Origin: Schizosaccharomyces osmophilus
Taxonomy: Eukaryota; Ascomycota; Schizosaccharomycetes; Schizosaccharomycetales; Schizosaccharomycetaceae
Direction of reading: 5' to 3'
DNA: 64,000 bases
NCBI RefSeq assembly: GCF_027921745.1
Contig: NC_079239.1
Location: 771,501-835,500 of the forward strand
The notes beneath the pieces were generated by a model. That model saw nothing but the letters and a program-made list of their open reading frames with translations, did no database searches and was not told the origin of the DNA. Of the stretch, positions 1 through 64,000 are shown piece by piece. A program made the position numbers and the translations under genes. Numbering within the stretch: position 1 is the first letter of the stretch; each line of letters begins with the position of its first letter.

Positions 1-948
1 ACAGAATTGGTTGGATTCTCTCTAAACAGTGCAGTAGGACTGAATCTATGCGTATTAGTCTTTGTGCGAGCTAGCAATGAATTGATTACGCATCTAAATA
101 GCTATCATAGACTGAACGAATATAGCAACCTTCCGCTGGAAGAGCATCAGATGGCATCCGGCTGTCAATTGCGAGATGAGGGATGGCCGAGATCGGGGTC
201 ATTAGATGTACAGCAGTTGACAGTTCATTATGGGATGAGTGCGACGCCTGTGCTTGAAGACATAAGTTTGAAAGTAGCGCCAAAGGAAAAGCTTGCGATT
301 GTGGGAAGGACGGGGAGTGGAAAAAGCACATTGGGTTTAAGCTTACTTCGATTTACAAACCAAACAAGTGGGAGTGTTCAAATTGACGGCGTGGATATCA
401 ACACGCTACAGTTGGAAACGCTTCGGCAGCGAGTGAGTCTTATTCCGCAAGATCCGGTTTTGATTTCAGGCACAGTCAGAAGTAATTTGGACCCATTTGA
501 GCAAGTGAGTGATGAAGAGTTGAACGATGTATTACAAGTGACCTCTTGCGACACATTGGTGACGACGGGATCAGGGACGGCGGGATCGTCCTTTGCAATT
601 CAATTAGATACACCAGTGGAAACGGGCGGGACGAATTTTTCGCAAGGACAAAGACAGATTTTAGCGCTTGCAAGAGCGCTTGTTCGAAAGTCGCGGATTA
701 TAATTTTGGACGAAAGTACGGCATCTGTGGACGATACTACGGACCGTCGAATCCAAGAGATGTTACGGAGGGTATTTCGAGAAGCAACTGTCTTGTGCAT
801 TGCACATCGAATCAAGACGGTATTAGATTATGACAAAATCTTGGTATTAGATGCAGGAAAAGTCATTGAGTATGGATCGCCCAAGTCTCTTTATTGGAAG
901 CGAGGATCGTTTTGGGCAATGTGTCAACAAAGTCAAATTTCGTTGTAG
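1..948 (+). CDS. ABCC-type ABC transporter, C-terminal part (5' end outside window)
   Basis: Frame 1 is open from the first base to the TAG at 946-948, about 315 residues, so the start lies upstream of the window. What remains is the end of the second membrane domain and the complete second nucleotide-binding domain: Walker A GRTGSGKST (about residues 100-108), an NFSQGQ signature in place of LSGGQ, Walker B IIILDESTASVD, and the H-loop IAHR. It is clearly a paralogue of the full-length transporter at 52623-57014, sharing the VGFSLN start of the last helices, the GRTGSGKSTLG core and the SQGQ signature. ABCC proteins export glutathione conjugates and other organic anions across vacuolar or plasma membrane. 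The substrate cannot be read from this fragment. I do not recall an ABC gene next to atd1 in S. pombe, so this may mark a local synteny break. Confidence 0.9.
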   Translation, partial: TELVGFSLNSAVGLNLCVLVFVRASNELITHLNSYHRLNEYSNLPLEEHQMASGCQLRDEGWPRSGSLDVQQLTVHYGMSATPVLEDISLKVAPKEKLAIVGRTGSGKSTLGLSLLRFTNQTSGSVQIDGVDINTLQLETLRQRVSLIPQDPVLISGTVRSNLDPFEQVSDEELNDVLQVTSCDTLVTTGSGTAGSSFAIQLDTPVETGGTNFSQGQRQILALARALVRKSRIIILDESTASVDDTTDRRIQEMLRRVFREATVLCIAHRIKTVLDYDKILVLDAGKVIEYGSPKSLYWKRGSFWAMCQQSQISL

Positions 949-2740
949 CATCCTGGCATGTTTGAGAGACGAAAACTGCCGGCAGTTGTGTAGATACAGA
1001 TACGGAAAATAAAGAAAAAAAAAAAAAAAAGGAAATGTATGAAACGGTTGCGTTAAGAAAAGTTTGATTCTTCTCAAAAAGGATCCACGTAATTTTTTTT
1101 TTTATTATTATTTTTTTTTGGTTTCTTTAACAAGATTTGTTTGCAAAAAAAATATATTTACCTTTTTTTTTGTCTCGCAAGTCATTGTTTATTTACCAGT
1201 GCGTTTCAAGAACCTACGTTAATTTGGAGAACGAACTTTACCACATCTCAATGTTCATACAGTTTGGTGGGTGGGAATTTTTTTTTTTTTTTTGGGGGGG
1301 GGCTTGCTAGTGGAGACAATGTTGAATGAAAGGATATCATCCTACGAATGGGCCAATTGTCGTGAAAAAAGAACGTTCACACGGCCATAGTAACACCAAT
1401 GTTCCCTCTCAATCTCAATCTCATTTACATTATTATGTTTTTTTTTTTTTTTTTTTTTTTCTAGGGCGCCTCTTTTGTCTCGCATTCGTCTATCTTTAAC
1501 GGAAAAAAGCTTCGCAGTTTCAAACCATCCCGTCGCACTTTATTGATGCAGAATAAAAGTATCAGTAAGCACCGATCAAGAGCAAAAGCTGGACAAAAGA
1601 GCCTACATCGTATCTGACAAACCTTCCATAAGACAAGACCTGTTTTTGTTGGCTTTTGCACTAGTAAACGTAATCATGTCAATAAAGCCGTGATTCAAGT
1701 TTGAAGACAGCCATGTTTGGGAGATGGAATCCACAAAGAAAGAAAGAAACAAAAAAAAAATGACCCAACAAAAAAAAAAGGAAAAGGAGCTTTTTTATGA
1801 AACCATCTTTTGTAGCGAACCCTTTTTTTATTGATGATTTTTTTACGGATAGTTATTGTTTCCGAACCATCCGATAGCGTTAAGAAGAACAAATCGCTTT
1901 CCGCCAACCTTAAGCACAATGCGGATGAGGAATCAAACGAAACTTTGAACTGCGACTTTGCTCGCCCGAACCTTTTTCCTTGGGTTTTCTTGGTCGCTAC
2001 TTGCAAACCTTCTGAACCTTCTTCTCTCCTAAAGGGTTACCTCCACTTTTTTTCATTCACGGAAAGCTTAAAAGGCTGACTATGAAGTCAGTTTGGATTA
2101 GTCATTGCATAGGGGTTACGTATGCTTTTTTAATTGGCTAAGAAAAGATCGTTGATTGGTGACGACGTGTGTCATACAGCGTGATGTCAAAGTGGTGTCA
2201 GGTTTCGCCCTTTGAATTGTGGCCATCTCAGACATCTTTCTCCCCCCTCTGAGTCATGGTTGGTGCCACTTTTTGTTCTATTCGTTTGAATGTTGCTTGA
2301 TGAATCGACCAATCATGAAACTTCATAGATGATATAAAAGACCCATCGCTGCCATGTTAGAAGTCTACTATCCAAGCTCTGTGCATTTATTTTATATTTA
2401 ATTTCTTGTATTTAGAGAAGACGAATCTCTAGGTTTTTTTAGTTTTTTTTTTTTTTATTTTTCTTTTAGCAACGAATTTTGGGTATCCGCTTTCGTTGAC
2501 TTTTCTCCCCTTTCTATATAAAATTCACAACCTGTACTCTTTTTTTAGAGAAAATTTAGGAAAAAAGGCTTGAACTTTTTTTTTCGCGTTTCTTCCCTGA
2601 CTATCTGTATCGATTGCTTGATTTAGCATAGTCATCTTTCCTATCTTTTCCTTATTTGGTTTTGTTTCTGGCATTCTTTTCCACTTCCATTTTTCAATTT
2701 ATTGTATCTATTTCGTTTTTGCTCACTACATATTTGCAAG
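949..2740. other. Intergenic region with homopolymer runs and the atd1 promoter/leader
   Basis: This stretch holds no credible gene; the open frames lack ATG starts or have low-complexity translations. It carries A/T runs, including T16 followed directly by G9 at 1278-1302 and T23 at 1438-1460. The last 400 bases are the atd1 promoter and leader, described separately. Confidence 0.7.
2244..2740 (+). promoter_or_regulatory. Probable atd1 promoter and ATG-free leader
   Basis: Seen directly: CCCCTC at 2244-2249 (identical to the fission yeast STREP element bound by Rst2-type factors), TGAGTCA at 2250-2256 (AP-1/Gcn4-like), CCAAT at 2309-2313, and TATAAA at 2333-2338. No ATG occurs from 2357 to the start codon at 2741, which fits a leader of about 380 nt beginning just downstream of that TATA box. 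A second TATATAAA lies at 2515-2522. Stress or carbon-source control is inferred from the motifs only. Confidence 0.45.
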
Positions 2741-4255
2741 ATGACTACTGTTCGTGAAATCCCCAACGTCCAAGTCGACATTCCTTCTGGCAAGAAGTAC
2801 GAACAACCCGTTGGTTTGTTCATTAACAACAAGCACGTCGACGCAGTCAATGGCGGCCGTGTCAAGGTCTTCTCTCCTTCTACTGAGAAACTCATCTGCG
2901 AAGTCGTCGATGCCGACGAAGAGGACGTCGATATTGCTGTCAAGGCTGCTCGTGCTGCTTTCCAAAACGATGCTCCCTGGCGCAGATTCTCTAGTGCTGA
3001 ACGTGGTCGCTGTTTGACCAAATTGGCCGACTTTATTGAGCAAAACTTGGAATATCTCGCTTCCATTGAAACTCTCGACAACGGTAAGAGTATCACTTTG
3101 GCTCGCGGCGATGTCCAAGGTGCTGCTAACTGTTTCCGTTACTACGGTGGTTGGGCCGATAAGGATTATGGTCAAACTATTGAGACCGATGTCACTCGTT
3201 TCGCTTATACCCGCCATGAACCCATTGGTGTCTGCGGTCAAATTATCCCTTGGAACTTTCCCTTCCTCATGTGCGCTTGGAAGATCGGTCCTGCCGTCGC
3301 TTGTGGTAACACAGTCATCTTGAAGACCGCTGAGTTGACTCCTTTGTCTGCTCTCGTCCTCACTCAATTCATCGAGCCCGCTGGTTTCCCTCCCGGTGTC
3401 GTCAACGTTCTTAGCGGTGATGGCCGTCGTTGTGGTAATGCCATGGCTTGCCATATGGACATTGACAAGATTGCCTTTACTGGTTCCACTGGTGTCGGCC
3501 GTATGGTTATGCGTTCCGCCGCTGCTTCCAACTTGAAGAAGGTTACTCTTGAACTCGGTGGTAAGTCCCCTAACATCGTTTTCGACGATGCCGATTTAGA
3601 GGAAGCTGCCGTTTGGGTTAACTTTGGTATCTTTTACAACTCTGGTCAAGTTTGCTGTGCTGGTAGTCGTGTCTACGTCCAAGAAAACGTTTATGACGAG
3701 TTTGTCAAACGCGTCGTTAACAAGGCCAAGTCTTTGAAGGTCGGTGATCCTTTCGACGAGGAAACTTTCCAAGGTGCTCAAGTTTCCAAGCAACAATACG
3801 AGCGTATCATCGGTTACATCGAGAGTGGTATTCAACACGGTGCTAAGCTTGAGGTTGGTGGTAAGCCCCATGGTCACATTGGTTACTTTGTTGAACCCAC
3901 TGTTTTGTCTGGCGTTACCGAAGACATGGCTGTCGGTAAGGAAGAAATCTTTGGTCCTGTCTTGGCCATCATCAAGTTCAAGACTGTTGAAGAAGCTGTC
4001 CGTCGTGGTAACAACAGCACCTTCGGTTTGGCTGCTGGTGTTCACACCAACGACCTCCGCAACGCCGTTAAGGTCAGCAACCGCTTGGAAGCTGGTACTG
4101 TCTGGATCAACTGCTATAACCTTTTGCATCACCAAATTCCTTTCGGTGGTTACAAGGAGAGTGGTATTGGCCGTGAGCTTGGTTCATATGGTTTGACCAA
4201 CTACACTCAAACCAAGTCTGTCCATATCAACCTTGGCATGGATCTTCCCATCTAA
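2741..4255 (+). CDS. atd1: Aldehyde dehydrogenase (NAD(P)+), Atd1-like
   Basis: This encodes a 504-residue class 1/2 aldehyde dehydrogenase, close to the 503 residues I remember for S. pombe Atd1; it oxidises acetaldehyde to acetate. The Rossmann and catalytic segments are intact: IIPWNFPFLM in the cofactor fold, FTGSTGVGR, general base Glu271 in LELGGKS, and nucleophile Cys305 in GQVCCAGSR. The start is the ATG at 2741; the frame is open to 2702 but only through a TTG. Codons are strongly biased towards C/T-ending preferred forms compared with neighbours, which suggests high expression. No N-terminal mitochondrial presequence is evident. It is convergent with rad26. Confidence 0.95.
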   Translation: MTTVREIPNVQVDIPSGKKYEQPVGLFINNKHVDAVNGGRVKVFSPSTEKLICEVVDADEEDVDIAVKAARAAFQNDAPWRRFSSAERGRCLTKLADFIEQNLEYLASIETLDNGKSITLARGDVQGAANCFRYYGGWADKDYGQTIETDVTRFAYTRHEPIGVCGQIIPWNFPFLMCAWKIGPAVACGNTVILKTAELTPLSALVLTQFIEPAGFPPGVVNVLSGDGRRCGNAMACHMDIDKIAFTGSTGVGRMVMRSAAASNLKKVTLELGGKSPNIVFDDADLEEAAVWVNFGIFYNSGQVCCAGSRVYVQENVYDEFVKRVVNKAKSLKVGDPFDEETFQGAQVSKQQYERIIGYIESGIQHGAKLEVGGKPHGHIGYFVEPTVLSGVTEDMAVGKEEIFGPVLAIIKFKTVEEAVRRGNNSTFGLAAGVHTNDLRNAVKVSNRLEAGTVWINCYNLLHHQIPFGGYKESGIGRELGSYGLTNYTQTKSVHINLGMDLPI

Positions 4256-4637
4256 ACTTTTTAGAATATCAAGAATTGATTTTGAGGACAGTAAAGCATG
4301 TATTTCATCCTCGAAACTTTCCTTTTGCTTTTTATCCCCGAGCCTTCTTTCAACTTTTGTATGTGTGCGAGGCATGATCAATGAAGTTTTATTGACTATG
4401 ATTGCACTGCGATGTCCCCTTTTTAATGATCTTTTTTATATTATTCTAGTTATAATGGTTTAGGAACAAGGTAATTGAATAAGAATTTACATTCATTGAC
4501 GATAGAAAATTATTGGCAATGTATAATTAATTATCTATAAATTTGTGGACGTAAAGAGAATGTGTGCAAAAAAAACTTGGTGGAAAAGAAAATATTTTGA
4601 TTTTCATGAAAACATGAAGATGATAAAAAATCAAAAA
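4256..4637. other. Convergent 3' region between atd1 and rad26
   Basis: AT-rich tail-to-tail spacer of 382 bases. I see no further gene in it; it should hold the two 3' UTRs and polyadenylation sites. Confidence 0.7.
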
Positions 4638-6497
4638 TCAAAAATTGTTGTACAATTGCTCCAATTCTTCTGGAGACAAGCAAATTTCCAATAGTTGAGA
4701 ACCTAAAGAAGCAGTTTCTGACGCGTCGTCACCAAATAAGTGGTTTTCCAAATCGCCAAAAGTACACGAAGCCAAGGAATAAATGAACCTTGAATGGAGG
4801 CCGTTTCCGGCGCTCATGAGTCGGGAAGACAAGTCAGCCGGAGCGATTAAATACAAAAGTCGAATAATGGACATTAATATTTCAGCGGTATCTGCTGTGT
4901 CAAACATAGCACTCAGCAGCCGATGATGGTACCAACATAAACCAAGAGCAAAGGAAGGTATTACTGGATAACAATTGCGAAGGACTTCAGTTGTGATCGT
5001 TCGGTTCTTTTGTAAAAAATTCGTAAACAGGGATAAAATCGTGCGATGAATCTCTTTCCATTTTAAAATGGAATAGACATCATTCTCTTCTCGTGTAGGT
5101 TCCACAAATATATTAGAAATTGTAGTAATCAACCGAAATATCAAATCTCGCCCTGTTTCGTCTGTGTTTACAAATTTAATGGATGCACAATAAGAAACTG
5201 TCATGGAACTCATGAGCAACAATATCCCTTCTTTGATTAAAACAAACGAATCATGAATTTGTAAGCAATGCTGAAATACTTCATGCTTTACTTGTCCAGA
5301 TACTTCCTCAAATTTGGATGGGGCTAAATCGGACACAACCGGCATATAGAATCGCAAAAATTGGGCGAGAGGTTGAAGATCTTTTAAGGAATTGGCATCA
5401 CTTTTAGAAGCAATGACAATGATAGCATTACCGACCAAAGCTGGAATGCGCGCATGTAAGAGTAAAACACAACTGTCAGGATCAAAGAAAACAAGGCCCT
5501 CCAAGAGTTGAACAAGGCCGCGTAGTGGTCCAAAAACCTCGTTGTTGGTGGCCATTTGAATAAGGCTGGCAATAGCTTGAATAACAGAATTTTGATATTC
5601 GTCATACTCTGATGATAGATCAGAATTGTATATGTAGTTGCATAACGATCCATAAAGTTTAAAACAGGAAGGAAAGGATTTGAATTCCTCAAACAAAAGT
5701 GAGTAACAATTCAAAATATTTGTCAGATTTCGAGACAAAAACAAAATTTCCTCTCTTTTTTGGAAAACAAACAGCTCTTGTATCATTTTGTCGGAATGCA
5801 TCGGAAAAGACGTTTCGTGCTGCGCATTCGATTCTTTCGACTTTGCCCCCTCTACATGCTGTGGTAATGATACTTTTCGTTTTTTCTTTAGTGTCCCTGC
5901 TTTTGGTGCTGTTTTCGCTCTATGAGTTGGATCTGCCTGAGAGGTAGAAGGAAACAAATGGTCCACGCTTGGAAAACCATCTGTGCTGGTTCTTTGAGAA
6001 GACCCCAGTGAAACTGATGATGGTTTCGGATCCCGTTGCAGTTTCTTCATGGACTCCACGGCTTCTTGGGCTTCCCGCTCATGAAACAGAGATTTCGTTT
6101 TCGCATACTCAATCTCCTTTTGAAGTTCTTCCAGCTTTTTTTGATAAGATTCTTGCTGCTGATGAATAGACCTGTTTAGAGACTCTAGCGTCAAGTTGTT
6201 TTGTTCTGCTTGTTTGGCGATATTTGAGCGTAGAATTGCATTCTCACCGCCTCTTATTAGTAATTGCTTTTGAAGGTCATCAGCACCCAGACTTTCATAG
6301 TCTATTGTTTGAGACAACGGGACCTGTGAGTCCAACGGGTTTACAAGGGTCGTTTGAACGCTTGGAGACGAAATCTGGGCGGGTCTCTGAGAAAACACTT
6401 GTTTTTGAGCTTGCTTCTCGATCTCGTCCAGATTCACGCCTTGAAAGATATCATTTACATTGATGTCTGCAAAGTCCAAGTCATCATCCGAAGACAT
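4638..6497 (-). CDS. rad26: ATRIP/Ddc2-type checkpoint protein Rad26
   Basis: Intronless, 619 residues; S. pombe Rad26 is about 614. Rad26 is the regulatory partner of the ATR kinase Rad3 in the DNA-replication and damage checkpoint. The N-terminus (MSSDDDLDFADINVNDIFQG) is acidic. Residues about 75-160 form a predicted coiled coil (heptads around NNLTLESLNRSIHQQQESYQ). A basic patch follows around KKKRKVSLPQ, which resembles a nuclear localisation signal. The remainder is helical-repeat-like, as expected of ATRIP. Position between atd1 and ypt2 matches my memory of S. pombe. Its upstream region has a forkhead-like and an MCB-like site. Confidence 0.9.
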   Translation of the reverse strand: MSSDDDLDFADINVNDIFQGVNLDEIEKQAQKQVFSQRPAQISSPSVQTTLVNPLDSQVPLSQTIDYESLGADDLQKQLLIRGGENAILRSNIAKQAEQNNLTLESLNRSIHQQQESYQKKLEELQKEIEYAKTKSLFHEREAQEAVESMKKLQRDPKPSSVSLGSSQRTSTDGFPSVDHLFPSTSQADPTHRAKTAPKAGTLKKKRKVSLPQHVEGAKSKESNAQHETSFPMHSDKMIQELFVFQKREEILFLSRNLTNILNCYSLLFEEFKSFPSCFKLYGSLCNYIYNSDLSSEYDEYQNSVIQAIASLIQMATNNEVFGPLRGLVQLLEGLVFFDPDSCVLLLHARIPALVGNAIIVIASKSDANSLKDLQPLAQFLRFYMPVVSDLAPSKFEEVSGQVKHEVFQHCLQIHDSFVLIKEGILLLMSSMTVSYCASIKFVNTDETGRDLIFRLITTISNIFVEPTREENDVYSILKWKEIHRTILSLFTNFLQKNRTITTEVLRNCYPVIPSFALGLCWYHHRLLSAMFDTADTAEILMSIIRLLYLIAPADLSSRLMSAGNGLHSRFIYSLASCTFGDLENHLFGDDASETASLGSQLLEICLSPEELEQLYNNF

Positions 6498-7860
6498 GGG
6501 CGCGTCACCGATAATAAGTTGAATTCACGTTCATGGACGTGTACCCAAAAAAATAAATACAAATAAAGTGAGCAAAATGAACAGAATCAGTCCTTTGCTG
6601 TTCTTGTACTCTTGACCTTCTGAAACTAGGTTTATGCTGTTAGGAAAAAACTTTTTGATTTTTTTAAAGGGAATACCTCAGAAGGAATTAAAAAAATGTA
6701 TGCAAAATCATTTATCCAAAGAAAATGGGTGTTGAGCCAAGAAATTCACCCTTCTTTATGTGCAAGCTAATGGAGAGGTCGTTTGTTTACGAAACGCGTC
6801 TCAACGCTCAATTAATGAATGTTACTGTGAATTTGGTAATTATTTTTAGGTTCTCGTAGTACAACGTTTTTTAAACTTAACAATATTGGAAGCAGCTTTG
6901 CTATTATGTAAATATCTACACAATAAATACCAATCAATATTGAAATGAATTTGTACAGAAGCAATCCTTTATCAAGGTAGTAGGTTTGTTTTGTTTTCTT
7001 AAAGCTGAGAAAAAAGAATTATAGAGGTGAGCTGAGAATATTCTCTACCGTTCGTCACAACGGTTTCTCGTTGGCGTTCTTTTACGAAATGTTTTTCTTA
7101 AAAGCTTGGCATTGAAATGAAATCTTAGAAACCTAGAATTTATTGAAAATGTGAATTGGCGTGAATTCATTTCCTTGAGAATAAAAACACTCTAAAAGTA
7201 ACATCGTCCTTTCGTCTCAATTATCAGATGAGTACAGTAATTAAGTGAGACTTCGATGAACGAGAAGGTGTGGAGGAATTCGTTCCTCGCTTCAGCTAAT
7301 TTACTATTACTAACAATTTACTTTGCTTAAAAAGATTTCTCTTACTAAGGCTGGTGTTCTTATAGGTTTATTTTTCAAAGAACTACGTGACTTCAGAGTA
7401 CAAAAAATGAGCTTTGGTAATAGAAGTTGCCATTAAATTTGGATGGCTTATGAGCCTCTTTAGGATTCGCGAACATGAAGAAAACTACTTTATTTATACT
7501 TGCGTATTGCGGAAACCCTGCTACTCATCTCTTGGTAAATATTTACTTTGTCATTACTGCTCTTGGGCTTGATAGAAGCAACCAGAGAGTGATCAGTCAT
7601 AAAGCGTTCTGATGCATGAGAATAATCAAATGTATAATGAAAACTTTTTCCTTTTCCATACGTCTTTTCTACGGACAAAAAACATTTTGAATAGCCCAAA
7701 TTACTTTTCAGCACATATACATTAATTCAAATACACAAATAAGAAAAAACACATTATTTTAGATGTGTTTCATGTATTTTAAAATATTCATTACATCGAC
7801 TCTTTCGAAGCTTCCAAGGACTTTCACCACCGTCGACCTTGTCAAAAGCAACTCCCTACT
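6498..7860. other. Divergent promoter region rad26 / ypt2
   Basis: AT-rich, 1.36 kb. A forkhead-like GTTTGTTTAC (6781-6790) is followed by ACGCGT (6794-6799), about 290 bases upstream of rad26. The 74-codon frame on the - strand near 7490-7714 begins with GTG and is not supported. Confidence 0.6.
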
Positions 7861-8463
7861 ATGTCAACAAAATCCTACGATTATTTAATAAAATTGCTTC
7901 TTATTGGAGACTCAGGAGTAGGTAAATCATGTCTTCTTTTACGGTTTTCCGAGGATTCCTTCACGCCATCTTTTATCACAACGATCGGGATTGATTTCAA
8001 GATTCGCACCATTGAACTTGATGGTAAGCGCATTAAACTACAAATATGGGACACGGCCGGCCAAGAACGATTCCGCACAATTACAACTGCATATTATCGC
8101 GGAGCAATGGGTATTTTATTATTGTATGATGTTACAGACAAAAAGTCTTTTGACAACATCCGAACATGGTTCAGCAATGTGGAACAGCATGCCAGTGAAA
8201 ATGTGTACAAAATTTTAGTTGGTAACAAGTGTGATTGCGAGGATCAAAGACAAGTTTCGTTTGAACAAGGAAAAGCTTTGGCTGATGAACTTGGAGTAAG
8301 ATTTTTGGAAGCTAGTGCCAAGACAAATGTCAATGTGGAGGAAGCCTTCTTTACGCTTGCTCGTGAGATTAAAAAGCAAAAGATTGATGCCGAGCATGAA
8401 TTCAACAATCAGGGGAACAACGTCGATTTAGGAAACGACCACTCTGTGAAGCGTTGCTGTTAA
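7861..8463 (+). CDS. ypt2: Rab GTPase Ypt2 (Sec4/Rab8 type)
   Basis: Single exon of 200 residues, the length I recall for S. pombe Ypt2. Rab8/Sec4 GTPases drive docking of post-Golgi vesicles at the plasma membrane through the exocyst. All GTP-binding elements are present: P-loop GDSGVGKS (residues 15-22), switch [10 protein letters not shown], switch [15 protein letters not shown], and SAK. The C-terminus ends KRCC, a dual geranylgeranylation signal. The hypervariable tail is Asn/Asp-rich. Orientation and position between rad26 and thrc agree with the S. pombe order. Confidence 0.97.
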
Positions 8464-9429
8464 TCTATTTTATCCGTCGTATTCGACACATTATTTTCAC
8501 CTTGTGTTTTCCCTTTTTGATACTTGATTCATGACGTCGTCTTTTTATTGGCTTGGTATTGTTTCTTTGCTCTTCATGAATTCTTATGATACTGATACGT
8601 TGGCTTTATTCTCTAATCCATTAGAATTGCTAGTCGGATCCTTATATTTTTATTTTTATTGTTTTTCCGTTCTTATGGTGTTTCAGCTTGATGCTTCTGA
8701 TGGATAATAGATAGTTCGCGTCGTAAATTCCGTTTCTTTAATGCTTTCACATACATACATAAATTTTATGTCTAATATCAACTCTTCTATTTTTGTCAAA
8801 CCCGGTGAAATCTTCGATCGTACAGTACTATGATCAGTTAAGCTGCTCGTAAATTATTTTATCATCCTTGCCGTTCTTACTCTGTATAATAACTTATGAA
8901 AGAATATACAACCTGAAAAGCGACAATACTTAGTCCAGAACAACCATTCCCCTGCTGGAGTAATACAAATCCTTGGAGCAACTTTTGTTTTCATCTTTAC
9001 TTTCGCACAGATTTCTATCGAACCGAAAGTTGAAAGTTAAGAAGGGGGATTCCCTAGAAAGTAATCCTTTGAAAAGAAAGAATGAATGTCACTAAACCGT
9101 TTTCCTGGTACTATAAACAGTTTATGTAAATCGAATAAACCCATCTTTACCAAAATTACAAGCAATCTACTTCTTTATAATCTTTAAACCAACAAATCAT
9201 TGTTGACACTTTCCTTACATGGCAAAAACCTTTTCAAATTGCCTCAGTCCTGGATCTTGTTCAAGATATCGACCAGTGTTTACCTCGATCTTGTTAACGA
9301 GGTATAATGATTGATGTCAGATACCGAAATGTAACGACGATCAGAAGGAGGTTTGCCTTCGACGCTGCCTCTTCCTGTATAAAAAAAAAATCCTCCGAAA
9401 ACCAACAACTCCGAGTTGGAAATTTAGAA
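8464..9429. other. Spacer between ypt2 and threonine synthase
   Basis: Contains the ypt2 3' UTR and the thrc promoter. No additional gene is seen. A small imperfect palindrome (CCTCG...CGAGG) lies near 9284-9303, 130 bases before the thrc start; its meaning is unknown. Confidence 0.6.
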
Positions 9430-11026
9430 ATGTCAAGCCATATAACTTATTTGTCTACTCGTGGTGGATCTTCAAACTTCTCTTTTGAGGATGCTGTGGT
9501 ATGTTAGAATGAATACTCATATTTAGTTTTGCTCAATTTCTAACGAATGGTACTAGTTGAAGGGATTGGCCAGTGATGGCGGTTTGTTTATTCCAGACGA
9601 AATTCCTCAGTTTCCTAAGAATTGGGTCGAGGATTGGAAGAACAAGAGCTTTCCAGAAGTTGCTTTCGAAATTATGTCCTTATACGTTCCTCGGGAAGAG
9701 ATACCCGCTGATGCCTTGAAGGACATAATCAATCGCTCTTATTCTACCTTCCGTCATCCTGAGACTACACCAATCAAGAATTTGAAAAATGGCCTTGATG
9801 TTCTTGAACTTTTTCACGGTCCAACCTTTGCTTTCAAGGATGTTGCCTTGCAATTTCTTGGTAACCTTTTTGAATTCTTTTTGACTCGTAAGAATGGTGA
9901 CAAGCCCTTAGAGGAACGTGACCATCTTACTGTTGTTGGTGCCACTTCTGGTGATACTGGAAGTGCTGCCATCTATGGTCTTCGTGGAAAGAAGGATGTT
10001 TCCGTTTTCATCTTATTCCCTAAGGGACGCATTTCTCCTATTCAGGAGGCTCAGATGACTAGTGTGTTGGATAAGAATGTCCACAACGTCATTGTAGACG
10101 GTGTCTTCGATGACTGCCAGGATATCGTCAAGCAAGTATTTGGTGATGTTGAATTCAACAAAAAGCATCACATTGGTGCCGTGAATTCGATCAATTGGGC
10201 CCGTATCCTTTCTCAAATTACTTACTACGTCTATGCTTATCTTTTGACTGTCAAGGCTGGTAAGGCTGACCACGTTCGCTTCGTTGTTCCTACCGGTAAT
10301 TTCGGCGATATTTTGGCTGGTTACTATGCCAAGCGTATGGGTGTTCCTGCTGACAAGCTTGTTATCGCTACTAATGAGAACGATATCCTCAACCGTTTCT
10401 TCAAGTCCGGTCGTTACGAAAAGGTTGACTCTAGCGTAGCTCCAGCTAATTCTTCTGCGTCTGCCAAGGAAACCTATTCACCTGCCATGGATATCTTGGT
10501 TTCTTCAAATTTTGAACGTTATTTGTGGTATTTGGCATTGACTTGCGAAGCTCCTAACCATACCCATGCTGAGGCCTCTGACATTTTGGCTAAGTGGATG
10601 TCAGAATTCAAACAAAATGGCTCTGTTGCTGTTCGTCCCGAAGTTTTGGAGACTGCTCGTCGTGATTTCATCAGTGAGCGTGTCAGTAACGATGAAACCA
10701 TTGCTTCCATCAAGAATATTTACGACACCGAGCAGTATGTCGTTGACCCCCATACAGCCGTTGGTGTTGAAACTGGCTTGCGTTGCCTAAAGACATCTCC
10801 TGATATTACCTATGTTTGTCTGTCCACAGCTCATCCTGCCAAATTTGATAACGCTGTAAATCTCGCTCTCAAGTCTTTCCCTGGATACGATTTTAACACA
10901 CAAGTGTTACCTGCTGAATTCCACGGTCTTATGGATGCTGAACGTCGTTCCATTGAAGTTGGCAAACCAAATATTGAACGTCTTGAACAACTTATTGAAA
11001 CCACTCTTGATGAGGAAAAGAACTAA
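9430..11026 (+). CDS. thrc: Threonine synthase
   Basis: Two exons, 9430-9498 and 9557-11026, joined in phase 0 across a 58-nt intron (GTATGT ... CTAAC ... TAG). The product is 512 residues (about 514 in S. pombe). It converts O-phospho-homoserine to threonine in a PLP-dependent reaction. The N-terminus MSSHITYLSTRGG is typical of fungal threonine synthases. The PLP-binding Lys is K117 in GPTFAFKDVA, and VVGATSGDTGSAA is the phosphate-binding loop. The second exon alone would start with TTG, so the small first exon is needed. Confidence 0.95.
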
Positions 11027-11404
11027 CCGTAAAGGTTACTAATTAACCCAAAATCAATTTACCTTAATTGCTAGAACGTTCTTTTTTGTCTTTATATGTT
11101 TATTTTTGTTAGTTTTGGTACCTCATGAAAAAATAAGATTATAGAGGATTGAGCATGATCCTTTTTAAAAAAAAGTATTACATAATTGAAGTTGAGTAAA
11201 AAGGGTATTATATTGTATGCTATCATGAAGCTTTAAAGCTTAAAAATGAGGATTATTATTTATGCTGTTTTAAACGAATATTATAAAAGTAATTAGTATT
11301 GAAGTCATCGATGTTTTGAATTCAAACCAAAATATATAGGACAATCAAATAAATAAGTTACCTTGATGTATCTTTTAACGCCCACCTGAAAAGACAAGAT
11401 CAAA
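11027..11404. other. Convergent 3' spacer
   Basis: AT-rich 378-base tail-to-tail gap between threonine synthase and the sororin-like gene. Nothing else is seen in it. Confidence 0.7.
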
Positions 11405-12340
11405 TCAATCATCGACCACCTGAAAGCTGTACTGGTCTATTTGCTTATAGTACTGTCTCATGTCATCCATACGTTTTTGCTGTTCTTCGTCTAGCACTTG
11501 TTTTTTCTCAGAATCTTCATCACTAGAAGAGCCATCAGATGAATGCTTATCATTACGCTGTGGTTCGAGGTTTTCGTTATCCAATGTGAATGAAGAGTCT
11601 GACTGTCTATGAGTAACCTTTGTTCGCTTTGAAAGTTTCCACAGTAACTGTGATTCTTCAAATTCGGGTTCGGATTCAGATGCTGACGACGGAGGCGATG
11701 AGTTAGGAATAGAATGTAGAATGGAGAGATCTAAATCATCGTTTTCACGAGGAGAACGCTTCCTGAGACGCTTTTTGAGGTTCCCATGAGGGATAGGAAC
11801 AAAACGTTCCAACTGTCGAGTTGTCGCGTCTTTTGGGAACGAGGATCGAGAGGACAATCTGGAAGATGAAGGAGGATGCATGGAAGAAGTTGTAACAGAA
11901 GACAGTGGAATTGGAGAGGAGGGAGATGAAGAATAGTTAGGAGGAGACGAAGCAGGCAAAGGTACTTGCTTTGGTGAAGAGGCAGATAAAGGTAGAGGAT
12001 GCTTCGAATGAACGTTAAAGGAGGGATCTTCTACATTTTTCAAAAATTCACCTTCATTAACGACTGGTGGAGAGGAGGATAGAATTCTTTCAAAACTGTC
12101 TTGATACGGCGCGCAGAATTTTAATGCTTGATTTCCACTGCGTAAAGCAGAAGAATCTGATTCTAACGTTGAGCTTAAACGGATTCCTTTAACGGAATCA
12201 AATCCAAAAGGATCATTCTTGAACGAAATAGGACGAGGAACTTGTATGCCCAGCAATTGACGCGCATTTGGCTGTGTATTCGACGTGGACGGCTCCTCTT
12301 TCGAATTCAAGCGAGAAGCTCTTGAAGAATTATGTTCCAT
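11405..12340 (-). CDS. Sororin-like protein (FGF motif plus sororin-type C-terminus)
   Basis: Single exon. The start is taken at 12340 (MEHNSSRASR, 311 residues); an in-frame ATG at 12358 would add six residues. The protein is mostly disordered, Ser/Pro-rich, and has many S-P sites, including a full CDK-type S-P-R site in KRSPREN. Two short motifs stand out: F-G-F at residues 45-47 (KNDPFGFDSV), and an acidic/aromatic C-terminal tail ending YYKQIDQYSFQVVDD. Sororins of animals protect cohesin from Wapl through an FGF motif that binds Pds5 and a conserved C-terminal tail ending in an aromatic-x-x-L-V-E pattern; both have counterparts here. By position this corresponds to S. pombe SPAC9E9.05. 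The sororin assignment is inference from motifs, strengthened by G1/S-type promoter boxes. Confidence 0.75.
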   Translation of the reverse strand: MEHNSSRASRLNSKEEPSTSNTQPNARQLLGIQVPRPISFKNDPFGFDSVKGIRLSSTLESDSSALRSGNQALKFCAPYQDSFERILSSSPPVVNEGEFLKNVEDPSFNVHSKHPLPLSASSPKQVPLPASSPPNYSSSPSSPIPLSSVTTSSMHPPSSSRLSSRSSFPKDATTRQLERFVPIPHGNLKKRLRKRSPRENDDLDLSILHSIPNSSPPSSASESEPEFEESQLLWKLSKRTKVTHRQSDSSFTLDNENLEPQRNDKHSSDGSSSDEDSEKKQVLDEEQQKRMDDMRQYYKQIDQYSFQVVDD

Positions 12341-12859
12341 AAACGAAATAATATACAAATATCTTTTGTAATCTTTATTACAGTATCATACTTAAGGGTC
12401 CTTCCAGGCCGACGCGTTTTGGATTTTGCTGCTGTAGAAAAACAACTTCCTATTCTCTGGATATGTTACCTACGCGTTACCTTCTAGAAAGAATAATGCC
12501 AACTTGCTTTACGATGTTTATGCAGAGTACGGCTTCGTTTAGCCTTTTCAACTATAGTACATGTCTATTGATATAGGAAAAGAACAAAAGATGTCGCTTA
12601 TTGTCAATTTAAACATGATGAAAAATAGTGTAGATGAAAAACTTTATTCATTCAAATATGTAAATTGAAATTACAGCAACTTTAGAGCTTTTAGATAGAT
12701 CAAAGCAAAATATCAAGCTAAATGAATCAATCAAGTAGAAGAATATAGACAGAAGACCGACCAAGTAGAAAAGTTAAATTCCGACTAAATACGACTTCAG
12801 GCGAATAATTAAGTCTCATAAGAGACAAACGGAAGGAGTGAGTTAATTATGAAACCCAT
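12341..12859 (-). promoter_or_regulatory. Promoter region of the sororin-like gene with two MCB boxes
   Basis: ACGCGT occurs at 12412-12417 and again at 12472-12477, exactly 60 bases apart, 72 and 132 bases upstream of the start codon. The neighbouring BAP31-type gene is also on the - strand and ends at 12860, so the boxes can only serve the sororin-like gene. ACGCGT is the binding core of the fission yeast MBF complex (Res1/Res2-Cdc10), which fires at G1/S. The remainder of the gap is AT-rich and unremarkable. Confidence 0.6.
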
Positions 12860-13734
12860 TTAAATGTCTTTCTTTTTCTCCAAAGTCTTGGTAGCTTCAG
12901 CATACTTATCGGCCAAAGTGGCATACTCTTTGTCACGAGTTTCAAGTTTCGTGCGCAAAGTATCAGCTTCTTCTAAAGATTTAGAATCAGATTTGCCGGA
13001 TTTGACTTCAGTTTGAAGAGCTTCAAATTTCTCTTCTATAGCGATCAAGCTTTTGAGGGAAAGGTAGTAACGGTTGACGACCAAAGAAAGGAACAAAGCA
13101 GAACCACAGAGATACAAGTTTCTTTGAGCATAAAATTGGCCAGCCTTGAATCCAGTGCGGGCATTTTCAACAGAACCACCAGCTATACCAGACATTTCAA
13201 ATTCCGAGCTCATACGAATGACTCTACGAACAGAATCCGAGAACAAGATTAAAATACAAATGATCATAATCTACAAGCATATCCAGTTAGTACGAAATCG
13301 AAAAGAGAAGGAACACAGGGAAGTCTTCTTCCCTGTCAACAACCCAATTTTTTTTTTTTTTTTTTTTTTGTTTTCTGGCAATCCAGCATAACTAGCCAGC
13401 GGGTATCAAGCAACATCATTCCATATTCAGGTCCATCAATGGCTAATTGATTTACTTTTAAAAGAAATCTATTGTTCCAACTAATGGACCCGAAGTTCAA
13501 ACTCACTCACAGAAATGATGCATGCTTTGAATAACCAGCCTGCTTGTTTTTGGTTTCCCATCCCTCTGTCGTACTTACCTTCAAAGTATGTTCTATTTTA
13601 CCAGCAATAGGAGAGTGACTGACGGTGTTCAAGATAGCTTTTCTCACCTTCAATGGTAATGGCAAGCTAAGTATCACAAATGATACTACTTCTATCATCA
13701 GTAGAATAAAAACAATCATATAATAAATCGTCAT
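12860..13734 (-). CDS. BAP31-family ER membrane protein
   Basis: Two exons read 13734-13579 and 13270-12860, joined in phase 0 (..EHTLK|IMIICIL..), giving 188 residues. BAP31/Yet proteins are ER membrane cargo receptors and quality-control factors. Three membrane segments are visible: about residues 5-26 (MIVFILLMIEVVSFVILS), 53-63 (IMIICILILF), and 98-117 (around LCGSALFLSLVVN). A cytosolic coiled coil follows, and the C-terminus is KKDI, a KKxx ER-retrieval signal. The intron is 308 nt, long for fission yeast, and includes a T22 run (plus strand 13348-13369). It corresponds by position to S. pombe SPAC9E9.04. Confidence 0.9.
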
Positions 13735-14223
13735 TTTTGGCGATTTATTCTATTTGGCTTTGGTAAAGGATGACTGGAAATTTCTTCAAGATTTCCTAGC
13801 TCTCATATCCCATTACCTCATGACGTAAGCTTAACGAGAAATGAAAGGGCTCATAAAAATTCTTTAATAAAACATCAGATATGGATGATTCAGAGTCATT
13901 AAGACAGTTGGAATCACAAAAGCTCTTGGGTTCAGTTTCACAGTTGCACAGGTGCCTGGTAGGCCGGTGTTGGTAATGAATGAAAGTACAGTGCTTGACT
14001 AGGAATGCAATAGTTGAACAAAAAACCAAATTCGCATCTAGTAGTTGGCCTGTTGTTTCTTTTCAAAAGATCATTCTATTTGTATATATAGATTAAAATG
14101 GACCCTCTGTCATAGCATTAACCTGAACTTTATTAAATAAAGATTTCTAAATAAACAACAATTAAAAACATAGTGTAATCATCAAACAGAACCTCAATAT
14201 TTTTATTCTAAGTATTCAGCTTT
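13735..14223. other. Spacer between the BAP31-type gene and leu2 3' end
   Basis: Contains the BAP31-type gene promoter and leu2 3' UTR. A 77-codon frame at 13796-14029 (-) has no recognisable features. Nothing else is supported. Confidence 0.6.
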
Positions 14224-16491
14224 TTACCAATCACTGCGACCAGCGGTAGACTGTTTAGGCCGGGAAGGACTAAGGCGAGCACGGCTACGCTTGATGTTCA
14301 TCCAGGGGAAATTCTCCTCTCTAGCAGCTTCAAAAGCGTCAATCTTTGCGGCTTTTTGCAAGGTTAGACCAATGTCATCAAGACCATTAACCAAACAATG
14401 CTTGCGGAAGGGCTCCACTTCAAATTTGATCTCCTTATCGTCATAGCGAATGACTTGGTTGAGCAAGTCAACAGTAAATTCCAACTCCTTTTCGGCAGCA
14501 GCCATCAATTCATCGACTTGCTCAACGGGCAAGGGAATAGGCAACATGCCGTTCTTGAAACAGTTGTTAAAAAAGATATCAGCAAAAGAAGGAGCAATGA
14601 CAACCCGAATGCCAAAATCATTCAAAGCCCAGGGGGCATGTTCACGCGAGCTACCACATCCAAAGTTTTCCTGTGCGACCAAAATGCTGGCGTTACGGTA
14701 GGGTTCACGGTTTAAGACAAATTCAGGCAATTCGTTACCGTCGGAATCATAGCGAAGATCGTAGAATGCAAACTTACCAAGACCGGTACGCTTGATTGTC
14801 TTCAAGAATTGCTTAGGAATGATTTTGTCTGTATCGACATTTGAAATAGGCAAAGGGGCAGAGACACCGGAAACTACGGTAAACTCAGGAATACCAGCGG
14901 TTGCGGCGCCAGGTCCACCAGCGACACTTGTAGTCATACCAGCGGAATCCGTAACAGCATCGGTGGCATCATCCACAGCAAGGGAAATAACACTACCGAA
15001 ATCATGAGAAGGATCATAATTTCTATTGGTGATGACGGTAGGGGATCCGGTGGTGGCATCGCCAAAGAATTCTCGAACATTGCAGAGATGTCCCTTAACG
15101 GCGGCAGCAGCAGCCATAGCGGGACTAACAAGATGAGTACGACCCTTGGCACCTTGACGGCCTTCAAAGTTACGATTAGAAGTGGAAGCACAACGTTCGT
15201 AGGGCTTCAATTGGTCAGGGTTCATACCGAGACACATGGAACAACCGGCTTCACGCCAGTCGAAACCAGATTCAATAAAGATTTGATCCAGACCCTCAGT
15301 TTCGGCCATTTTCTTAACCAAACCAGAGCCAGGAACAACCATAGCATGTTTGATGTTGCTAGCGACCTTGCGACCCTTGACAACAGCAGCGGCAAGACGC
15401 AAATCTTCAATACGTGAATTGGTACAGGAACCAATGAAGATTTTGTCCATGGGATAAGAAGCGATAGGAGTATCGGGCTCAAGGCCCATATATTCCAAAG
15501 AATGTTGGATAGATGCAGCGCGAACAGCGTCGTTGACCTTGAAAGGATTAGGAACGGTGCCGTTGACGGCGATTACATCTTGAGGAGAAGTACCCCAAGT
15601 AACGGTGGGCAAGATATCAGCAGCATTAATTTCGACTTCAATGTCATACTTCGCGCCCTTATCGGAGCCCAAAGTCTTCCAATAGGCGACGGCGTGTTCC
15701 CAATCGTCGCCCTTGGGAGCCAAGGGGCGGTTCTTGACATACTCAAAGGTAGTCTCGTCAGGAGCAATCATACCAGCACGGGCACCGGCTTCGATGGACA
15801 TGTTGCACATGGACATACGGGCTTCCATACTAAGAGCCTCGATGGCTTCACCGCAGAATTCGATGACGCAACCAGTACCACCGGCGGTACCGATCACACC
15901 GATAATATGCAACATTAAATCTTTGGAGGCAAGTCCTTCGGGGAGGGTACCGCTGACGTGAATACGCATATTCTTGCTCTTGCGCTGCAAGATGGTTTGA
16001 GTAGCCAAGACATGTTCGACTTCACTTGTACCGATACCAAAAGCCAAAGCACCAAAAGCGCCGTGGGTAGAAGTGTGGGAGTCACCACAAACCAAGGTGG
16101 TAGCAGGGAGGGTGAAACCTTGCTCGGGACCGATAACGTGAACGATACCTTGACGGCGATCGGTCATGCCAAAATAACTCAAGCCAAACTCCTTGATGTT
16201 GTGCTCTAAGGCCATGACTTGAATACGGGAGTCGGGTTGATGGATGAAGGATTCGAGGTCCTTCAAGTCCTTGCGGGAATCGGTGGGAATATTGTGGTCG
16301 ACGGTAGCCAAGGCCAATTCAGGACGACGGGCGTTTCTGCCAGCAGTGCGAAGGCCTTCAAAAGCCTGAGGCGAGGTTACCTCGTGGATTAAGTGACGGT
16401 CGATATAGAGCAAACAGGTGCCATCTTCTTGTTTGTCAACAACGTGGTTGTCGAAGACCTTGTCGTATAATGTTTTCGGGATAATATACAT
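14224..16491 (-). CDS. leu2: 3-isopropylmalate dehydratase (LeuCD fusion)
   Basis: Intronless, 755 residues (S. pombe Leu2 about 758). It isomerises 2- to 3-isopropylmalate, the second step of leucine synthesis. Fungal enzymes fuse the large (LeuC) and small (LeuD) bacterial subunits. Here the LeuC part spans about 1-480, with [4Fe-4S] ligands Cys356 (IGSCTNSR), Cys417 and Cys420 (AGCSMCLG). An Ala/Gly/Thr-rich linker at about 510-545 leads to LeuD, with [14 protein letters not shown]. No presequence is apparent. The first ATG is at 16491, followed upstream by about 900 nt with no ATG on this strand. Confidence 0.96.
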
Positions 16492-17390
16492 ATTTCAAAA
16501 GTCTTATAACAGAGGGAAAAAACCAATAAATAAGCTCAGAAAGATCAGCACGAAGGATATGTGCGATTTAAAAAAAAAAAAAGAAAAAGAAAAGAAAGTG
16601 TTCAACAAATTTATCCTTTGGAATTAGAAAAGAAGCGTTCAACAAAATAAAACGCAAATTATATAAAAAAAAAGTTCAAAGATGAACGTTGATTACGTTG
16701 AATGGAAATATAGTCAATGGAACAAGGAACCCTCCGTTTAATAACAATCCCAAAAAAAAAAGCCCAAACCACTGCTTATATAAGGGCAAAAAAGTTATGG
16801 TGTTTGGTTGTTGACGACTTAGATGGGCGGCGATCTTGTGAAAAATAAGCAGTTGAATTGCAAGACAATTGATTGGCACTTGATAAGATCTAGTAGCGAT
16901 GGATTTACCGATGACTAATGGCGCCACCTAGGTGTTTGTAAGGGTGTGTAAGGAAGGGATAGGGAGGGAGTGGAAGGTTGCCAACGCCCGAGTTTGTTAT
17001 TTGTAATTAGTGTAGTTGAAAGAGAAAGGTTGGCTCGGGCTAAAGAGTTGTAGGGTGGTATGTACTGGGGAAATGTTTGAGCAAGTTCTTTGACAGCAAG
17101 CAACAAAGGAAAGATTTATATTCTTCGAAAAATACTTTTCAAAGTTACTTTTGATTAAAGAAATGATGAAAAGAAAAAATAAACAAAAGCAAATGGGAAG
17201 AACGATGAGAAACAACGATGTTGGTACCTGAACTTGAAACTAGGTAAAGCTTGGCGAGTCTATCCTTTGGCCAAGTAGCCAATCAACGTAGTTGAAGAAA
17301 CCTTGTTAATGGAGCGAGTCAAATAAGGTCAGACGATTGTGACCGAGGAAACCGGTTGAACAAGAGACAAAGAGCCACTAGAGGTAGGAG
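16492..17390 (-). other. Putative 0.9-kb ATG-free 5' leader of leu2
   Basis: Read on the - strand, no ATG (no CAT on the given strand) occurs between the leu2 start and 17390, 899 nt. The + strand of the same segment has a dozen or more ATGs. A - strand TATAAAAG lies at 17445-17438, just upstream of where the ATG-free stretch begins. I interpret this as a long transcribed leader that ribosomes scan. Confidence 0.55.
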
Positions 17391-17793
17391 CATGGCATGG
17401 CATAAATTGTTGAAATTTAGATGAAATCAAGAGTTTTCTTTTATACTCGTTTCAACTTGAAGGATGAGGGAATGCATTCATTGTTTACAAAGGGATTGCA
17501 GGTCATCGAAAGATTCAAGCCAGACTCCCATGAAGTCATCCAGGGAATTCTGTAGGCTTGGCACATTGATGGAGAGGTAGCCTAGTGGTGGACTCTGTGG
17601 CAAAACAAGGTCACTTTTACAAGACAAAAGGCAAAAGACGAATTGCGGAAACGAGGACGGATGATGGAAGAAATGCAGGGGCCAACGGTAGCTCTAACTT
17701 TTTAAAGTGTTGGTTCATGATGAAATGGGACTTGGAACCATCTGAAGGAGTTGCTTGAAACCATAAAAAGGGCGGCAAAGAACAGGAAAAATG
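17391..17793. promoter_or_regulatory. Compact back-to-back promoter core between leu2 and sfp1 leaders
   Basis: About 400 bases left between the two ATG-free leaders. TATAAAAG (- strand) is at 17445-17438, and a TATA-like CATAAAAAGG (+ strand) starts at 17762. ATGs occur here on both strands. Promoter function is inferred from these positions. Confidence 0.45.
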
Positions 17794-18976
17794 AATTTTT
17801 TTTCCTTTTTTCTATTTGTTATTTCCTATTTCCTATTTTAAGATACAATCAACCTCTACCTTTTTTGAAATCGCATTGCATTGTTGTTCTACCCCATCTC
17901 GCCAACAAGACTTCTCGTCGTTTGTTTCTATATTTAAGTGCCGACCGTTTCCCCACCAACGTTTTTCGTTTCTACGGTATCTTTAGTTTTCTTCTTTAAA
18001 TTTTTTATATTATTTCATTTCATTTTATTTCATTTTCATTTTCTATTTCTCTTTTTTATTTCCAATTTTTGGACTTTTGCTCTTCTGAAATCAACACTCC
18101 CTTCCTAACACTCTCGAGAAACTCTTTATTAATTTTACGTCTCCCGTCGTCCGCTAGTGCAATCGAGTTGTTACTTGGTCTTCCATCCATTGTTACCCGC
18201 TCAACCCAACCATCTAAACAGAGACCCTTCTGACAGATCTCAACGGACCCCTCTCTTCAAAGCGTCCGAGTTCACTGCACAGTGGTGCCTGTCAATCGCT
18301 CCACTTAGTCATCCACGTTAACGACCCTCTTCCAGGCTTGTCTAGTTCCTTGGAGTATCGCCACTAGCCCTCCCCCCCTTCTCCTCTTTCTAGCTCGTTA
18401 AACTTTGTCAAGGACAAAGTTCATCGAATCTCTATCTGGCTTCTTCAGTCTCGCGAATAGCTACTCTGAACCCCCTCTACTCGTCTGTGATTGGCTTACA
18501 TCCGGAACCTAGAGCGGTAAGGAGACTGTTCAAGCACTTTCTCCGACTAACCGTGGCGACATACTCGGTAGTAATTGGTTGGCCACCTCCTCGTCGTGAA
18601 AGCCACCAATCCTCTCATTGGCTGGCATATCATATTGCCTTTTTAATTGACAGCTTATTACCCGTACGTTCTGTCCTCTTTGAATTGTTACTTCGTCCTT
18701 TGTTACTCACCTCTTATTACGTAGGGCCTCCTGCCTCACCTTATCCACGCAACCGGCGGAGTACTTAAACGCTGGTTTCCCGCCTGCGGTCCCTCGTCCA
18801 ATTTCCCATTTCCCTACTACCTACCAGTACCATTGCTATTTGAAGGCTTTAGGAGGAGCCTTTCAACCGAAATCACGTTGGAATAAGCAATTGGCTTGAA
18901 AACCCGTTTTCTCCTCTTTACCTTTAGTTCTCTCCCATCACCCTTTTTCCCCCAATCCTATATTCCTCCAATCCTT

Positions 18977-19012
<36 letters not shown>

Positions 19013-19606
19013 GATATTTATATACACACACATTCCCGCCGAACGTTAGTTTTCTGGGAATTCGTCAATTGTTGATTGTGAATTGCCGATTGTGTGTTTT
19101 TCCCCGTAGCGATTCATTCTTATTTTTGATTGTTTCTGATTGTGTGTTAAAAGTCCTAGGTCTTTTAGATTTCTTTTCGGACTAGTGTTTTTTGTTTTTC
19201 TGTTTTCTTTTTTTCTTTTTTTGTTTGGTTTTCCTCTTTGGATTTTCAGATAGATCAGATTCCAATACCCGGTGTGGTTTTCGTTTCTCTTTTTTGGGTT
19301 TCTTTTTTGTTGCTGTTTTTTTGTGTCTTTTTGGTATTCTGACTTCGGTTTGGAATTTTTTGACTTGCAAGAAAAGTACAATCTATTTCTTGGTTCTTTT
19401 GTTTGTTGTGTGTTTTTTTTTCCGGGTGTGTGTTCTTTTCATCTTATTCTTACCCACGATACCTTGATCCATTGGGTTTCTTTTTCTTTGTATTTTCTTG
19501 GTGGTGAGTTTGTCTTTCTTTCGTGATCAAGAGTTTTCTTGATATCTCGAGTGGTTATTATTATTTTATTATTTTCTCTTTTCTGCTTTCTTAGTTTTTT
19601 TTCGCT
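17794..19606 (+). other. Putative 1.8-kb ATG-free 5' leader of sfp1
   Basis: I checked every line: no ATG occurs on the + strand from 17794 to 19606 (1,813 nt), while CAT is common. The stretch is pyrimidine-rich, strongly so in its last 500 bases, and contains an alternating TA run at about 18977-19014. The desert begins about 25-30 bases after a TATA-like element and ends exactly at the sfp1 start. This is best explained as a very long mRNA leader under selection against upstream start codons. Confidence 0.65.
18977..19014. repeat. TA dinucleotide repeat
   Basis: An interrupted alternating TA tract inside the sfp1 upstream region, a simple-sequence repeat likely to vary in length. Confidence 0.85.
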
Positions 19607-20968
19607 ATGCCATCTCTTGCGTTACCAATAAATAAACCTTCTCACCATAACGCGCCTAGTGCTGGAAACTCTTTTGCCAGTCCACAGGCTACTCCCTTCG
19701 GGTATAGCCCCCAATCTTTTGGCAACAGCTTCTCTGGACATGCTTGGCTGCGAGACGCGATTCCCTCTGTCACCTCCTACCCCGAGCAACATCGCCCTTC
19801 CGATGACTTCTCCACCATGTATCCCAACCGTCTCGAGGAGGCCTTTTGTCGCAACTTCAATTGCTGCGGAAAAAATCTCGATGATCTCCATCAACTCATT
19901 CATCATTACGAAGAGCAACATGCCGTTCTTCCCTCCGATGTAAATCTATCCTCCTCTCTTGATAATAGTAACTCGGCCAGTGTTGCGAACCATTTAAATC
20001 GCAACAATATCCAAGCTCTCAAACAGCGAGAGCGCATTCGTATGCACGATTTGGCCGATCAGATGGATTCATCTCCCCTTTATGACAATTCTGCTGTTAT
20101 GCCATTTGCTTTCCCCGCAAATGAAGGTACAAATGGTCCTTACCGCGTCTCCGTCGTTGTGCCTGCAGCTGCCGCAGCTGCCGCAACTGCTGCCAACCCG
20201 GACCTCGCTGAAGAGACCTCCATGCAAAACGAGCCTGTCTCTACCCCTACTTTTCTTCCCGAGTCCATGGTTATGGATGATGCTAGTTCTCCCCTCAGTG
20301 ATATGAGCTTTAACATGGATATTGGCAGCGGTAATCGCTACAACATGTTTGGTGTGAACCAAAAAAATGATCCTGAATCAGCTTTTCTCCCCCCTTTCCA
20401 CTATGGACACGATGTCTTCTCTTTTCATCCCGATACCCGTCCTGACACCCCAAATACCGTCCATTCCGAACCTTTTCCCGATAATGTTATGTCTCCCACT
20501 CCACCGGAGGTTGTTGCACCTGCTGCTACAAACACGGCTCCTAGCTCCCCCTTCATAAAAAATTCAAGTAAGGACTTTGAATGGCCAGTGCCGTTGAAAA
20601 AACAGCGCTCAATTTCTCCAGAGTCTTCCGAATCTCCTATGACCATAGATTCTCCTGGCTCAAGTTTGGTTGTCGTCGATAAGCCTTATAAATGCCCTGT
20701 TCCCAATTGTGACAAAGCTTATAAAAATCAAAATGGTTTAAAGTACCACAAACTCCATGGCCATTGTTCCCCCATTACCACGCCGACTCCGACGCCAGTT
20801 CCTCATCAGGGTTTTGTTGTGGAAAATAAACCTTATAGATGTGATACTTGCAATAAGCGCTACAAAAATTTGAATGGCTTAAAGTACCATCGTGCTCATA
20901 GCCATTTGCAAGTTTCTATGGCTCAAGCCCAACGCGAGGTCCAAATGAGTTTTATGCGCGACGCATAA
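19607..20968 (+). CDS. sfp1: C2H2 zinc-finger transcription factor, Sfp1-like
   Basis: Single exon, 453 residues (S. pombe Sfp1 about 442). The budding yeast Sfp1 family controls ribosome biogenesis genes in response to nutrients and TOR; the role here is inferred from that family. A finger-like CRNFNCCGKNLDDLHQLIHH segment lies near residue 85. Two C-terminal C2H2 fingers (about 362-385 and 410-432) share the odd core KNLNGLKYH / KNQNGLKYH and are separated by a Pro/Thr linker. An Ala-rich run (AAAAAAATAA) and Ser/Pro-rich low-complexity regions lie between. The 1.8-kb ATG-free leader upstream suggests strong translational constraint. Confidence 0.88.
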   Translation: MPSLALPINKPSHHNAPSAGNSFASPQATPFGYSPQSFGNSFSGHAWLRDAIPSVTSYPEQHRPSDDFSTMYPNRLEEAFCRNFNCCGKNLDDLHQLIHHYEEQHAVLPSDVNLSSSLDNSNSASVANHLNRNNIQALKQRERIRMHDLADQMDSSPLYDNSAVMPFAFPANEGTNGPYRVSVVVPAAAAAAATAANPDLAEETSMQNEPVSTPTFLPESMVMDDASSPLSDMSFNMDIGSGNRYNMFGVNQKNDPESAFLPPFHYGHDVFSFHPDTRPDTPNTVHSEPFPDNVMSPTPPEVVAPAATNTAPSSPFIKNSSKDFEWPVPLKKQRSISPESSESPMTIDSPGSSLVVVDKPYKCPVPNCDKAYKNQNGLKYHKLHGHCSPITTPTPTPVPHQGFVVENKPYRCDTCNKRYKNLNGLKYHRAHSHLQVSMAQAQREVQMSFMRDA

Positions 20969-21607
20969 CTCTTACCATGCATATGCTATTTATCTTTCAC
21001 TATATTTACGAGGTATTTAATATTTAATTTGCACCATCTGATTTGTTCAATTCAGTTTTATATACCGAACATTCTTTTATGATTTAGATATGGCCATAAC
21101 GCGTTGGTATTCAATTTTGGTAAATGTAAACTGCCAATCTTTGTCTTATTTAATCATTACTGTTAAGATTGTCATACCCCTATGGTTTTTGAGGTTTTAT
21201 AATTTGTTTTCGTTGCTTTTGTTTGATTTTAATAATTTTAATAATTTTAATTTAGTTTTCGGTTTTTCCTGGGCTTAAAATAATTCTTAGAGCTTGGTTG
21301 TGCTTTAGGAGTTTATGTTAATGAATAGAAGGTTTTTTGATTTAAACTGGCTTTCCCAAACTTAAATTCGTACAAACGAATGAAACCATCCCATGCTGAA
21401 TGGGAAGTACTGCAGTTACTATACTGTTTTCTATACCTATAGAGCTGAGAACTGCTTTCCATATATATATATATACACATGCATCCAATCACTTTTCTTC
21501 ATATATTGAACTAAATTACCAAAGTAAAAATCACAGCCATATTATATCGGTTCACCCTAATGTACATGCAACCAACCTTTTTTTTTGATTTCTTCAAAAG
21601 TAAAGTT
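20969..21607. other. Convergent 3' spacer sfp1 / dus3
   Basis: AT-rich tail-to-tail gap with a short TA repeat near 21461-21475. No gene is supported. Confidence 0.7.
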
Positions 21608-23551
21608 CTAACCCTCCGCCTCTTCTATACTGTTGCTCTTATGCTTAGGAGTAAAGTTGAATCTGGAGGGTGTAGGTCCCAAAAATCTTTCACTGAGTTT
21701 AAGCCAGTCGTTGACATTCGTGCTAGCGAGCATGCCTTCCATTTCATCTCTGGCATTGTAAAGAGGAGGCCGTTGGTTAAGTCTCGGTCTCGCAACTTCA
21801 AATAATGCTATAGGGGTATAGCGATGAAAAAAACTCATAAATTCCAAAAAGAACCTCCTCGTCGTATTGATACCTTGTGCATCCGAACCCCAATACTGTA
21901 GCCCATTATTACAATATTCCTGTAAAATTTCTAGACGTTGAGTTGATGACTTGTCAATGTATTGACGAGCATCAATCTCTTCAAAAATCCAAGGTTTTAC
22001 GAGTGCACCACGGGCAATCATGGTTGTGTCAACACCCGTATCCATTCCCTCATACCAATCCTCCCAGCTGTAGCAATCACCATTTCCGATAAAAGCCAGT
22101 GGTTGTGTACGAAGACTTCCTTCGGGTAAATCTTCGATTCCTTCGTTCAGCTTGCGAATGTTAGAAGCACAATCCTTCACGTATTCCCAGTTTGCTAATT
22201 TGGAATATCTCTGCTGGCGAGATCGTCCATGCAGTACAGCAGCAGAAGTGTTCGTTTCTTGATGAATACGACTCAAAAGTTTATTCACAACGGGATGATC
22301 CTCCCGATTTCCCGTACGAAGCTTTACAGTTGTAGGAATGGTACCGGAAATAGCATCGATACCCTGTAAATTTCGGATGAGACGACTAGGACTCTCCAGC
22401 AAAGAGGATCCTGCTCCTTGACGAAAGACGAGGTCAATGGGGCAACCGCAATTCAAATCCAAAAAATCTGCTCCATCACAGTTCTCAGCAATAACCTGGG
22501 CTGTTTTTACACCTTGCCAAAGTTTTGAGCAGGCTAACTGAATACCTAAAATTCCCTTTCTTCCACTAGGCATAATTTCCCGCTCAGTATTGATACCACG
22601 AACAAGAGCCCATTCTGGCTGATGACCTTGCATCAAAGGCTGACACATCGCCATCTCAGTATAAAAGGTATCAGCACCCAAAGATCCGCAAAGCCGACGA
22701 AAAGGAGGATTACCAACTGTGGTTAATGGGGCAAGAATCTTTCTACCTTTCCAGTCAATTCTTCTTTTCTCTTGAGGTCGCAATGTTGGTAAAAGAACGT
22801 CGGAACGAGATTGTTTGTGGATTCCGTCCGTAGTCACCTTATGATTTCCTTCCCCTTCATCTTGTTTTTGCGGTGTTTCCGTGGCTTGAGATTCGGGTCC
22901 ATCTTCCTTAACTGCCTTGGGATCGTTATTATCAGCAAGCGTCTGATCTTGATTTTGATCTCTTGTACCGTTAACCTCTTGTTTTGGGGATTCTTGGATA
23001 TTTTGGTCATTTGATTTCGGTTTTTCTTCTCCAAGTACAATAGAAATCATTCTTTCGGCTTTACTCAAATCCAATTGCTTTGTTCGAAGTTTCTTCTGAA
23101 CGTTTTTGTCGACAGCATTCAACATAGTAAGTCCGAATTTACTGTCTGGCTTTTCAACCAGCTCATGCTTTCCATCTTCGTTAAGTTTTACATGACCCGA
23201 TAACCATCGACACTTGTATCCAGCGGGGCAAATGCCATAAGTTTCAAAATTAACGCATTTTTCACCCAAATCAGGTTCCTTTTGAGAGAGATATACTTCT
23301 ACATCGTGACCAAATTTACAGTTGCTTTGGAATGGGCACTCCTTTCCTACAGAAATCGCAGGGCACAACGCGTTCTCCTCACGTACAGAAACTTTGCTCC
23401 TCTTTTTGTTTTGTCCGCGCTCTTTAGGCTTGCGCTTTCTCTCCGCTTGCTCTGGTTTAGCAAGGAATCTAATTTGGGTTAGCAATTAAATTTAGCATTC
23501 TTTCACATACTCTTCGCGAATAGGAGCAACTCCAGAGTGTGGATCCGACAT
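21608..23551 (-). CDS. dus3: tRNA-dihydrouridine(47) synthase Dus3
   Basis: Two exons read 23551-23511 and 23468-21608 with a 42-nt intron (GTATGT ... GCTAAC ... TAG), phase 2, giving 633 residues. The tiny first exon encodes MSDPHSGVAPIRE. The enzyme reduces uridine 47 in the variable loop of tRNA using FMN and NADPH. Two CCCH zinc fingers lie near residues 45-100 (C-x8-C-x5-C-x3-H in the first). A charged Gln/Glu/Asp linker follows, then the TIM-barrel catalytic domain from about 255: LAPLTTVGNPPFRRLCG, catalytic Cys in LNCGCPIDLVF, VKLRTG, and HGR. Order next to ura2 matches S. pombe. Confidence 0.94.
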
Positions 23552-24074
23552 GTTTCAAGCAGATCAAAAGGCAATGCTCCCCCTGTTGGAAATGGCTTTA
23601 TTGCTAAAAATAAAAGTTTAGACCATACTGCTGAGATTCTGTGTCAAATAGCGTGCTGTCAAAGGATTCACAAAAACAAAGGAAAACACTACAGCGAGAG
23701 ATCGTTAAATTGTAAACAATTCTTTTAAGGCATGGGTTGGTTTTCCAGAAACATAATTAAGGCAGACATGAGACGTTGAGTTTGATCTTAAGCTTTTTCA
23801 TAAACTTGGTTTCAGCCGAATTGGCAAAAGTGAAAAAGGCACTTGAGTTTTCTTAGGCTTTTAAAGTTGAGGTTGAACCTTGAACGATAGTCAAACACTA
23901 TTCAGCTGGAAAAAACAAAGATTAAGGCAGGTTTTATGAAGTTTACGAGAAAGTGAAGAATTGAATCGCTTTTTACCCCTTTGGAGTGGATTAGACATAC
24001 CTTCGAGTTCGTTCAACCGAGAGCTCATCATTCACCAAGCGCCTTTTGAGTACACATTTTATTGTTGCGTCAAT
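23552..24074. other. Divergent promoter region dus3 / ura2
   Basis: 523 bases between two divergent starts. I see no further gene and no motif I would name with confidence. Confidence 0.6.
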
Positions 24075-25185
24075 ATGAGTTTAAGACTACCAGGGCTTGC
24101 AGACATGCATGTTCATCTTCGCGATGGCGAAATGATGAAGCATGTGGTTCCTACTGTTAATCAAGGAGGTGTTTCTGTAGCTTACGTTATGGTATGTAGA
24201 CTAAAAGTTCTTTGAAGCATGATCAATGGAGTTGATTTGAAAAATTACAATTGAAAATGCTAATTAAGAGTAATAGCCGAACCTTGTTCCTCCTATTACA
24301 ACAGTAGACGCTTGCTTGAAGTATAAAGCTGAAATCGAACTGTTGGACCGTAAAACAAAATACTTGATGTCCTTATACCTTTCTCCAGAAATAACACCGA
24401 AAGTCATTCACGACGCCAGTAAACGAGGAGTTCGCGGCGTCAAGTCGTACCCCAAAGGCGCCACTACCAATTCTGACAGCGGTGTAGAAAGCTATGAACC
24501 TTTCTATGCTACATTTGAAGCCATGGAAGAAACTGGTATGGTTTTGAATATCCATGGAGAAGTCCCTGCTTCAACCAGTGATGATGTATTTAGTGCTGAG
24601 CCAAGATTTTTGCCTACCTTACTAGACTTGCACAAACGATTTCCCAATTTGAAGATTGTTCTGGAGCATTGCAGTACAGAAGAAGCTATTGAAGCTGTAT
24701 TAAATTGTGGTCCGAGTGTTGCTGGTACCATCACCGCGCATCACATGTACATAACTCATAAGGATTGGGAAAATGATCCTCATTGTTTCTGCAAGCCAGT
24801 AGCGAAAACCGAAAAGGATCGTTTGGCTTTGATTAAAGCAGCTACAAGCAGAAACCCGAAGTTTTTCTTTGGATCAGACTCAGCTCCTCATCCCCAATCC
24901 TCGAAACAGAAGACGCCTCCCGCCGCTGGAGTTTTCTCTCAGGCTTTTGAAGCATCTTATTTAGCCGATATATTTGACAAGGAAGGATGCTTACATGCTT
25001 TACAAGATTTCGCTTGCAAATTTGGTAGAGACTTTTATGATGTTCCCATTGAAGAATCAGCCCCCTCGCTAATCTTGGAAAATAATCCTTTTACAATTCC
25101 ACCATTAATCAATGACTGCCTAGTTCCTTTCCGTCCTCGAGAGAATTCAAATTGGCAATGTCGATGGGAGGAAGGCACTTTATAA
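24075..25185 (+). CDS. ura2: Dihydroorotase
   Basis: Two exons, 24075-24191 and 24277-25185, joined in phase 0 (..AYVM|PNLVPPIT..), 341 residues (about 337 in S. pombe). It closes N-carbamoyl-aspartate to dihydroorotate in pyrimidine synthesis. Metal-binding HVHLRDG is at residues 12-18. The SYPKGATTNSDSG loop carries the expected carboxylated Lys; further ligands sit in NIHGE, LEHCST and ITAHH, and the catalytic Asp in FGSDSAPH. It is a stand-alone type II enzyme, not a CAD-type fusion. The 85-nt intron has CTAAT as branch point. Confidence 0.95.
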
Positions 25186-25862
25186 TCGACAAATACTTAA
25201 TTGAGTGCCTTTTTGTGACTTTTGTTGGCTTCGTGTAGCTCAATACTTTTAATGGCAATACAAACTTTATTTGTTTATTGGTTTACTGGAAATGCAGTTA
25301 GCTACTTTTCAAACAAATGCATATGATCTAACTACCCCATCTAAATCCAAGCCTTTCATTCACAAAAGCAATGTAAAGTCTACTGATAAGTCTTATAAAT
25401 TTTTATACAAAACCTTAACCGGTGGAGATTTTAAAGATAAAAACAAAGGCATAGATGATTAACTTGTACGCATTGCCAAAAACAAAAGGTGTTTCTGAAT
25501 CTACTTGTGATCTAATGCATTACTAAGAAAACATGAACAACAACTGTCTGATCACTAAGAAAGGCAATTTTATTCTTTATAAGCTTTTAGTCTTTTCAAA
25601 ACAATTAATTCCTTCAGGAAGCTACTGTTCATGGAACCAATGTTACAATCAACTTTTGTTCTTAATAGGAATTTCGTCGAGGAAAAAAAGAATATAGAAA
25701 AGTAAACCTTCATTATGTAAATTATATATTATTGTAATTTTTTCTATAAATTTCACTATATTACATTACTGCTAAACTACTTACCAGATTTGGTGTACAG
25801 GGGCAAGCAACGGCGACTAGTTGTCCTTTACCATCTCAACACGAACTACACGAAAGTAAAAG
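25186..25862. other. Spacer ura2 / srp2
   Basis: 677 bases, AT-rich. A 56-codon ATG frame (25292-25462, +) begins MQLATFQTNAYDL; nothing supports translation. It should hold the ura2 3' UTR and srp2 promoter. Confidence 0.55.
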
Positions 25863-27366
25863 ATGTCGGAAACTAGATTGTTTATAGGGCGTATTCCCCC
25901 TCAAGGTAATATAATACAATAGGTAGACCAGAATTAACGATTTTTCTAGCTGTTCGTGAGGACGTGGAGGACTTCTTCAAAGGCTATGGCCAAATCCTTG
26001 ACTGCAAAGTTATGAATGGTTTTGGATTCGTTGAGCTTGAAGATGCTCGTGATGCTCGGGATATAGTGAATGACTTTCAAGGAAAAGAGTTTATGGGCAG
26101 TCAAATAGTTGTAGAACCTGCTCGTGGTGAAAGAAAAAGAAGAGAAAATTTCCGTGAAACTGCTGCTGCTAAGTAAGTTTTTTAAATATTTAAGAAAAAA
26201 TTACAATGGGTTTGGTTAAATCTCGCGCAAGTTGTCGTTGAGCCTTTTGTATTTTTGAAAAGATTGCACCGACTCTTGGTTTGTCCATACAATCCAGCTT
26301 TATGACTTCTTTTCCAAAATCCTGTGTTATTATACTGGATTAGCAATTTCTAACATCTTTAGATACCCTCGTCCACGTCGCACTGGCTATCGTTTAATTG
26401 TTGAAAACTTATCTGAAGAAGTTAGCTGGCAGGTAAAGATATCAGCGAATGATTAACGAGTAAGTTATTAACTTCATATGTTTAGGACTTGAAAGATGTA
26501 ATGAGACAAGCCGGTGAACCAACATTTACTGATGCTCATCGTCAAAATCTTGGTTTTGGGTATGTTAAACATCTAAAAAAACCTTGATGTGATAAGTTAC
26601 TAACAATTGATAGTGTCGTTGAATTCTCGACTGAAGATGATATGAGAAATGCTCTCACAAACCTCAATGGTGAAGAAATTAAGGGTACCGCAATTGCTTT
26701 GCGTGAAGATCCTGTATGTATTAATTCGTTTTTTTTTTTGAAATATACTAACTAAATGAAAAGAATGCTCCCAATGAACCTCTTCCCGAAGGCCCAGGTT
26801 TCCGCTCTAGGTCTCCACCTCCTCGTCGTCGTTTCCCTATGGACAACCGTAGAGGAGGATTTGCTCGTCGTGATACCTATCGCCCTGTCAGAGATGATAC
26901 CTATCGCCCTGTCAGAGATGATGATCATCGCCCTGCCAGAGATGATGATCGTCGCTATATCCCCAGAGGTGGCGCTCGTGACAGTTTTCGTCGTGGAGGA
27001 CGTGATGATTTTAGAGGACGTGATGACTTCAGAGGACGCGATGATTTCAGACGCGGCCCTCGCCGTGACGATTACCGCAGACCCAGAGCCGATGAATATC
27101 GTCCTCGTCGTGATGATTCCTACCGTCCTCGTCGTGATGATTATCCTGCCCGTGATGAAGAATATGGTCGTGATGCTTATGAACGTAGTCCTTCTCCCCG
27201 CCGTGAACGTAGCCGTTCTCCCAGATACGCGGACGAGTACAGTTCATACCCACCTGCACCCGCTTCTGAAATGCAGCAATCTAATGACGCTCCAAGCTAT
27301 CCTGGGGAACCTGCTAACTCCGTCCCTGCTGAAGCTGGCGAAGGTCAAGTTGCTGCTGAATGGTAA
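25863..27366 (+). CDS. srp2: SR-type RNA-binding protein Srp2
   Basis: Six exons placed by hand: 25863-25905, 25950-26172, 26363-26432, 26486-26559, 26614-26713, 26764-27366. Phases agree and give 370 residues (about 365 in S. pombe). Srp2 acts in splicing, exon definition and mRNA handling in the nucleus. The first RRM is residues 1-75 (RNP2 RLFIGRI, RNP1-like NGFGFVEL). The second is about 97-172 (RLIVENL, pseudo-RRM type, LGFGVVEF). The C-terminus is rich in Arg/Asp/Tyr with two sets of tandem DNA repeats and ends in SPSPRRERSRSP-type serine-arginine sites. Introns are 44-190 nt. Confidence 0.93.
26872..27051 (+). repeat. Tandem repeats in the srp2 RD-rich tail
   Basis: Three 24-bp units (26872-26895, 26896-26919, 26920-26943); the first two are identical and encode DTYRPVRD. 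Further on, three 18-bp units (26998-27051) encode GRDDFR. Both keep frame. Recent slippage or unequal exchange is the simplest explanation. Confidence 0.85.
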
Positions 27367-28551
27367 ATTTAGAAAATTGGTTTTATTTTAAAGTCATATA
27401 TGATACACTATTAGTATTCCTACTTGTTGTTCTGATATCCTTATTTTGAGCTTGAATTAATCTTCTCTTGCGGTTGGAACATCGGATGTTTCACTCGAAA
27501 TAATCGTGGATTTTATCGTAATATTTCATTCGTGTAGTACCTTTATACCATCTCTTTTGTATTGGAATATTCAATTCTGGTCACTCATTTATGCTGAACG
27601 TTCTTTTTACTTCTCTACTTCATACATTTTGTTATAAATTCTAATTATCTAGTGTATGTTGCATGTTGTGTGTCTTTTCGTTCTTTCTTTCTATTGAATT
27701 GATAATAAATTTTGGAATAATTTAATACATTCGGACGATTGAATTCTTGGATGAAAATCAATAGAAATCGCAATAGCATTCTTACAACCTATTTTTTTCA
27801 AGGAAACTTGTTACCTTTTGTACATATCACCACCTTAATTGACTACTACCGCCAGCATATTTGTTATTATTGTTCTTATGTAACGTAGAATATCATATAT
27901 GATTGAAAGACGTAAGTCTAAGACAAGAAAGTTATAATTTGCGCAGAGCTTTTTATAGTAATTTAAATCCTAGAATACATCCCTTTCGACGTCTATAAAG
28001 ACTCACAAACATTTTTCGAATAGCACATACTGTAGATACGAAAGGAGACTCAATAAGCATCATTGTAAATTAAGGCTAATCAGTTTTGTTTCGGAATAAT
28101 GATAGCATATGAGACTCGCATTTTCTAAATGAAACTGCTGCTAAATGCAAAAAGAAAGTACGTGTGCATACTTGTAACCGTATATGTGGGTTGGGTTACA
28201 TATAAAATTGAAATGCTCGAAAAAAGAAAAGAAGAAAGAATGAAAAAGATGGTTAAAGGCGAGGTTTAACGAAGCATATAATAAAAATTGGAAAGCACGA
28301 AAGGGAAAAATGCAAAAGATAAAAGGAAAACAAACGAAAACAGGAGGTAGAAAAAAAACTAACCACAATGTAAAAAGAACTAAAATAAATAGGCTCGATG
28401 ATGCAAAGTGTGAAGAATAAGGAGACGGAATATGAAGCACATATCAAGGGAGAAGGGTCGATGATGACGAAGCTTCAAAGTTTAAACGACTAAGAACATA
28501 TTGTAGAGCCACTTATGTAATAAAAATAGGATTAAGATGCGAGAACGATAA
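27367..28551. other. Convergent 3' spacer srp2 / rho2
   Basis: 1.2 kb of AT-rich sequence between two 3' ends. The 99-codon hydrophobic frame on the - strand near 28141-28440 is low-complexity and unsupported. Nothing else is seen. Confidence 0.6.
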
Positions 28552-29520
28552 TTAAGCAATGATACAGCATTTTGTAGAGCTTTTATCCGTTTCCAAATCC
28601 CGTACCGTCAAGGCAGCTCGAGTAGCAGCTTCGAAAACATCATCTACACCATCACCTGTCAAAGAAGAGCATTCCATATACTTTCTTGCGCCGATTCTCT
28701 GTGCAACAATTTCAGCTTGCTGTGGTTTAACAAAATTTTGGTTTCGCCGTCGCATTTCTTCAACTGCGGCTGGATCAGTTCTCAAATCCGCCTTCATACC
28801 GACGAGAATGAAGGGTATATTAGGGCACAGTGTATTAACCTCTTCAATCCACTGTATGTATGTTAGAAATAAGTAACTAATAGATATTGCAATAGTAAAG
28901 GTAGTTACCTTTGTAGAAACGTTTTCCAAGGAATCCGGAGAATCAATAGCAAAACCTATAAGAATAATGTGTGCTTTGGCATAAGACATTGGGCGTAAGC
29001 GCTTAGAGAGTTAGCTCCTTGTTACAAAAGTAAATAAAAAAAATTTTTTAAATTTACAAGCTGTACGTACTTCGTATTCTTCTTGACCACTGATTCTTTG
29101 TTAGCAACAGAAAGAGTTATTAAATAACTTACGCTGTATCCCATAACGCTAACTGAACGGACTTTCCATCTACCTGAAAGAAAAGTTAATAAATGTAAAA
29201 GACAACAGTTACGTACTCTACAGTCCGAAACATAATTCTCAAACACGGTAGGAACCTGAAATTCGTGTTAATGAAGAAAGTAGGAGAATAACCATACATA
29301 TTCCTAAAGGTTAATCATTAGTAAACCGGACAGAAAAATATCAATGAAATAGTAATGACAAAGGCAACACTTACCGTAGGAAAATAACCTAAAGTGAATA
29401 CTGACAGCAGAGACGTTTTTCCACATGCGCCGTCACCAACAACAACTAATTTTCTGAAATCAGTTAGTAATTGAATCTCCCTTTTATTACTCACCTCCGA
29501 ATAGACTGAGACTGGAGCAT
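28552..29520 (-). CDS. rho2: Rho2 small GTPase, eight exons including a 6-nt microexon
   Basis: Exons on the - strand: 29520-29495, 29453-29375, 29303-29298, 29255-29217, 29173-29133, 29089-29071, 29001-28909, 28851-28552 (26, 79, 6, 39, 41, 19, 93, 300 nt). All junctions are GT-AG and phases close, giving exactly 200 residues, the length I recall for S. pombe Rho2. Rho2 acts at the plasma membrane upstream of Pck kinases in alpha-glucan synthesis and cell-integrity signalling. P-loop GDGACGKTS, effector loop FPTEYVPTVFENY, DTAGQEEYERLRP, and CSSLTGDGVDDVF are intact. The CCIIA end is the prenylation box (CaaX = CIIA) with an extra palmitoylatable Cys. Seven introns of 41-71 nt in a 969-bp gene is unusually dense. 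Confidence 0.93.
29298..29303 (-). other. rho2: 6-nt microexon of rho2 (Glu-Tyr)
   Basis: GAATAT on the - strand, preceded by ACCTTTAG and followed by GTATGG. It supplies the Glu-Tyr of the invariant Rho effector-loop sequence FPTEYVPT. Without it the flanking exons would join as FPT-VPT. Phase is 0 on both sides. Confidence 0.85.
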
Positions 29521-30468
29521 GAGACGAGTTATCTGATATGCAAAAGAAAGATGGAAAACGAATGTAAATGAATCTAGCTCAACTCCGGGCAAGTCCGACA
29601 CAGCACAACCAATCGCGTTGTAGTCTGTCGTATGTATATATCACTGTAATTCTTAGAAACAATTTAAAAAGTCAATCCCAAGGTATTGTTCTTTTCTAAG
29701 TACGTGTCAAAATTAAAACAACGAGCGCAGTAAGGACTAATTCAAAAATTAGATATTATCTATACGTTTAACCGAGCAGGAACAATTCACTCTACCTACC
29801 TTGCAGAGAATTTGAGGTGAAGCTAGAATACGCTTAGGATTGGTTTCGTAGGTCATCAACTATGGAAGAAGAAAGACACATTACGAACAGTGATTTTTAA
29901 TGAAGCACACATTACTACGCACTCCCTGCTTAAAGCATTTTACGCCATACATTATCCTCTCCTAAAACCTTTACCGTACAATACAGACTACGGTATATAA
30001 TTTTTGGGAGCAACCCGTTCAATCATAGGCGAAAGGCAGGTTGTATTCGTTACGTTTCCGTAAAACAAATTCAACCACTTTGGCATTGAGCAATATCCTC
30101 ACTTTTCGCTTTCGCTAGCATTGAATCTGAAAGGATTCGAGCAGTCCTGTTTTGGAGAAAGAGAACGGTTTTTATAGCGCCGGAAAAAAGTACGAAGAGT
30201 CGGTATTTGAACGGGGGCGATTTTGAGGTAGTACTGGGAAGTGTTGGAAAACCAGGAATTTCTCTTTAACTATCATCTAGATCGACACATGAGTGGGCCC
30301 TCTTTGTTACAAGAATAATTTGGACCTTTCCCTGAAATTTGAAGAGTGAAATCTGTACGCTCTTCCTTTAGTGTATCCACGAAGGTTAATAGTATTACAC
30401 TAAGTTTAGTTGTTTGAGGATTTCTACAAAGAAGGAGAGCGAACAAAAAATCCATCCGTTTTTGTGCC
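29521..30468. other. Divergent promoter region rho2 / nst1
   Basis: 948 bases. On the - strand no ATG occurs for about 330 bases upstream of rho2, which would fit a moderately long leader. A GC-richer patch lies around 30175-30230. No gene is supported. Confidence 0.55.
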
Positions 30469-33400
30469 ATGGGTAGTCGAGAGCTGTGTATTGAGGCACT
30501 GAATGCAGGGATACAGCCTCCAAGCTTTAAGGATCTCCTACTTCCTGTATCAAACCCGGCAGCAAATGCGAAAAAACGAAACAAGAAGAAGAAGAGGCAA
30601 AAAGCGAAGAAGCAAGCAGAGGTTTCCGCCGGCGCCCCTGGCATGTCTGAAGATGAAGGGCTGAGCAAAATCGAGCAGCTTTCTATGCATCCAGCCTTAG
30701 ACAAGTTGATGGCCGAAAAGGATAAAGAGTATATGGAATATAGGAGAAACATCGAAAGTAATTTTACGGCTTCCCCTAACGGGTCTTCGCAATATTATCC
30801 ATCGCTTGATGACATGAATGCAATTTCTTCAACAGACTGGCAATTTACATTGGAATCGAATGCTGCCGCTGAACCTTCTGATGAATGCATAATCTCTTCT
30901 TCTCATATTGTTGATGAAGCAGAATTTCCCATCCATTTTCCAACTTTGGAGGAAGCTGCTTCGTCTTCCAACATGTCGGCAAACTCTGTACAAAATAACA
31001 TGTCATCCTTTCCTCCGATAGAACCTATATTGCCTCTCCCTACATCTACATCTTCAAAGAAGAAAAAGAAGAAGAAGAAGAAATCAAAAAATGCGAATCC
31101 GGTCACAATTGAACCCATCGATTCACAGACAGATGCGCAGGATGATTTCCCGAGTCAAGATCAATCTTGCTATGATAATGCAGATCAGCATGGATTTTCA
31201 TCTTTTCCAAATACTGATTTTGGCAAACCTAAAGACAAGATCTGGGCAGCCTCCAATACCGAAGAGCGTGAACAGATTCGTGAATTCTGGTTGTCTCTCA
31301 GCGAAGTTGAAAGGCGATCGCTTGTAAAAGTAGAGAAGGAAGCTGTTTTGCAAAAAATGAAAGAGCAACAAAAATATTCTTGTTCTTGCTCTGTATGCGG
31401 TAGAAAACGCCTTGCAATTGAGGAAGAACTGGAAGTATTATACGATGCTTACTATGAGGAGTTGGAGCAATATGCAAATATTCAACGTAATCGTGCTTTG
31501 ATGCAACATTCTAATGCACTTGATGAGATTACCGCTCCCATTACTTCTCCACCCCATGTTGAAATAAATGAAATAGTTGACAAAGAAGAGTCAGAAAAAG
31601 ATATTGGTTTCCAGACAGAGTCGGAAACCCCTGAGGGAAGTATAGGGGAAGACGTTTTTCACCAAAATGATGTCTCTGTCGAAGATGGTGAAGAGCTCTC
31701 TGTTGACAAAAAGGTTTCTGCTTTTACTGAGCAATTTGATTCAATAGACGTTGATGCAAATCAAGTGGAAAATCTTCCTTATACCCCTATGGATCCTTCT
31801 CGACATCACGAAAAAAATAGTTATCATGCAGATCTGTATAATTTCGGAAGCAGTCTTACTGTTAAGGGTGGTATTTTGACGGTTGCTGACGATTTGTTGA
31901 AAAACGATGGCAAAAAGTTCATTGAAATGATGGAGCAATTAGCTGAACGTCGCATGCAACGGGAGGATAATAGTACCTTTCATGAACCGGAAATGTATGA
32001 CAGTGGTATAGAGTACGATGAAAACGAAGACGAAGAGGATGAAGATATTGAGGAAGAAGATGAAGATGAGCTTGATTTGATGACCGACGAACAAAGGATG
32101 GAAGAAGGAAGGAGGATGTTTCAAATTTTTGCCGCTAGACTCTTTGAGCAGAGAGTGTTACAAGCTTATCGGGAAAAGGTTGCGCAACAACGGCAGGCAA
32201 AACTTCTTGAAGAAATCGAAGAGGAAAATCGACGGAAACAAGAACGAGAGCTCAGGAAGTTAAAGGAAAAGGAGAGAAAGAGGGATAAAAAGAAACAGCA
32301 GAGACTTGCCAAAGAAGAAGAACGGCAGAAACGTGAAGCTGAACGATTGGCTGAGGAGACTGCACAGAAAGCATCTGAAGCCAAAAAGGCTGAAGAATCT
32401 CGCAAACGAAAAGAAGAACAGCGTTTGAAGAAGGAAGAAAAAAAGCGACTGCAGGATTTGGAGCGTCAAAGAAAAGAGGAGAGACGGAGAATGGAAGCAG
32501 AAGAACGACAGAAACAAAAAGAGCAGGAGAAAAAATTAAAGAAGCAGCAAGAAGAGGAACGGCAAAACGCGCTCTTGGAACAGCAGTTGCGTTTACAAGA
32601 AATAAAGGAACAAAAGCTTCGTCAAAAAGAGCTTGAAGAGGAAGAGAAACGGCGAAACAAAGAAGAGCAGGAGAATCTATCGCTTGCACGTACGAAGGAG
32701 GTGGAAGAGGCAGAACAAAGATTACGTGAAGCCAAAATAGCTGCCTTTTTCGCACCGTCAAAAGAAGATGCTATCAGCGTTGCTTCTCATCCTCCCTCCC
32801 TTCCTCAGGGTTTACCGAATGCTTATTTGCAAAAAGAGCCACACCTTTCCCCTTCTGGTGCTTCATCTACTACGCCAAACTTACATTCGATACAATCAAG
32901 AGAAGTGAATACTCTTCCATTTGGAACACCTCAACCTAAGCCGATATATCAGAATCCTGTTTTGCTTCCCGAAAGGCTGACACCTTCACCAAGCTTCGTA
33001 TCCTCTTCTTCTTTTTCTTCTCCACTTAATATACCTAATAGTTCTCTTTGTATAGATAATAATGGAAGATCGAGGCAATTTAGTACCGGTACCCCGAATT
33101 TGCTGAATCCCAATCGGAATTCTAATGGTCTATACTCTCCCGTCTCTCTTTTAAATAATCACGGTTCTTTTGGTTTGAGTCCCGGCACTCGCAACTCGCT
33201 AGGCCAAACGGCTTCTGTGCATTATCCTCGATTTTCAAACTGTATATCCCCTTTAAGTAGGAAGCTTTCTAGTAGCAATACTCCGCCATTATTATCAAGG
33301 TTGAATTTGGTTTCAAATGCTCAACAAAACCCATCAGAATTGAACGGTATGGCAGGAAATCACGCATCTAACATGGATATGGCTACGTCGAAAGAAACAT

Positions 33401-33801
33401 TGATGGGGTCTTTTGGAACGGAAGCTTTAGGATTGGGATCTCCGACTCCTATGCGCAGTAGACCCACACCTATTCGGCGGCCGAGTCAAAACAATCCCCT
33501 GTTAATGAAGAAGCCGCTTAAGGAGGAAAGAGTGGGTAGTCGTGCTTTATTAGACGAAAACTCGGATACAGTTTTGTCTCAAAACCCGGCGTTGGGTGCG
33601 TCCTATGACGGATTGAACAGACGAGGAAGTCAAGGATATGCAAAGTCTTTGAATTATTCTAGCTGGAATTCGCCTAACAATACCTCGTTTTACAATCCGC
33701 TCTCTAGTGGCCCATGGAGTTCAGCGCTGGGCGCTTTTACTCCGAATAGTTTGACAACAGACGCTCCACGGGGGCAATACACATGGGCAAATAAAGGATG
33801 A
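30469..33801 (+). CDS. nst1: Nst1 family stress-response/P-body-type coiled-coil protein
   Basis: Single exon, 1,110 residues. Fungal Nst1 (salt-tolerance down-regulator) is linked to P-body and stress responses; its molecular role is poorly defined. Basic [15 protein letters not shown] clusters occur near residues 35-50 and again near 195-210. The family block is at about 265-340: [20 protein letters not shown] followed by Cys305, Cys307 and Cys310 ([10 protein letters not shown]). A second conserved block, [20 protein letters not shown], starts near residue 462. An acidic run lies at about 515-540, then about 200 residues of very charged single-helix or coiled coil (560-760), and a Ser/Pro/Asn-rich tail. 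Confidence 0.9.
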
Positions 33802-34230
33802 TATTTAGTGACCTTCTTCATGTCTGTTATGTTGTTTATTGTTCCCTTGTTTTGTTTGTTAACTTGTATTGGTTTTATCACTAATACACTAATGCTGGGA
33901 TTCAATTGGTTTCTTTTGTGTTAGTAAAAGAAAGTTATCTAATAATATTAATTTTTACGCTTAACAGTTGTGTAAAATTAAACAAATAATAAACTAAGCA
34001 AAGATTATATTTTTCCTATTACCCTAAGAAGTAATATGTATATTTTTGGTTTAGGGAAAATAAGTAGAAAGAACCGAGTGTAACGTTTGAAAAATAAATA
34101 GATTAAAAAATGAAAAATAGCAAATTTATATATATGTATAGGCAGTCCAGCTACAAATCATACAGAATCCTGTCAATTAAATATGCAAACAGATTATATA
34201 AAAAAAAAAAAACTTCTTAGAGTCAAAGCA
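33802..34230. other. Convergent 3' spacer
   Basis: 429 AT-rich bases between nst1 and the orphan gene. Nothing further is seen. Confidence 0.7.
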
Positions 34231-35259
34231 CTATGATTCAAAAAGGGGAGGTAACGAATCAGAAATAGGAGGCATATTTTCCACAGAAGGTAAATGATCC
34301 TCACCTGAGTACGCGGCTAAAAATCTCTTCCTCCAATTTTCATCTTCAGCGTAAAAAGAAGTCGGGCCATATTCGGGATCGATATTTGTATTAACACTGG
34401 GATCTTCAAAAGTATGTGGTTCTTCTTCAAGCGCTCCAAGAGGATTTTCAATTAAACCATCGTCTTCTTCCTCAGTAAAATCGTTCAAATTCATTTTTTC
34501 ATTGTTTTGAAACCATTGGAAAGGACCTTCTAAAGACACTGACTCTGGAGCTGGCACGCTGTTCGACAGAATAGAGGCTTCCTCAAGTAAAGCGGGTGAG
34601 GAATCCAAAATACTTTGAGAATACAAAGGAGTTGTATGAATTGTACTTACAGCAAGATTGCCATTGATGGCTTGTCGCAATTGAAAAAAAGGTTGACGTT
34701 TCGACTCCATGGAAGTTTGGACAGAGTTCACTAAAACCTTCTTCAGCAGCTCGCATAATTCTGCCGGTTCCCTTAAAGCTTCTACAGGGAAAAGACCATG
34801 GTACTTTTCGTACTTTGGAGATGCAAACCTTATTGCCACTTGTTGCAAAGGAATCTCTTGATCTTCTCCTTCTAACAAGTCAGCTAAAGCTTTTTCAATT
34901 TTCTGGGTATGCGAATTAGTTTCAGAAGTTTTTGTCATATAGGGATTTGATGCAACTTCAGATAGCAAAGGCTCGTCAGTACCCTCTTTGTAAAAAACAT
35001 TCAATACTTCTGAAGTAGTCTTCTGATTCTGTTCTACTGTATCTTCTTCTTGAACACGGTGTTCAGCATGATCAGACGGCCAAGCTGTCGTATTCTCAGC
35101 TTTGAGTTTTTTTGCCCATGGTTCCCCTTGCTCCGAATAGTTCCCATCTACTAAATGCTCTCTTTTCGGTACATTTTTTTCGGGAAAGTAGAGTAAATAA
35201 TTCAAATGCTCTTCTAATTCATTTCCTGCAGAAATGGTAGAATCCGGCTCAAACGCCAT
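34231..35259 (-). CDS. Unrecognised acidic protein, likely fission-yeast specific
   Basis: A 342-residue single-exon frame from ATG 35259; the preceding in-frame codon is TTG. I do not recognise a domain. It is acidic and hydrophilic with no membrane segment or signal peptide. A short helical block lies near 125-205 (KIEKALADLLEGEDQEIPLQ; FPVEALREPAELCELLKKVL). The C-terminus has an aromatic patch, YAEDENWRKRFLAAYSGED, after a stretch of Asp/Glu (LNDFTEEEDDG). It sits between nst1 and tbp1, the place of S. pombe SPAC29E6.09. Length and normal codon use support a real gene; function is unknown. Confidence 0.75.
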   Translation of the reverse strand: MAFEPDSTISAGNELEEHLNYLLYFPEKNVPKREHLVDGNYSEQGEPWAKKLKAENTTAWPSDHAEHRVQEEDTVEQNQKTTSEVLNVFYKEGTDEPLLSEVASNPYMTKTSETNSHTQKIEKALADLLEGEDQEIPLQQVAIRFASPKYEKYHGLFPVEALREPAELCELLKKVLVNSVQTSMESKRQPFFQLRQAINGNLAVSTIHTTPLYSQSILDSSPALLEEASILSNSVPAPESVSLEGPFQWFQNNEKMNLNDFTEEEDDGLIENPLGALEEEPHTFEDPSVNTNIDPEYGPTSFYAEDENWRKRFLAAYSGEDHLPSVENMPPISDSLPPLFES

Positions 35260-36381
35260 CAAACCTTCAATTTGTAAGAAGTTTATAATTTATCGTAAAA
35301 TAATTTTTTTTAGGAGTACTCATCTGTTCATTTAGATAAGCTCCTATAGTGGAGTACTAGAACTTACGACCCAACAAAAATCCCTTTGTATTAAGATTCA
35401 CCTAAATGAACCATACCATCGTCGAACGCAAATTGCGTATTGCTTCGTACTCACTATGATATTTTACTTTGGTTTTTCGTCACGTCTAAATACTCTGTAT
35501 AAATTGGCAAAGTAGAATACAACTGTAATTGTTTTTCAAGTTAGAATACGTGATTTTACCTAAGTTCACTAAATATCGAGAGGGAAATATGTATAGCAAC
35601 TACCTGGTGGACTATGTGAGAATGCTGTCAAAACATATATATTAGCTCTTCCAGCAAAATATTCCTAACTGAAGGTTTTGTCTGGGAGTAGCAGGTGCTT
35701 ATATAGTAATAATAAATGACAATTAAAAGAACAATTACTCTAAAAATAGGTTTCCAACTTGCGATATTCCAGTAAAAAAAATCTATTGCTTTTTATCTTT
35801 ATGTTGACTTGTCTAATAATATACTGTTTATTAGTATATTATGCAGTGGCTTAAAGTAATATTTAGAGGCTTCTCTTAACATTTCTACGCTTGAACTGTA
35901 GCTATACAAGTTCTCTAAGATTGATAATTGCTACTGCTACATAGACATACTCCTCATTTTTTCAATAATTGTATTAATTATTCACTATTTCCTTTTTTAT
36001 ATTTCATTAGTTAACTATTATTTACTATTACAAGAATCATGAATAGGAACTATACAAAGCAACAAGCAGAACAATACTTGTAGCTAAATGTCTGTTAAGT
36101 TAAATCAAGTTGCATAGACAATTGGCAATAACCCTGAAGAACTTGCCTCCTGCTGAAACCCCTGTGTGTATTAAACCCGAGCTTGGAAGCATAGTCTCAA
36201 ATACCATAATGTCCTTCGCCCTTGACTTGTTCAATTTAAGTAAATTCATAGAGAACCCACAAAGATCCGTTCGCCTTTAAGGCAGAAATGTGTACACTTG
36301 CGTATCATAATCATCATCAAAACGCAGCTAATCGCTAGGTGCTGCCAAAAATGTTTAAAATTTAACAATGTCATCGGTAAG
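35260..36381. other. Spacer upstream of the orphan gene
   Basis: 1.1 kb of AT-rich sequence with many short T/A runs, holding the promoter of the - strand orphan. No other gene is supported. Confidence 0.55.
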
Positions 36382-36750
36382 ATGTTTTTTTTTTGGGGAA
36401 ATATAAGGTCTCTTAAAAAACCTATCCCTTCTTTCTTGTATACAAGAGTCTGGAAAAACGGCGTTTACTCATCCACCGAAAAAAGACCAAGAGATAACTC
36501 TAGCGGCATTTTCAATAACTATCTCGCAAAGATCACCAGGACGCGGATAGCTTCTGGAAAACATATTGCTATAAATCGCAATAGACAGTCATTTCACATT
36601 GACGTAAACGACTGGCGGCATGCAATTTTCAGTCTTTTTTTTTATTGCCGTGCACGAACCCACAAATACTTCATTAAAACCAATAAAATCAACATCGAGT
36701 TGTTCCAAAGGATGGATTTCTGGCAACACTTTTCTCCAAATAATAAATAG
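36382..36750 (+). CDS. Candidate small basic protein, tail-to-tail with tbp1
   Basis: A 122-codon ATG frame. It is basic and rich in Arg/Lys/Asn with few acidic residues (for example AKITRTRIASGKHIAINRNR), a composition seen in mitochondrial proteins, though I recognise no family. It stops only 12 bases from the tbp1 stop on the opposite strand. The frame stays open upstream to 36298 but without an ATG. It could equally be a chance frame in the tbp1 3' flank. Confidence 0.3.
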   Translation: MFFFWGNIRSLKKPIPSFLYTRVWKNGVYSSTEKRPRDNSSGIFNNYLAKITRTRIASGKHIAINRNRQSFHIDVNDWRHAIFSLFFYCRARTHKYFIKTNKINIELFQRMDFWQHFSPNNK

Positions 36751-36762
36751 TCTTCATCGGTC

Positions 36763-37774
36763 TTAGTGCTTGCGGAATTCCGATAATACAGGGTAGATAG
36801 CTTCAAAAGCTTGGTAAATTTCCTCTCGTACCTTGGCACCCGTTAAGACGATTTTACCGGATACGAAAATCAGTAAAACCACTTTGGGCTTAACCATACG
36901 ATAAATCAGACCAGGAAACAATTCAGGCTCATACTATTTGCAACTGTTAGTACCGTTTGCTTGAAAATGCACAAATAATCACTACATACAGATGAGAAAG
37001 TTCCGTGAGAATATGCCAAGCCTTCTAAACGGATTGGAAACTTCACATCACAACTGCCAACAATATTTTGAATCTTAAAGTCGGTAAATTTGGCGTTGAA
37101 CCCGAGCTTTTGAATGATACGAGCGTATTTCCGAGATGCCAATTTAGAGTCATCTTCGGATTTACCACCTAAAACAACCATTTTACCTGAAGCAAAGATC
37201 AAAGCAGTCGACTTGGGCTCACGAATACGCATAATAACAGCTGCGAAACGCTTAGGATTATATTCTGCATTACGTGCATGAAGGGCAATAGTTTTGAGAT
37301 CAAGACGACAGCTATAGGAAAATATTAGTAAATCATAATTAGATTGTCTATCAAAACGCTCAATGGAACTGTTGTAACAATGACCCACCGTCGTCATCAG
37401 TCATCGTCACAGAAAAAGAATTCACAAGACTCCCTCTACTTATCAATTGCCATATGATTTTTATGTCCATCGGCTTTTGAAATCAGAGGAAATCTCTAAA
37501 AAACAATATCTGCGACTATGAGACCAACAGTGGACCAGTTCCCTATGCAGAAAGGCACGACTTACTCTAAGTTAACAGTAGCAACAATGTTCTGAAGGGT
37601 TGGAACAATTCCAGAAACACCTTCAGTCTTCGCTACTTCTGCCTCACCGGAATCTGCCGTGTCATCAACCGTCTCGTTGTTATTATTATTAGCTGGTAAA
37701 ACAGGGAACGCTAAAGAAGAATTGTTCATAAAAGCACTCGCTTGGGAGGCCGTGGTGGGTAAAGCAAAATCCAT
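36763..37774 (-). CDS. tbp1: TATA-binding protein
   Basis: Three exons read 37774-37566, 37311-36990, 36933-36763; phases close and give 233 residues (about 231 in S. pombe). TBP nucleates initiation by all three RNA polymerases. The N-terminal 53 residues are variable, with an Asn run ([11 protein letters not shown]). The saddle core has its two repeats: the first from [20 protein letters not shown], the second from [20 protein letters not shown]. The DNA-intercalating Phe positions (ALIFASGK and LLIFVSGK contexts) are intact. The end is LSEFRKH. The first intron is 254 nt, long for the genus, and interrupts the codon for the Asp of VNLD. Confidence 0.97.
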
Positions 37775-37843
37775 TTTCTGCGCACAAAATTGATCTAACA
37801 ATCTATAATATTACTCACTGGTTTGCGTTATCCCACCCTACTG

Positions 37844-37909
37844 GAAACCCTAACGGTAAGGGGAGGCCGTCCTATTTATATAAAACGGATTCTCCAGGGT
37901 TAGGGTTTC
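37844..37909. promoter_or_regulatory. Telobox/HomolE-like inverted repeat around the tbp1 TATA box
   Basis: GAAACCCTAAC at 37844-37854 is matched by its perfect inverse GTTAGGGTTTC at 37899-37909, 11 bp each. Between them, read towards tbp1, lies TTTATATAAA (about 37885-37876). Reading the - strand, the distal copy continues as ACCCTAACCCT, close to the fission yeast HomolE consensus ACCCTACCCT. About 100 bases separate the TATA from the tbp1 start. Confidence 0.55.
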
Positions 37910-38802
37910 TGGTATGTAACAATCTACTTCAGAGTGGCAGATAGGTATATAAAATTTGCGAATAAAAATTAAGCACTCGTTTCTATACATTCTTTTCTTT
38001 GTGTTTGTGTATTTTAAGATGTAGAGTTTAAGTTTGCTATATAACGTCCATTTTCTAGGGGTTTTCAAAAAGAAATGCAGGAGATACGAAGTAAATTTTG
38101 AATATGAACCCGTTTGATTAAGTTCCACGAATTTTAGGACGTGCTTCCTTTCAAAATGCTCATTTTTTTTCGGTGTTGTTGGTTGCTGGCGGCTTGCATG
38201 ACACCGCGGCCTGCAGCTCTCTTTACGGAGGAAAGGAAGGATTATGTAATGGCCGCTTGAACAGTCCTAATGTATTTGCCATAGACGTCGCTATGTGTTT
38301 TACCGTTGTTGTTCTACAGTACGGTATGCTGGGTGAAGACGATGATGGTAGCAGTTCAAGACTGGTGGAAGGAAACCAATTTAATATGTAGGTTTGTAGT
38401 GGTCCGTTGAGTCCAGTGGAAAGGATTGAAGTGAATTTTACACCTTTTTTCAAAGTAGGTATAAACACTCTGTAAAACCGTTGATTGCTAATGTGAATGC
38501 TTTAATACAAGACTTGACGATGATTTCATAGAGACTGTGGTAAGTGGTAAAAGCATATAGGAGGGAAAACGATGTATAATCAATAACTAAACGAACAATC
38601 ACCCGCTAAGTTGTTCTCGTTTTCGATTTTGGTCAAAGGCAATTAGGTTCTCCCATTTTATTTTTTGGTTATTTGTTTATTTGTTTACCAGCGTTACCGA
38701 CAACACAAGCTCCTTGAAACTCGTAGAAGCATATTCACAACTCGGAATAGAACTTTTCTTTTATAAGCATATAAGCATAGAAAAAACATATATGCTTTAT
38801 TG
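37910..38802. other. Divergent spacer tbp1 / CysRS
   Basis: AT-rich. The 72-codon + frame at 38173-38391 lacks an ATG start and overlaps an equally open - frame, so neither is annotated. Confidence 0.55.
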
Positions 38803-38978
38803 ATGGTGAGTGCGACCTTGGATATAGTTTGCTAACTCCACTAACTTTGCAACTCAGGCTAGTCAACATTTTTTCCAAAACGTTTTGCAAAAACGTAACA
38901 GTGATCGGCGTCAAGTTACTTCGGGGTGTTTCCTTTCGAAATTCTATCAGAACGCGTTGTTTTTACTCAAAACCATTC
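38803..38978 (+). other. Possible mitochondrial-targeting extension of CysRS
   Basis: In frame with CysRS, the stretch 38916-38978 encodes [20 protein letters not shown] followed by F: Arg/Ser-rich, no acidic residue, with an R-C-F-Y-S site like those cut by mitochondrial processing peptidase. The frame is open to 38829 but has no ATG. An ATG at 38803-38805 is immediately followed by a GTGAGT donor. Splicing it to the AG at 38914-38915 (CGTAAC branch-like sequence 17 bases before) would join it in phase 0. A near-cognate start is the alternative. Confidence 0.4.
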
Positions 38979-41255
38979 ATGTCCTCTGAAAAATCGCAAC
39001 TGTCACCATGGTTTGCTCCTACTGGACATAACACGGAGTTGAATGTTTTTAACACCATCACCCATTCCAAGGTCCCTTTTAAGACCAATGGATCTATGGT
39101 CACTTGGTATTGCTGTGGTCCAACCGTATACGATGCTAGTCATATGGGGCATGCCCGTAATTATGTGACCACCGACATTTTGCGAAGAATTTTACAGTCT
39201 TATTTTGGTTACAACGTTACTTTTGTTCAAAATGTAACTGATATTGATGACAAAATCATTCTTCGGGCCCGTCATCAATATCTTTTTGAGCAATACAAAA
39301 AGCAAAACGAGCACAACTATGCTTCCTCAGATGTTAAAGCTAAAGTTGCAGACGCATGGCTAACTTATGCAAAGAAGAATCTCCCCGAGCCTCCTCTATC
39401 CATGGAAGAATGGCCTAAATGGTTGGCTGCAAACGATGTTACCACTTTGGCACTTACAGCTCCCAAGGTTCCCCTTTATATTGACTCTCTCAATCAAGGT
39501 GTAGAGGCAATCAAACTTGCTGAGGAAGCAAATCTCGAAAATGGGGAATATTTTTGGTCTAAGGTTCAAGAGGTGCTTGTCCCTGTCCTTGACTCTGAGC
39601 TTGGAAGTACCGTTACGGATCCTGCTATTTTCCGTAAACTATCCGCTTACTGGGAAAATGATTATAACCAAGATATGCGTGCTTTGAACGTGTTACCACC
39701 TACCACAGTTACTCGCGTTTCAGAGTTTGTCCCTGAAATTGTTGAATATGTTCAAAAAATTATCGACCGTGGTTATGCTTATCCTGTTACTGATGGGAGT
39801 GTTTATTTCGACACTGAAGCCTTCTCTAAAGCTGGTCACTTTTATGCAAAGCTTGAGCCTTGGAACAAGGGAAACCGTGAGTTAATTGCTGAGGGTGAAG
39901 GCTCTCTTGCTGCTTTAACCGGTAAGAAGCGTCCAGGTGATTTTGCCCTTTGGAAGTCTAGTAAACCGGGTGAGCCTTCTTGGGATAGTCCTTGGTCGAA
40001 AGGCCGTCCAGGCTGGCATATCGAGTGCTCTGTAATGGCTAGTGCAGTGCTAGGTTCCAACGTGGATATCCATTCCGGTGGTGTCGATTTAGCTTTTCCG
40101 CACCATGATAATGAATTAGCCCAAAGTGAAGCATACCATGATTGCCCTCAATGGATTAACTACTTTTTGCACACTGGCCATCTTCACATTGAAGGCCAAA
40201 AGATGTCGAAATCGCTTAAGAACTTTATTACTATCAAGGAAATCCTCAAGAAATTCACACCTAGACAACTTCGACTTAGCTTTTTGTTGCAACAATGGAA
40301 CTCTCAACTTGATTTTAAGGATGCTCTTTTGGCTCATGTGTTGAATGTAGAACAAACCTTTGAAAACTTCTTCCAAACCGTCAGAGCTTTGAATATTGAA
40401 GCTCAAGGTGTTAGCCAACAAGGAGGTCACGTTAGAGAAAAATATGGAGAACTCGAAATGCAACTCTTGAACGATTTGCAAACCGCTCAGCGCAATGCTC
40501 ATTCTGCTTTGTGTGATAACTTTAATACTCCTTTGGTTATGTTCCATATTGATAGTTTAGTTGGAAAATCTAACATCTATATCCGAGAGGTTGGGCAAAA
40601 GCCCTGCACTCGCTTACTTACCGAAGTTGCCATGTGGATTACCAAAATACTGCAAATCTTCGGTTTGGATGATGAAGGCCATCCCAATGCCATCGGATGG
40701 TCCTCCAAATCCTCTGCTTCTGCTTCCGGTTCCAACGATACTATGCCATATCTACGAGCAGTTTCTACTTTCCGTGATCGAATTCGCGAACTTTCCATAG
40801 CCAAGGCTCCTATTCAAGAGATTTTACAAGCTTGCGATGTCTTTAGAGACTATGACATGGCTGAGCTTGGTGTTAGCTTGAATGATCGCCAGCAAGGACC
40901 AGCCTTGATTAAGCTTGGAGACCCTCAAGAATTGATTCAAGCACGCGACCAGAAAATTGCTGAAGAACAAGAAAAGGAAGCAAAGAAATTGAAGGCGAAA
41001 GCCGACCAAGATAAGAAATATGTTGAGCGCATTATGAAAGGCAAAGTATCTCCTTCAGAAATGTTCAAATTATTTGAGGAATTTTTGTCGTTTGACGAAA
41101 GTGGCTTCCCTACAAAAGTCCGTGCAGAAGACGGTTCTGAAGCTGAAGTACCTAAGAGCCGGAAGAAGAAGTTACAAAAAGAATACAGCGCCCAAGAGAA
41201 ACTGCATAAAGAGTACTTGGCCTACATAGAAAAAAACCAGCAAGGTAAAAGTTAA
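38979..41255 (+). CDS. Cysteinyl-tRNA synthetase, probably dual cytosolic/mitochondrial
   Basis: From the first in-frame ATG at 38979 the product is 758 residues. It charges tRNA-Cys. The class I HIGH motif is HMGH (in [17 protein letters not shown]), the zinc site includes the Cys of [12 protein letters not shown] and [11 protein letters not shown], and KMSKS is exact ([11 protein letters not shown]). An insertion after [20 protein letters not shown] is typical of eukaryotic CysRS. The C-terminus is a Lys-rich helix. The frame is open 50 codons upstream of the ATG and reads as a mitochondrial presequence; see the separate entry. Confidence 0.95.
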
Positions 41256-41599
41256 TCATTCTTTAATATTTATTCAGTTTCAACTTTTGGTGTGGTGAAA
41301 GATTTCGGTTTTTTGTATATCTTGTATATTAGCATCAAGACTAACCTTAGTTATACCTAGCCCAGGCTAATTTTATACTGTTTCTATAATTTTCATAAAT
41401 AGACTATAAATTCTTCTTATAAGATTAGAGTGAATTGCCTTTCTTTACATAGTACGATAATAAATTCATCATCACACTTAACAGTAATTGGCGCGTTGCC
41501 AACATACACTTCCACCCTTCTACTACTCAAAAACTTCCTTACTTCAGCATATTTATATACATATTTTAAAAAGCAAGGAATAACAGGTTTAAAATAAAA
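41256..41599. other. Spacer CysRS / mxr1
   Basis: 344 AT-rich bases between two co-oriented genes. Nothing further is seen. Confidence 0.65.
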
Positions 41600-42166
41600 A
41601 TGAAAACCGCAATTTTTGCCGCAGGATGCTTTTGGGGTGTTCAAGAAGTCTTTTTGAGAAAGTATGTCCCTGCAGCCGCCATTTTGAAGACTTCAGTAGG
41701 ATATATTGGAGGCATGACTGATAATCCTACATATAAACAAGTTTGCACTAATAGTACTGGCCATGCTGAAGCACTCAAGGTCGATTTTGACGAGAAATTA
41801 ACCTCTTACGAGAAAATAGTCGAGTTTTTCTTTGCCATGCACGATCCAACAACAGTAGATAGACAAGGTAACGATGTTGGAACTCAATATCGCTCTGTTA
41901 TATTTACTACTGCTCCTGAACAAGAAGGCATTGCAAAGAAAGTCTTGAATGAGGTGCAAGAAAAGCATTTCCATGAAAAGAAAATCGTAACCCAAATTGT
42001 TCCTTCGGGTCAATGGTGGGATGCTGAAGATTATCATCAGCAATACCTCGACAAGAACCCTGAAGGATATCGTTGTAGTTCTCGTAAGTTTGCTAGATCT
42101 TTTATGTGGAGGACATCCATACTAACACGTTATCTAGACTTCCTTCGCTGGAACCCATTCGCTTAA
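41600..42166 (+). CDS. mxr1: Peptide methionine-S-sulfoxide reductase (MsrA)
   Basis: Two exons, 41600-42083 and 42138-42166, give 170 residues, the expected length. It reduces methionine-S-sulfoxide using thioredoxin. The catalytic Cys10 is in AAGCFWG; substrate residues lie in STGHAEA and HDPTTVDRQGNDVGTQYRS. The spliced end reads GYRCSSHFLRWNPFA, matching the family ending (RCxxH). The 54-nt intron (GTAAGT ... ACTAAC ... TAG) is a multiple of three with no stop. Unspliced RNA would therefore encode a 188-residue protein with 18 extra residues before the end. Confidence 0.94.
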   Translation: MKTAIFAAGCFWGVQEVFLRKYVPAAAILKTSVGYIGGMTDNPTYKQVCTNSTGHAEALKVDFDEKLTSYEKIVEFFFAMHDPTTVDRQGNDVGTQYRSVIFTTAPEQEGIAKKVLNEVQEKHFHEKKIVTQIVPSGQWWDAEDYHQQYLDKNPEGYRCSSRKFARSFMWRTSILTRYLDFLRWNPFA

Positions 42167-42329
42167 ATTTAATGAAAACGGATACCTATTGTATTTAGGA
42201 CATTATAGTCATTGCAATGAGAACGAATTTGAATGCTTCGTGAACAAGATTAAAGCCGTTAGAAGGATTGTAAAATAAAGTAATGTGGGTAGGTTCAGAA
42301 GAGACAAGTAGATGTCTACTCTTTCAGGT

Positions 42330-43020
42330 TCAAGTAGTAGCTTTTTCATCTCCCGGTTGCGACTCCTCTTGTTTATGAATAAACGATAACAGCGACTCTA
42401 AATTAGTGAGCACATTATGTGAGATTCCTCTCTCATCCATGTTTTTTACCGTAGTTTCCAATTGCAGAAGAATCTGCTGAGCTTCATGCATATATTCTTG
42501 TGTTTTACCCTCATCCTCTTCAATTTTCTGTGACAGACTCTGATTTTCAAGCTCCAAGTCTTCAATATCTTCCTTTAATTTATTTTTAAGGTTCTCTTTG
42601 TGCGTATACAGATGAGCCTTAAGGATTTCTTGGGGTTGCTTGCTTTCTATACTGTAAAAGATTAGAAGTGCTATTCATTTAGGAGGTTCTTACTCAATTG
42701 GTGGCTCTCCGGACTCTTTTCGATCCATAGCCTCCTTGATACATTGATCCAGGAAGTCAAGTTTTTGATGCAGCCCTCGTTCCTCAATCAATTTGGCATA
42801 TTCTTGCTACGTTGAGTGTCAGTAACTTTTCTTCAAAATCTAGTAAACATACCTTACACGTATCCTCAAAGAAGCTGATAAGTTGCTGATGCATTGCTGC
42901 AATTGCTTTACCTTTTTTGAATGTTGGAAAACATTGTGCAAACTTTTCCAAAGGGATATGTGCAACTGTTTCCGACAAAGTACGCCGCAAAGATGCGTCC
43001 AGTTGCTCCTTTCTAGTCAT
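42330..43020 (-). CDS. nnf1: Kinetochore protein Nnf1 (MIS12/MIND complex)
   Basis: Three exons read 43020-42853, 42806-42695, 42646-42330, 198 residues in total. The last acceptor must be the TATAG at 42649-42647, because the nearer-upstream ACAG would create a stop. Nnf1 is one of four MIS12-complex subunits linking centromeric chromatin to Ndc80. The N-terminal block LRRTLSETVAHIPLEKFAQC and FEDTCKQEYAKLIEERGLHQ are typical of the family. The second half is coiled coil. An ACGCGT (43058-43063) sits 38 bases upstream of the start. Confidence 0.85.
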
Positions 43021-43463
43021 ATATACCCAAAAATCAGTGGATCACTATACACAGACGACGCGTATGCAAAGTAAATACTGACTGCCCAAAGGTGATATTA
43101 TATGAAAAACGTAGCCCTTATTTTAAGGTATTGAAGTAATGAATGTAGTATATCTCTGTTCCTTTAGAAATTTCCACGATGTTTTTATTATATAGGTTAC
43201 CCAGATGCATGGATTCGGTTTGGCGTTAAATTATTTTAATTATATATAAGAAACAAAAAAAAAGGATAGAATTCCACAAAGAATGAGAGATACGTTGGAT
43301 TCTTTCTCTAAGCCTTTGGAAAGGCAGTTTGTTTACAGCCTTGAGTTAGTTCAATCTTGCTCCTGCCTATTACTACTTACTGAACTTGCCTTTTGGACCT
43401 CGATAAAAAGATCAGAAAATAATAAAAATAGGCAAAATATAGAACACTCATTAATTTTTTTTC
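43021..43463. other. Divergent promoter region nnf1 / uso1
   Basis: 443 bases. It contains ACGCGT at 43058-43063 near nnf1. The + frame from 43283 runs into uso1 out of frame and is not a gene. Confidence 0.55.
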
Positions 43464-46400
43464 ATGGACATTCTTCAAAAAGGTTACAATGTGATATTGG
43501 CACCTCCGAAAGTTCAACAGGCAGATGGAGCAATTTCGACTCTTTGCGATCGACTTGAACATGCGACTCTCTTTGAAGATAGAAAAGCTGCTGCTCTAGG
43601 AATTAAAAGCTTCGCCCGGGAATTTAAAGAAGTAAGCTATTGATACTTACATACACATAAGACAGTACTAACATGCTTTTGCTCTAGTTGGTCGCCGCCC
43701 ACGGGCTTAAAGGGATTATCCGATCTTTACACCGTGATTCAGAAGATCCAGAGTTATTGAGGGTGGCTTTGGAAACCTGTTTGGTGCTGACAAAATCTTC
43801 AGATGAAAAACCTTCGTCGGACACAGCTTTATGGGTCTCTGATCAGTTTGTCTTAAATCATGATAACATTCATTGTCTTTTAAATAGTGTTTTACATGAT
43901 GATTTTTACGTCCAGTTGTATTCCATTGAACTTTTTTCATCCATATTGGCCTGTAGACCTGCTGAGTTGAAGGATTGCATTCAAAGCTTCCCTTCAGCAA
44001 TCTCAAATATAATGACTCCATTAAGAGATACTAGAGAGCCGATCCGAAATGCTGCTCTGTATTTTTTGAAAGATTTGACCATGGATTGTGCCAGCCTACA
44101 GAAACTTGTTGTTTTTGAGAACGCGTTCGACTCTATATTATCTATTTTGGATAGTGAGGGTGGAATTGACGGTGGATTAATTTCTTCCGATGCACTTGTC
44201 TTTTTAGACACTCTTCTGAAAGACAATATCACCAACCAACACTTTTTTCGAGAATCCAATCAATTACCCAGTTTTATTCGCCTAATAGACCCTGATACAA
44301 TTATAGATGCACAGTGGGATTCTCTTCGTATTCGTTGTATCAATCTCGTTCTACATGTTTTACAGTCTTTGACGCCTATTGGTCTTTCATCAGGAAAAGC
44401 AAATCAAAATGCCATTATGAAAAGCAATTCTTATAACTTTCTCCTACAGTTGGCAACGAATGAGGATTTGCTACATTTGGATATCCCAAAAATCGCCTGG
44501 ATCACCCTTGCTCATTTAGTTTACGCAAATAACGACTGCCAGGAAACTTTAGTCAAAAGCTCTTATTTCGTCAACCGAGAAACAGATGTTTTGTCTTCTT
44601 TCATAAACCAGGTTTTTCTTCCTTCAATTTCTCCTTCGCATCGTTATTCTGTTGTTTTCCTTCTAAAGGCTTTGGTTGAATCAAACGACCACTTGGCTGA
44701 GGCCTTCCTGCAAAAGATTATAGATATATATCGAGGTAAAGAGACGTCAAAACTGAACTTATTGGACCGGTATCTTGACATATCCATACTTGCCGACACC
44801 GAGCAATACAGTCATTGGTTGATTAGCGTTATTTTAAGCTCTTTGGTAGCAGGCAGCGATGAGAGGAAGTTGCACTTATGCACAATACCACTTTATCAAG
44901 AAATTGCTGCGGATGAAGAAGACGAAGAAGAAGTTACTTTTATTCAATGTATTTCCACCAAGCTTATTGCAACATTACGGCATGATCATGCCCTTCATAA
45001 TTGTGTTGGATATCTGACCTTACTTATCACTTTGGTTGATAACAATGCTCACTGTGTAAAAGATTTCCTGTCTGAAAGCAGTATACTACAGACCTTATTG
45101 ACGACTTTAATGGACGAATCTTCTACAGCAAGTTCCATAATTCAGGGCATGATAGCCGTTTTATTGGCACTTGTTTACCATTATTGTCCTCTTGACTCTT
45201 CTGTGCCAAAATCTAGTGTTTACAGAGCAATCAATTCAGCGGTTACTCGTGATGTCTTTTTGAACCGCCTTCATAGACTACGCCAGCATGAACAGGTTCG
45301 CAGTCATATCCCATTGAACGAAATTACTGATGGTGACCTCAATACGTTACTCTTCGACACAATGTTCATTGATTTCTTTAAAGATAATTTTTATCGCTTA
45401 ACGCATTCCATTGATGATGCTTCCGACGCTTACAATACAGAAGCTGATGGAGTTAACACTCTACATGCTTATGAACAAGCTCAACAAAAGCTAATTACTC
45501 TAGAAAAAGAACTGGCAGAAACTAAAAACCTATTGAGTTCCATTTCAAGCGATAAAGAGGAAGAGGTGCGAGGCTATAAAAATGAGTTAGAAGAAAAACA
45601 AAAAGTAATTAATGAGCTTCAAGTACTTACAGACGAGTATCGTCAAGAATTGAGCTTTCTTCGACAAAGTTTATACGATATCAAAATTGAGTTAGATTAC
45701 TCCAAGTCCAATGCTAGCAGTATGGAACAGGAAATGAAAGTGCTTCGTGAAGGTCACGATATGGAAATCAATGATTTTACCGAAGAAAATGAGAGACTTC
45801 GGAAGCTTTTGGAGTCTATCAAAGATCAATTTAAGGTGATTAGTGTCAAAAATAAAGACCTGTATACAACAATACAGGACTTAGAGAAGGCTAATAACGA
45901 ATATAAATCATTGAAATCTGAAAATTCCTCATTACAGAAGAAAGTTAATGACCTCACAGAGAAATTACAGGGATTAAACAAGACTATGACTTCTATGAAA
46001 AGCTCTTTGAACGAATCTCATAGCTTAGAGAAATCCTTGACCCAGCAGATACAAAAGAAGGACGATCTTTTATCTAAACATAATGATGAAAAAAGTGGAT
46101 ACGAGAACCGAATTAAAGGAATCGAATCCGACATTAATACTTTAAGGAAAGAATTGGAAGAATTACGTGAAAGTAAGGGCTCTTTAATGGAAGAATTAAA
46201 AAACACCGAGAATGTTGTGAAGCAGCAATCCAACGAGCTGAAGCTTGCTAAGCAAAAATACAATTCTTCTCAAGAAAAGTTGAACTCAAACTCACAAAAT
46301 TCGAAAGCAAGTGAAAAGAAAATTTCCTCATTAGAAAGTGAACTTAAGAAAGAAAAAGGCATGGTCAAAAAATTACAAGAGGAACTAGATAGCACTAATT

Positions 46401-46801
46401 CTGAAGTCCACCGCTTGAAGAACGAAATTACTGAAGGAGAGTCTTTTCGGTCTACTTCGCAATCAACCCGAAGTGTTCAGAAAGAGGAAATAGACAAACT
46501 TAAATCTGATAGGGATGAGCTTCAGAAAACACGTAAGATCGCTGATGAGGAGAATGTACAGTTTAAAGACACATGTGAAGAATTAAAGAAGAAGGTTGCC
46601 GATCTTGAAGCTAAGGATGATCAAAATACAGCAGAATTACAAAAACAGAATACTGAACTAGAAAAGAGACTTAAAGAGGCCGACGAATACTGGTTGCTTA
46701 TCATTGAAGAGTTGGAATCAAAGCGCTCAAGGGATAAGAAAGTTTTAAAAGAATTGGGACATGAAGTTTCTGAAGATGAGAATGAAAGTGATGAAAATTA
46801 A
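43464..46801 (+). CDS. uso1: Vesicle tether Uso1/p115
   Basis: Two exons, 43464-43631 and 43688-46801, joined in phase 0, give 1,093 residues. Uso1/p115 tethers ER-derived vesicles at the Golgi. The first exon encodes the family N-terminus (MDILQKGYNVILAPPKVQQA ... DRKAAALGIKSF). An armadillo-like head covers about residues 1-640, including an acidic DEEDEEEV loop. A long parallel coiled coil runs from about 655 to 1075, and the C-terminus is acidic (SEDENESDEN), as in p115. The intron is 56 nt with ACTAAC as branch site. Confidence 0.93.
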
Positions 46802-46865
46802 CGGAAGCACAATCTTTTGGATAGAATAATAATAATAAATACAAAAGATATAATTACCTAAATAT

Positions 46866-48543
46866 CTAATCAAAATCTTCTCCTCGATTCCACGAATTAG
46901 CCAAAACCCAAAAATGCTCACTATTACCTAGTTGTTCAAGTGATTGTCGAGCTTCATTTTCAGTGGGACACTTTCGAAACGTCCAATATGAGAAGTTTCG
47001 TTTACTTAGATCACCTTCCCAGATTAACTCACATGTGTTTTCATTATAAGGTATGGTGCTTCCATTCATATCAGCGAGCTTATTTCCTTGGGCTAATATA
47101 GAATTCCTTGAGGTATCTGTCCAATCTATACGATTTATCATTAACTTTTTAAAATGTTTAATATTCTTTCTTCCTCCTTCGACGATAACCAAGTTAAGTT
47201 TGTCGTTTAGTATACATGCTCCTGTAAGACCCAGTTGTTTAGCATTTAAATCGATTTTCAAACGGTGTGGTCTGTGTGCAAGGTATTTAATTCTAAAGTA
47301 GGTTAGTAAAAATTCAAGTTTATTCGTAACAATACTTACTTGAAAACAAGACACTGCAAGCCGCTTGCAACATCTTCTTCCAGCTTTTTAAGTAATTTAT
47401 TCCTTCTCTCCTCCGGTGCAAGTTTTCTTTCTTCATTCATTTGTTCATGACGAAGACGTCGCTCTTCAACTTGTTTTCTAACCTCTGCTTCCATTTTTGT
47501 TGGATCCTTAATAGCCGCGTCACCTAGTACATTCATAAGATTTGAAAGCTTAACCTTTGGAGGTTCTGGAGGCTCTAATCCTAACAACTGGCGATCTTGT
47601 TTTTCTTTACGAGCTTCAGCTCGTGTCTGTCTCCGAATTTTCTTTTGTTCCTATACATGTTAGCATAAGTTGGTATATTTTTAAGAATTACCTTTTTAGT
47701 CAAGAAAAGAGATTTGGAGGGTGGTTGGTTTTTCAAATAAGGCGGAAGAACAGGAATCGGATGCTGTATATTCGATGTTATAGTCTCACTGTTTTCAAAA
47801 ATTTTCCAAGTATATTGATCGCCGTAAGTTGATTCATCAACAACATAGGGCAAATCCCACCATTCGACACTAGGAGGTTCAACTCGATGTATGGATTTGC
47901 TGGTCACTAGAAGCTCGTCATTTATTCCTGCCTTTTCGGAATGCAAGGCAACACGTTTCTTTAGCTCTTCTAATTGAGACTGACGTCGAAATTGTTCAGC
48001 TTCTTCAATATATTTACCAGAAGCATTCAGAGATAAAGCCCTAGGAGCTCGACTACGTCTTGATTCCTTTGTTCTAGGATCGTAATAAGGGAGGTTTTCA
48101 ACTTTAGGTGCTTCAATATCTTCTAAAAGCGGATTCCTCTTACTTTCAACGGAACGCTCCTGTGGTAAAACATTAGGACTATCCCGTACTGGTTTGTTAG
48201 GTACAGAAGGCTTTTCGGAATTCCCGTTATATGAATAGGAGTCATCTTTCAATAGGGCAGGATGGATGCCAACCCGTAAGCCTCCCCTTGCAACATCACC
48301 CTCAGTATGTTGAGATGGAGCAGAGGGCGGTGAAAAAGAATTCTAAAACAATAATTAGAAAATTATCTCATTCTTTATACTTACAAATCGTTTCGCGGTT
48401 CTTTCTCTTAACTCAGCAATACGACGCTGAGCTGCACCTGGTTCATTGGGTCTATTCCCATCGGAATTTTGGTCTGACCCACCAAATCTTTGAGAAGAAG
48501 TTCTTTTCTCTAACTCTAATTTTCTTCTTTTGACAGCTTCCAT
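46866..48543 (-). CDS. prp3: U4/U6 snRNP protein Prp3
   Basis: Four exons read 48543-48385, 48342-47692, 47650-47340, 47292-46866; phases close and give 515 residues (S. pombe about 542). Prp3 belongs to the U4/U6.U5 tri-snRNP. The N-terminus has KRRKLELEKR and the AAQRRIAELRERTAKRF helix. The middle contains the Prp3 core (LPYYDPRTKESRRSRAPRAL; VEWWDLPYVVDES; LTKKEQKKIRRQTRAEARKE; LLGLEPPEPPKVKLSNLMNV). The C-terminal domain contains LTGACILNDKLNLVIVEGG and ISR-like WTFRKCPTENEARQSLEQL. Only 64 bases separate its stop from that of uso1. Confidence 0.93.
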
Positions 48544-48878
48544 CTACTTACAGTTAATCAACGTTATAAGTTGAGTCGACAAGAAACTTACTATGCAAAT
48601 ATAATAAACAGTTAGAAAAACGCGTAACTCCTTCACGGGAAGTTGTACTTTTATACAAAAGATTGAGGACTCTAATAAAAGACTCAAGTGAGGTTTTTTT
48701 TTAAAAAAAAAAGAAGTAATGCAGGCGGTTGGGGTTGTGATGAGAGTGTCTGAAGAAAGAGAGGAATGTGATTTAAGAATATTATCTATTGTACATGAGA
48801 ATTTGATATAAAAGAACAAGAAGATTACCATAATAATCCAAAAATTAGAAACCATACTAAAAGTCTATGATTTGGAAA
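48544..48878. other. Spacer prp3 / pof11
   Basis: 335 bases, AT-rich with A/T homopolymers near 48695-48715. It holds the prp3 promoter and pof11 3' UTR. No gene is supported. Confidence 0.65.
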
Positions 48879-50508
48879 TTAGAAAAACGTACAGTCAATT
48901 CCATAATCAAACCTCCAAACAAAAATCTCGCTGTTATGAGTACAGGCTATAATACGCCGGTGATCACATTGTAACCCAAATACCCGAGATCTTCGGTCAT
49001 TATGTAAAACGCAGTACAATTCTCCGGTTTCAAAATTCCATACCCGTATGGTCCCGTCGTATCCTCCAGAAACAACTTTTTCATCGTCAAATTGTAAAGT
49101 TCGGATGAGATCTTCATGACCTTGAAGTATACGAAGCAGCTTTCCGGACTCGGCTTCGAAGATGCGAACTGTGGTATCTGACGATCCTGAAACTATGTAC
49201 TGCCCATTGTACTGACTACAGGCAATTCCTCGCTGATGCGCATGTATGACTTTTAAGCACTGTCCACTATGGATGTCCCACATCCTTAGAGTACGATCAC
49301 CGCTGGCCGTTACGATAACACCGGTGGCTTCATTGTATTGAACGGAGTTAACAGAAGCAAGATGTCCTCTCAAGACATGTACGCAGGGGTTTTCTTCGGG
49401 TGAAGGATCCAGCTTCCATACGCGAGCTGTATGATCACGAGAACAGGAAATGATGTACTTCCCAGCGACAATGACTCCTAAAACATTGTCTGTATGCCCA
49501 GTCAAATATTTGATAGGGCACCTTCTTTGCCAACTCCAAACCAAAATGGAAGTATCGGAAGAGCCAGAGACGACGAGGTCACGTTCTCGGTCAAATTGCA
49601 AACATAAGACACTGCCCAAATGACCATGAAGAGAATACAACAAGGCACCAGCATGAATGTCCCAGACACTGATCATACGGTCTTTTGACCCACTGACGAC
49701 AAAGTCGTCATCATATTGCACACAATATACGCTGTCCGTTGAATTACGAGAGAACCTTCCCAGTCGTGTTGGGGCTTGCAGTTCGCATAAAACGAAATTA
49801 CCATGGCGCCAATTGGATTCCAATCGAGCGCGTTCTTTGTAAATATGAGACCAATTGAGCAGAGGATGGTTTTGCGAATCGTAGACGCATTGTTGATCGT
49901 GAAAGATAGTCCCATGGGGACCTAGAAAGTGTTGATCGATACGAATGAAATCCTCTTCAGAGAAGGGATGATTTTTGGTACGCGTCCATTCTTGGAATTC
50001 TTGTGCGACCTTGGGATTTAGGTGCCAATCTTTTCGTTGGAACAGCGTTTTCCATAGAGCAGGGTCTTCTAGTAGCCTTTTCCATCTTCTGGACATGGAT
50101 TTGCATCTGCAAAGGTCATATTGACTGAGACAGCTAAAAATCCGCAAAATGATTTCCTCGGGAAAAAACTAGAAAATGGATTAGAAACGAAAGCATGGAA
50201 GAAGATGAAAGCACAGCGTACTTCAGTAAAATCCTTGAATAATAGAGTTTGTATATAGTGGTAGACGAAGAGAATTCCTTCTCTCGGCAGCTCTGAAAGT
50301 GTAAGTTGTATGGTATCTAATTGTTAGTTTGGGCATTCAAGTTACTAGACGAAAGCATACCGAGTTTTTTGGATTCCAAGGGAGAAAAAGAACAAGTACG
50401 TGGACAGCCACTTTTGCCATTCAATAAGTCATTTTGTTCACATGCTTTGCCTGCTAGTTCATTTAAAATTTGGTGTTTATTGCAATTTGTTTTTGGGTCA
50501 TCAGGCAT
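48879..50508 (-). CDS. pof11: F-box/WD-repeat protein Pof11
   Basis: Three exons read 50508-50361, 50292-50222, 50168-48879, 502 residues (about 506 in S. pombe). It is expected to be a substrate adaptor of an SCF ubiquitin ligase. An F-box lies near residues 72-118 ([20 protein letters not shown] ... [15 protein letters not shown]) and spans the second splice. At least seven WD40 repeats follow from about 200 ([112 protein letters not shown], and a last one). The first intron has a weaker GTATGC donor. Confidence 0.92.
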
Positions 50509-52622
50509 TGGAAGGAATGAAAGAAGAACAACTAGAAGAAAAAAAGGTTTGAAGAAATTTGGTTTTTAGAAGAAGGCTTCTCTTTTTTTACACACAATCC
50601 AAGTCCTTAGCTTTTAAAAAGCTCAAGTAAAAGCATGCTTCATAAATTCCACAATTCAACGTTGGGAAACCAGCCTTAAAAGTTAAAAAGCGTTTCAAGG
50701 CTTGTAGAGAGAACGAAAGTCGAGAATTCAGTTGTCTTTACCCGTATAAAAAAAACCCAATCTTCTACATCTGTTGAATAGGTTCAAAGGATAAGGAGGC
50801 CTTTGCATCTCGTTAGTAAATAGAGAGAAGAGATGTAAATTCGTGTCAAGAAAAGAAGGGAAACCTTTCTTTTCAGTTTGGTTTTTCACGTTTTTCCATT
50901 GTAGTTTACGAAAAGCAAATGAATCGACAGGTTTATTCAATCTACTTTTGATGATTCTCATCTTGTGAAAAAGAAGTACAAACATGCAAAAATACAAAAG
51001 TACAAAATAAATCACATAGTTAAGAAAGTCAATTCTGTCATGTGTTTTGTTTTGAAAGGTATATAGCATCCTCAAATGCATGTCATCAACAAAGAGTTCA
51101 TTTGTCGCTACCAAAATGATTATTTATTTTCAGCGACACTAGAGCCGAATATTTATTTCACGTGAAATGCATCAAAGGAGAAAATGAAGATCCAACAGAC
51201 ACAAAAAGAACCGATCGTAAATGCTGAAGAAATGGAAAAGATAAAAATCGCCTAAAGAGAAAGTGTTGACAGAAACCTTTTTCTTTTCTTTTTCGAATAT
51301 GGCATCGAATTAGTATAGCACTTATAGATAGAGATATAATAGGGATTGATATTTTATTAATGAAATTCTTGTTGTCTTAGTCTAAACAATCCAAGCGGGC
51401 CAACATTTATGTTTATGAATATTGTCGCAACAAGTCGACGCAGTCCATTCTTCTTCTTCTTCTTCTTCTTAGAGATAGAATCCCTCGACAAATCTATTGA
51501 AGCATTCTATTTCTAAACAACTTCCTATAGGTAACCATTTTCTACCTTCTTTTACTTTACTTTCTTTACTTAACTTTACGTTCCATCAACTCTCTTTCCT
51601 ACATAACCACACATAGACTTTTACCAACTTAAACTACCTACCACATAACAGACTCTGCCCCCTTTTAGTCAGCATCGGCTGTGCCTTTCTACAAACCCAG
51701 CAGTCAAGAGCTGCGCACTTTTTGTTTATCTACCAGCATCGATTATTATCAATGGTGCCCGGATTGCGCAGCTCTTGACTGCTAAATTAGTGTAAACAAA
51801 GAAAGAAAAGTAACACAAATTGCAATCTCAGTGTATGAACAAACAAGGACTCCTTTGAGATTGATTGCGATAATAAGGAGTACATTCTGAATTGCTTTTT
51901 CTGCTAACTATTCCAAACAAACGATCCTACCAAGTTGTTGATTTCGTCGATGCTTCATCAAGAAATGCTTCGCTTCACGAGTAAAACGTGTGGCTCTTTT
52001 TTCTTATTTTTTGTTTGTTTATTTGTTTTAAATTCTTAGTAGAAGGCATTTGAAGTGCTTGTTTCTAAATAGCTAGCAATCTTGGTAGCATTCTCTTAGA
52101 TATCAGGGAGAAGACGTCATGTGAACCACCATTATTTGTTACTTTCAAAGCCTTAAGACGATATTATATTCTGTCACCTAGAAATAGCCTCCTTTTATCT
52201 GACAACTGTTAGCTCCCCTTTTCCACGACTGCATTTCACCAGAAAATTGGGTGAAAGGTTTTGCTTCTCTGCTCTTTTGTTTCAAACAACTAGTGGAAGT
52301 CAATTCCAACAGGAACTCAAACAATAGCTGCAATCCTTCTTTGCTTGCTTTCGAGAGGTACCCTACTACTCCAAAACACACTCTTACCTCTTTCCTTTCG
52401 AGCCATTCCGCCCATTTCCCCTTTTCTTCTTCAGTCGGTCACCTCTTCTTTTTTAGATGGAGAAGTTTGTTTGTAAGCGATTGTAAATATTCACACACAA
52501 ACCCCATCTGATCAAATCCATCAGACTTGTTTGCATCGCAAATTTTTACTTTTCGACCAAAAAATTGAATTATATCTCTTTTTGCTTATACCATTTTTCT
52601 TAAAACACCCCGCTTTCTAATC
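50509..52622. other. 2.1-kb divergent region pof11 / abc transporter
   Basis: No convincing gene. It holds a TTC microsatellite (51448-51470), a 19-bp perfect inverted repeat (51699-51783), a forkhead-like GTAAACAAA at 51792-51800, and a nine-codon upstream frame starting near 52457. The 128-codon - frame at 50728-51114 begins with TTG and is doubtful. Confidence 0.55.
51699..51783. repeat. Perfect 19-bp inverted repeat with 47-nt loop
   Basis: Left arm 51699-51717 is AGCAGTCAAGAGCTGCGCA; right arm 51765-51783 is its exact reverse complement. Flanks do not extend the pairing. The arms are GC-richer than their surroundings. Function is unknown; it could be a hairpin RNA, a paired protein-binding site, or a relic of a small element. 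Confidence 0.9.
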
Positions 52623-55600
52623 ATGGATGTTCCACGACCCTCTCCCTATATGTTTGGGTCAAGTAGTTTTCAATACTTGCCATATCAGGTGCGCTCCCTC
52701 CTTGGAAACTCCTTTACTTATTTTCTAAAAGAAAGTCCTCACGATTACCATGAGGATTCTCTCTTGTCCCAAGTGCACTACAAGTACCTTCTTACCGGTG
52801 GTCTTGTTTGTACATACCTCTACGTAATATATCAATGGCTTTCCAATTCTTTCTTTGTAAAGCGTCATGTATCTTCCGAGTTTTCTGGCCTGCGGCGCGT
52901 CCATGGTCTCTGTCTCTGGATGCTTTCTTTTCTCTTTTTATGTTTAACCGTATTCATGTATGCTGAAGGGCGTTTCCCAACGAGATTTGTAGCCCATGGT
53001 GTTAATCATGTGTTGCTTGCTTTTTCTATACACTCTTTTCTTTTTCATTCACTCCGCATCCTTGTTCCCCGGGCCCGCCCTACCTTATATCATTCTGCGG
53101 TATTATTGAATCTTTTCATCGTTCCTGTCTTCTTTGATTTTTACATTTATCCCTTTCTTCTAATCCATCGTCCTCCTATGTCCATTTTCTCTCCGTTTTT
53201 ATGGGCCTATTTTGCGATTGCCATCGCCATAAATATCATTCCGTGGTTTACACCACGTGTGTGGTATCCCTTGTTTCCCGAGGAGCACGATCGACCTTCC
53301 GAAGAACAAACCTGTACTTACTTTAGTTATATTTGCAGCTACTATTGGCTAAACAGACTCATCAGTATCGCTACTCGTCGTACTGTCGAGTTTGATGATG
53401 CTCCTCAGCTGCCGGATTATGATAAGAACAAACTCTGGTCTAGTAGGTATGAAAGACTCAAACGCCCTTCTTTGTATGTTACTATGCATCTTATTTTTGC
53501 ATTCCAAATGCTGGGTATGGCTACTGCAAGCTTTTTCATTAGTGCTACACAATTTATTTCCCCTGTAGCCATGAATCGCTTCCTTAAATATTTGGAAAAT
53601 CCCAAGGCCGATTATTTGTCTCCTTATGTCTGGATTGCTTTGCTTTTACTTGGTCCCTTCATAAATTCAATGGCCTTCCAATCTTACCTATTTTTGTCAA
53701 CTCGCTATACCGTCCGTTCTTACTCGGTTCTTGTCTATCAAATATACAAAAAGGTGCTCGATTTTCGTTTTGTGCAAAACAAAAATGAGGAATCAAAAGT
53801 AGGCCGAGTGAACAACCTTATTTCTACTGATGCTAATGATATTGGTGAGCTTCGAGAATTTATTCATGTTGCCGTAAGAGCACCGTTTGAAATCGGTATT
53901 TCTGTCTACTTGTTGCAAAAACTATTAGGTTGGAGTGCTTACATCGGCCTTGTCCTTGCCGTTTTAACCACATCCGTTCCTATTTTGTTGGGTCCTTTTG
54001 TTGCTAAGCTAACTTTGATGTCAAACAAAGCAACTGATTCCCGTATTGAATTAATGTCCGAACTTCTTCAAAGTATTCGTGTAACAAAGTTCTTTGGTTG
54101 GGAACGCCCAATGCTCGAACGCGTGCAAGAAAAACGTCGATATGAGATTCATCGAACCTGGAAGTTGCTTTTAATGGAAATTTTAATTCAAGTTTTAGTT
54201 GAGTCTTTACCCTTTTTCAGCATGTTTGTTACCTTTATCCTCTTCACTACTGTAATGGGACAGAAAATTACACCTTCCATTGCATTTACTTCGATTTCAC
54301 TTTTCAATTTAGTGCGTAATCAATTTGCATGGATTTCTCATCTTTTAAGACAATTGGTACAGATTTTCGTTTCAATTGGTAGAATTTCAGACTTTTTGCA
54401 TGACCCTAATGAAGTTGATCCCTCTGTCTACACTGATTCAGAAAGTGAAGACGTTGGTTTTGACAATGCTACTTTCACTTGGCCATCCAACCCTGTTGAT
54501 GGAGATTTCCGTTTACGTGACTTGAATTTCAAATTTCCAAAGAACCAGCTCTCAATTGTTGTAGGACCTACCGGTTCCGGAAAAACTTCGCTTATTTCGG
54601 CTTTGCTTGGTGAATTAAGTCTTGCTAGCGGCTCTTATTCGTTACCTCGTTCTAAAGGTGTATCATACGTGTCTCAAGTCGCTTGGTTGCGCAATGCCAC
54701 CGTTAAAGATAATATTCTGTTCAACTCTATATTCGATGAAACACGCTACAGAGATGTTTTAAAATCCTGCGGTTTGCAGAGCGATTTGGAGAATTTACCT
54801 GCCGGTGATTTAACTGAAATTGGTGAGAAAGGTGTTACTTTGTCTGGAGGTCAGAAACAACGTATTGCGCTTGCTCGTGCTGTCTACGCACCTTCCTCCG
54901 TTGTTTTAATTGATGATGTTATGTCTGCTTTGGACATTCATACATCAAACTGGATTTTCCGCCATCTTTTCCAAGGTCCTTTAATGCAAAATCGTACTGT
55001 TATTCTCGTTACGCATAGTGTGAATCTTTTCTTAGATGATGCCAACTTTATCGTTACCGTTAAGAATGGATCAGCCTTTCCAACCAAGGATAAGTCATTA
55101 CCTATCTTGCAATTAAATGAAGAAATTGCTCATACACCTGAATCTACAGCTGAACCAGAGATGCCGATTTCAGAGATCCCACTTGATTCCTCAGTAGATG
55201 CTCAGCAAATTGCCGAATCAGGTAAATTAGTGGAAGATGAAAAAAGAGCAACCGGAGACGTACCTATGTCTGCTATTTTTGAATATTTCCGTCAATTCGG
55301 CTCGGGAACATATGTATGCATTATTCTTCTATTGCTAGTTGTTACTCAGACATTGTCTATTCTGATCGATTTGTGGGTGGCATTTTGGACCAACAAATCC
55401 ATAGACTCTCCTGATATGAGTAATACCAAGTTCTTATTTGTATATGGAACAATGCTCGTCCTTTACTGCGTGCTCGACTATTTGCGCACTTATACGTATG
55501 ACAAAGGTTCCTTGATTGCTGCAAAGAATATTCATAATTCGATGCTGAAGAATGTGTTCGGTACTTATGCTTCGTGGTTTAATAAGACTCCTACTGGAAG

Positions 55601-57014
55601 AATTGTGAACCGCTTTGCTAAAGATATTCGTTCTTTGGATCTTAATTTGCCGTCTTGGCTTTTCTGGTCCATCGAATGTTTCCTTTCAATTCTTGCTGGG
55701 TTAATATCTGTTTCTTCGGCTATGCCTCTTTTCTTGATTCCTGCCGTTATTATCTGTTCGGTTGGATTTTACGTCGGTGTGCTTTATACTAAAGCCCAAG
55801 TTGGTATAAAACGATTAATTTCCGTCCATAATTCTCCTATTTTCGGCCTTCTTGGAGAGAGTATTTCCGGACTTGCAGTAATTCGTGCATTCAACATGCA
55901 AAGTACATTTAGGGATGAATTCTCTAAGAGGATTGACAACTTAATGCGTCTTCAGAGTGCCTCATACAATTTAAATAGATGGGTTGCCATTAGAACAGAT
56001 GGCATTAGTGGATTAGTTGGTGGATTGGCTGGATTTATTGCTCTTAAGCAAAGCCATCTTTCTCCTGGTCTTGTCGGGTTTTCACTTAACCAATCTGTGA
56101 TGTTTAGCGTAACAGTCCTTTATTTTGTCCGCTCCTTTAACAACTTGCAAGCTGAGATGAACAGCTACGAAAGGGTTAAAGAGTATACTCGATTAGAGCA
56201 AGAACCTGCACCTACGAAAGAGGGTGAAGTCCCAGTGGCGTGGCCCAAAGAGGGAGACATCAAATTCGAAAATGTCAGCGTTAGCTACACTCCAAAGGGG
56301 TCTAGTGTCATTGAGAATTTAAATCTTCACATTCATCACGCTGAGAAGGTAGCAATTGTTGGACGAACCGGCAGTGGTAAGAGTACCTTAGGACTAACTC
56401 TTTTACGATTCACACATCGAGTGGGAGGATCTTTACGTATTAACGATTTGGAGATTGAGAATGTTAACTTGAGTTCTCTACGTCAGCGAATCTCATTCAT
56501 CCCTCAAGACCCAATCCTGTTTTCTGGAACGGTTCGAAGCAATTTGGATCCTTTCAATGAACTTGATGAGTGTTTACTAAACGAGGCACTCCAGACGAGT
56601 GGGGCAAATAAAATGGCTATTGCTTATACCGATGATCAGCAGCCAATTCATATAACCTTAGATACTCAAGTATCTTCGGAAGGCTCAAATTTTTCTCAGG
56701 GCCAGAAGCAAGTATTGGCACTCGCTAGAGCGATCGTTCGACGCTCCAAAATTATAATTCTCGACGAATGTACGGCATCGGTAGATGACGCTACAGATCA
56801 ACAAATCCAAAAAACATTGCGTAGCGCATTTGGTGATGTGACTATGTTGTGCATTGCTCATCGTTTGAAAACAATCGTTGACTATCATAAAGTTATGGTT
56901 ATGGACAAAGGTGTGCTTGTTGAATATGGACCACCTGGAGAGTTATATAATAAGGGCGGTGTTTTCCGGCAAATGTGTGAGCAGAGCGCAATTAGCTTTC
57001 CGGAATCTAACTAG
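52623..57014 (+). CDS. abc4: ABCC-type ABC transporter (Abc4-like), full length
   Basis: Single exon, 1,463 residues (Abc2/3/4 of S. pombe are about 1,465-1,480). An N-terminal TMD0 membrane domain (about 1-215) precedes two TMD-NBD halves, the MRP/YCF1 plan. NBD1: Walker A GPTGSGKTS from Gly648, LSGGQKQR from 740, Walker B VVLIDD near 760, with Asp replacing the catalytic Glu as is usual for ABCC NBD1. NBD2: Walker A GRTGSGKST from 1247, degenerate signature NFSQGQ (1356-1361), and Walker B IIILDE near 1377. Expected to export glutathione conjugates or drugs from the cytosol, probably at the vacuole. It is assigned to abc4 by position next to tsn1-kti12-sec72. Confidence 0.9.
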   Translation: MDVPRPSPYMFGSSSFQYLPYQVRSLLGNSFTYFLKESPHDYHEDSLLSQVHYKYLLTGGLVCTYLYVIYQWLSNSFFVKRHVSSEFSGLRRVHGLCLWMLSFLFLCLTVFMYAEGRFPTRFVAHGVNHVLLAFSIHSFLFHSLRILVPRARPTLYHSAVLLNLFIVPVFFDFYIYPFLLIHRPPMSIFSPFLWAYFAIAIAINIIPWFTPRVWYPLFPEEHDRPSEEQTCTYFSYICSYYWLNRLISIATRRTVEFDDAPQLPDYDKNKLWSSRYERLKRPSLYVTMHLIFAFQMLGMATASFFISATQFISPVAMNRFLKYLENPKADYLSPYVWIALLLLGPFINSMAFQSYLFLSTRYTVRSYSVLVYQIYKKVLDFRFVQNKNEESKVGRVNNLISTDANDIGELREFIHVAVRAPFEIGISVYLLQKLLGWSAYIGLVLAVLTTSVPILLGPFVAKLTLMSNKATDSRIELMSELLQSIRVTKFFGWERPMLERVQEKRRYEIHRTWKLLLMEILIQVLVESLPFFSMFVTFILFTTVMGQKITPSIAFTSISLFNLVRNQFAWISHLLRQLVQIFVSIGRISDFLHDPNEVDPSVYTDSESEDVGFDNATFTWPSNPVDGDFRLRDLNFKFPKNQLSIVVGPTGSGKTSLISALLGELSLASGSYSLPRSKGVSYVSQVAWLRNATVKDNILFNSIFDETRYRDVLKSCGLQSDLENLPAGDLTEIGEKGVTLSGGQKQRIALARAVYAPSSVVLIDDVMSALDIHTSNWIFRHLFQGPLMQNRTVILVTHSVNLFLDDANFIVTVKNGSAFPTKDKSLPILQLNEEIAHTPESTAEPEMPISEIPLDSSVDAQQIAESGKLVEDEKRATGDVPMSAIFEYFRQFGSGTYVCIILLLLVVTQTLSILIDLWVAFWTNKSIDSPDMSNTKFLFVYGTMLVLYCVLDYLRTYTYDKGSLIAAKNIHNSMLKNVFGTYASWFNKTPTGRIVNRFAKDIRSLDLNLPSWLFWSIECFLSILAGLISVSSAMPLFLIPAVIICSVGFYVGVLYTKAQVGIKRLISVHNSPIFGLLGESISGLAVIRAFNMQSTFRDEFSKRIDNLMRLQSASYNLNRWVAIRTDGISGLVGGLAGFIALKQSHLSPGLVGFSLNQSVMFSVTVLYFVRSFNNLQAEMNSYERVKEYTRLEQEPAPTKEGEVPVAWPKEGDIKFENVSVSYTPKGSSVIENLNLHIHHAEKVAIVGRTGSGKSTLGLTLLRFTHRVGGSLRINDLEIENVNLSSLRQRISFIPQDPILFSGTVRSNLDPFNELDECLLNEALQTSGANKMAIAYTDDQQPIHITLDTQVSSEGSNFSQGQKQVLALARAIVRRSKIIILDECTASVDDATDQQIQKTLRSAFGDVTMLCIAHRLKTIVDYHKVMVMDKGVLVEYGPPGELYNKGGVFRQMCEQSAISFPESN

Positions 57015-57319
57015 ATTGACTTTTTAGAAAAGCCTTGAACTTCTTGTTTATTATATAGACATGTTTTAGTTTTCATGTCTTGGTTTATTTGTTGAAGTTT
57101 AAGTAGACTGAGTAAATATTTACTACATATTAATACAAATTAAGTTTTATTTTACACATCTTGTTCATAGAAATGTCCTGCTATACAGGAAAGGACGAGA
57201 AGCGACTGTTAGACGGTTTGCTCGGTTATCATATTATGATATGTAATACAATGTGTGAGTTTCTAGTAAGTCATTAACACCCTTTGTTAATTTACGAAAA
57301 ACGGTGTAAAACAAGCGCT
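57015..57319. other. Spacer abc4 / tsn1
   Basis: 305 AT-rich bases between co-oriented genes. Nothing further is seen. Confidence 0.65.
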
Positions 57320-58243
57320 ATGGATAAATCTATCTTCAAGGAACTGCAGACAAAAGTTGATCATGAAACATCTTTGCGAGATGTATGGTATAGATTTTCT
57401 CCCGGCAATAACTAAACAAAATATTCAGGAATTAGGCTCTCGTGTGGAAACGATTGATCAAGAAACAAAAGTATTACGTCTCTTACTTGGAGAAGTTGAA
57501 ATCTGTATGAGAGAAGTTTACTATATTCCTCCTACTTAAAGTAAAAGCTAATGAGTTTTTAGCAAAGAACCAAACGTCCATTGATATTACAAGGAGCATT
57601 GAGGTTATAAAAGTGAAAATTCAAGAATTGGCGGATGTGGCATCTGAACATTCTTACTACAAATATGTTAATGTCTGGGACAGAGCGATTCAAGAAGTCG
57701 CATGCTTGACTTTGTTGGCAACTTGGAGAGGTGCTCTCCCAGGACATGAAGACAAGAAGTACCACGTTTTGACTCTGGAAGAAGTTGGTCAAATTTTGAA
57801 CGGTAAATTATTATATGTGCCTAAAAAATCTAACAAAATGGCTCTAGTTCCTGTGTATCCTGAAGAAGTTAAATTTCACATTTCGATTGAGGAGTATTTA
57901 CATGGTGTTTTGTCCATAAGTACTGAACTGGTAAGTTTTTAACTTTTTTCGTGTTAGAAAAAAAGAATCTGACTATAAATTTGTAGGCACGATTATCTGT
58001 TAATGCTGTGATTTATGGCAACAAAGAGGTTCCTTTGAAATCGCTTCAAACTATTGAAAATGTACACTCGTCCTTCCAATTGTTATCACTGAAAAATGAC
58101 TCTTTACGCCGTCATTTCGACAGCTTAAAATATCAACTCAAAAGAGCTGAAGATGGTATGCTAAGTGTTTTCCGTTTATTCAAAATCTTCTAACTAGCCT
58201 AGTGGTTTATGATATGAGAATTCATAATCTGTTAGATGAATAA
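57320..58243 (+). CDS. tsn1: Translin
   Basis: Five exons: 57320-57382, 57429-57504, 57563-57930, 57987-58155, 58203-58243; phases close, 238 residues. Translin binds RNA/DNA as an octamer and, with TRAX, forms the C3PO ribonuclease. Conserved features are ASEHSYYKYVNVWDRAIQEV in the middle, YLHGVLSISTELARLSVNAV, and the strongly conserved SSFQLLSLKNDSLRRHFDSL. The last exon gives DVVYDMRIHNLL. For exon 2 the GTATGA donor at 57505 was chosen because it alone fits the TTTTTAG acceptor in frame. Order beside kti12 matches S. pombe. Confidence 0.88.
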
Positions 58244-58511
58244 AACGCTGTTATACGATGAGGAAATTTCTTTTTTTGTTATGAATTGATAAATTTATGT
58301 TTGTATTTTATTCTTGCAATATGCAATTTTATTACCTGCATTGTTTACTAATGCACTCCAACACGGGTTTACTTATTTTTGAAATTCTATGTGCAACAAA
58401 ATGTACAGTTTATTCTAGTAGTGTTACCTTTGTATTTTTTTGTCCTATTTGAGATTAAAGCAAGTCACTCTTGTATTTATGTGTGTATTTGATTACCATA
58501 GTTGAATTGAA

Positions 58512-59492
58512 ATGCCATTAATTATCTTTTCTGGATATCCCTCTTCAGGGAAAACGACGCGTGCAAAACAACTTCAGAAAGCTTTGGAAGAGCGTATAGA
58601 AAACAATGTTGATGGAACGAAAGAATACCGTGTAGTTATCATCAATGATGAATCTTTGGACATTAAAAAAGAAGTTTACAGAGGTATGCAGTCATGCCTA
58701 AGTCTGCGAGACTTACAGAAAGAGAGCTTATATGCTTGAAAGTATACTAACTGGTACAATTACATAGAATCAAAAACCGAAAAAGCTGCTCGTGGACTTT
58801 TGTACTCTGCCGTCCAACGTGAACTCTCCAAGAGTACTATAGTCATTTGTGATGCACTAAACTATATTAAAGGATTTCGTTATCAGCTTTTCTGCGAGTC
58901 AAAATCCATGTACACCCCTCACTGTGTGGTATGGCATTAAAAACTGTTTACTTCATGCTAACAGGAAATTTAGGTCCATGTTGCTGTACCCAAAGAGATG
59001 CCTAAACAACTAAATGATACTTCCGAGAATCCATACCCCGAAGATGTCCTGGAAGGATTAATTTTTCGATATGAAGAACCAAATGGAATGACTCGATGGG
59101 ATTCACCTCTTTTCACAGTCATTCACGACGATCCTACTCCTCCCATTGATGCTATTTGGTCAGTGCTAATTCATAACAAATCTGTGAAACCAAACTTGGC
59201 TACCATGACCAAAGCACCTGCTGAAGTAAATTATTTATACGAACTCGATAAAATAACACAGGACGTTATCATGCTAATCCTCAATCATCAAAATACAGAG
59301 GGATCTTCTTCGTTGCCAATTCCCGGAAGCCGCCTTCAAATTGAAATGCCAAGTATAACTGTGTCACTTCCACTTTTACAGCGTTTTCGCCGTCAATTTG
59401 TTCACATCAATCGCCAACAATCATACAATACCAACCTTTTAAAAGATATGTTTGTCGATTATTTGAACGGACAATTTGAAACAATGGAGTGA
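58512..59492 (+). CDS. kti12: Elongator-associated P-loop protein Kti12
   Basis: Three exons, 58512-58683, 58768-58928, 58974-59492, give 283 residues. Kti12 is a P-loop ATPase that supports Elongator in wobble-uridine modification of tRNA. Walker A is GYPSSGKTT at residues 8-16. IINDESL and the spliced YRESKTEKAARGLLYSAVQR are family signatures, followed by STIVICDALNYIKGFRYQLF (Walker B-like) and the tRNA-binding C-terminal domain with EEPNGMTRWDSPLFTV. Its first exon ends in phase 1. It is followed by the sec72 gene on the same strand. Confidence 0.93.
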
Positions 59493-60480
59493 GGGGTATG
59501 ATATTGCGGCGGATAACAAGAGAAAATATCTTGTTTGAGTTCTCATATGGTACAAATTTTGTTTAGGCGCAAAAAAAGTACTTTGAAACTATCTGGTTTA
59601 TTTCCTTATTATAAATACAAATGTTTTTTTTGGGTTTTATTTGTATATTTTTACTCAATATGTACTGTTTTTCGTAATAACTCATTTATTTACTAAGGTG
59701 AACATTACGCGAGTAAGGCGGTTTGAAAGAAGAAATAGCATCTCTAAATTCAATCTTGTTTTCAAGGCTTACGGTATTTGCTACAGTTGTAATTCTGAGA
59801 CCACAGCTTCATAGGACAACAATACAATTCAGCCAATACATTCAAAAAAGTTCACAAAGATATGACATTCTATTACTCATTACATATGCTTTTATAGATG
59901 TGAACGATTATATAGTTTGCCTTAGCACCAGAGCATATTATAAAACACTACCCAAATATATGCATAAAAACAATAAGATGATAATACATACTATAATAGC
60001 ATAATCGATACAGTTTAGTATCATTAATGCCTTTACACATTATCATAGACTATTTCATATTATGCTACATTTTATCCCAAAACTAGTTCTGCATATGGCA
60101 GGACTAGTTTTGTTTTTGTTGTTCATTTTGGTATAATTGCTACAGACTTCGGTTTTGCTGATATTAAGCGTCCAAGCTCTTAAACAACATTAAGGAATAG
60201 AGATGATCGTATTGTGAATTACAATTCATTTATAATTGATCTAGAAAATTAAGTACTATAAACAACTTATTTACTGCTCTTTGCGATTCCAATTACCACC
60301 AAAAATTAATTTTCATATTCTCATTATAAACTCTCGCAGCTTTGTGTATCTTTGGAGCTCTTTATTCTAGATACTGAATTGGAGCGTCAATAAGGGCTCG
60401 GGCATATCCATATATATTATACTTCCACCATCGCCAATTATAGTACTGTCTTTTGGTCATAATAATTGGCTTTTAGAAAG
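59493..60480. other. Spacer kti12 / sec72
   Basis: AT-rich, 988 bases. It contains one strong hairpin at 60078-60112. The 93-codon frame 59723-60004 begins with TTG and is not supported. Confidence 0.6.
60078..60112. repeat. 15-bp stem, 5-nt loop hairpin
   Basis: Arms 60078-60092 and 60098-60112 pair over 15 positions (CAAAACTAGTTCTGC with GCAGGACTAGTTTTG), 14 Watson-Crick and one G-U if transcribed from the + strand, around an ATATG loop. A TTTTG run follows. It may be a 3'-end or leader structure; function is unknown. Confidence 0.8.
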
Positions 60481-63400
60481 ATGCAGGATGATCCTGGGAA
60501 TGTGGCAGAGGTACCTGTTGTATCGAACCACGAAAAGATGTCGAGTACAGACAACGTGCATCCAATTGAACCGGAGACCTTAAACCTAGATACTGTATTA
60601 GAATCACAAAAAAAATCCCAAGATGAACCTCAAGAGTCTTCAAATCAAGCCCTGGAACCCATAAATGCTGAAGAAGATGGACAGGCACCTGGCCAAGGCG
60701 ACCTGTCATTACCAGCTACGTTAAACCAAGTGGTGGACGAGCAGCAAGAGCAAGAAGAAATTCCTCTACAAGCTTCTGTTGAAAATACAGAATTAACGAT
60801 CCCAGTGTCTAAAGAACCACAAAACGAAGTTGACGAAAAGGGCGCTCAAAACCCTCAGCCTCCTGTTGAACATGAAAACTTAACGATCCCAGCGACTGAG
60901 GGACCACAAGACGAATCAGACGAAAAGGCCACTTATAACATTCAGTCTCCTTCAAGCTGGGAACGATCTGCTCGTCTCGTGCTTATTAAATGTATCAATG
61001 AATTTCAAGAGATTCGAGCATGCACGAAATTTGATCCATTGCGTAAAGTGATGGGCGATATAAAGCCTCGCCTCCAGACGGACGACGACTACGACAAAAC
61101 CCTTCTCATTGATTTTTTCCAACATGCTTTTGAGATTGAACAGGACGACGTTTTAAATATTGCTTTAAACACTGTATCAAAGTTAGCTTCTTTTGCTTAC
61201 TTCCCAGAAGACAAAAAGATTTCAACTTCAAATCCTTCTTCGAAATCAATGTTACAATGCATTGTGGATATGGTATGTGATTGCATAAATGATGAAGTCG
61301 TCGATGGCACATTACAACTCAACGTTGTCAAAGCTCTTTCCGCTTTCATCCTTTGCTCGGAAAAAAATGCGTTACTTCATGGAGCTATTCTTCTTAATTC
61401 CATCCGCAAGCTTTATAATATCTTTCTTCTTGGCGATGATGATTCCATACAATCTGTAGCTCAGGCTTCTCTGACTCAGGCTGTTGGGATTGTTTTTGAG
61501 CGTTTACGTGTGTATCATCCATCCAGCTCGTCTGTTAATTTAGGTTCAAACGACGCCGCTACTGCAAGCACTGACTCTTTGCGTGAAAATCTCCCAAATG
61601 CGGAAGAGAAAATAACACTACAATCAATGGCTTCTAACGGCACGCCAAAGTTGGATTATGTGAAAATGGATGTTGAAAATTCCAAGGCTACTACTAGTCT
61701 TGAACATTTATCTCTTCAGGATGCGTATCTAGTATTCCGCACCCTTTGCAGGCTCGCAGTTCGCCATACTTCTTCCGACAAAGTTGATAATATACGTTCT
61801 CAAGCCATGAGATCAAAGCTTATAAGCCTTCACCTTATTTATTCTATATTAGACAAGAATAGTGACTTGTTCACCGAAGTAACTTTTCCTTTCCAAAACA
61901 TACCTGCGTTAGAGGGATTAACTCTAGCACAGGCATCTCGTCAGTACATTTGTTTGATTTTATCTCGCAATGCAGTAAGCCCGATACCTCAGGTCTTTGA
62001 GATTTGCTGCAATATTTTTTGGCTTATCGTATCCTCCTTGCGCATACAATTTAAACAAGAAATTGCCGTCTTTTTTCGTGAGGTTTATTTCCCTATATTG
62101 GATTTAAAAAATACTTCTTACAATCAAAAGCTTCACACCCTATTAATTTTCCAACGTATTTGCCGGAATCCAAGGGCGCTGGTTGAATTATATATTAATT
62201 ACGATTGCGACCGCAACTCGACTACTAATGTTTTTGAACAACTTCTCTTTTCTATATCAAAAACCAATTCTGTCACTCCTTTAGATTCAAGCACATATCA
62301 ATACGAAGACTTGCTCCCTTCAATGGAAAGTTCGGAAAGAAGTACTACTCCTTTTTTAACTACCAATTCTAGCTCTCTTAATTCAGAAGTAGTACAACTA
62401 ACGAATTTTAGTGATTATCAATTAAAGCTTAAAGCATTGGAATGTGTCATTGATGTTTTGCATTCCTTAATGAGTTGGGCCGAAAGTGGATTTTACTTAG
62501 CTGGGGGCAACATATCTACAGATGAGAATGTGGCAGGTACTGAGGATGATCCCTCAGCGCCTTCAGACACGCCGAATACGCTTCCAGTGCACAGCGGCCG
62601 ACCATCTCTTGAAACAAATTCTCGCAGTAGTAGTTCATTGGCGTTGGCTGATCCTTCAGAATTTGAGTTGAATAAACAAAGGAAAATGTTACTTCGGCAT
62701 TGCATAAATAAGTTTAACTATAAGCCGGGTTTGGGAGTCAAACTCTTATCTGAAAATGGATTTGTCAAAGTTGACGATTCTGCTTCGGTAGCTACATTTT
62801 TGTTTAACACCGAAGGTTTTAATAAGACTACTCTCGGTGATTACTTGGGAGCTGGCGAGGATTACAACATCTCTGTGATGCACAATTTCGTCGACCACTT
62901 TAATTTTGCCAATTACCGCTTCGTTGATGCCTTACGTCGTTTGTTGCAAGCTTTCCGATTACCAGGTGAAGCTCAAAAAATTGACCGTATTATGTTGAAA
63001 TTTTCTGAGCGTTATATGAAAGAAAATCCGTCAGCTTTTGCTAATGCGGATACCGCTTACATATTAGCGTATTCTATTATCATGTTAAATACTGACTTAC
63101 ACTCACCTCAAATTAAAAATAGAATGACAAAGGAAGATTTCATTAAAAACAATCGAGGAATTAACAATGGCGGCGACCTTGACGAAGATTATCTTGGGTT
63201 TGTTTACCAGGATATATTAAACAATGAGATTGTTCTCAAAGACGAACAGCAAATGGCCGCTATAGCACCATTAATGAATTCTAACAACAATGTAGGCCTT
63301 TTCGCTGCTTCTTTCACTCAGACAGGCCGCGAACTACAAAGGACAGCGTATCTTCAAGCTTCAGAAGAGATGGCCAATAAGACAACCACCGTTCTTAAAA

Positions 63401-64000
63401 AACTCATGAAGCAACAGAAGCATAATCCGAAAAAGGAAAATGTATTTTACAACGCTAAACACTTTGAGCATATTGGACCAATGCTTGAAGCCGGATGGAT
63501 GCCCATTTTAGCAGCTATCTCAAACCCTTTACAAGAATCTGAGCATTTGTATGAATTATCTTGGTGTTTGGAAGGTTTCCAATATGTGATACATGTTGCT
63601 TGTCTTTTCGACCTTGATTTAGTTCGTGATGCTTTCATAAAGACACTGGTAAATTTCACTAACTTACACTCGGCCTACGATATAAAGACGAAAAATACAA
63701 TGGTTATTAAAACACTACTCAAAATTGCTTGTGCCGAAGGCAACAATTTGAGGTCTTCTTGGAAAGACATTCTTACCAGTATCAGCCAATTGGAGCGTGT
63801 ACAATTAATTGGTGAAGGGGTCGACGAAGCAGAGATTCCGGATGTTATAAATGCTAGAGTGCGACCATCGAGTTCAACAAAGCTAACGCGCCAAGCGAGT
63901 GGAATTGCTCAAAACCAAACCCCTAAATCAAACTTAAAACAGTTATCGTCTGAAGTTATTTCCGAACTGATGTCTACTGAAATTGTACTTTCCATTGATA
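60481..64000 (+). CDS. sec72: Sec7-family ARF guanine nucleotide exchange factor, truncated by the window end
   Basis: The frame from ATG 60481 is open to the last base (1,173 codons), so the 3' part lies outside. Sec7/BIG proteins activate ARF at the trans-Golgi. The N-terminus is disordered and acidic with a tandem 29-residue repeat. A DCB-type helical region starts near residue 160 (SSWERSARLVLIKCINEFQE). The HUS box region follows. The Sec7 domain covers about 735-935: NKTTLGDYLGAGEDYN, FRLPGEAQKIDR with catalytic Glu830, AYILAYSIIMLNTDLHS (the Tyr-Ser pair typical of brefeldin-sensitive GEFs), and FIKNNRGINNGGDLDEDYL. The full S. pombe protein is about 1,800 residues. Position matches SPAC30.01c. 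Confidence 0.93.
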   Translation, partial: MQDDPGNVAEVPVVSNHEKMSSTDNVHPIEPETLNLDTVLESQKKSQDEPQESSNQALEPINAEEDGQAPGQGDLSLPATLNQVVDEQQEQEEIPLQASVENTELTIPVSKEPQNEVDEKGAQNPQPPVEHENLTIPATEGPQDESDEKATYNIQSPSSWERSARLVLIKCINEFQEIRACTKFDPLRKVMGDIKPRLQTDDDYDKTLLIDFFQHAFEIEQDDVLNIALNTVSKLASFAYFPEDKKISTSNPSSKSMLQCIVDMVCDCINDEVVDGTLQLNVVKALSAFILCSEKNALLHGAILLNSIRKLYNIFLLGDDDSIQSVAQASLTQAVGIVFERLRVYHPSSSSVNLGSNDAATASTDSLRENLPNAEEKITLQSMASNGTPKLDYVKMDVENSKATTSLEHLSLQDAYLVFRTLCRLAVRHTSSDKVDNIRSQAMRSKLISLHLIYSILDKNSDLFTEVTFPFQNIPALEGLTLAQASRQYICLILSRNAVSPIPQVFEICCNIFWLIVSSLRIQFKQEIAVFFREVYFPILDLKNTSYNQKLHTLLIFQRICRNPRALVELYINYDCDRNSTTNVFEQLLFSISKTNSVTPLDSSTYQYEDLLPSMESSERSTTPFLTTNSSSLNSEVVQLTNFSDYQLKLKALECVIDVLHSLMSWAESGFYLAGGNISTDENVAGTEDDPSAPSDTPNTLPVHSGRPSLETNSRSSSSLALADPSEFELNKQRKMLLRHCINKFNYKPGLGVKLLSENGFVKVDDSASVATFLFNTEGFNKTTLGDYLGAGEDYNISVMHNFVDHFNFANYRFVDALRRLLQAFRLPGEAQKIDRIMLKFSERYMKENPSAFANADTAYILAYSIIMLNTDLHSPQIKNRMTKEDFIKNNRGINNGGDLDEDYLGFVYQDILNNEIVLKDEQQMAAIAPLMNSNNNVGLFAASFTQTGRELQRTAYLQASEEMANKTTTVLKKLMKQQKHNPKKENVFYNAKHFEHIGPMLEAGWMPILAAISNPLQESEHLYELSWCLEGFQYVIHVACLFDLDLVRDAFIKTLVNFTNLHSAYDIKTKNTMVIKTLLKIACAEGNNLRSSWKDILTSISQLERVQLIGEGVDEAEIPDVINARVRPSSSTKLTRQASGIAQNQTPKSNLKQLSSEVISELMSTEIVLSID
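60778..60951 (+). repeat. Tandem 87-bp duplication in sec72 N-terminus
   Basis: Units 60778-60864 and 60865-60951 each encode 29 residues with the shared pattern VE..E.LTIP....PQ.E.DEK. They are diverged but equal in length, indicating an older in-frame duplication in the disordered N-terminus. Confidence 0.8.

Follow-up and report, generated by a model that had tools for sequence, protein, structure and literature searches.

Genes and features of the locus

The window, that is, the whole stretch of 64,000 nucleotides analyzed here, contains a pair of divergently oriented genes, whose coordinates are collected in Table 1 together with those of the features lying between them. The gene content of the window is Schizosaccharomyces-like. 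In a comparison with solved structures, the LCD1-family protein found no match and the TBP part matched 35 TBP sequences, which do not single out a species. The protein encoded on the plus strand is taken by us to be Sfp1, following the naming in the initial annotation; its zinc fingers, which support this identity, score just below the respective curated cut-offs of Pfam (PF00096, E 5e-05; PF12171, E 7.3e-04), and residues 407–441 align to the ubi-d4 finger 3iuf_A (E 1.3e-08). The gene on the minus strand is presumably leu2, encoding an enzyme of the isopropylmalate isomerase type. The start codon of sfp1 was taken from the open reading frame and not from protein data. An unspliced N-terminal extension was also considered; an in-frame stop 15 nt before the start codon of sfp1, and another 6 nt before that of the leu2-like gene, speak against it. 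The two genes are separated by 3,115 bp, of which 2,712 bp lack ATG when read toward the closer gene.

Table 1. Coordinates of the genes and sequence features at the sfp1/leu2-like locus (positions within the window)
Feature	Position	Strand	Remarks
leu2-like gene, 755 aa	14224..16491	-	Aconitase family; PF00330, E 5.3e-176; PF00694, E 3.8e-39
ATG-free run, putative leu2-like leader, 899 nt	16492..17390	-	Second longest of 2,193 runs
Stretch between the ATG-free runs, putative shared divergent promoter, 403 bp	17391..17793	.	ATG on both strands
TATA-like element TATAAAAG	17438..17445	-	Faces the leu2-like gene; starts at 17445, ~55 nt before the leu2-side run
TATA-like element CATAAAAAG	17762..17770	+	~32 nt before the pyrimidine switch; sequence, motif count
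ATG-free stretch, putative sfp1 5' leader, 1,813 nt	17794..19606	+	0 ATG, 25 CAT; shuffles; changepoint at ~17795
TA repeats, possible proximal TATA	18977..19012	+	~0.57-kb leader if the start lies ~30 nt downstream
In-frame TAG	19592..19594	+	15 nt before the sfp1 ATG; sequence
sfp1-like gene, 453 aa	19607..20968	+	Open reading frame; two C-terminal C2H2-type zinc fingers

Loss of ATG upstream of sfp1

A direct count confirmed the statement of the initial annotation that no ATG occurs on the plus strand between position 17794 and the start codon of sfp1. The last ATG before the stretch is located at 17791 and the next one, at 19607, is the start codon itself, so the stretch ends exactly where it had been said to end. 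The number of CAT triplets had been put at about 20; they are present, but their actual number is 25. The earlier estimate of roughly 20 ATGs expected by chance is close to the value of the independent-base model (21.9), and a dinucleotide-preserving model gives 16.5. Shuffling the stretch never removed all ATGs: the minimum was 5 in 10,000 dinucleotide shuffles, 6 in 3,000 shuffles of the whole stretch, and 5 in 3,000 local shuffles within 150-nt blocks. After masking of simple repeats (runs of TA, GT/TG, and CA), 13.1 ATGs were still expected and none observed.

Among the 64 triplets on the plus strand of the window, ATG has the most extreme gap relative to its mean spacing (32.6 times), followed by TTT (22.8), AAA (20.2), and CAT (14.7). 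The stretch upstream of sfp1 is also the longest of the 2,193 ATG-to-ATG runs found on both strands of the window.

The antisense triplet CAT occurs at near the expected frequency (25 vs. 29.5), which rules out a strand-blind avoidance of ATG at the DNA level; neither this nor composition therefore explains the loss of ATG. In the repeat-masked counts, no depletion was revealed for the near-cognate codons CTG, TTG, GTG, ACG, AAG, ATA, ATC, and ATT, with observed-to-expected ratios of 0.96 for CTG, 1.24 for TTG, 1.30 for GTG, and 1.09 for ACG; AGG, for which the count is unmasked only, occurs 8 times against 10.5 expected. An apparent excess of ATA and GTG had been considered as a mutational trail of lost ATGs, and this idea was dropped since masking reduced the ratios from 1.71 to 1.11 and from 1.65 to 1.30, respectively. 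The depletion is thus specific to the sense strand and goes beyond composition, with ATG as the sole triplet lost.

The 5' edge of the stretch and the length of the putative leader

Within positions 16492–19606, a single changepoint in pyrimidine content was placed at ~17795 (17790–17798), where the pyrimidine fraction rises from 0.38 to 0.66 with a log-likelihood gain of 123.8. Both strand skews change sign at the same point, the GC skew from +0.28 to -0.37 and the AT skew from +0.32 to -0.42. The purine-to-pyrimidine switch coincides with the 5' edge of the ATG-free stretch; however, skew and the scarcity of ATG around 17795 do not constitute fully independent lines of evidence. Only weak GC skew has been reported around the genes of Schizosaccharomyces pombe (PMC3315797), which counts against the explanation proposed below. 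The TATA-like element which the initial annotation had noted from position 17762 is indeed present, although it is not a canonical TATA box.

In the first 500 nt of the stretch only about three ATGs are expected (cumulative value 3.14 by ~18293), and the absence of ATG alone therefore leaves the 5' edge unfixed; a start as late as ~18290 may be compatible with the counts. Based on the ATG statistics alone, the putative sfp1 leader would measure at least ~1.3 kb (roughly 95%, Poisson). With the skew edge raising the estimate above this minimum, a length of ~1.8 kb is the most likely. That the leader exceeds the coding region (1.36 kb) in length, as claimed earlier, is accordingly likely rather than proven.

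Further TATA motifs are found within the stretch at 17929 and 18977–19012, and the GC skew changes at ~19000 from -0.48 to about +0.09. The last ~600 nt (18994–19606, plus strand) pass from C-rich to T/G-rich sequence and have a slightly positive GC skew, unlike the remainder, with the TA repeats located at the boundary. The positive skew of this part and the internal TATA motifs count against the explanation proposed below.

ATG-free runs at other genes of the window

Eighteen putative starts were examined in the window. Five of them were flagged as likely internal exons and excluded, namely parts of threonine synthase, Bap31, TBP, a WD40 protein, and KTI12 (runs of 95, 10, 4, 7, and 17 nt, respectively). 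Runs of more than 380 nt end at four of the 13 retained starts: sfp1 (1,813 nt), the leu2-like gene (899 nt), methionine sulfoxide reductase (536 nt), and aldehyde dehydrogenase (384 nt). At the other nine the runs span 34–177 nt, values to be read with the reservation that some of these starts, predicted as if introns were absent, may be wrong. A long ATG-free run is consequently not a feature of every gene in the window.

Of the 2,193 runs, the longest leads up to the start codon of sfp1 and the second longest to that of the divergent leu2-like gene. When the ten longest are taken together, four end at considered starts and six do not, including a run of 613 nt on the minus strand (39404–40016), which lies antisense within the coding region of cysteinyl-tRNA synthetase. 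Runs of 400–600 nt therefore need no leader and prove little on their own. The 536-nt run on the plus strand (41064–41599), which ends at the start of peptide methionine sulfoxide reductase, shares part of its length with the 3' end of the preceding gene.

The divergent leu2-like gene and the region between the two runs

The minus-strand run on the leu2 side, which goes unmentioned in the initial annotation, extends right up to the start codon of the leu2-like gene at 16491. It contains no ATG against 7.1 expected, a result that was obtained in none of 3,000 whole-stretch shuffles and in two of 3,000 block shuffles; on the opposite strand, 17 ATGs occur and 16.8 are expected. The 403 bp between the two runs behave differently, having 14 ATGs vs. 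10.0 expected on one strand and 12 vs. 6.6 on the other, which is above the shuffle mean.

A loose TATA pattern, [TC]ATAAAA[AG], matches 34 times in the 128,000 strand-bases of the window. One match per strand within 403 bp is modestly unusual, for a pattern that was picked after looking at the sequence. Transcription generally starts 25–40 nt after a TATA element; with this spacing, the minus-strand ATGs at 17393, 17398, and 17403 would fall into the leu2 leader, and the position of the leu2 start is for this reason less certain. Furthermore, the positive skew on the leu2 side continues to 17792, so this start is unmarked by skew. The best reading of the region would be that two long, scanned, and AUG-purged leaders point outward from a common promoter of 403 bp. 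The pairing of divergent long leaders, together with their length, is striking.

A scanned and AUG-purged leader as the proposed explanation

Considering these results together, we regard it as highly probable that the sfp1-like mRNA carries positions 17794–19606 as its 5' leader, transcribed from ~17795 and scanned by ribosomes, and that selection has purged this leader of AUGs. The initial annotation had already proposed a long leader of this kind. The loss of ATG alone and on one strand, the skew edge at ~17795, the fact that the run stops precisely where sfp1 begins, and the parallel at the leu2-like gene all speak for it, while we infer from the sequence the transcription of the whole stretch, selection as the cause, and linear scanning by the ribosome.

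According to this proposal, transcription would start near 17795, ~30 nt past the TATA-like element, at the right edge of the 403-bp divergent promoter, and the same promoter would fire the leu2-like gene leftward with a leader of its own of ~0.9 kb. Capped 40S subunits would then scan through the sfp1 leader until they reach the first AUG, the true start codon. An AUG newly arising in the leader would capture ribosomes or trigger decay, and AUGs would therefore be removed by selection. What such avoidance indicates is a need to translate the long mRNA; regulation, such as the translational or nutrient control which the initial annotation had suggested as a possibility, does not follow from it.

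Several other explanations should be weighed against this one. Chance, or the pyrimidine-rich composition as such, has a practically negligible probability: composition does lower the expected number of ATGs, from ~32.6 at the window-wide spacing to 16.5, but none of the pooled 16,000 shuffles, 3,000 of which kept the local composition, was without ATG, and this rules it out; GGG, second to ATG in depletion among the 64 triplets, falls only to 0.53 of its expectation. A possible, though in our opinion doubtful, scenario is the use of several starts. Most sfp1 mRNA would then come from a proximal promoter, for example at the TA repeats, whereas a less frequent long isoform that is translated in some condition would keep the distal part free of AUG. 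The internal TATA motifs and the change in composition at ~19000 favor this scenario, but TA repeats give only a weak indication of a promoter, and the upstream 1.2 kb (17794–18993), for which about eight ATGs are expected, contain none. For selection to act, the long isoform would consequently have to be produced and translated with sufficient frequency. The scenario overlaps with the long leader preferred here, and additional shorter sfp1 isoforms are compatible with the latter.

Introns are numerous in fission yeasts, and one located in the leader would make the scanned part far shorter than 1.8 kb. A motif scan detected two weak 5' splice-like sites (GTACGT at 18664 and GTTAGT at 19045) and five branch-like motifs. 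An intron, however, needs no purging of ATG, so a long one should contain this triplet, and the stretch has none; we consider this explanation very unlikely. Little credence can likewise be given to the view that the upstream part belongs to a separate non-coding RNA, or to an untranslated long isoform which represses sfp1. Repressive long isoforms depend on upstream AUGs, and the case in budding yeast is reportedly that of NDC80. Although a repressive long mRNA is known from that organism (PMC5655150), non-coding or repressive RNAs are not expected to shed AUG, and the ATG-free run is unbroken up to the start codon of sfp1.

Comparison with known leaders

Profiling of translation complexes in fission yeast has described cdc25, cdc13, cig2, and mei2 as genes with long 5' UTRs, large regions of high small-subunit coverage, and sometimes parts free of uORFs (PMC9825154). 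The putative sfp1 leader resembles them as the long leader of a regulatory gene; their 5' UTRs are measured transcripts (PMC9825154), whereas that of sfp1 is deduced from sequence and has no AUG in 1.8 kb. Long scanned leaders are thus already known as a kind in fission yeasts, and it is the length at sfp1 and the divergent pairing that stand out. A depletion of upstream AUGs in 5' UTRs, attributed to purifying selection, has been reported across eukaryotes (PMC7889888), and a published null model treats 5' UTR length as neutral, with the risk of upstream AUGs as its main constraint (PMC12604664). As in the genome-wide pattern, AUGs are lost ahead of the main start at sfp1; the genome-wide depletion is a statistical one over many genes (PMC7889888), whereas at sfp1 a single very long stretch is completely devoid of AUG.

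The leaders of fil1 and GCN4 are likewise long leaders of transcription factors with a link to nutrients. They are, however, controlled through AUG uORFs, with an additional CUG uORF in fil1 (PMC9825154), while the 1,813 nt upstream of sfp1 contain no ATG and hence no AUG uORF of the GCN4/fil1 type. A non-AUG uORF may be present. In a fitness screen, the S. pombe sfp1 deletion was relatively resistant on minimal media with glutamate or ammonium (PMC5990653); the screen links the factor to nutrients and is silent on its leader. Literature searches by the sfp1 name and systematic identifier returned no length for the leader within the text covered, and a value may be in print; the main text of PMC10761120 does not contain the name sfp1.

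A more far-reaching idea, which we put forward tentatively and judge to be rather unlikely, is that the two leaders (~1.8 and 0.9 kb) and their single 403-bp promoter serve a common regulation of a growth regulator (sfp1) and a gene of amino-acid biosynthesis (leu2-like): the extreme scanning distance would tune the output, both mRNAs would depend to an unusual degree on scanning capacity, and the two genes would be co-regulated with growth and nutrient state without any AUG uORF. Irrespective of this, a natural leader that exceeds 1 kb by a wide margin and is devoid of AUG would provide a clean test bed for the range of scanning in vivo and for the strength of selection against upstream start codons. 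The locus also suggests that ATG-free runs in combination with a switch in strand skew, here pointing outward to both genes, may reveal transcription starts and divergent promoters from the bare sequence.

Possible cost of the putative leader and predicted RNA structure

By analogy with one reporter series in budding yeast, in which leaders of 350–500 nt had earlier been found to cut translation about eightfold, a leader of this length could be costly (PMC12415969). The authors of that study blame C-rich motifs for the effect, and longer unstructured leaders, tested to ~500 nt, had a modest effect when such inhibitory motifs were absent (PMC12415969). No enrichment of C-rich repressive motifs was detected in the sfp1 stretch (TCC 45 vs. 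51.4 expected, ACCAC 0) or in the leu2-side stretch (TCC 18 vs. 19.0, ACCAC 1). The window contains no known structured RNA at the Rfam gathering scores and no tRNA according to ARAGORN (bacterial code). A comparison with a plasmid collection gave no match to related DNA, and none was expected.

On average, the predicted folding energy amounts to -13.1 kcal/mol per 100 nt in the putative leader, compared with -18.5 in the coding region and -15.2 when the leader is folded as its reverse complement. When 12 blocks of the leader were each compared with 30 mononucleotide shuffles, the z values ranged from -3.5 to +1.1. The lowest value belongs to the block 18394–18543 (plus strand), which is predicted to be more stable than its shuffles, the next lowest being -1.6.
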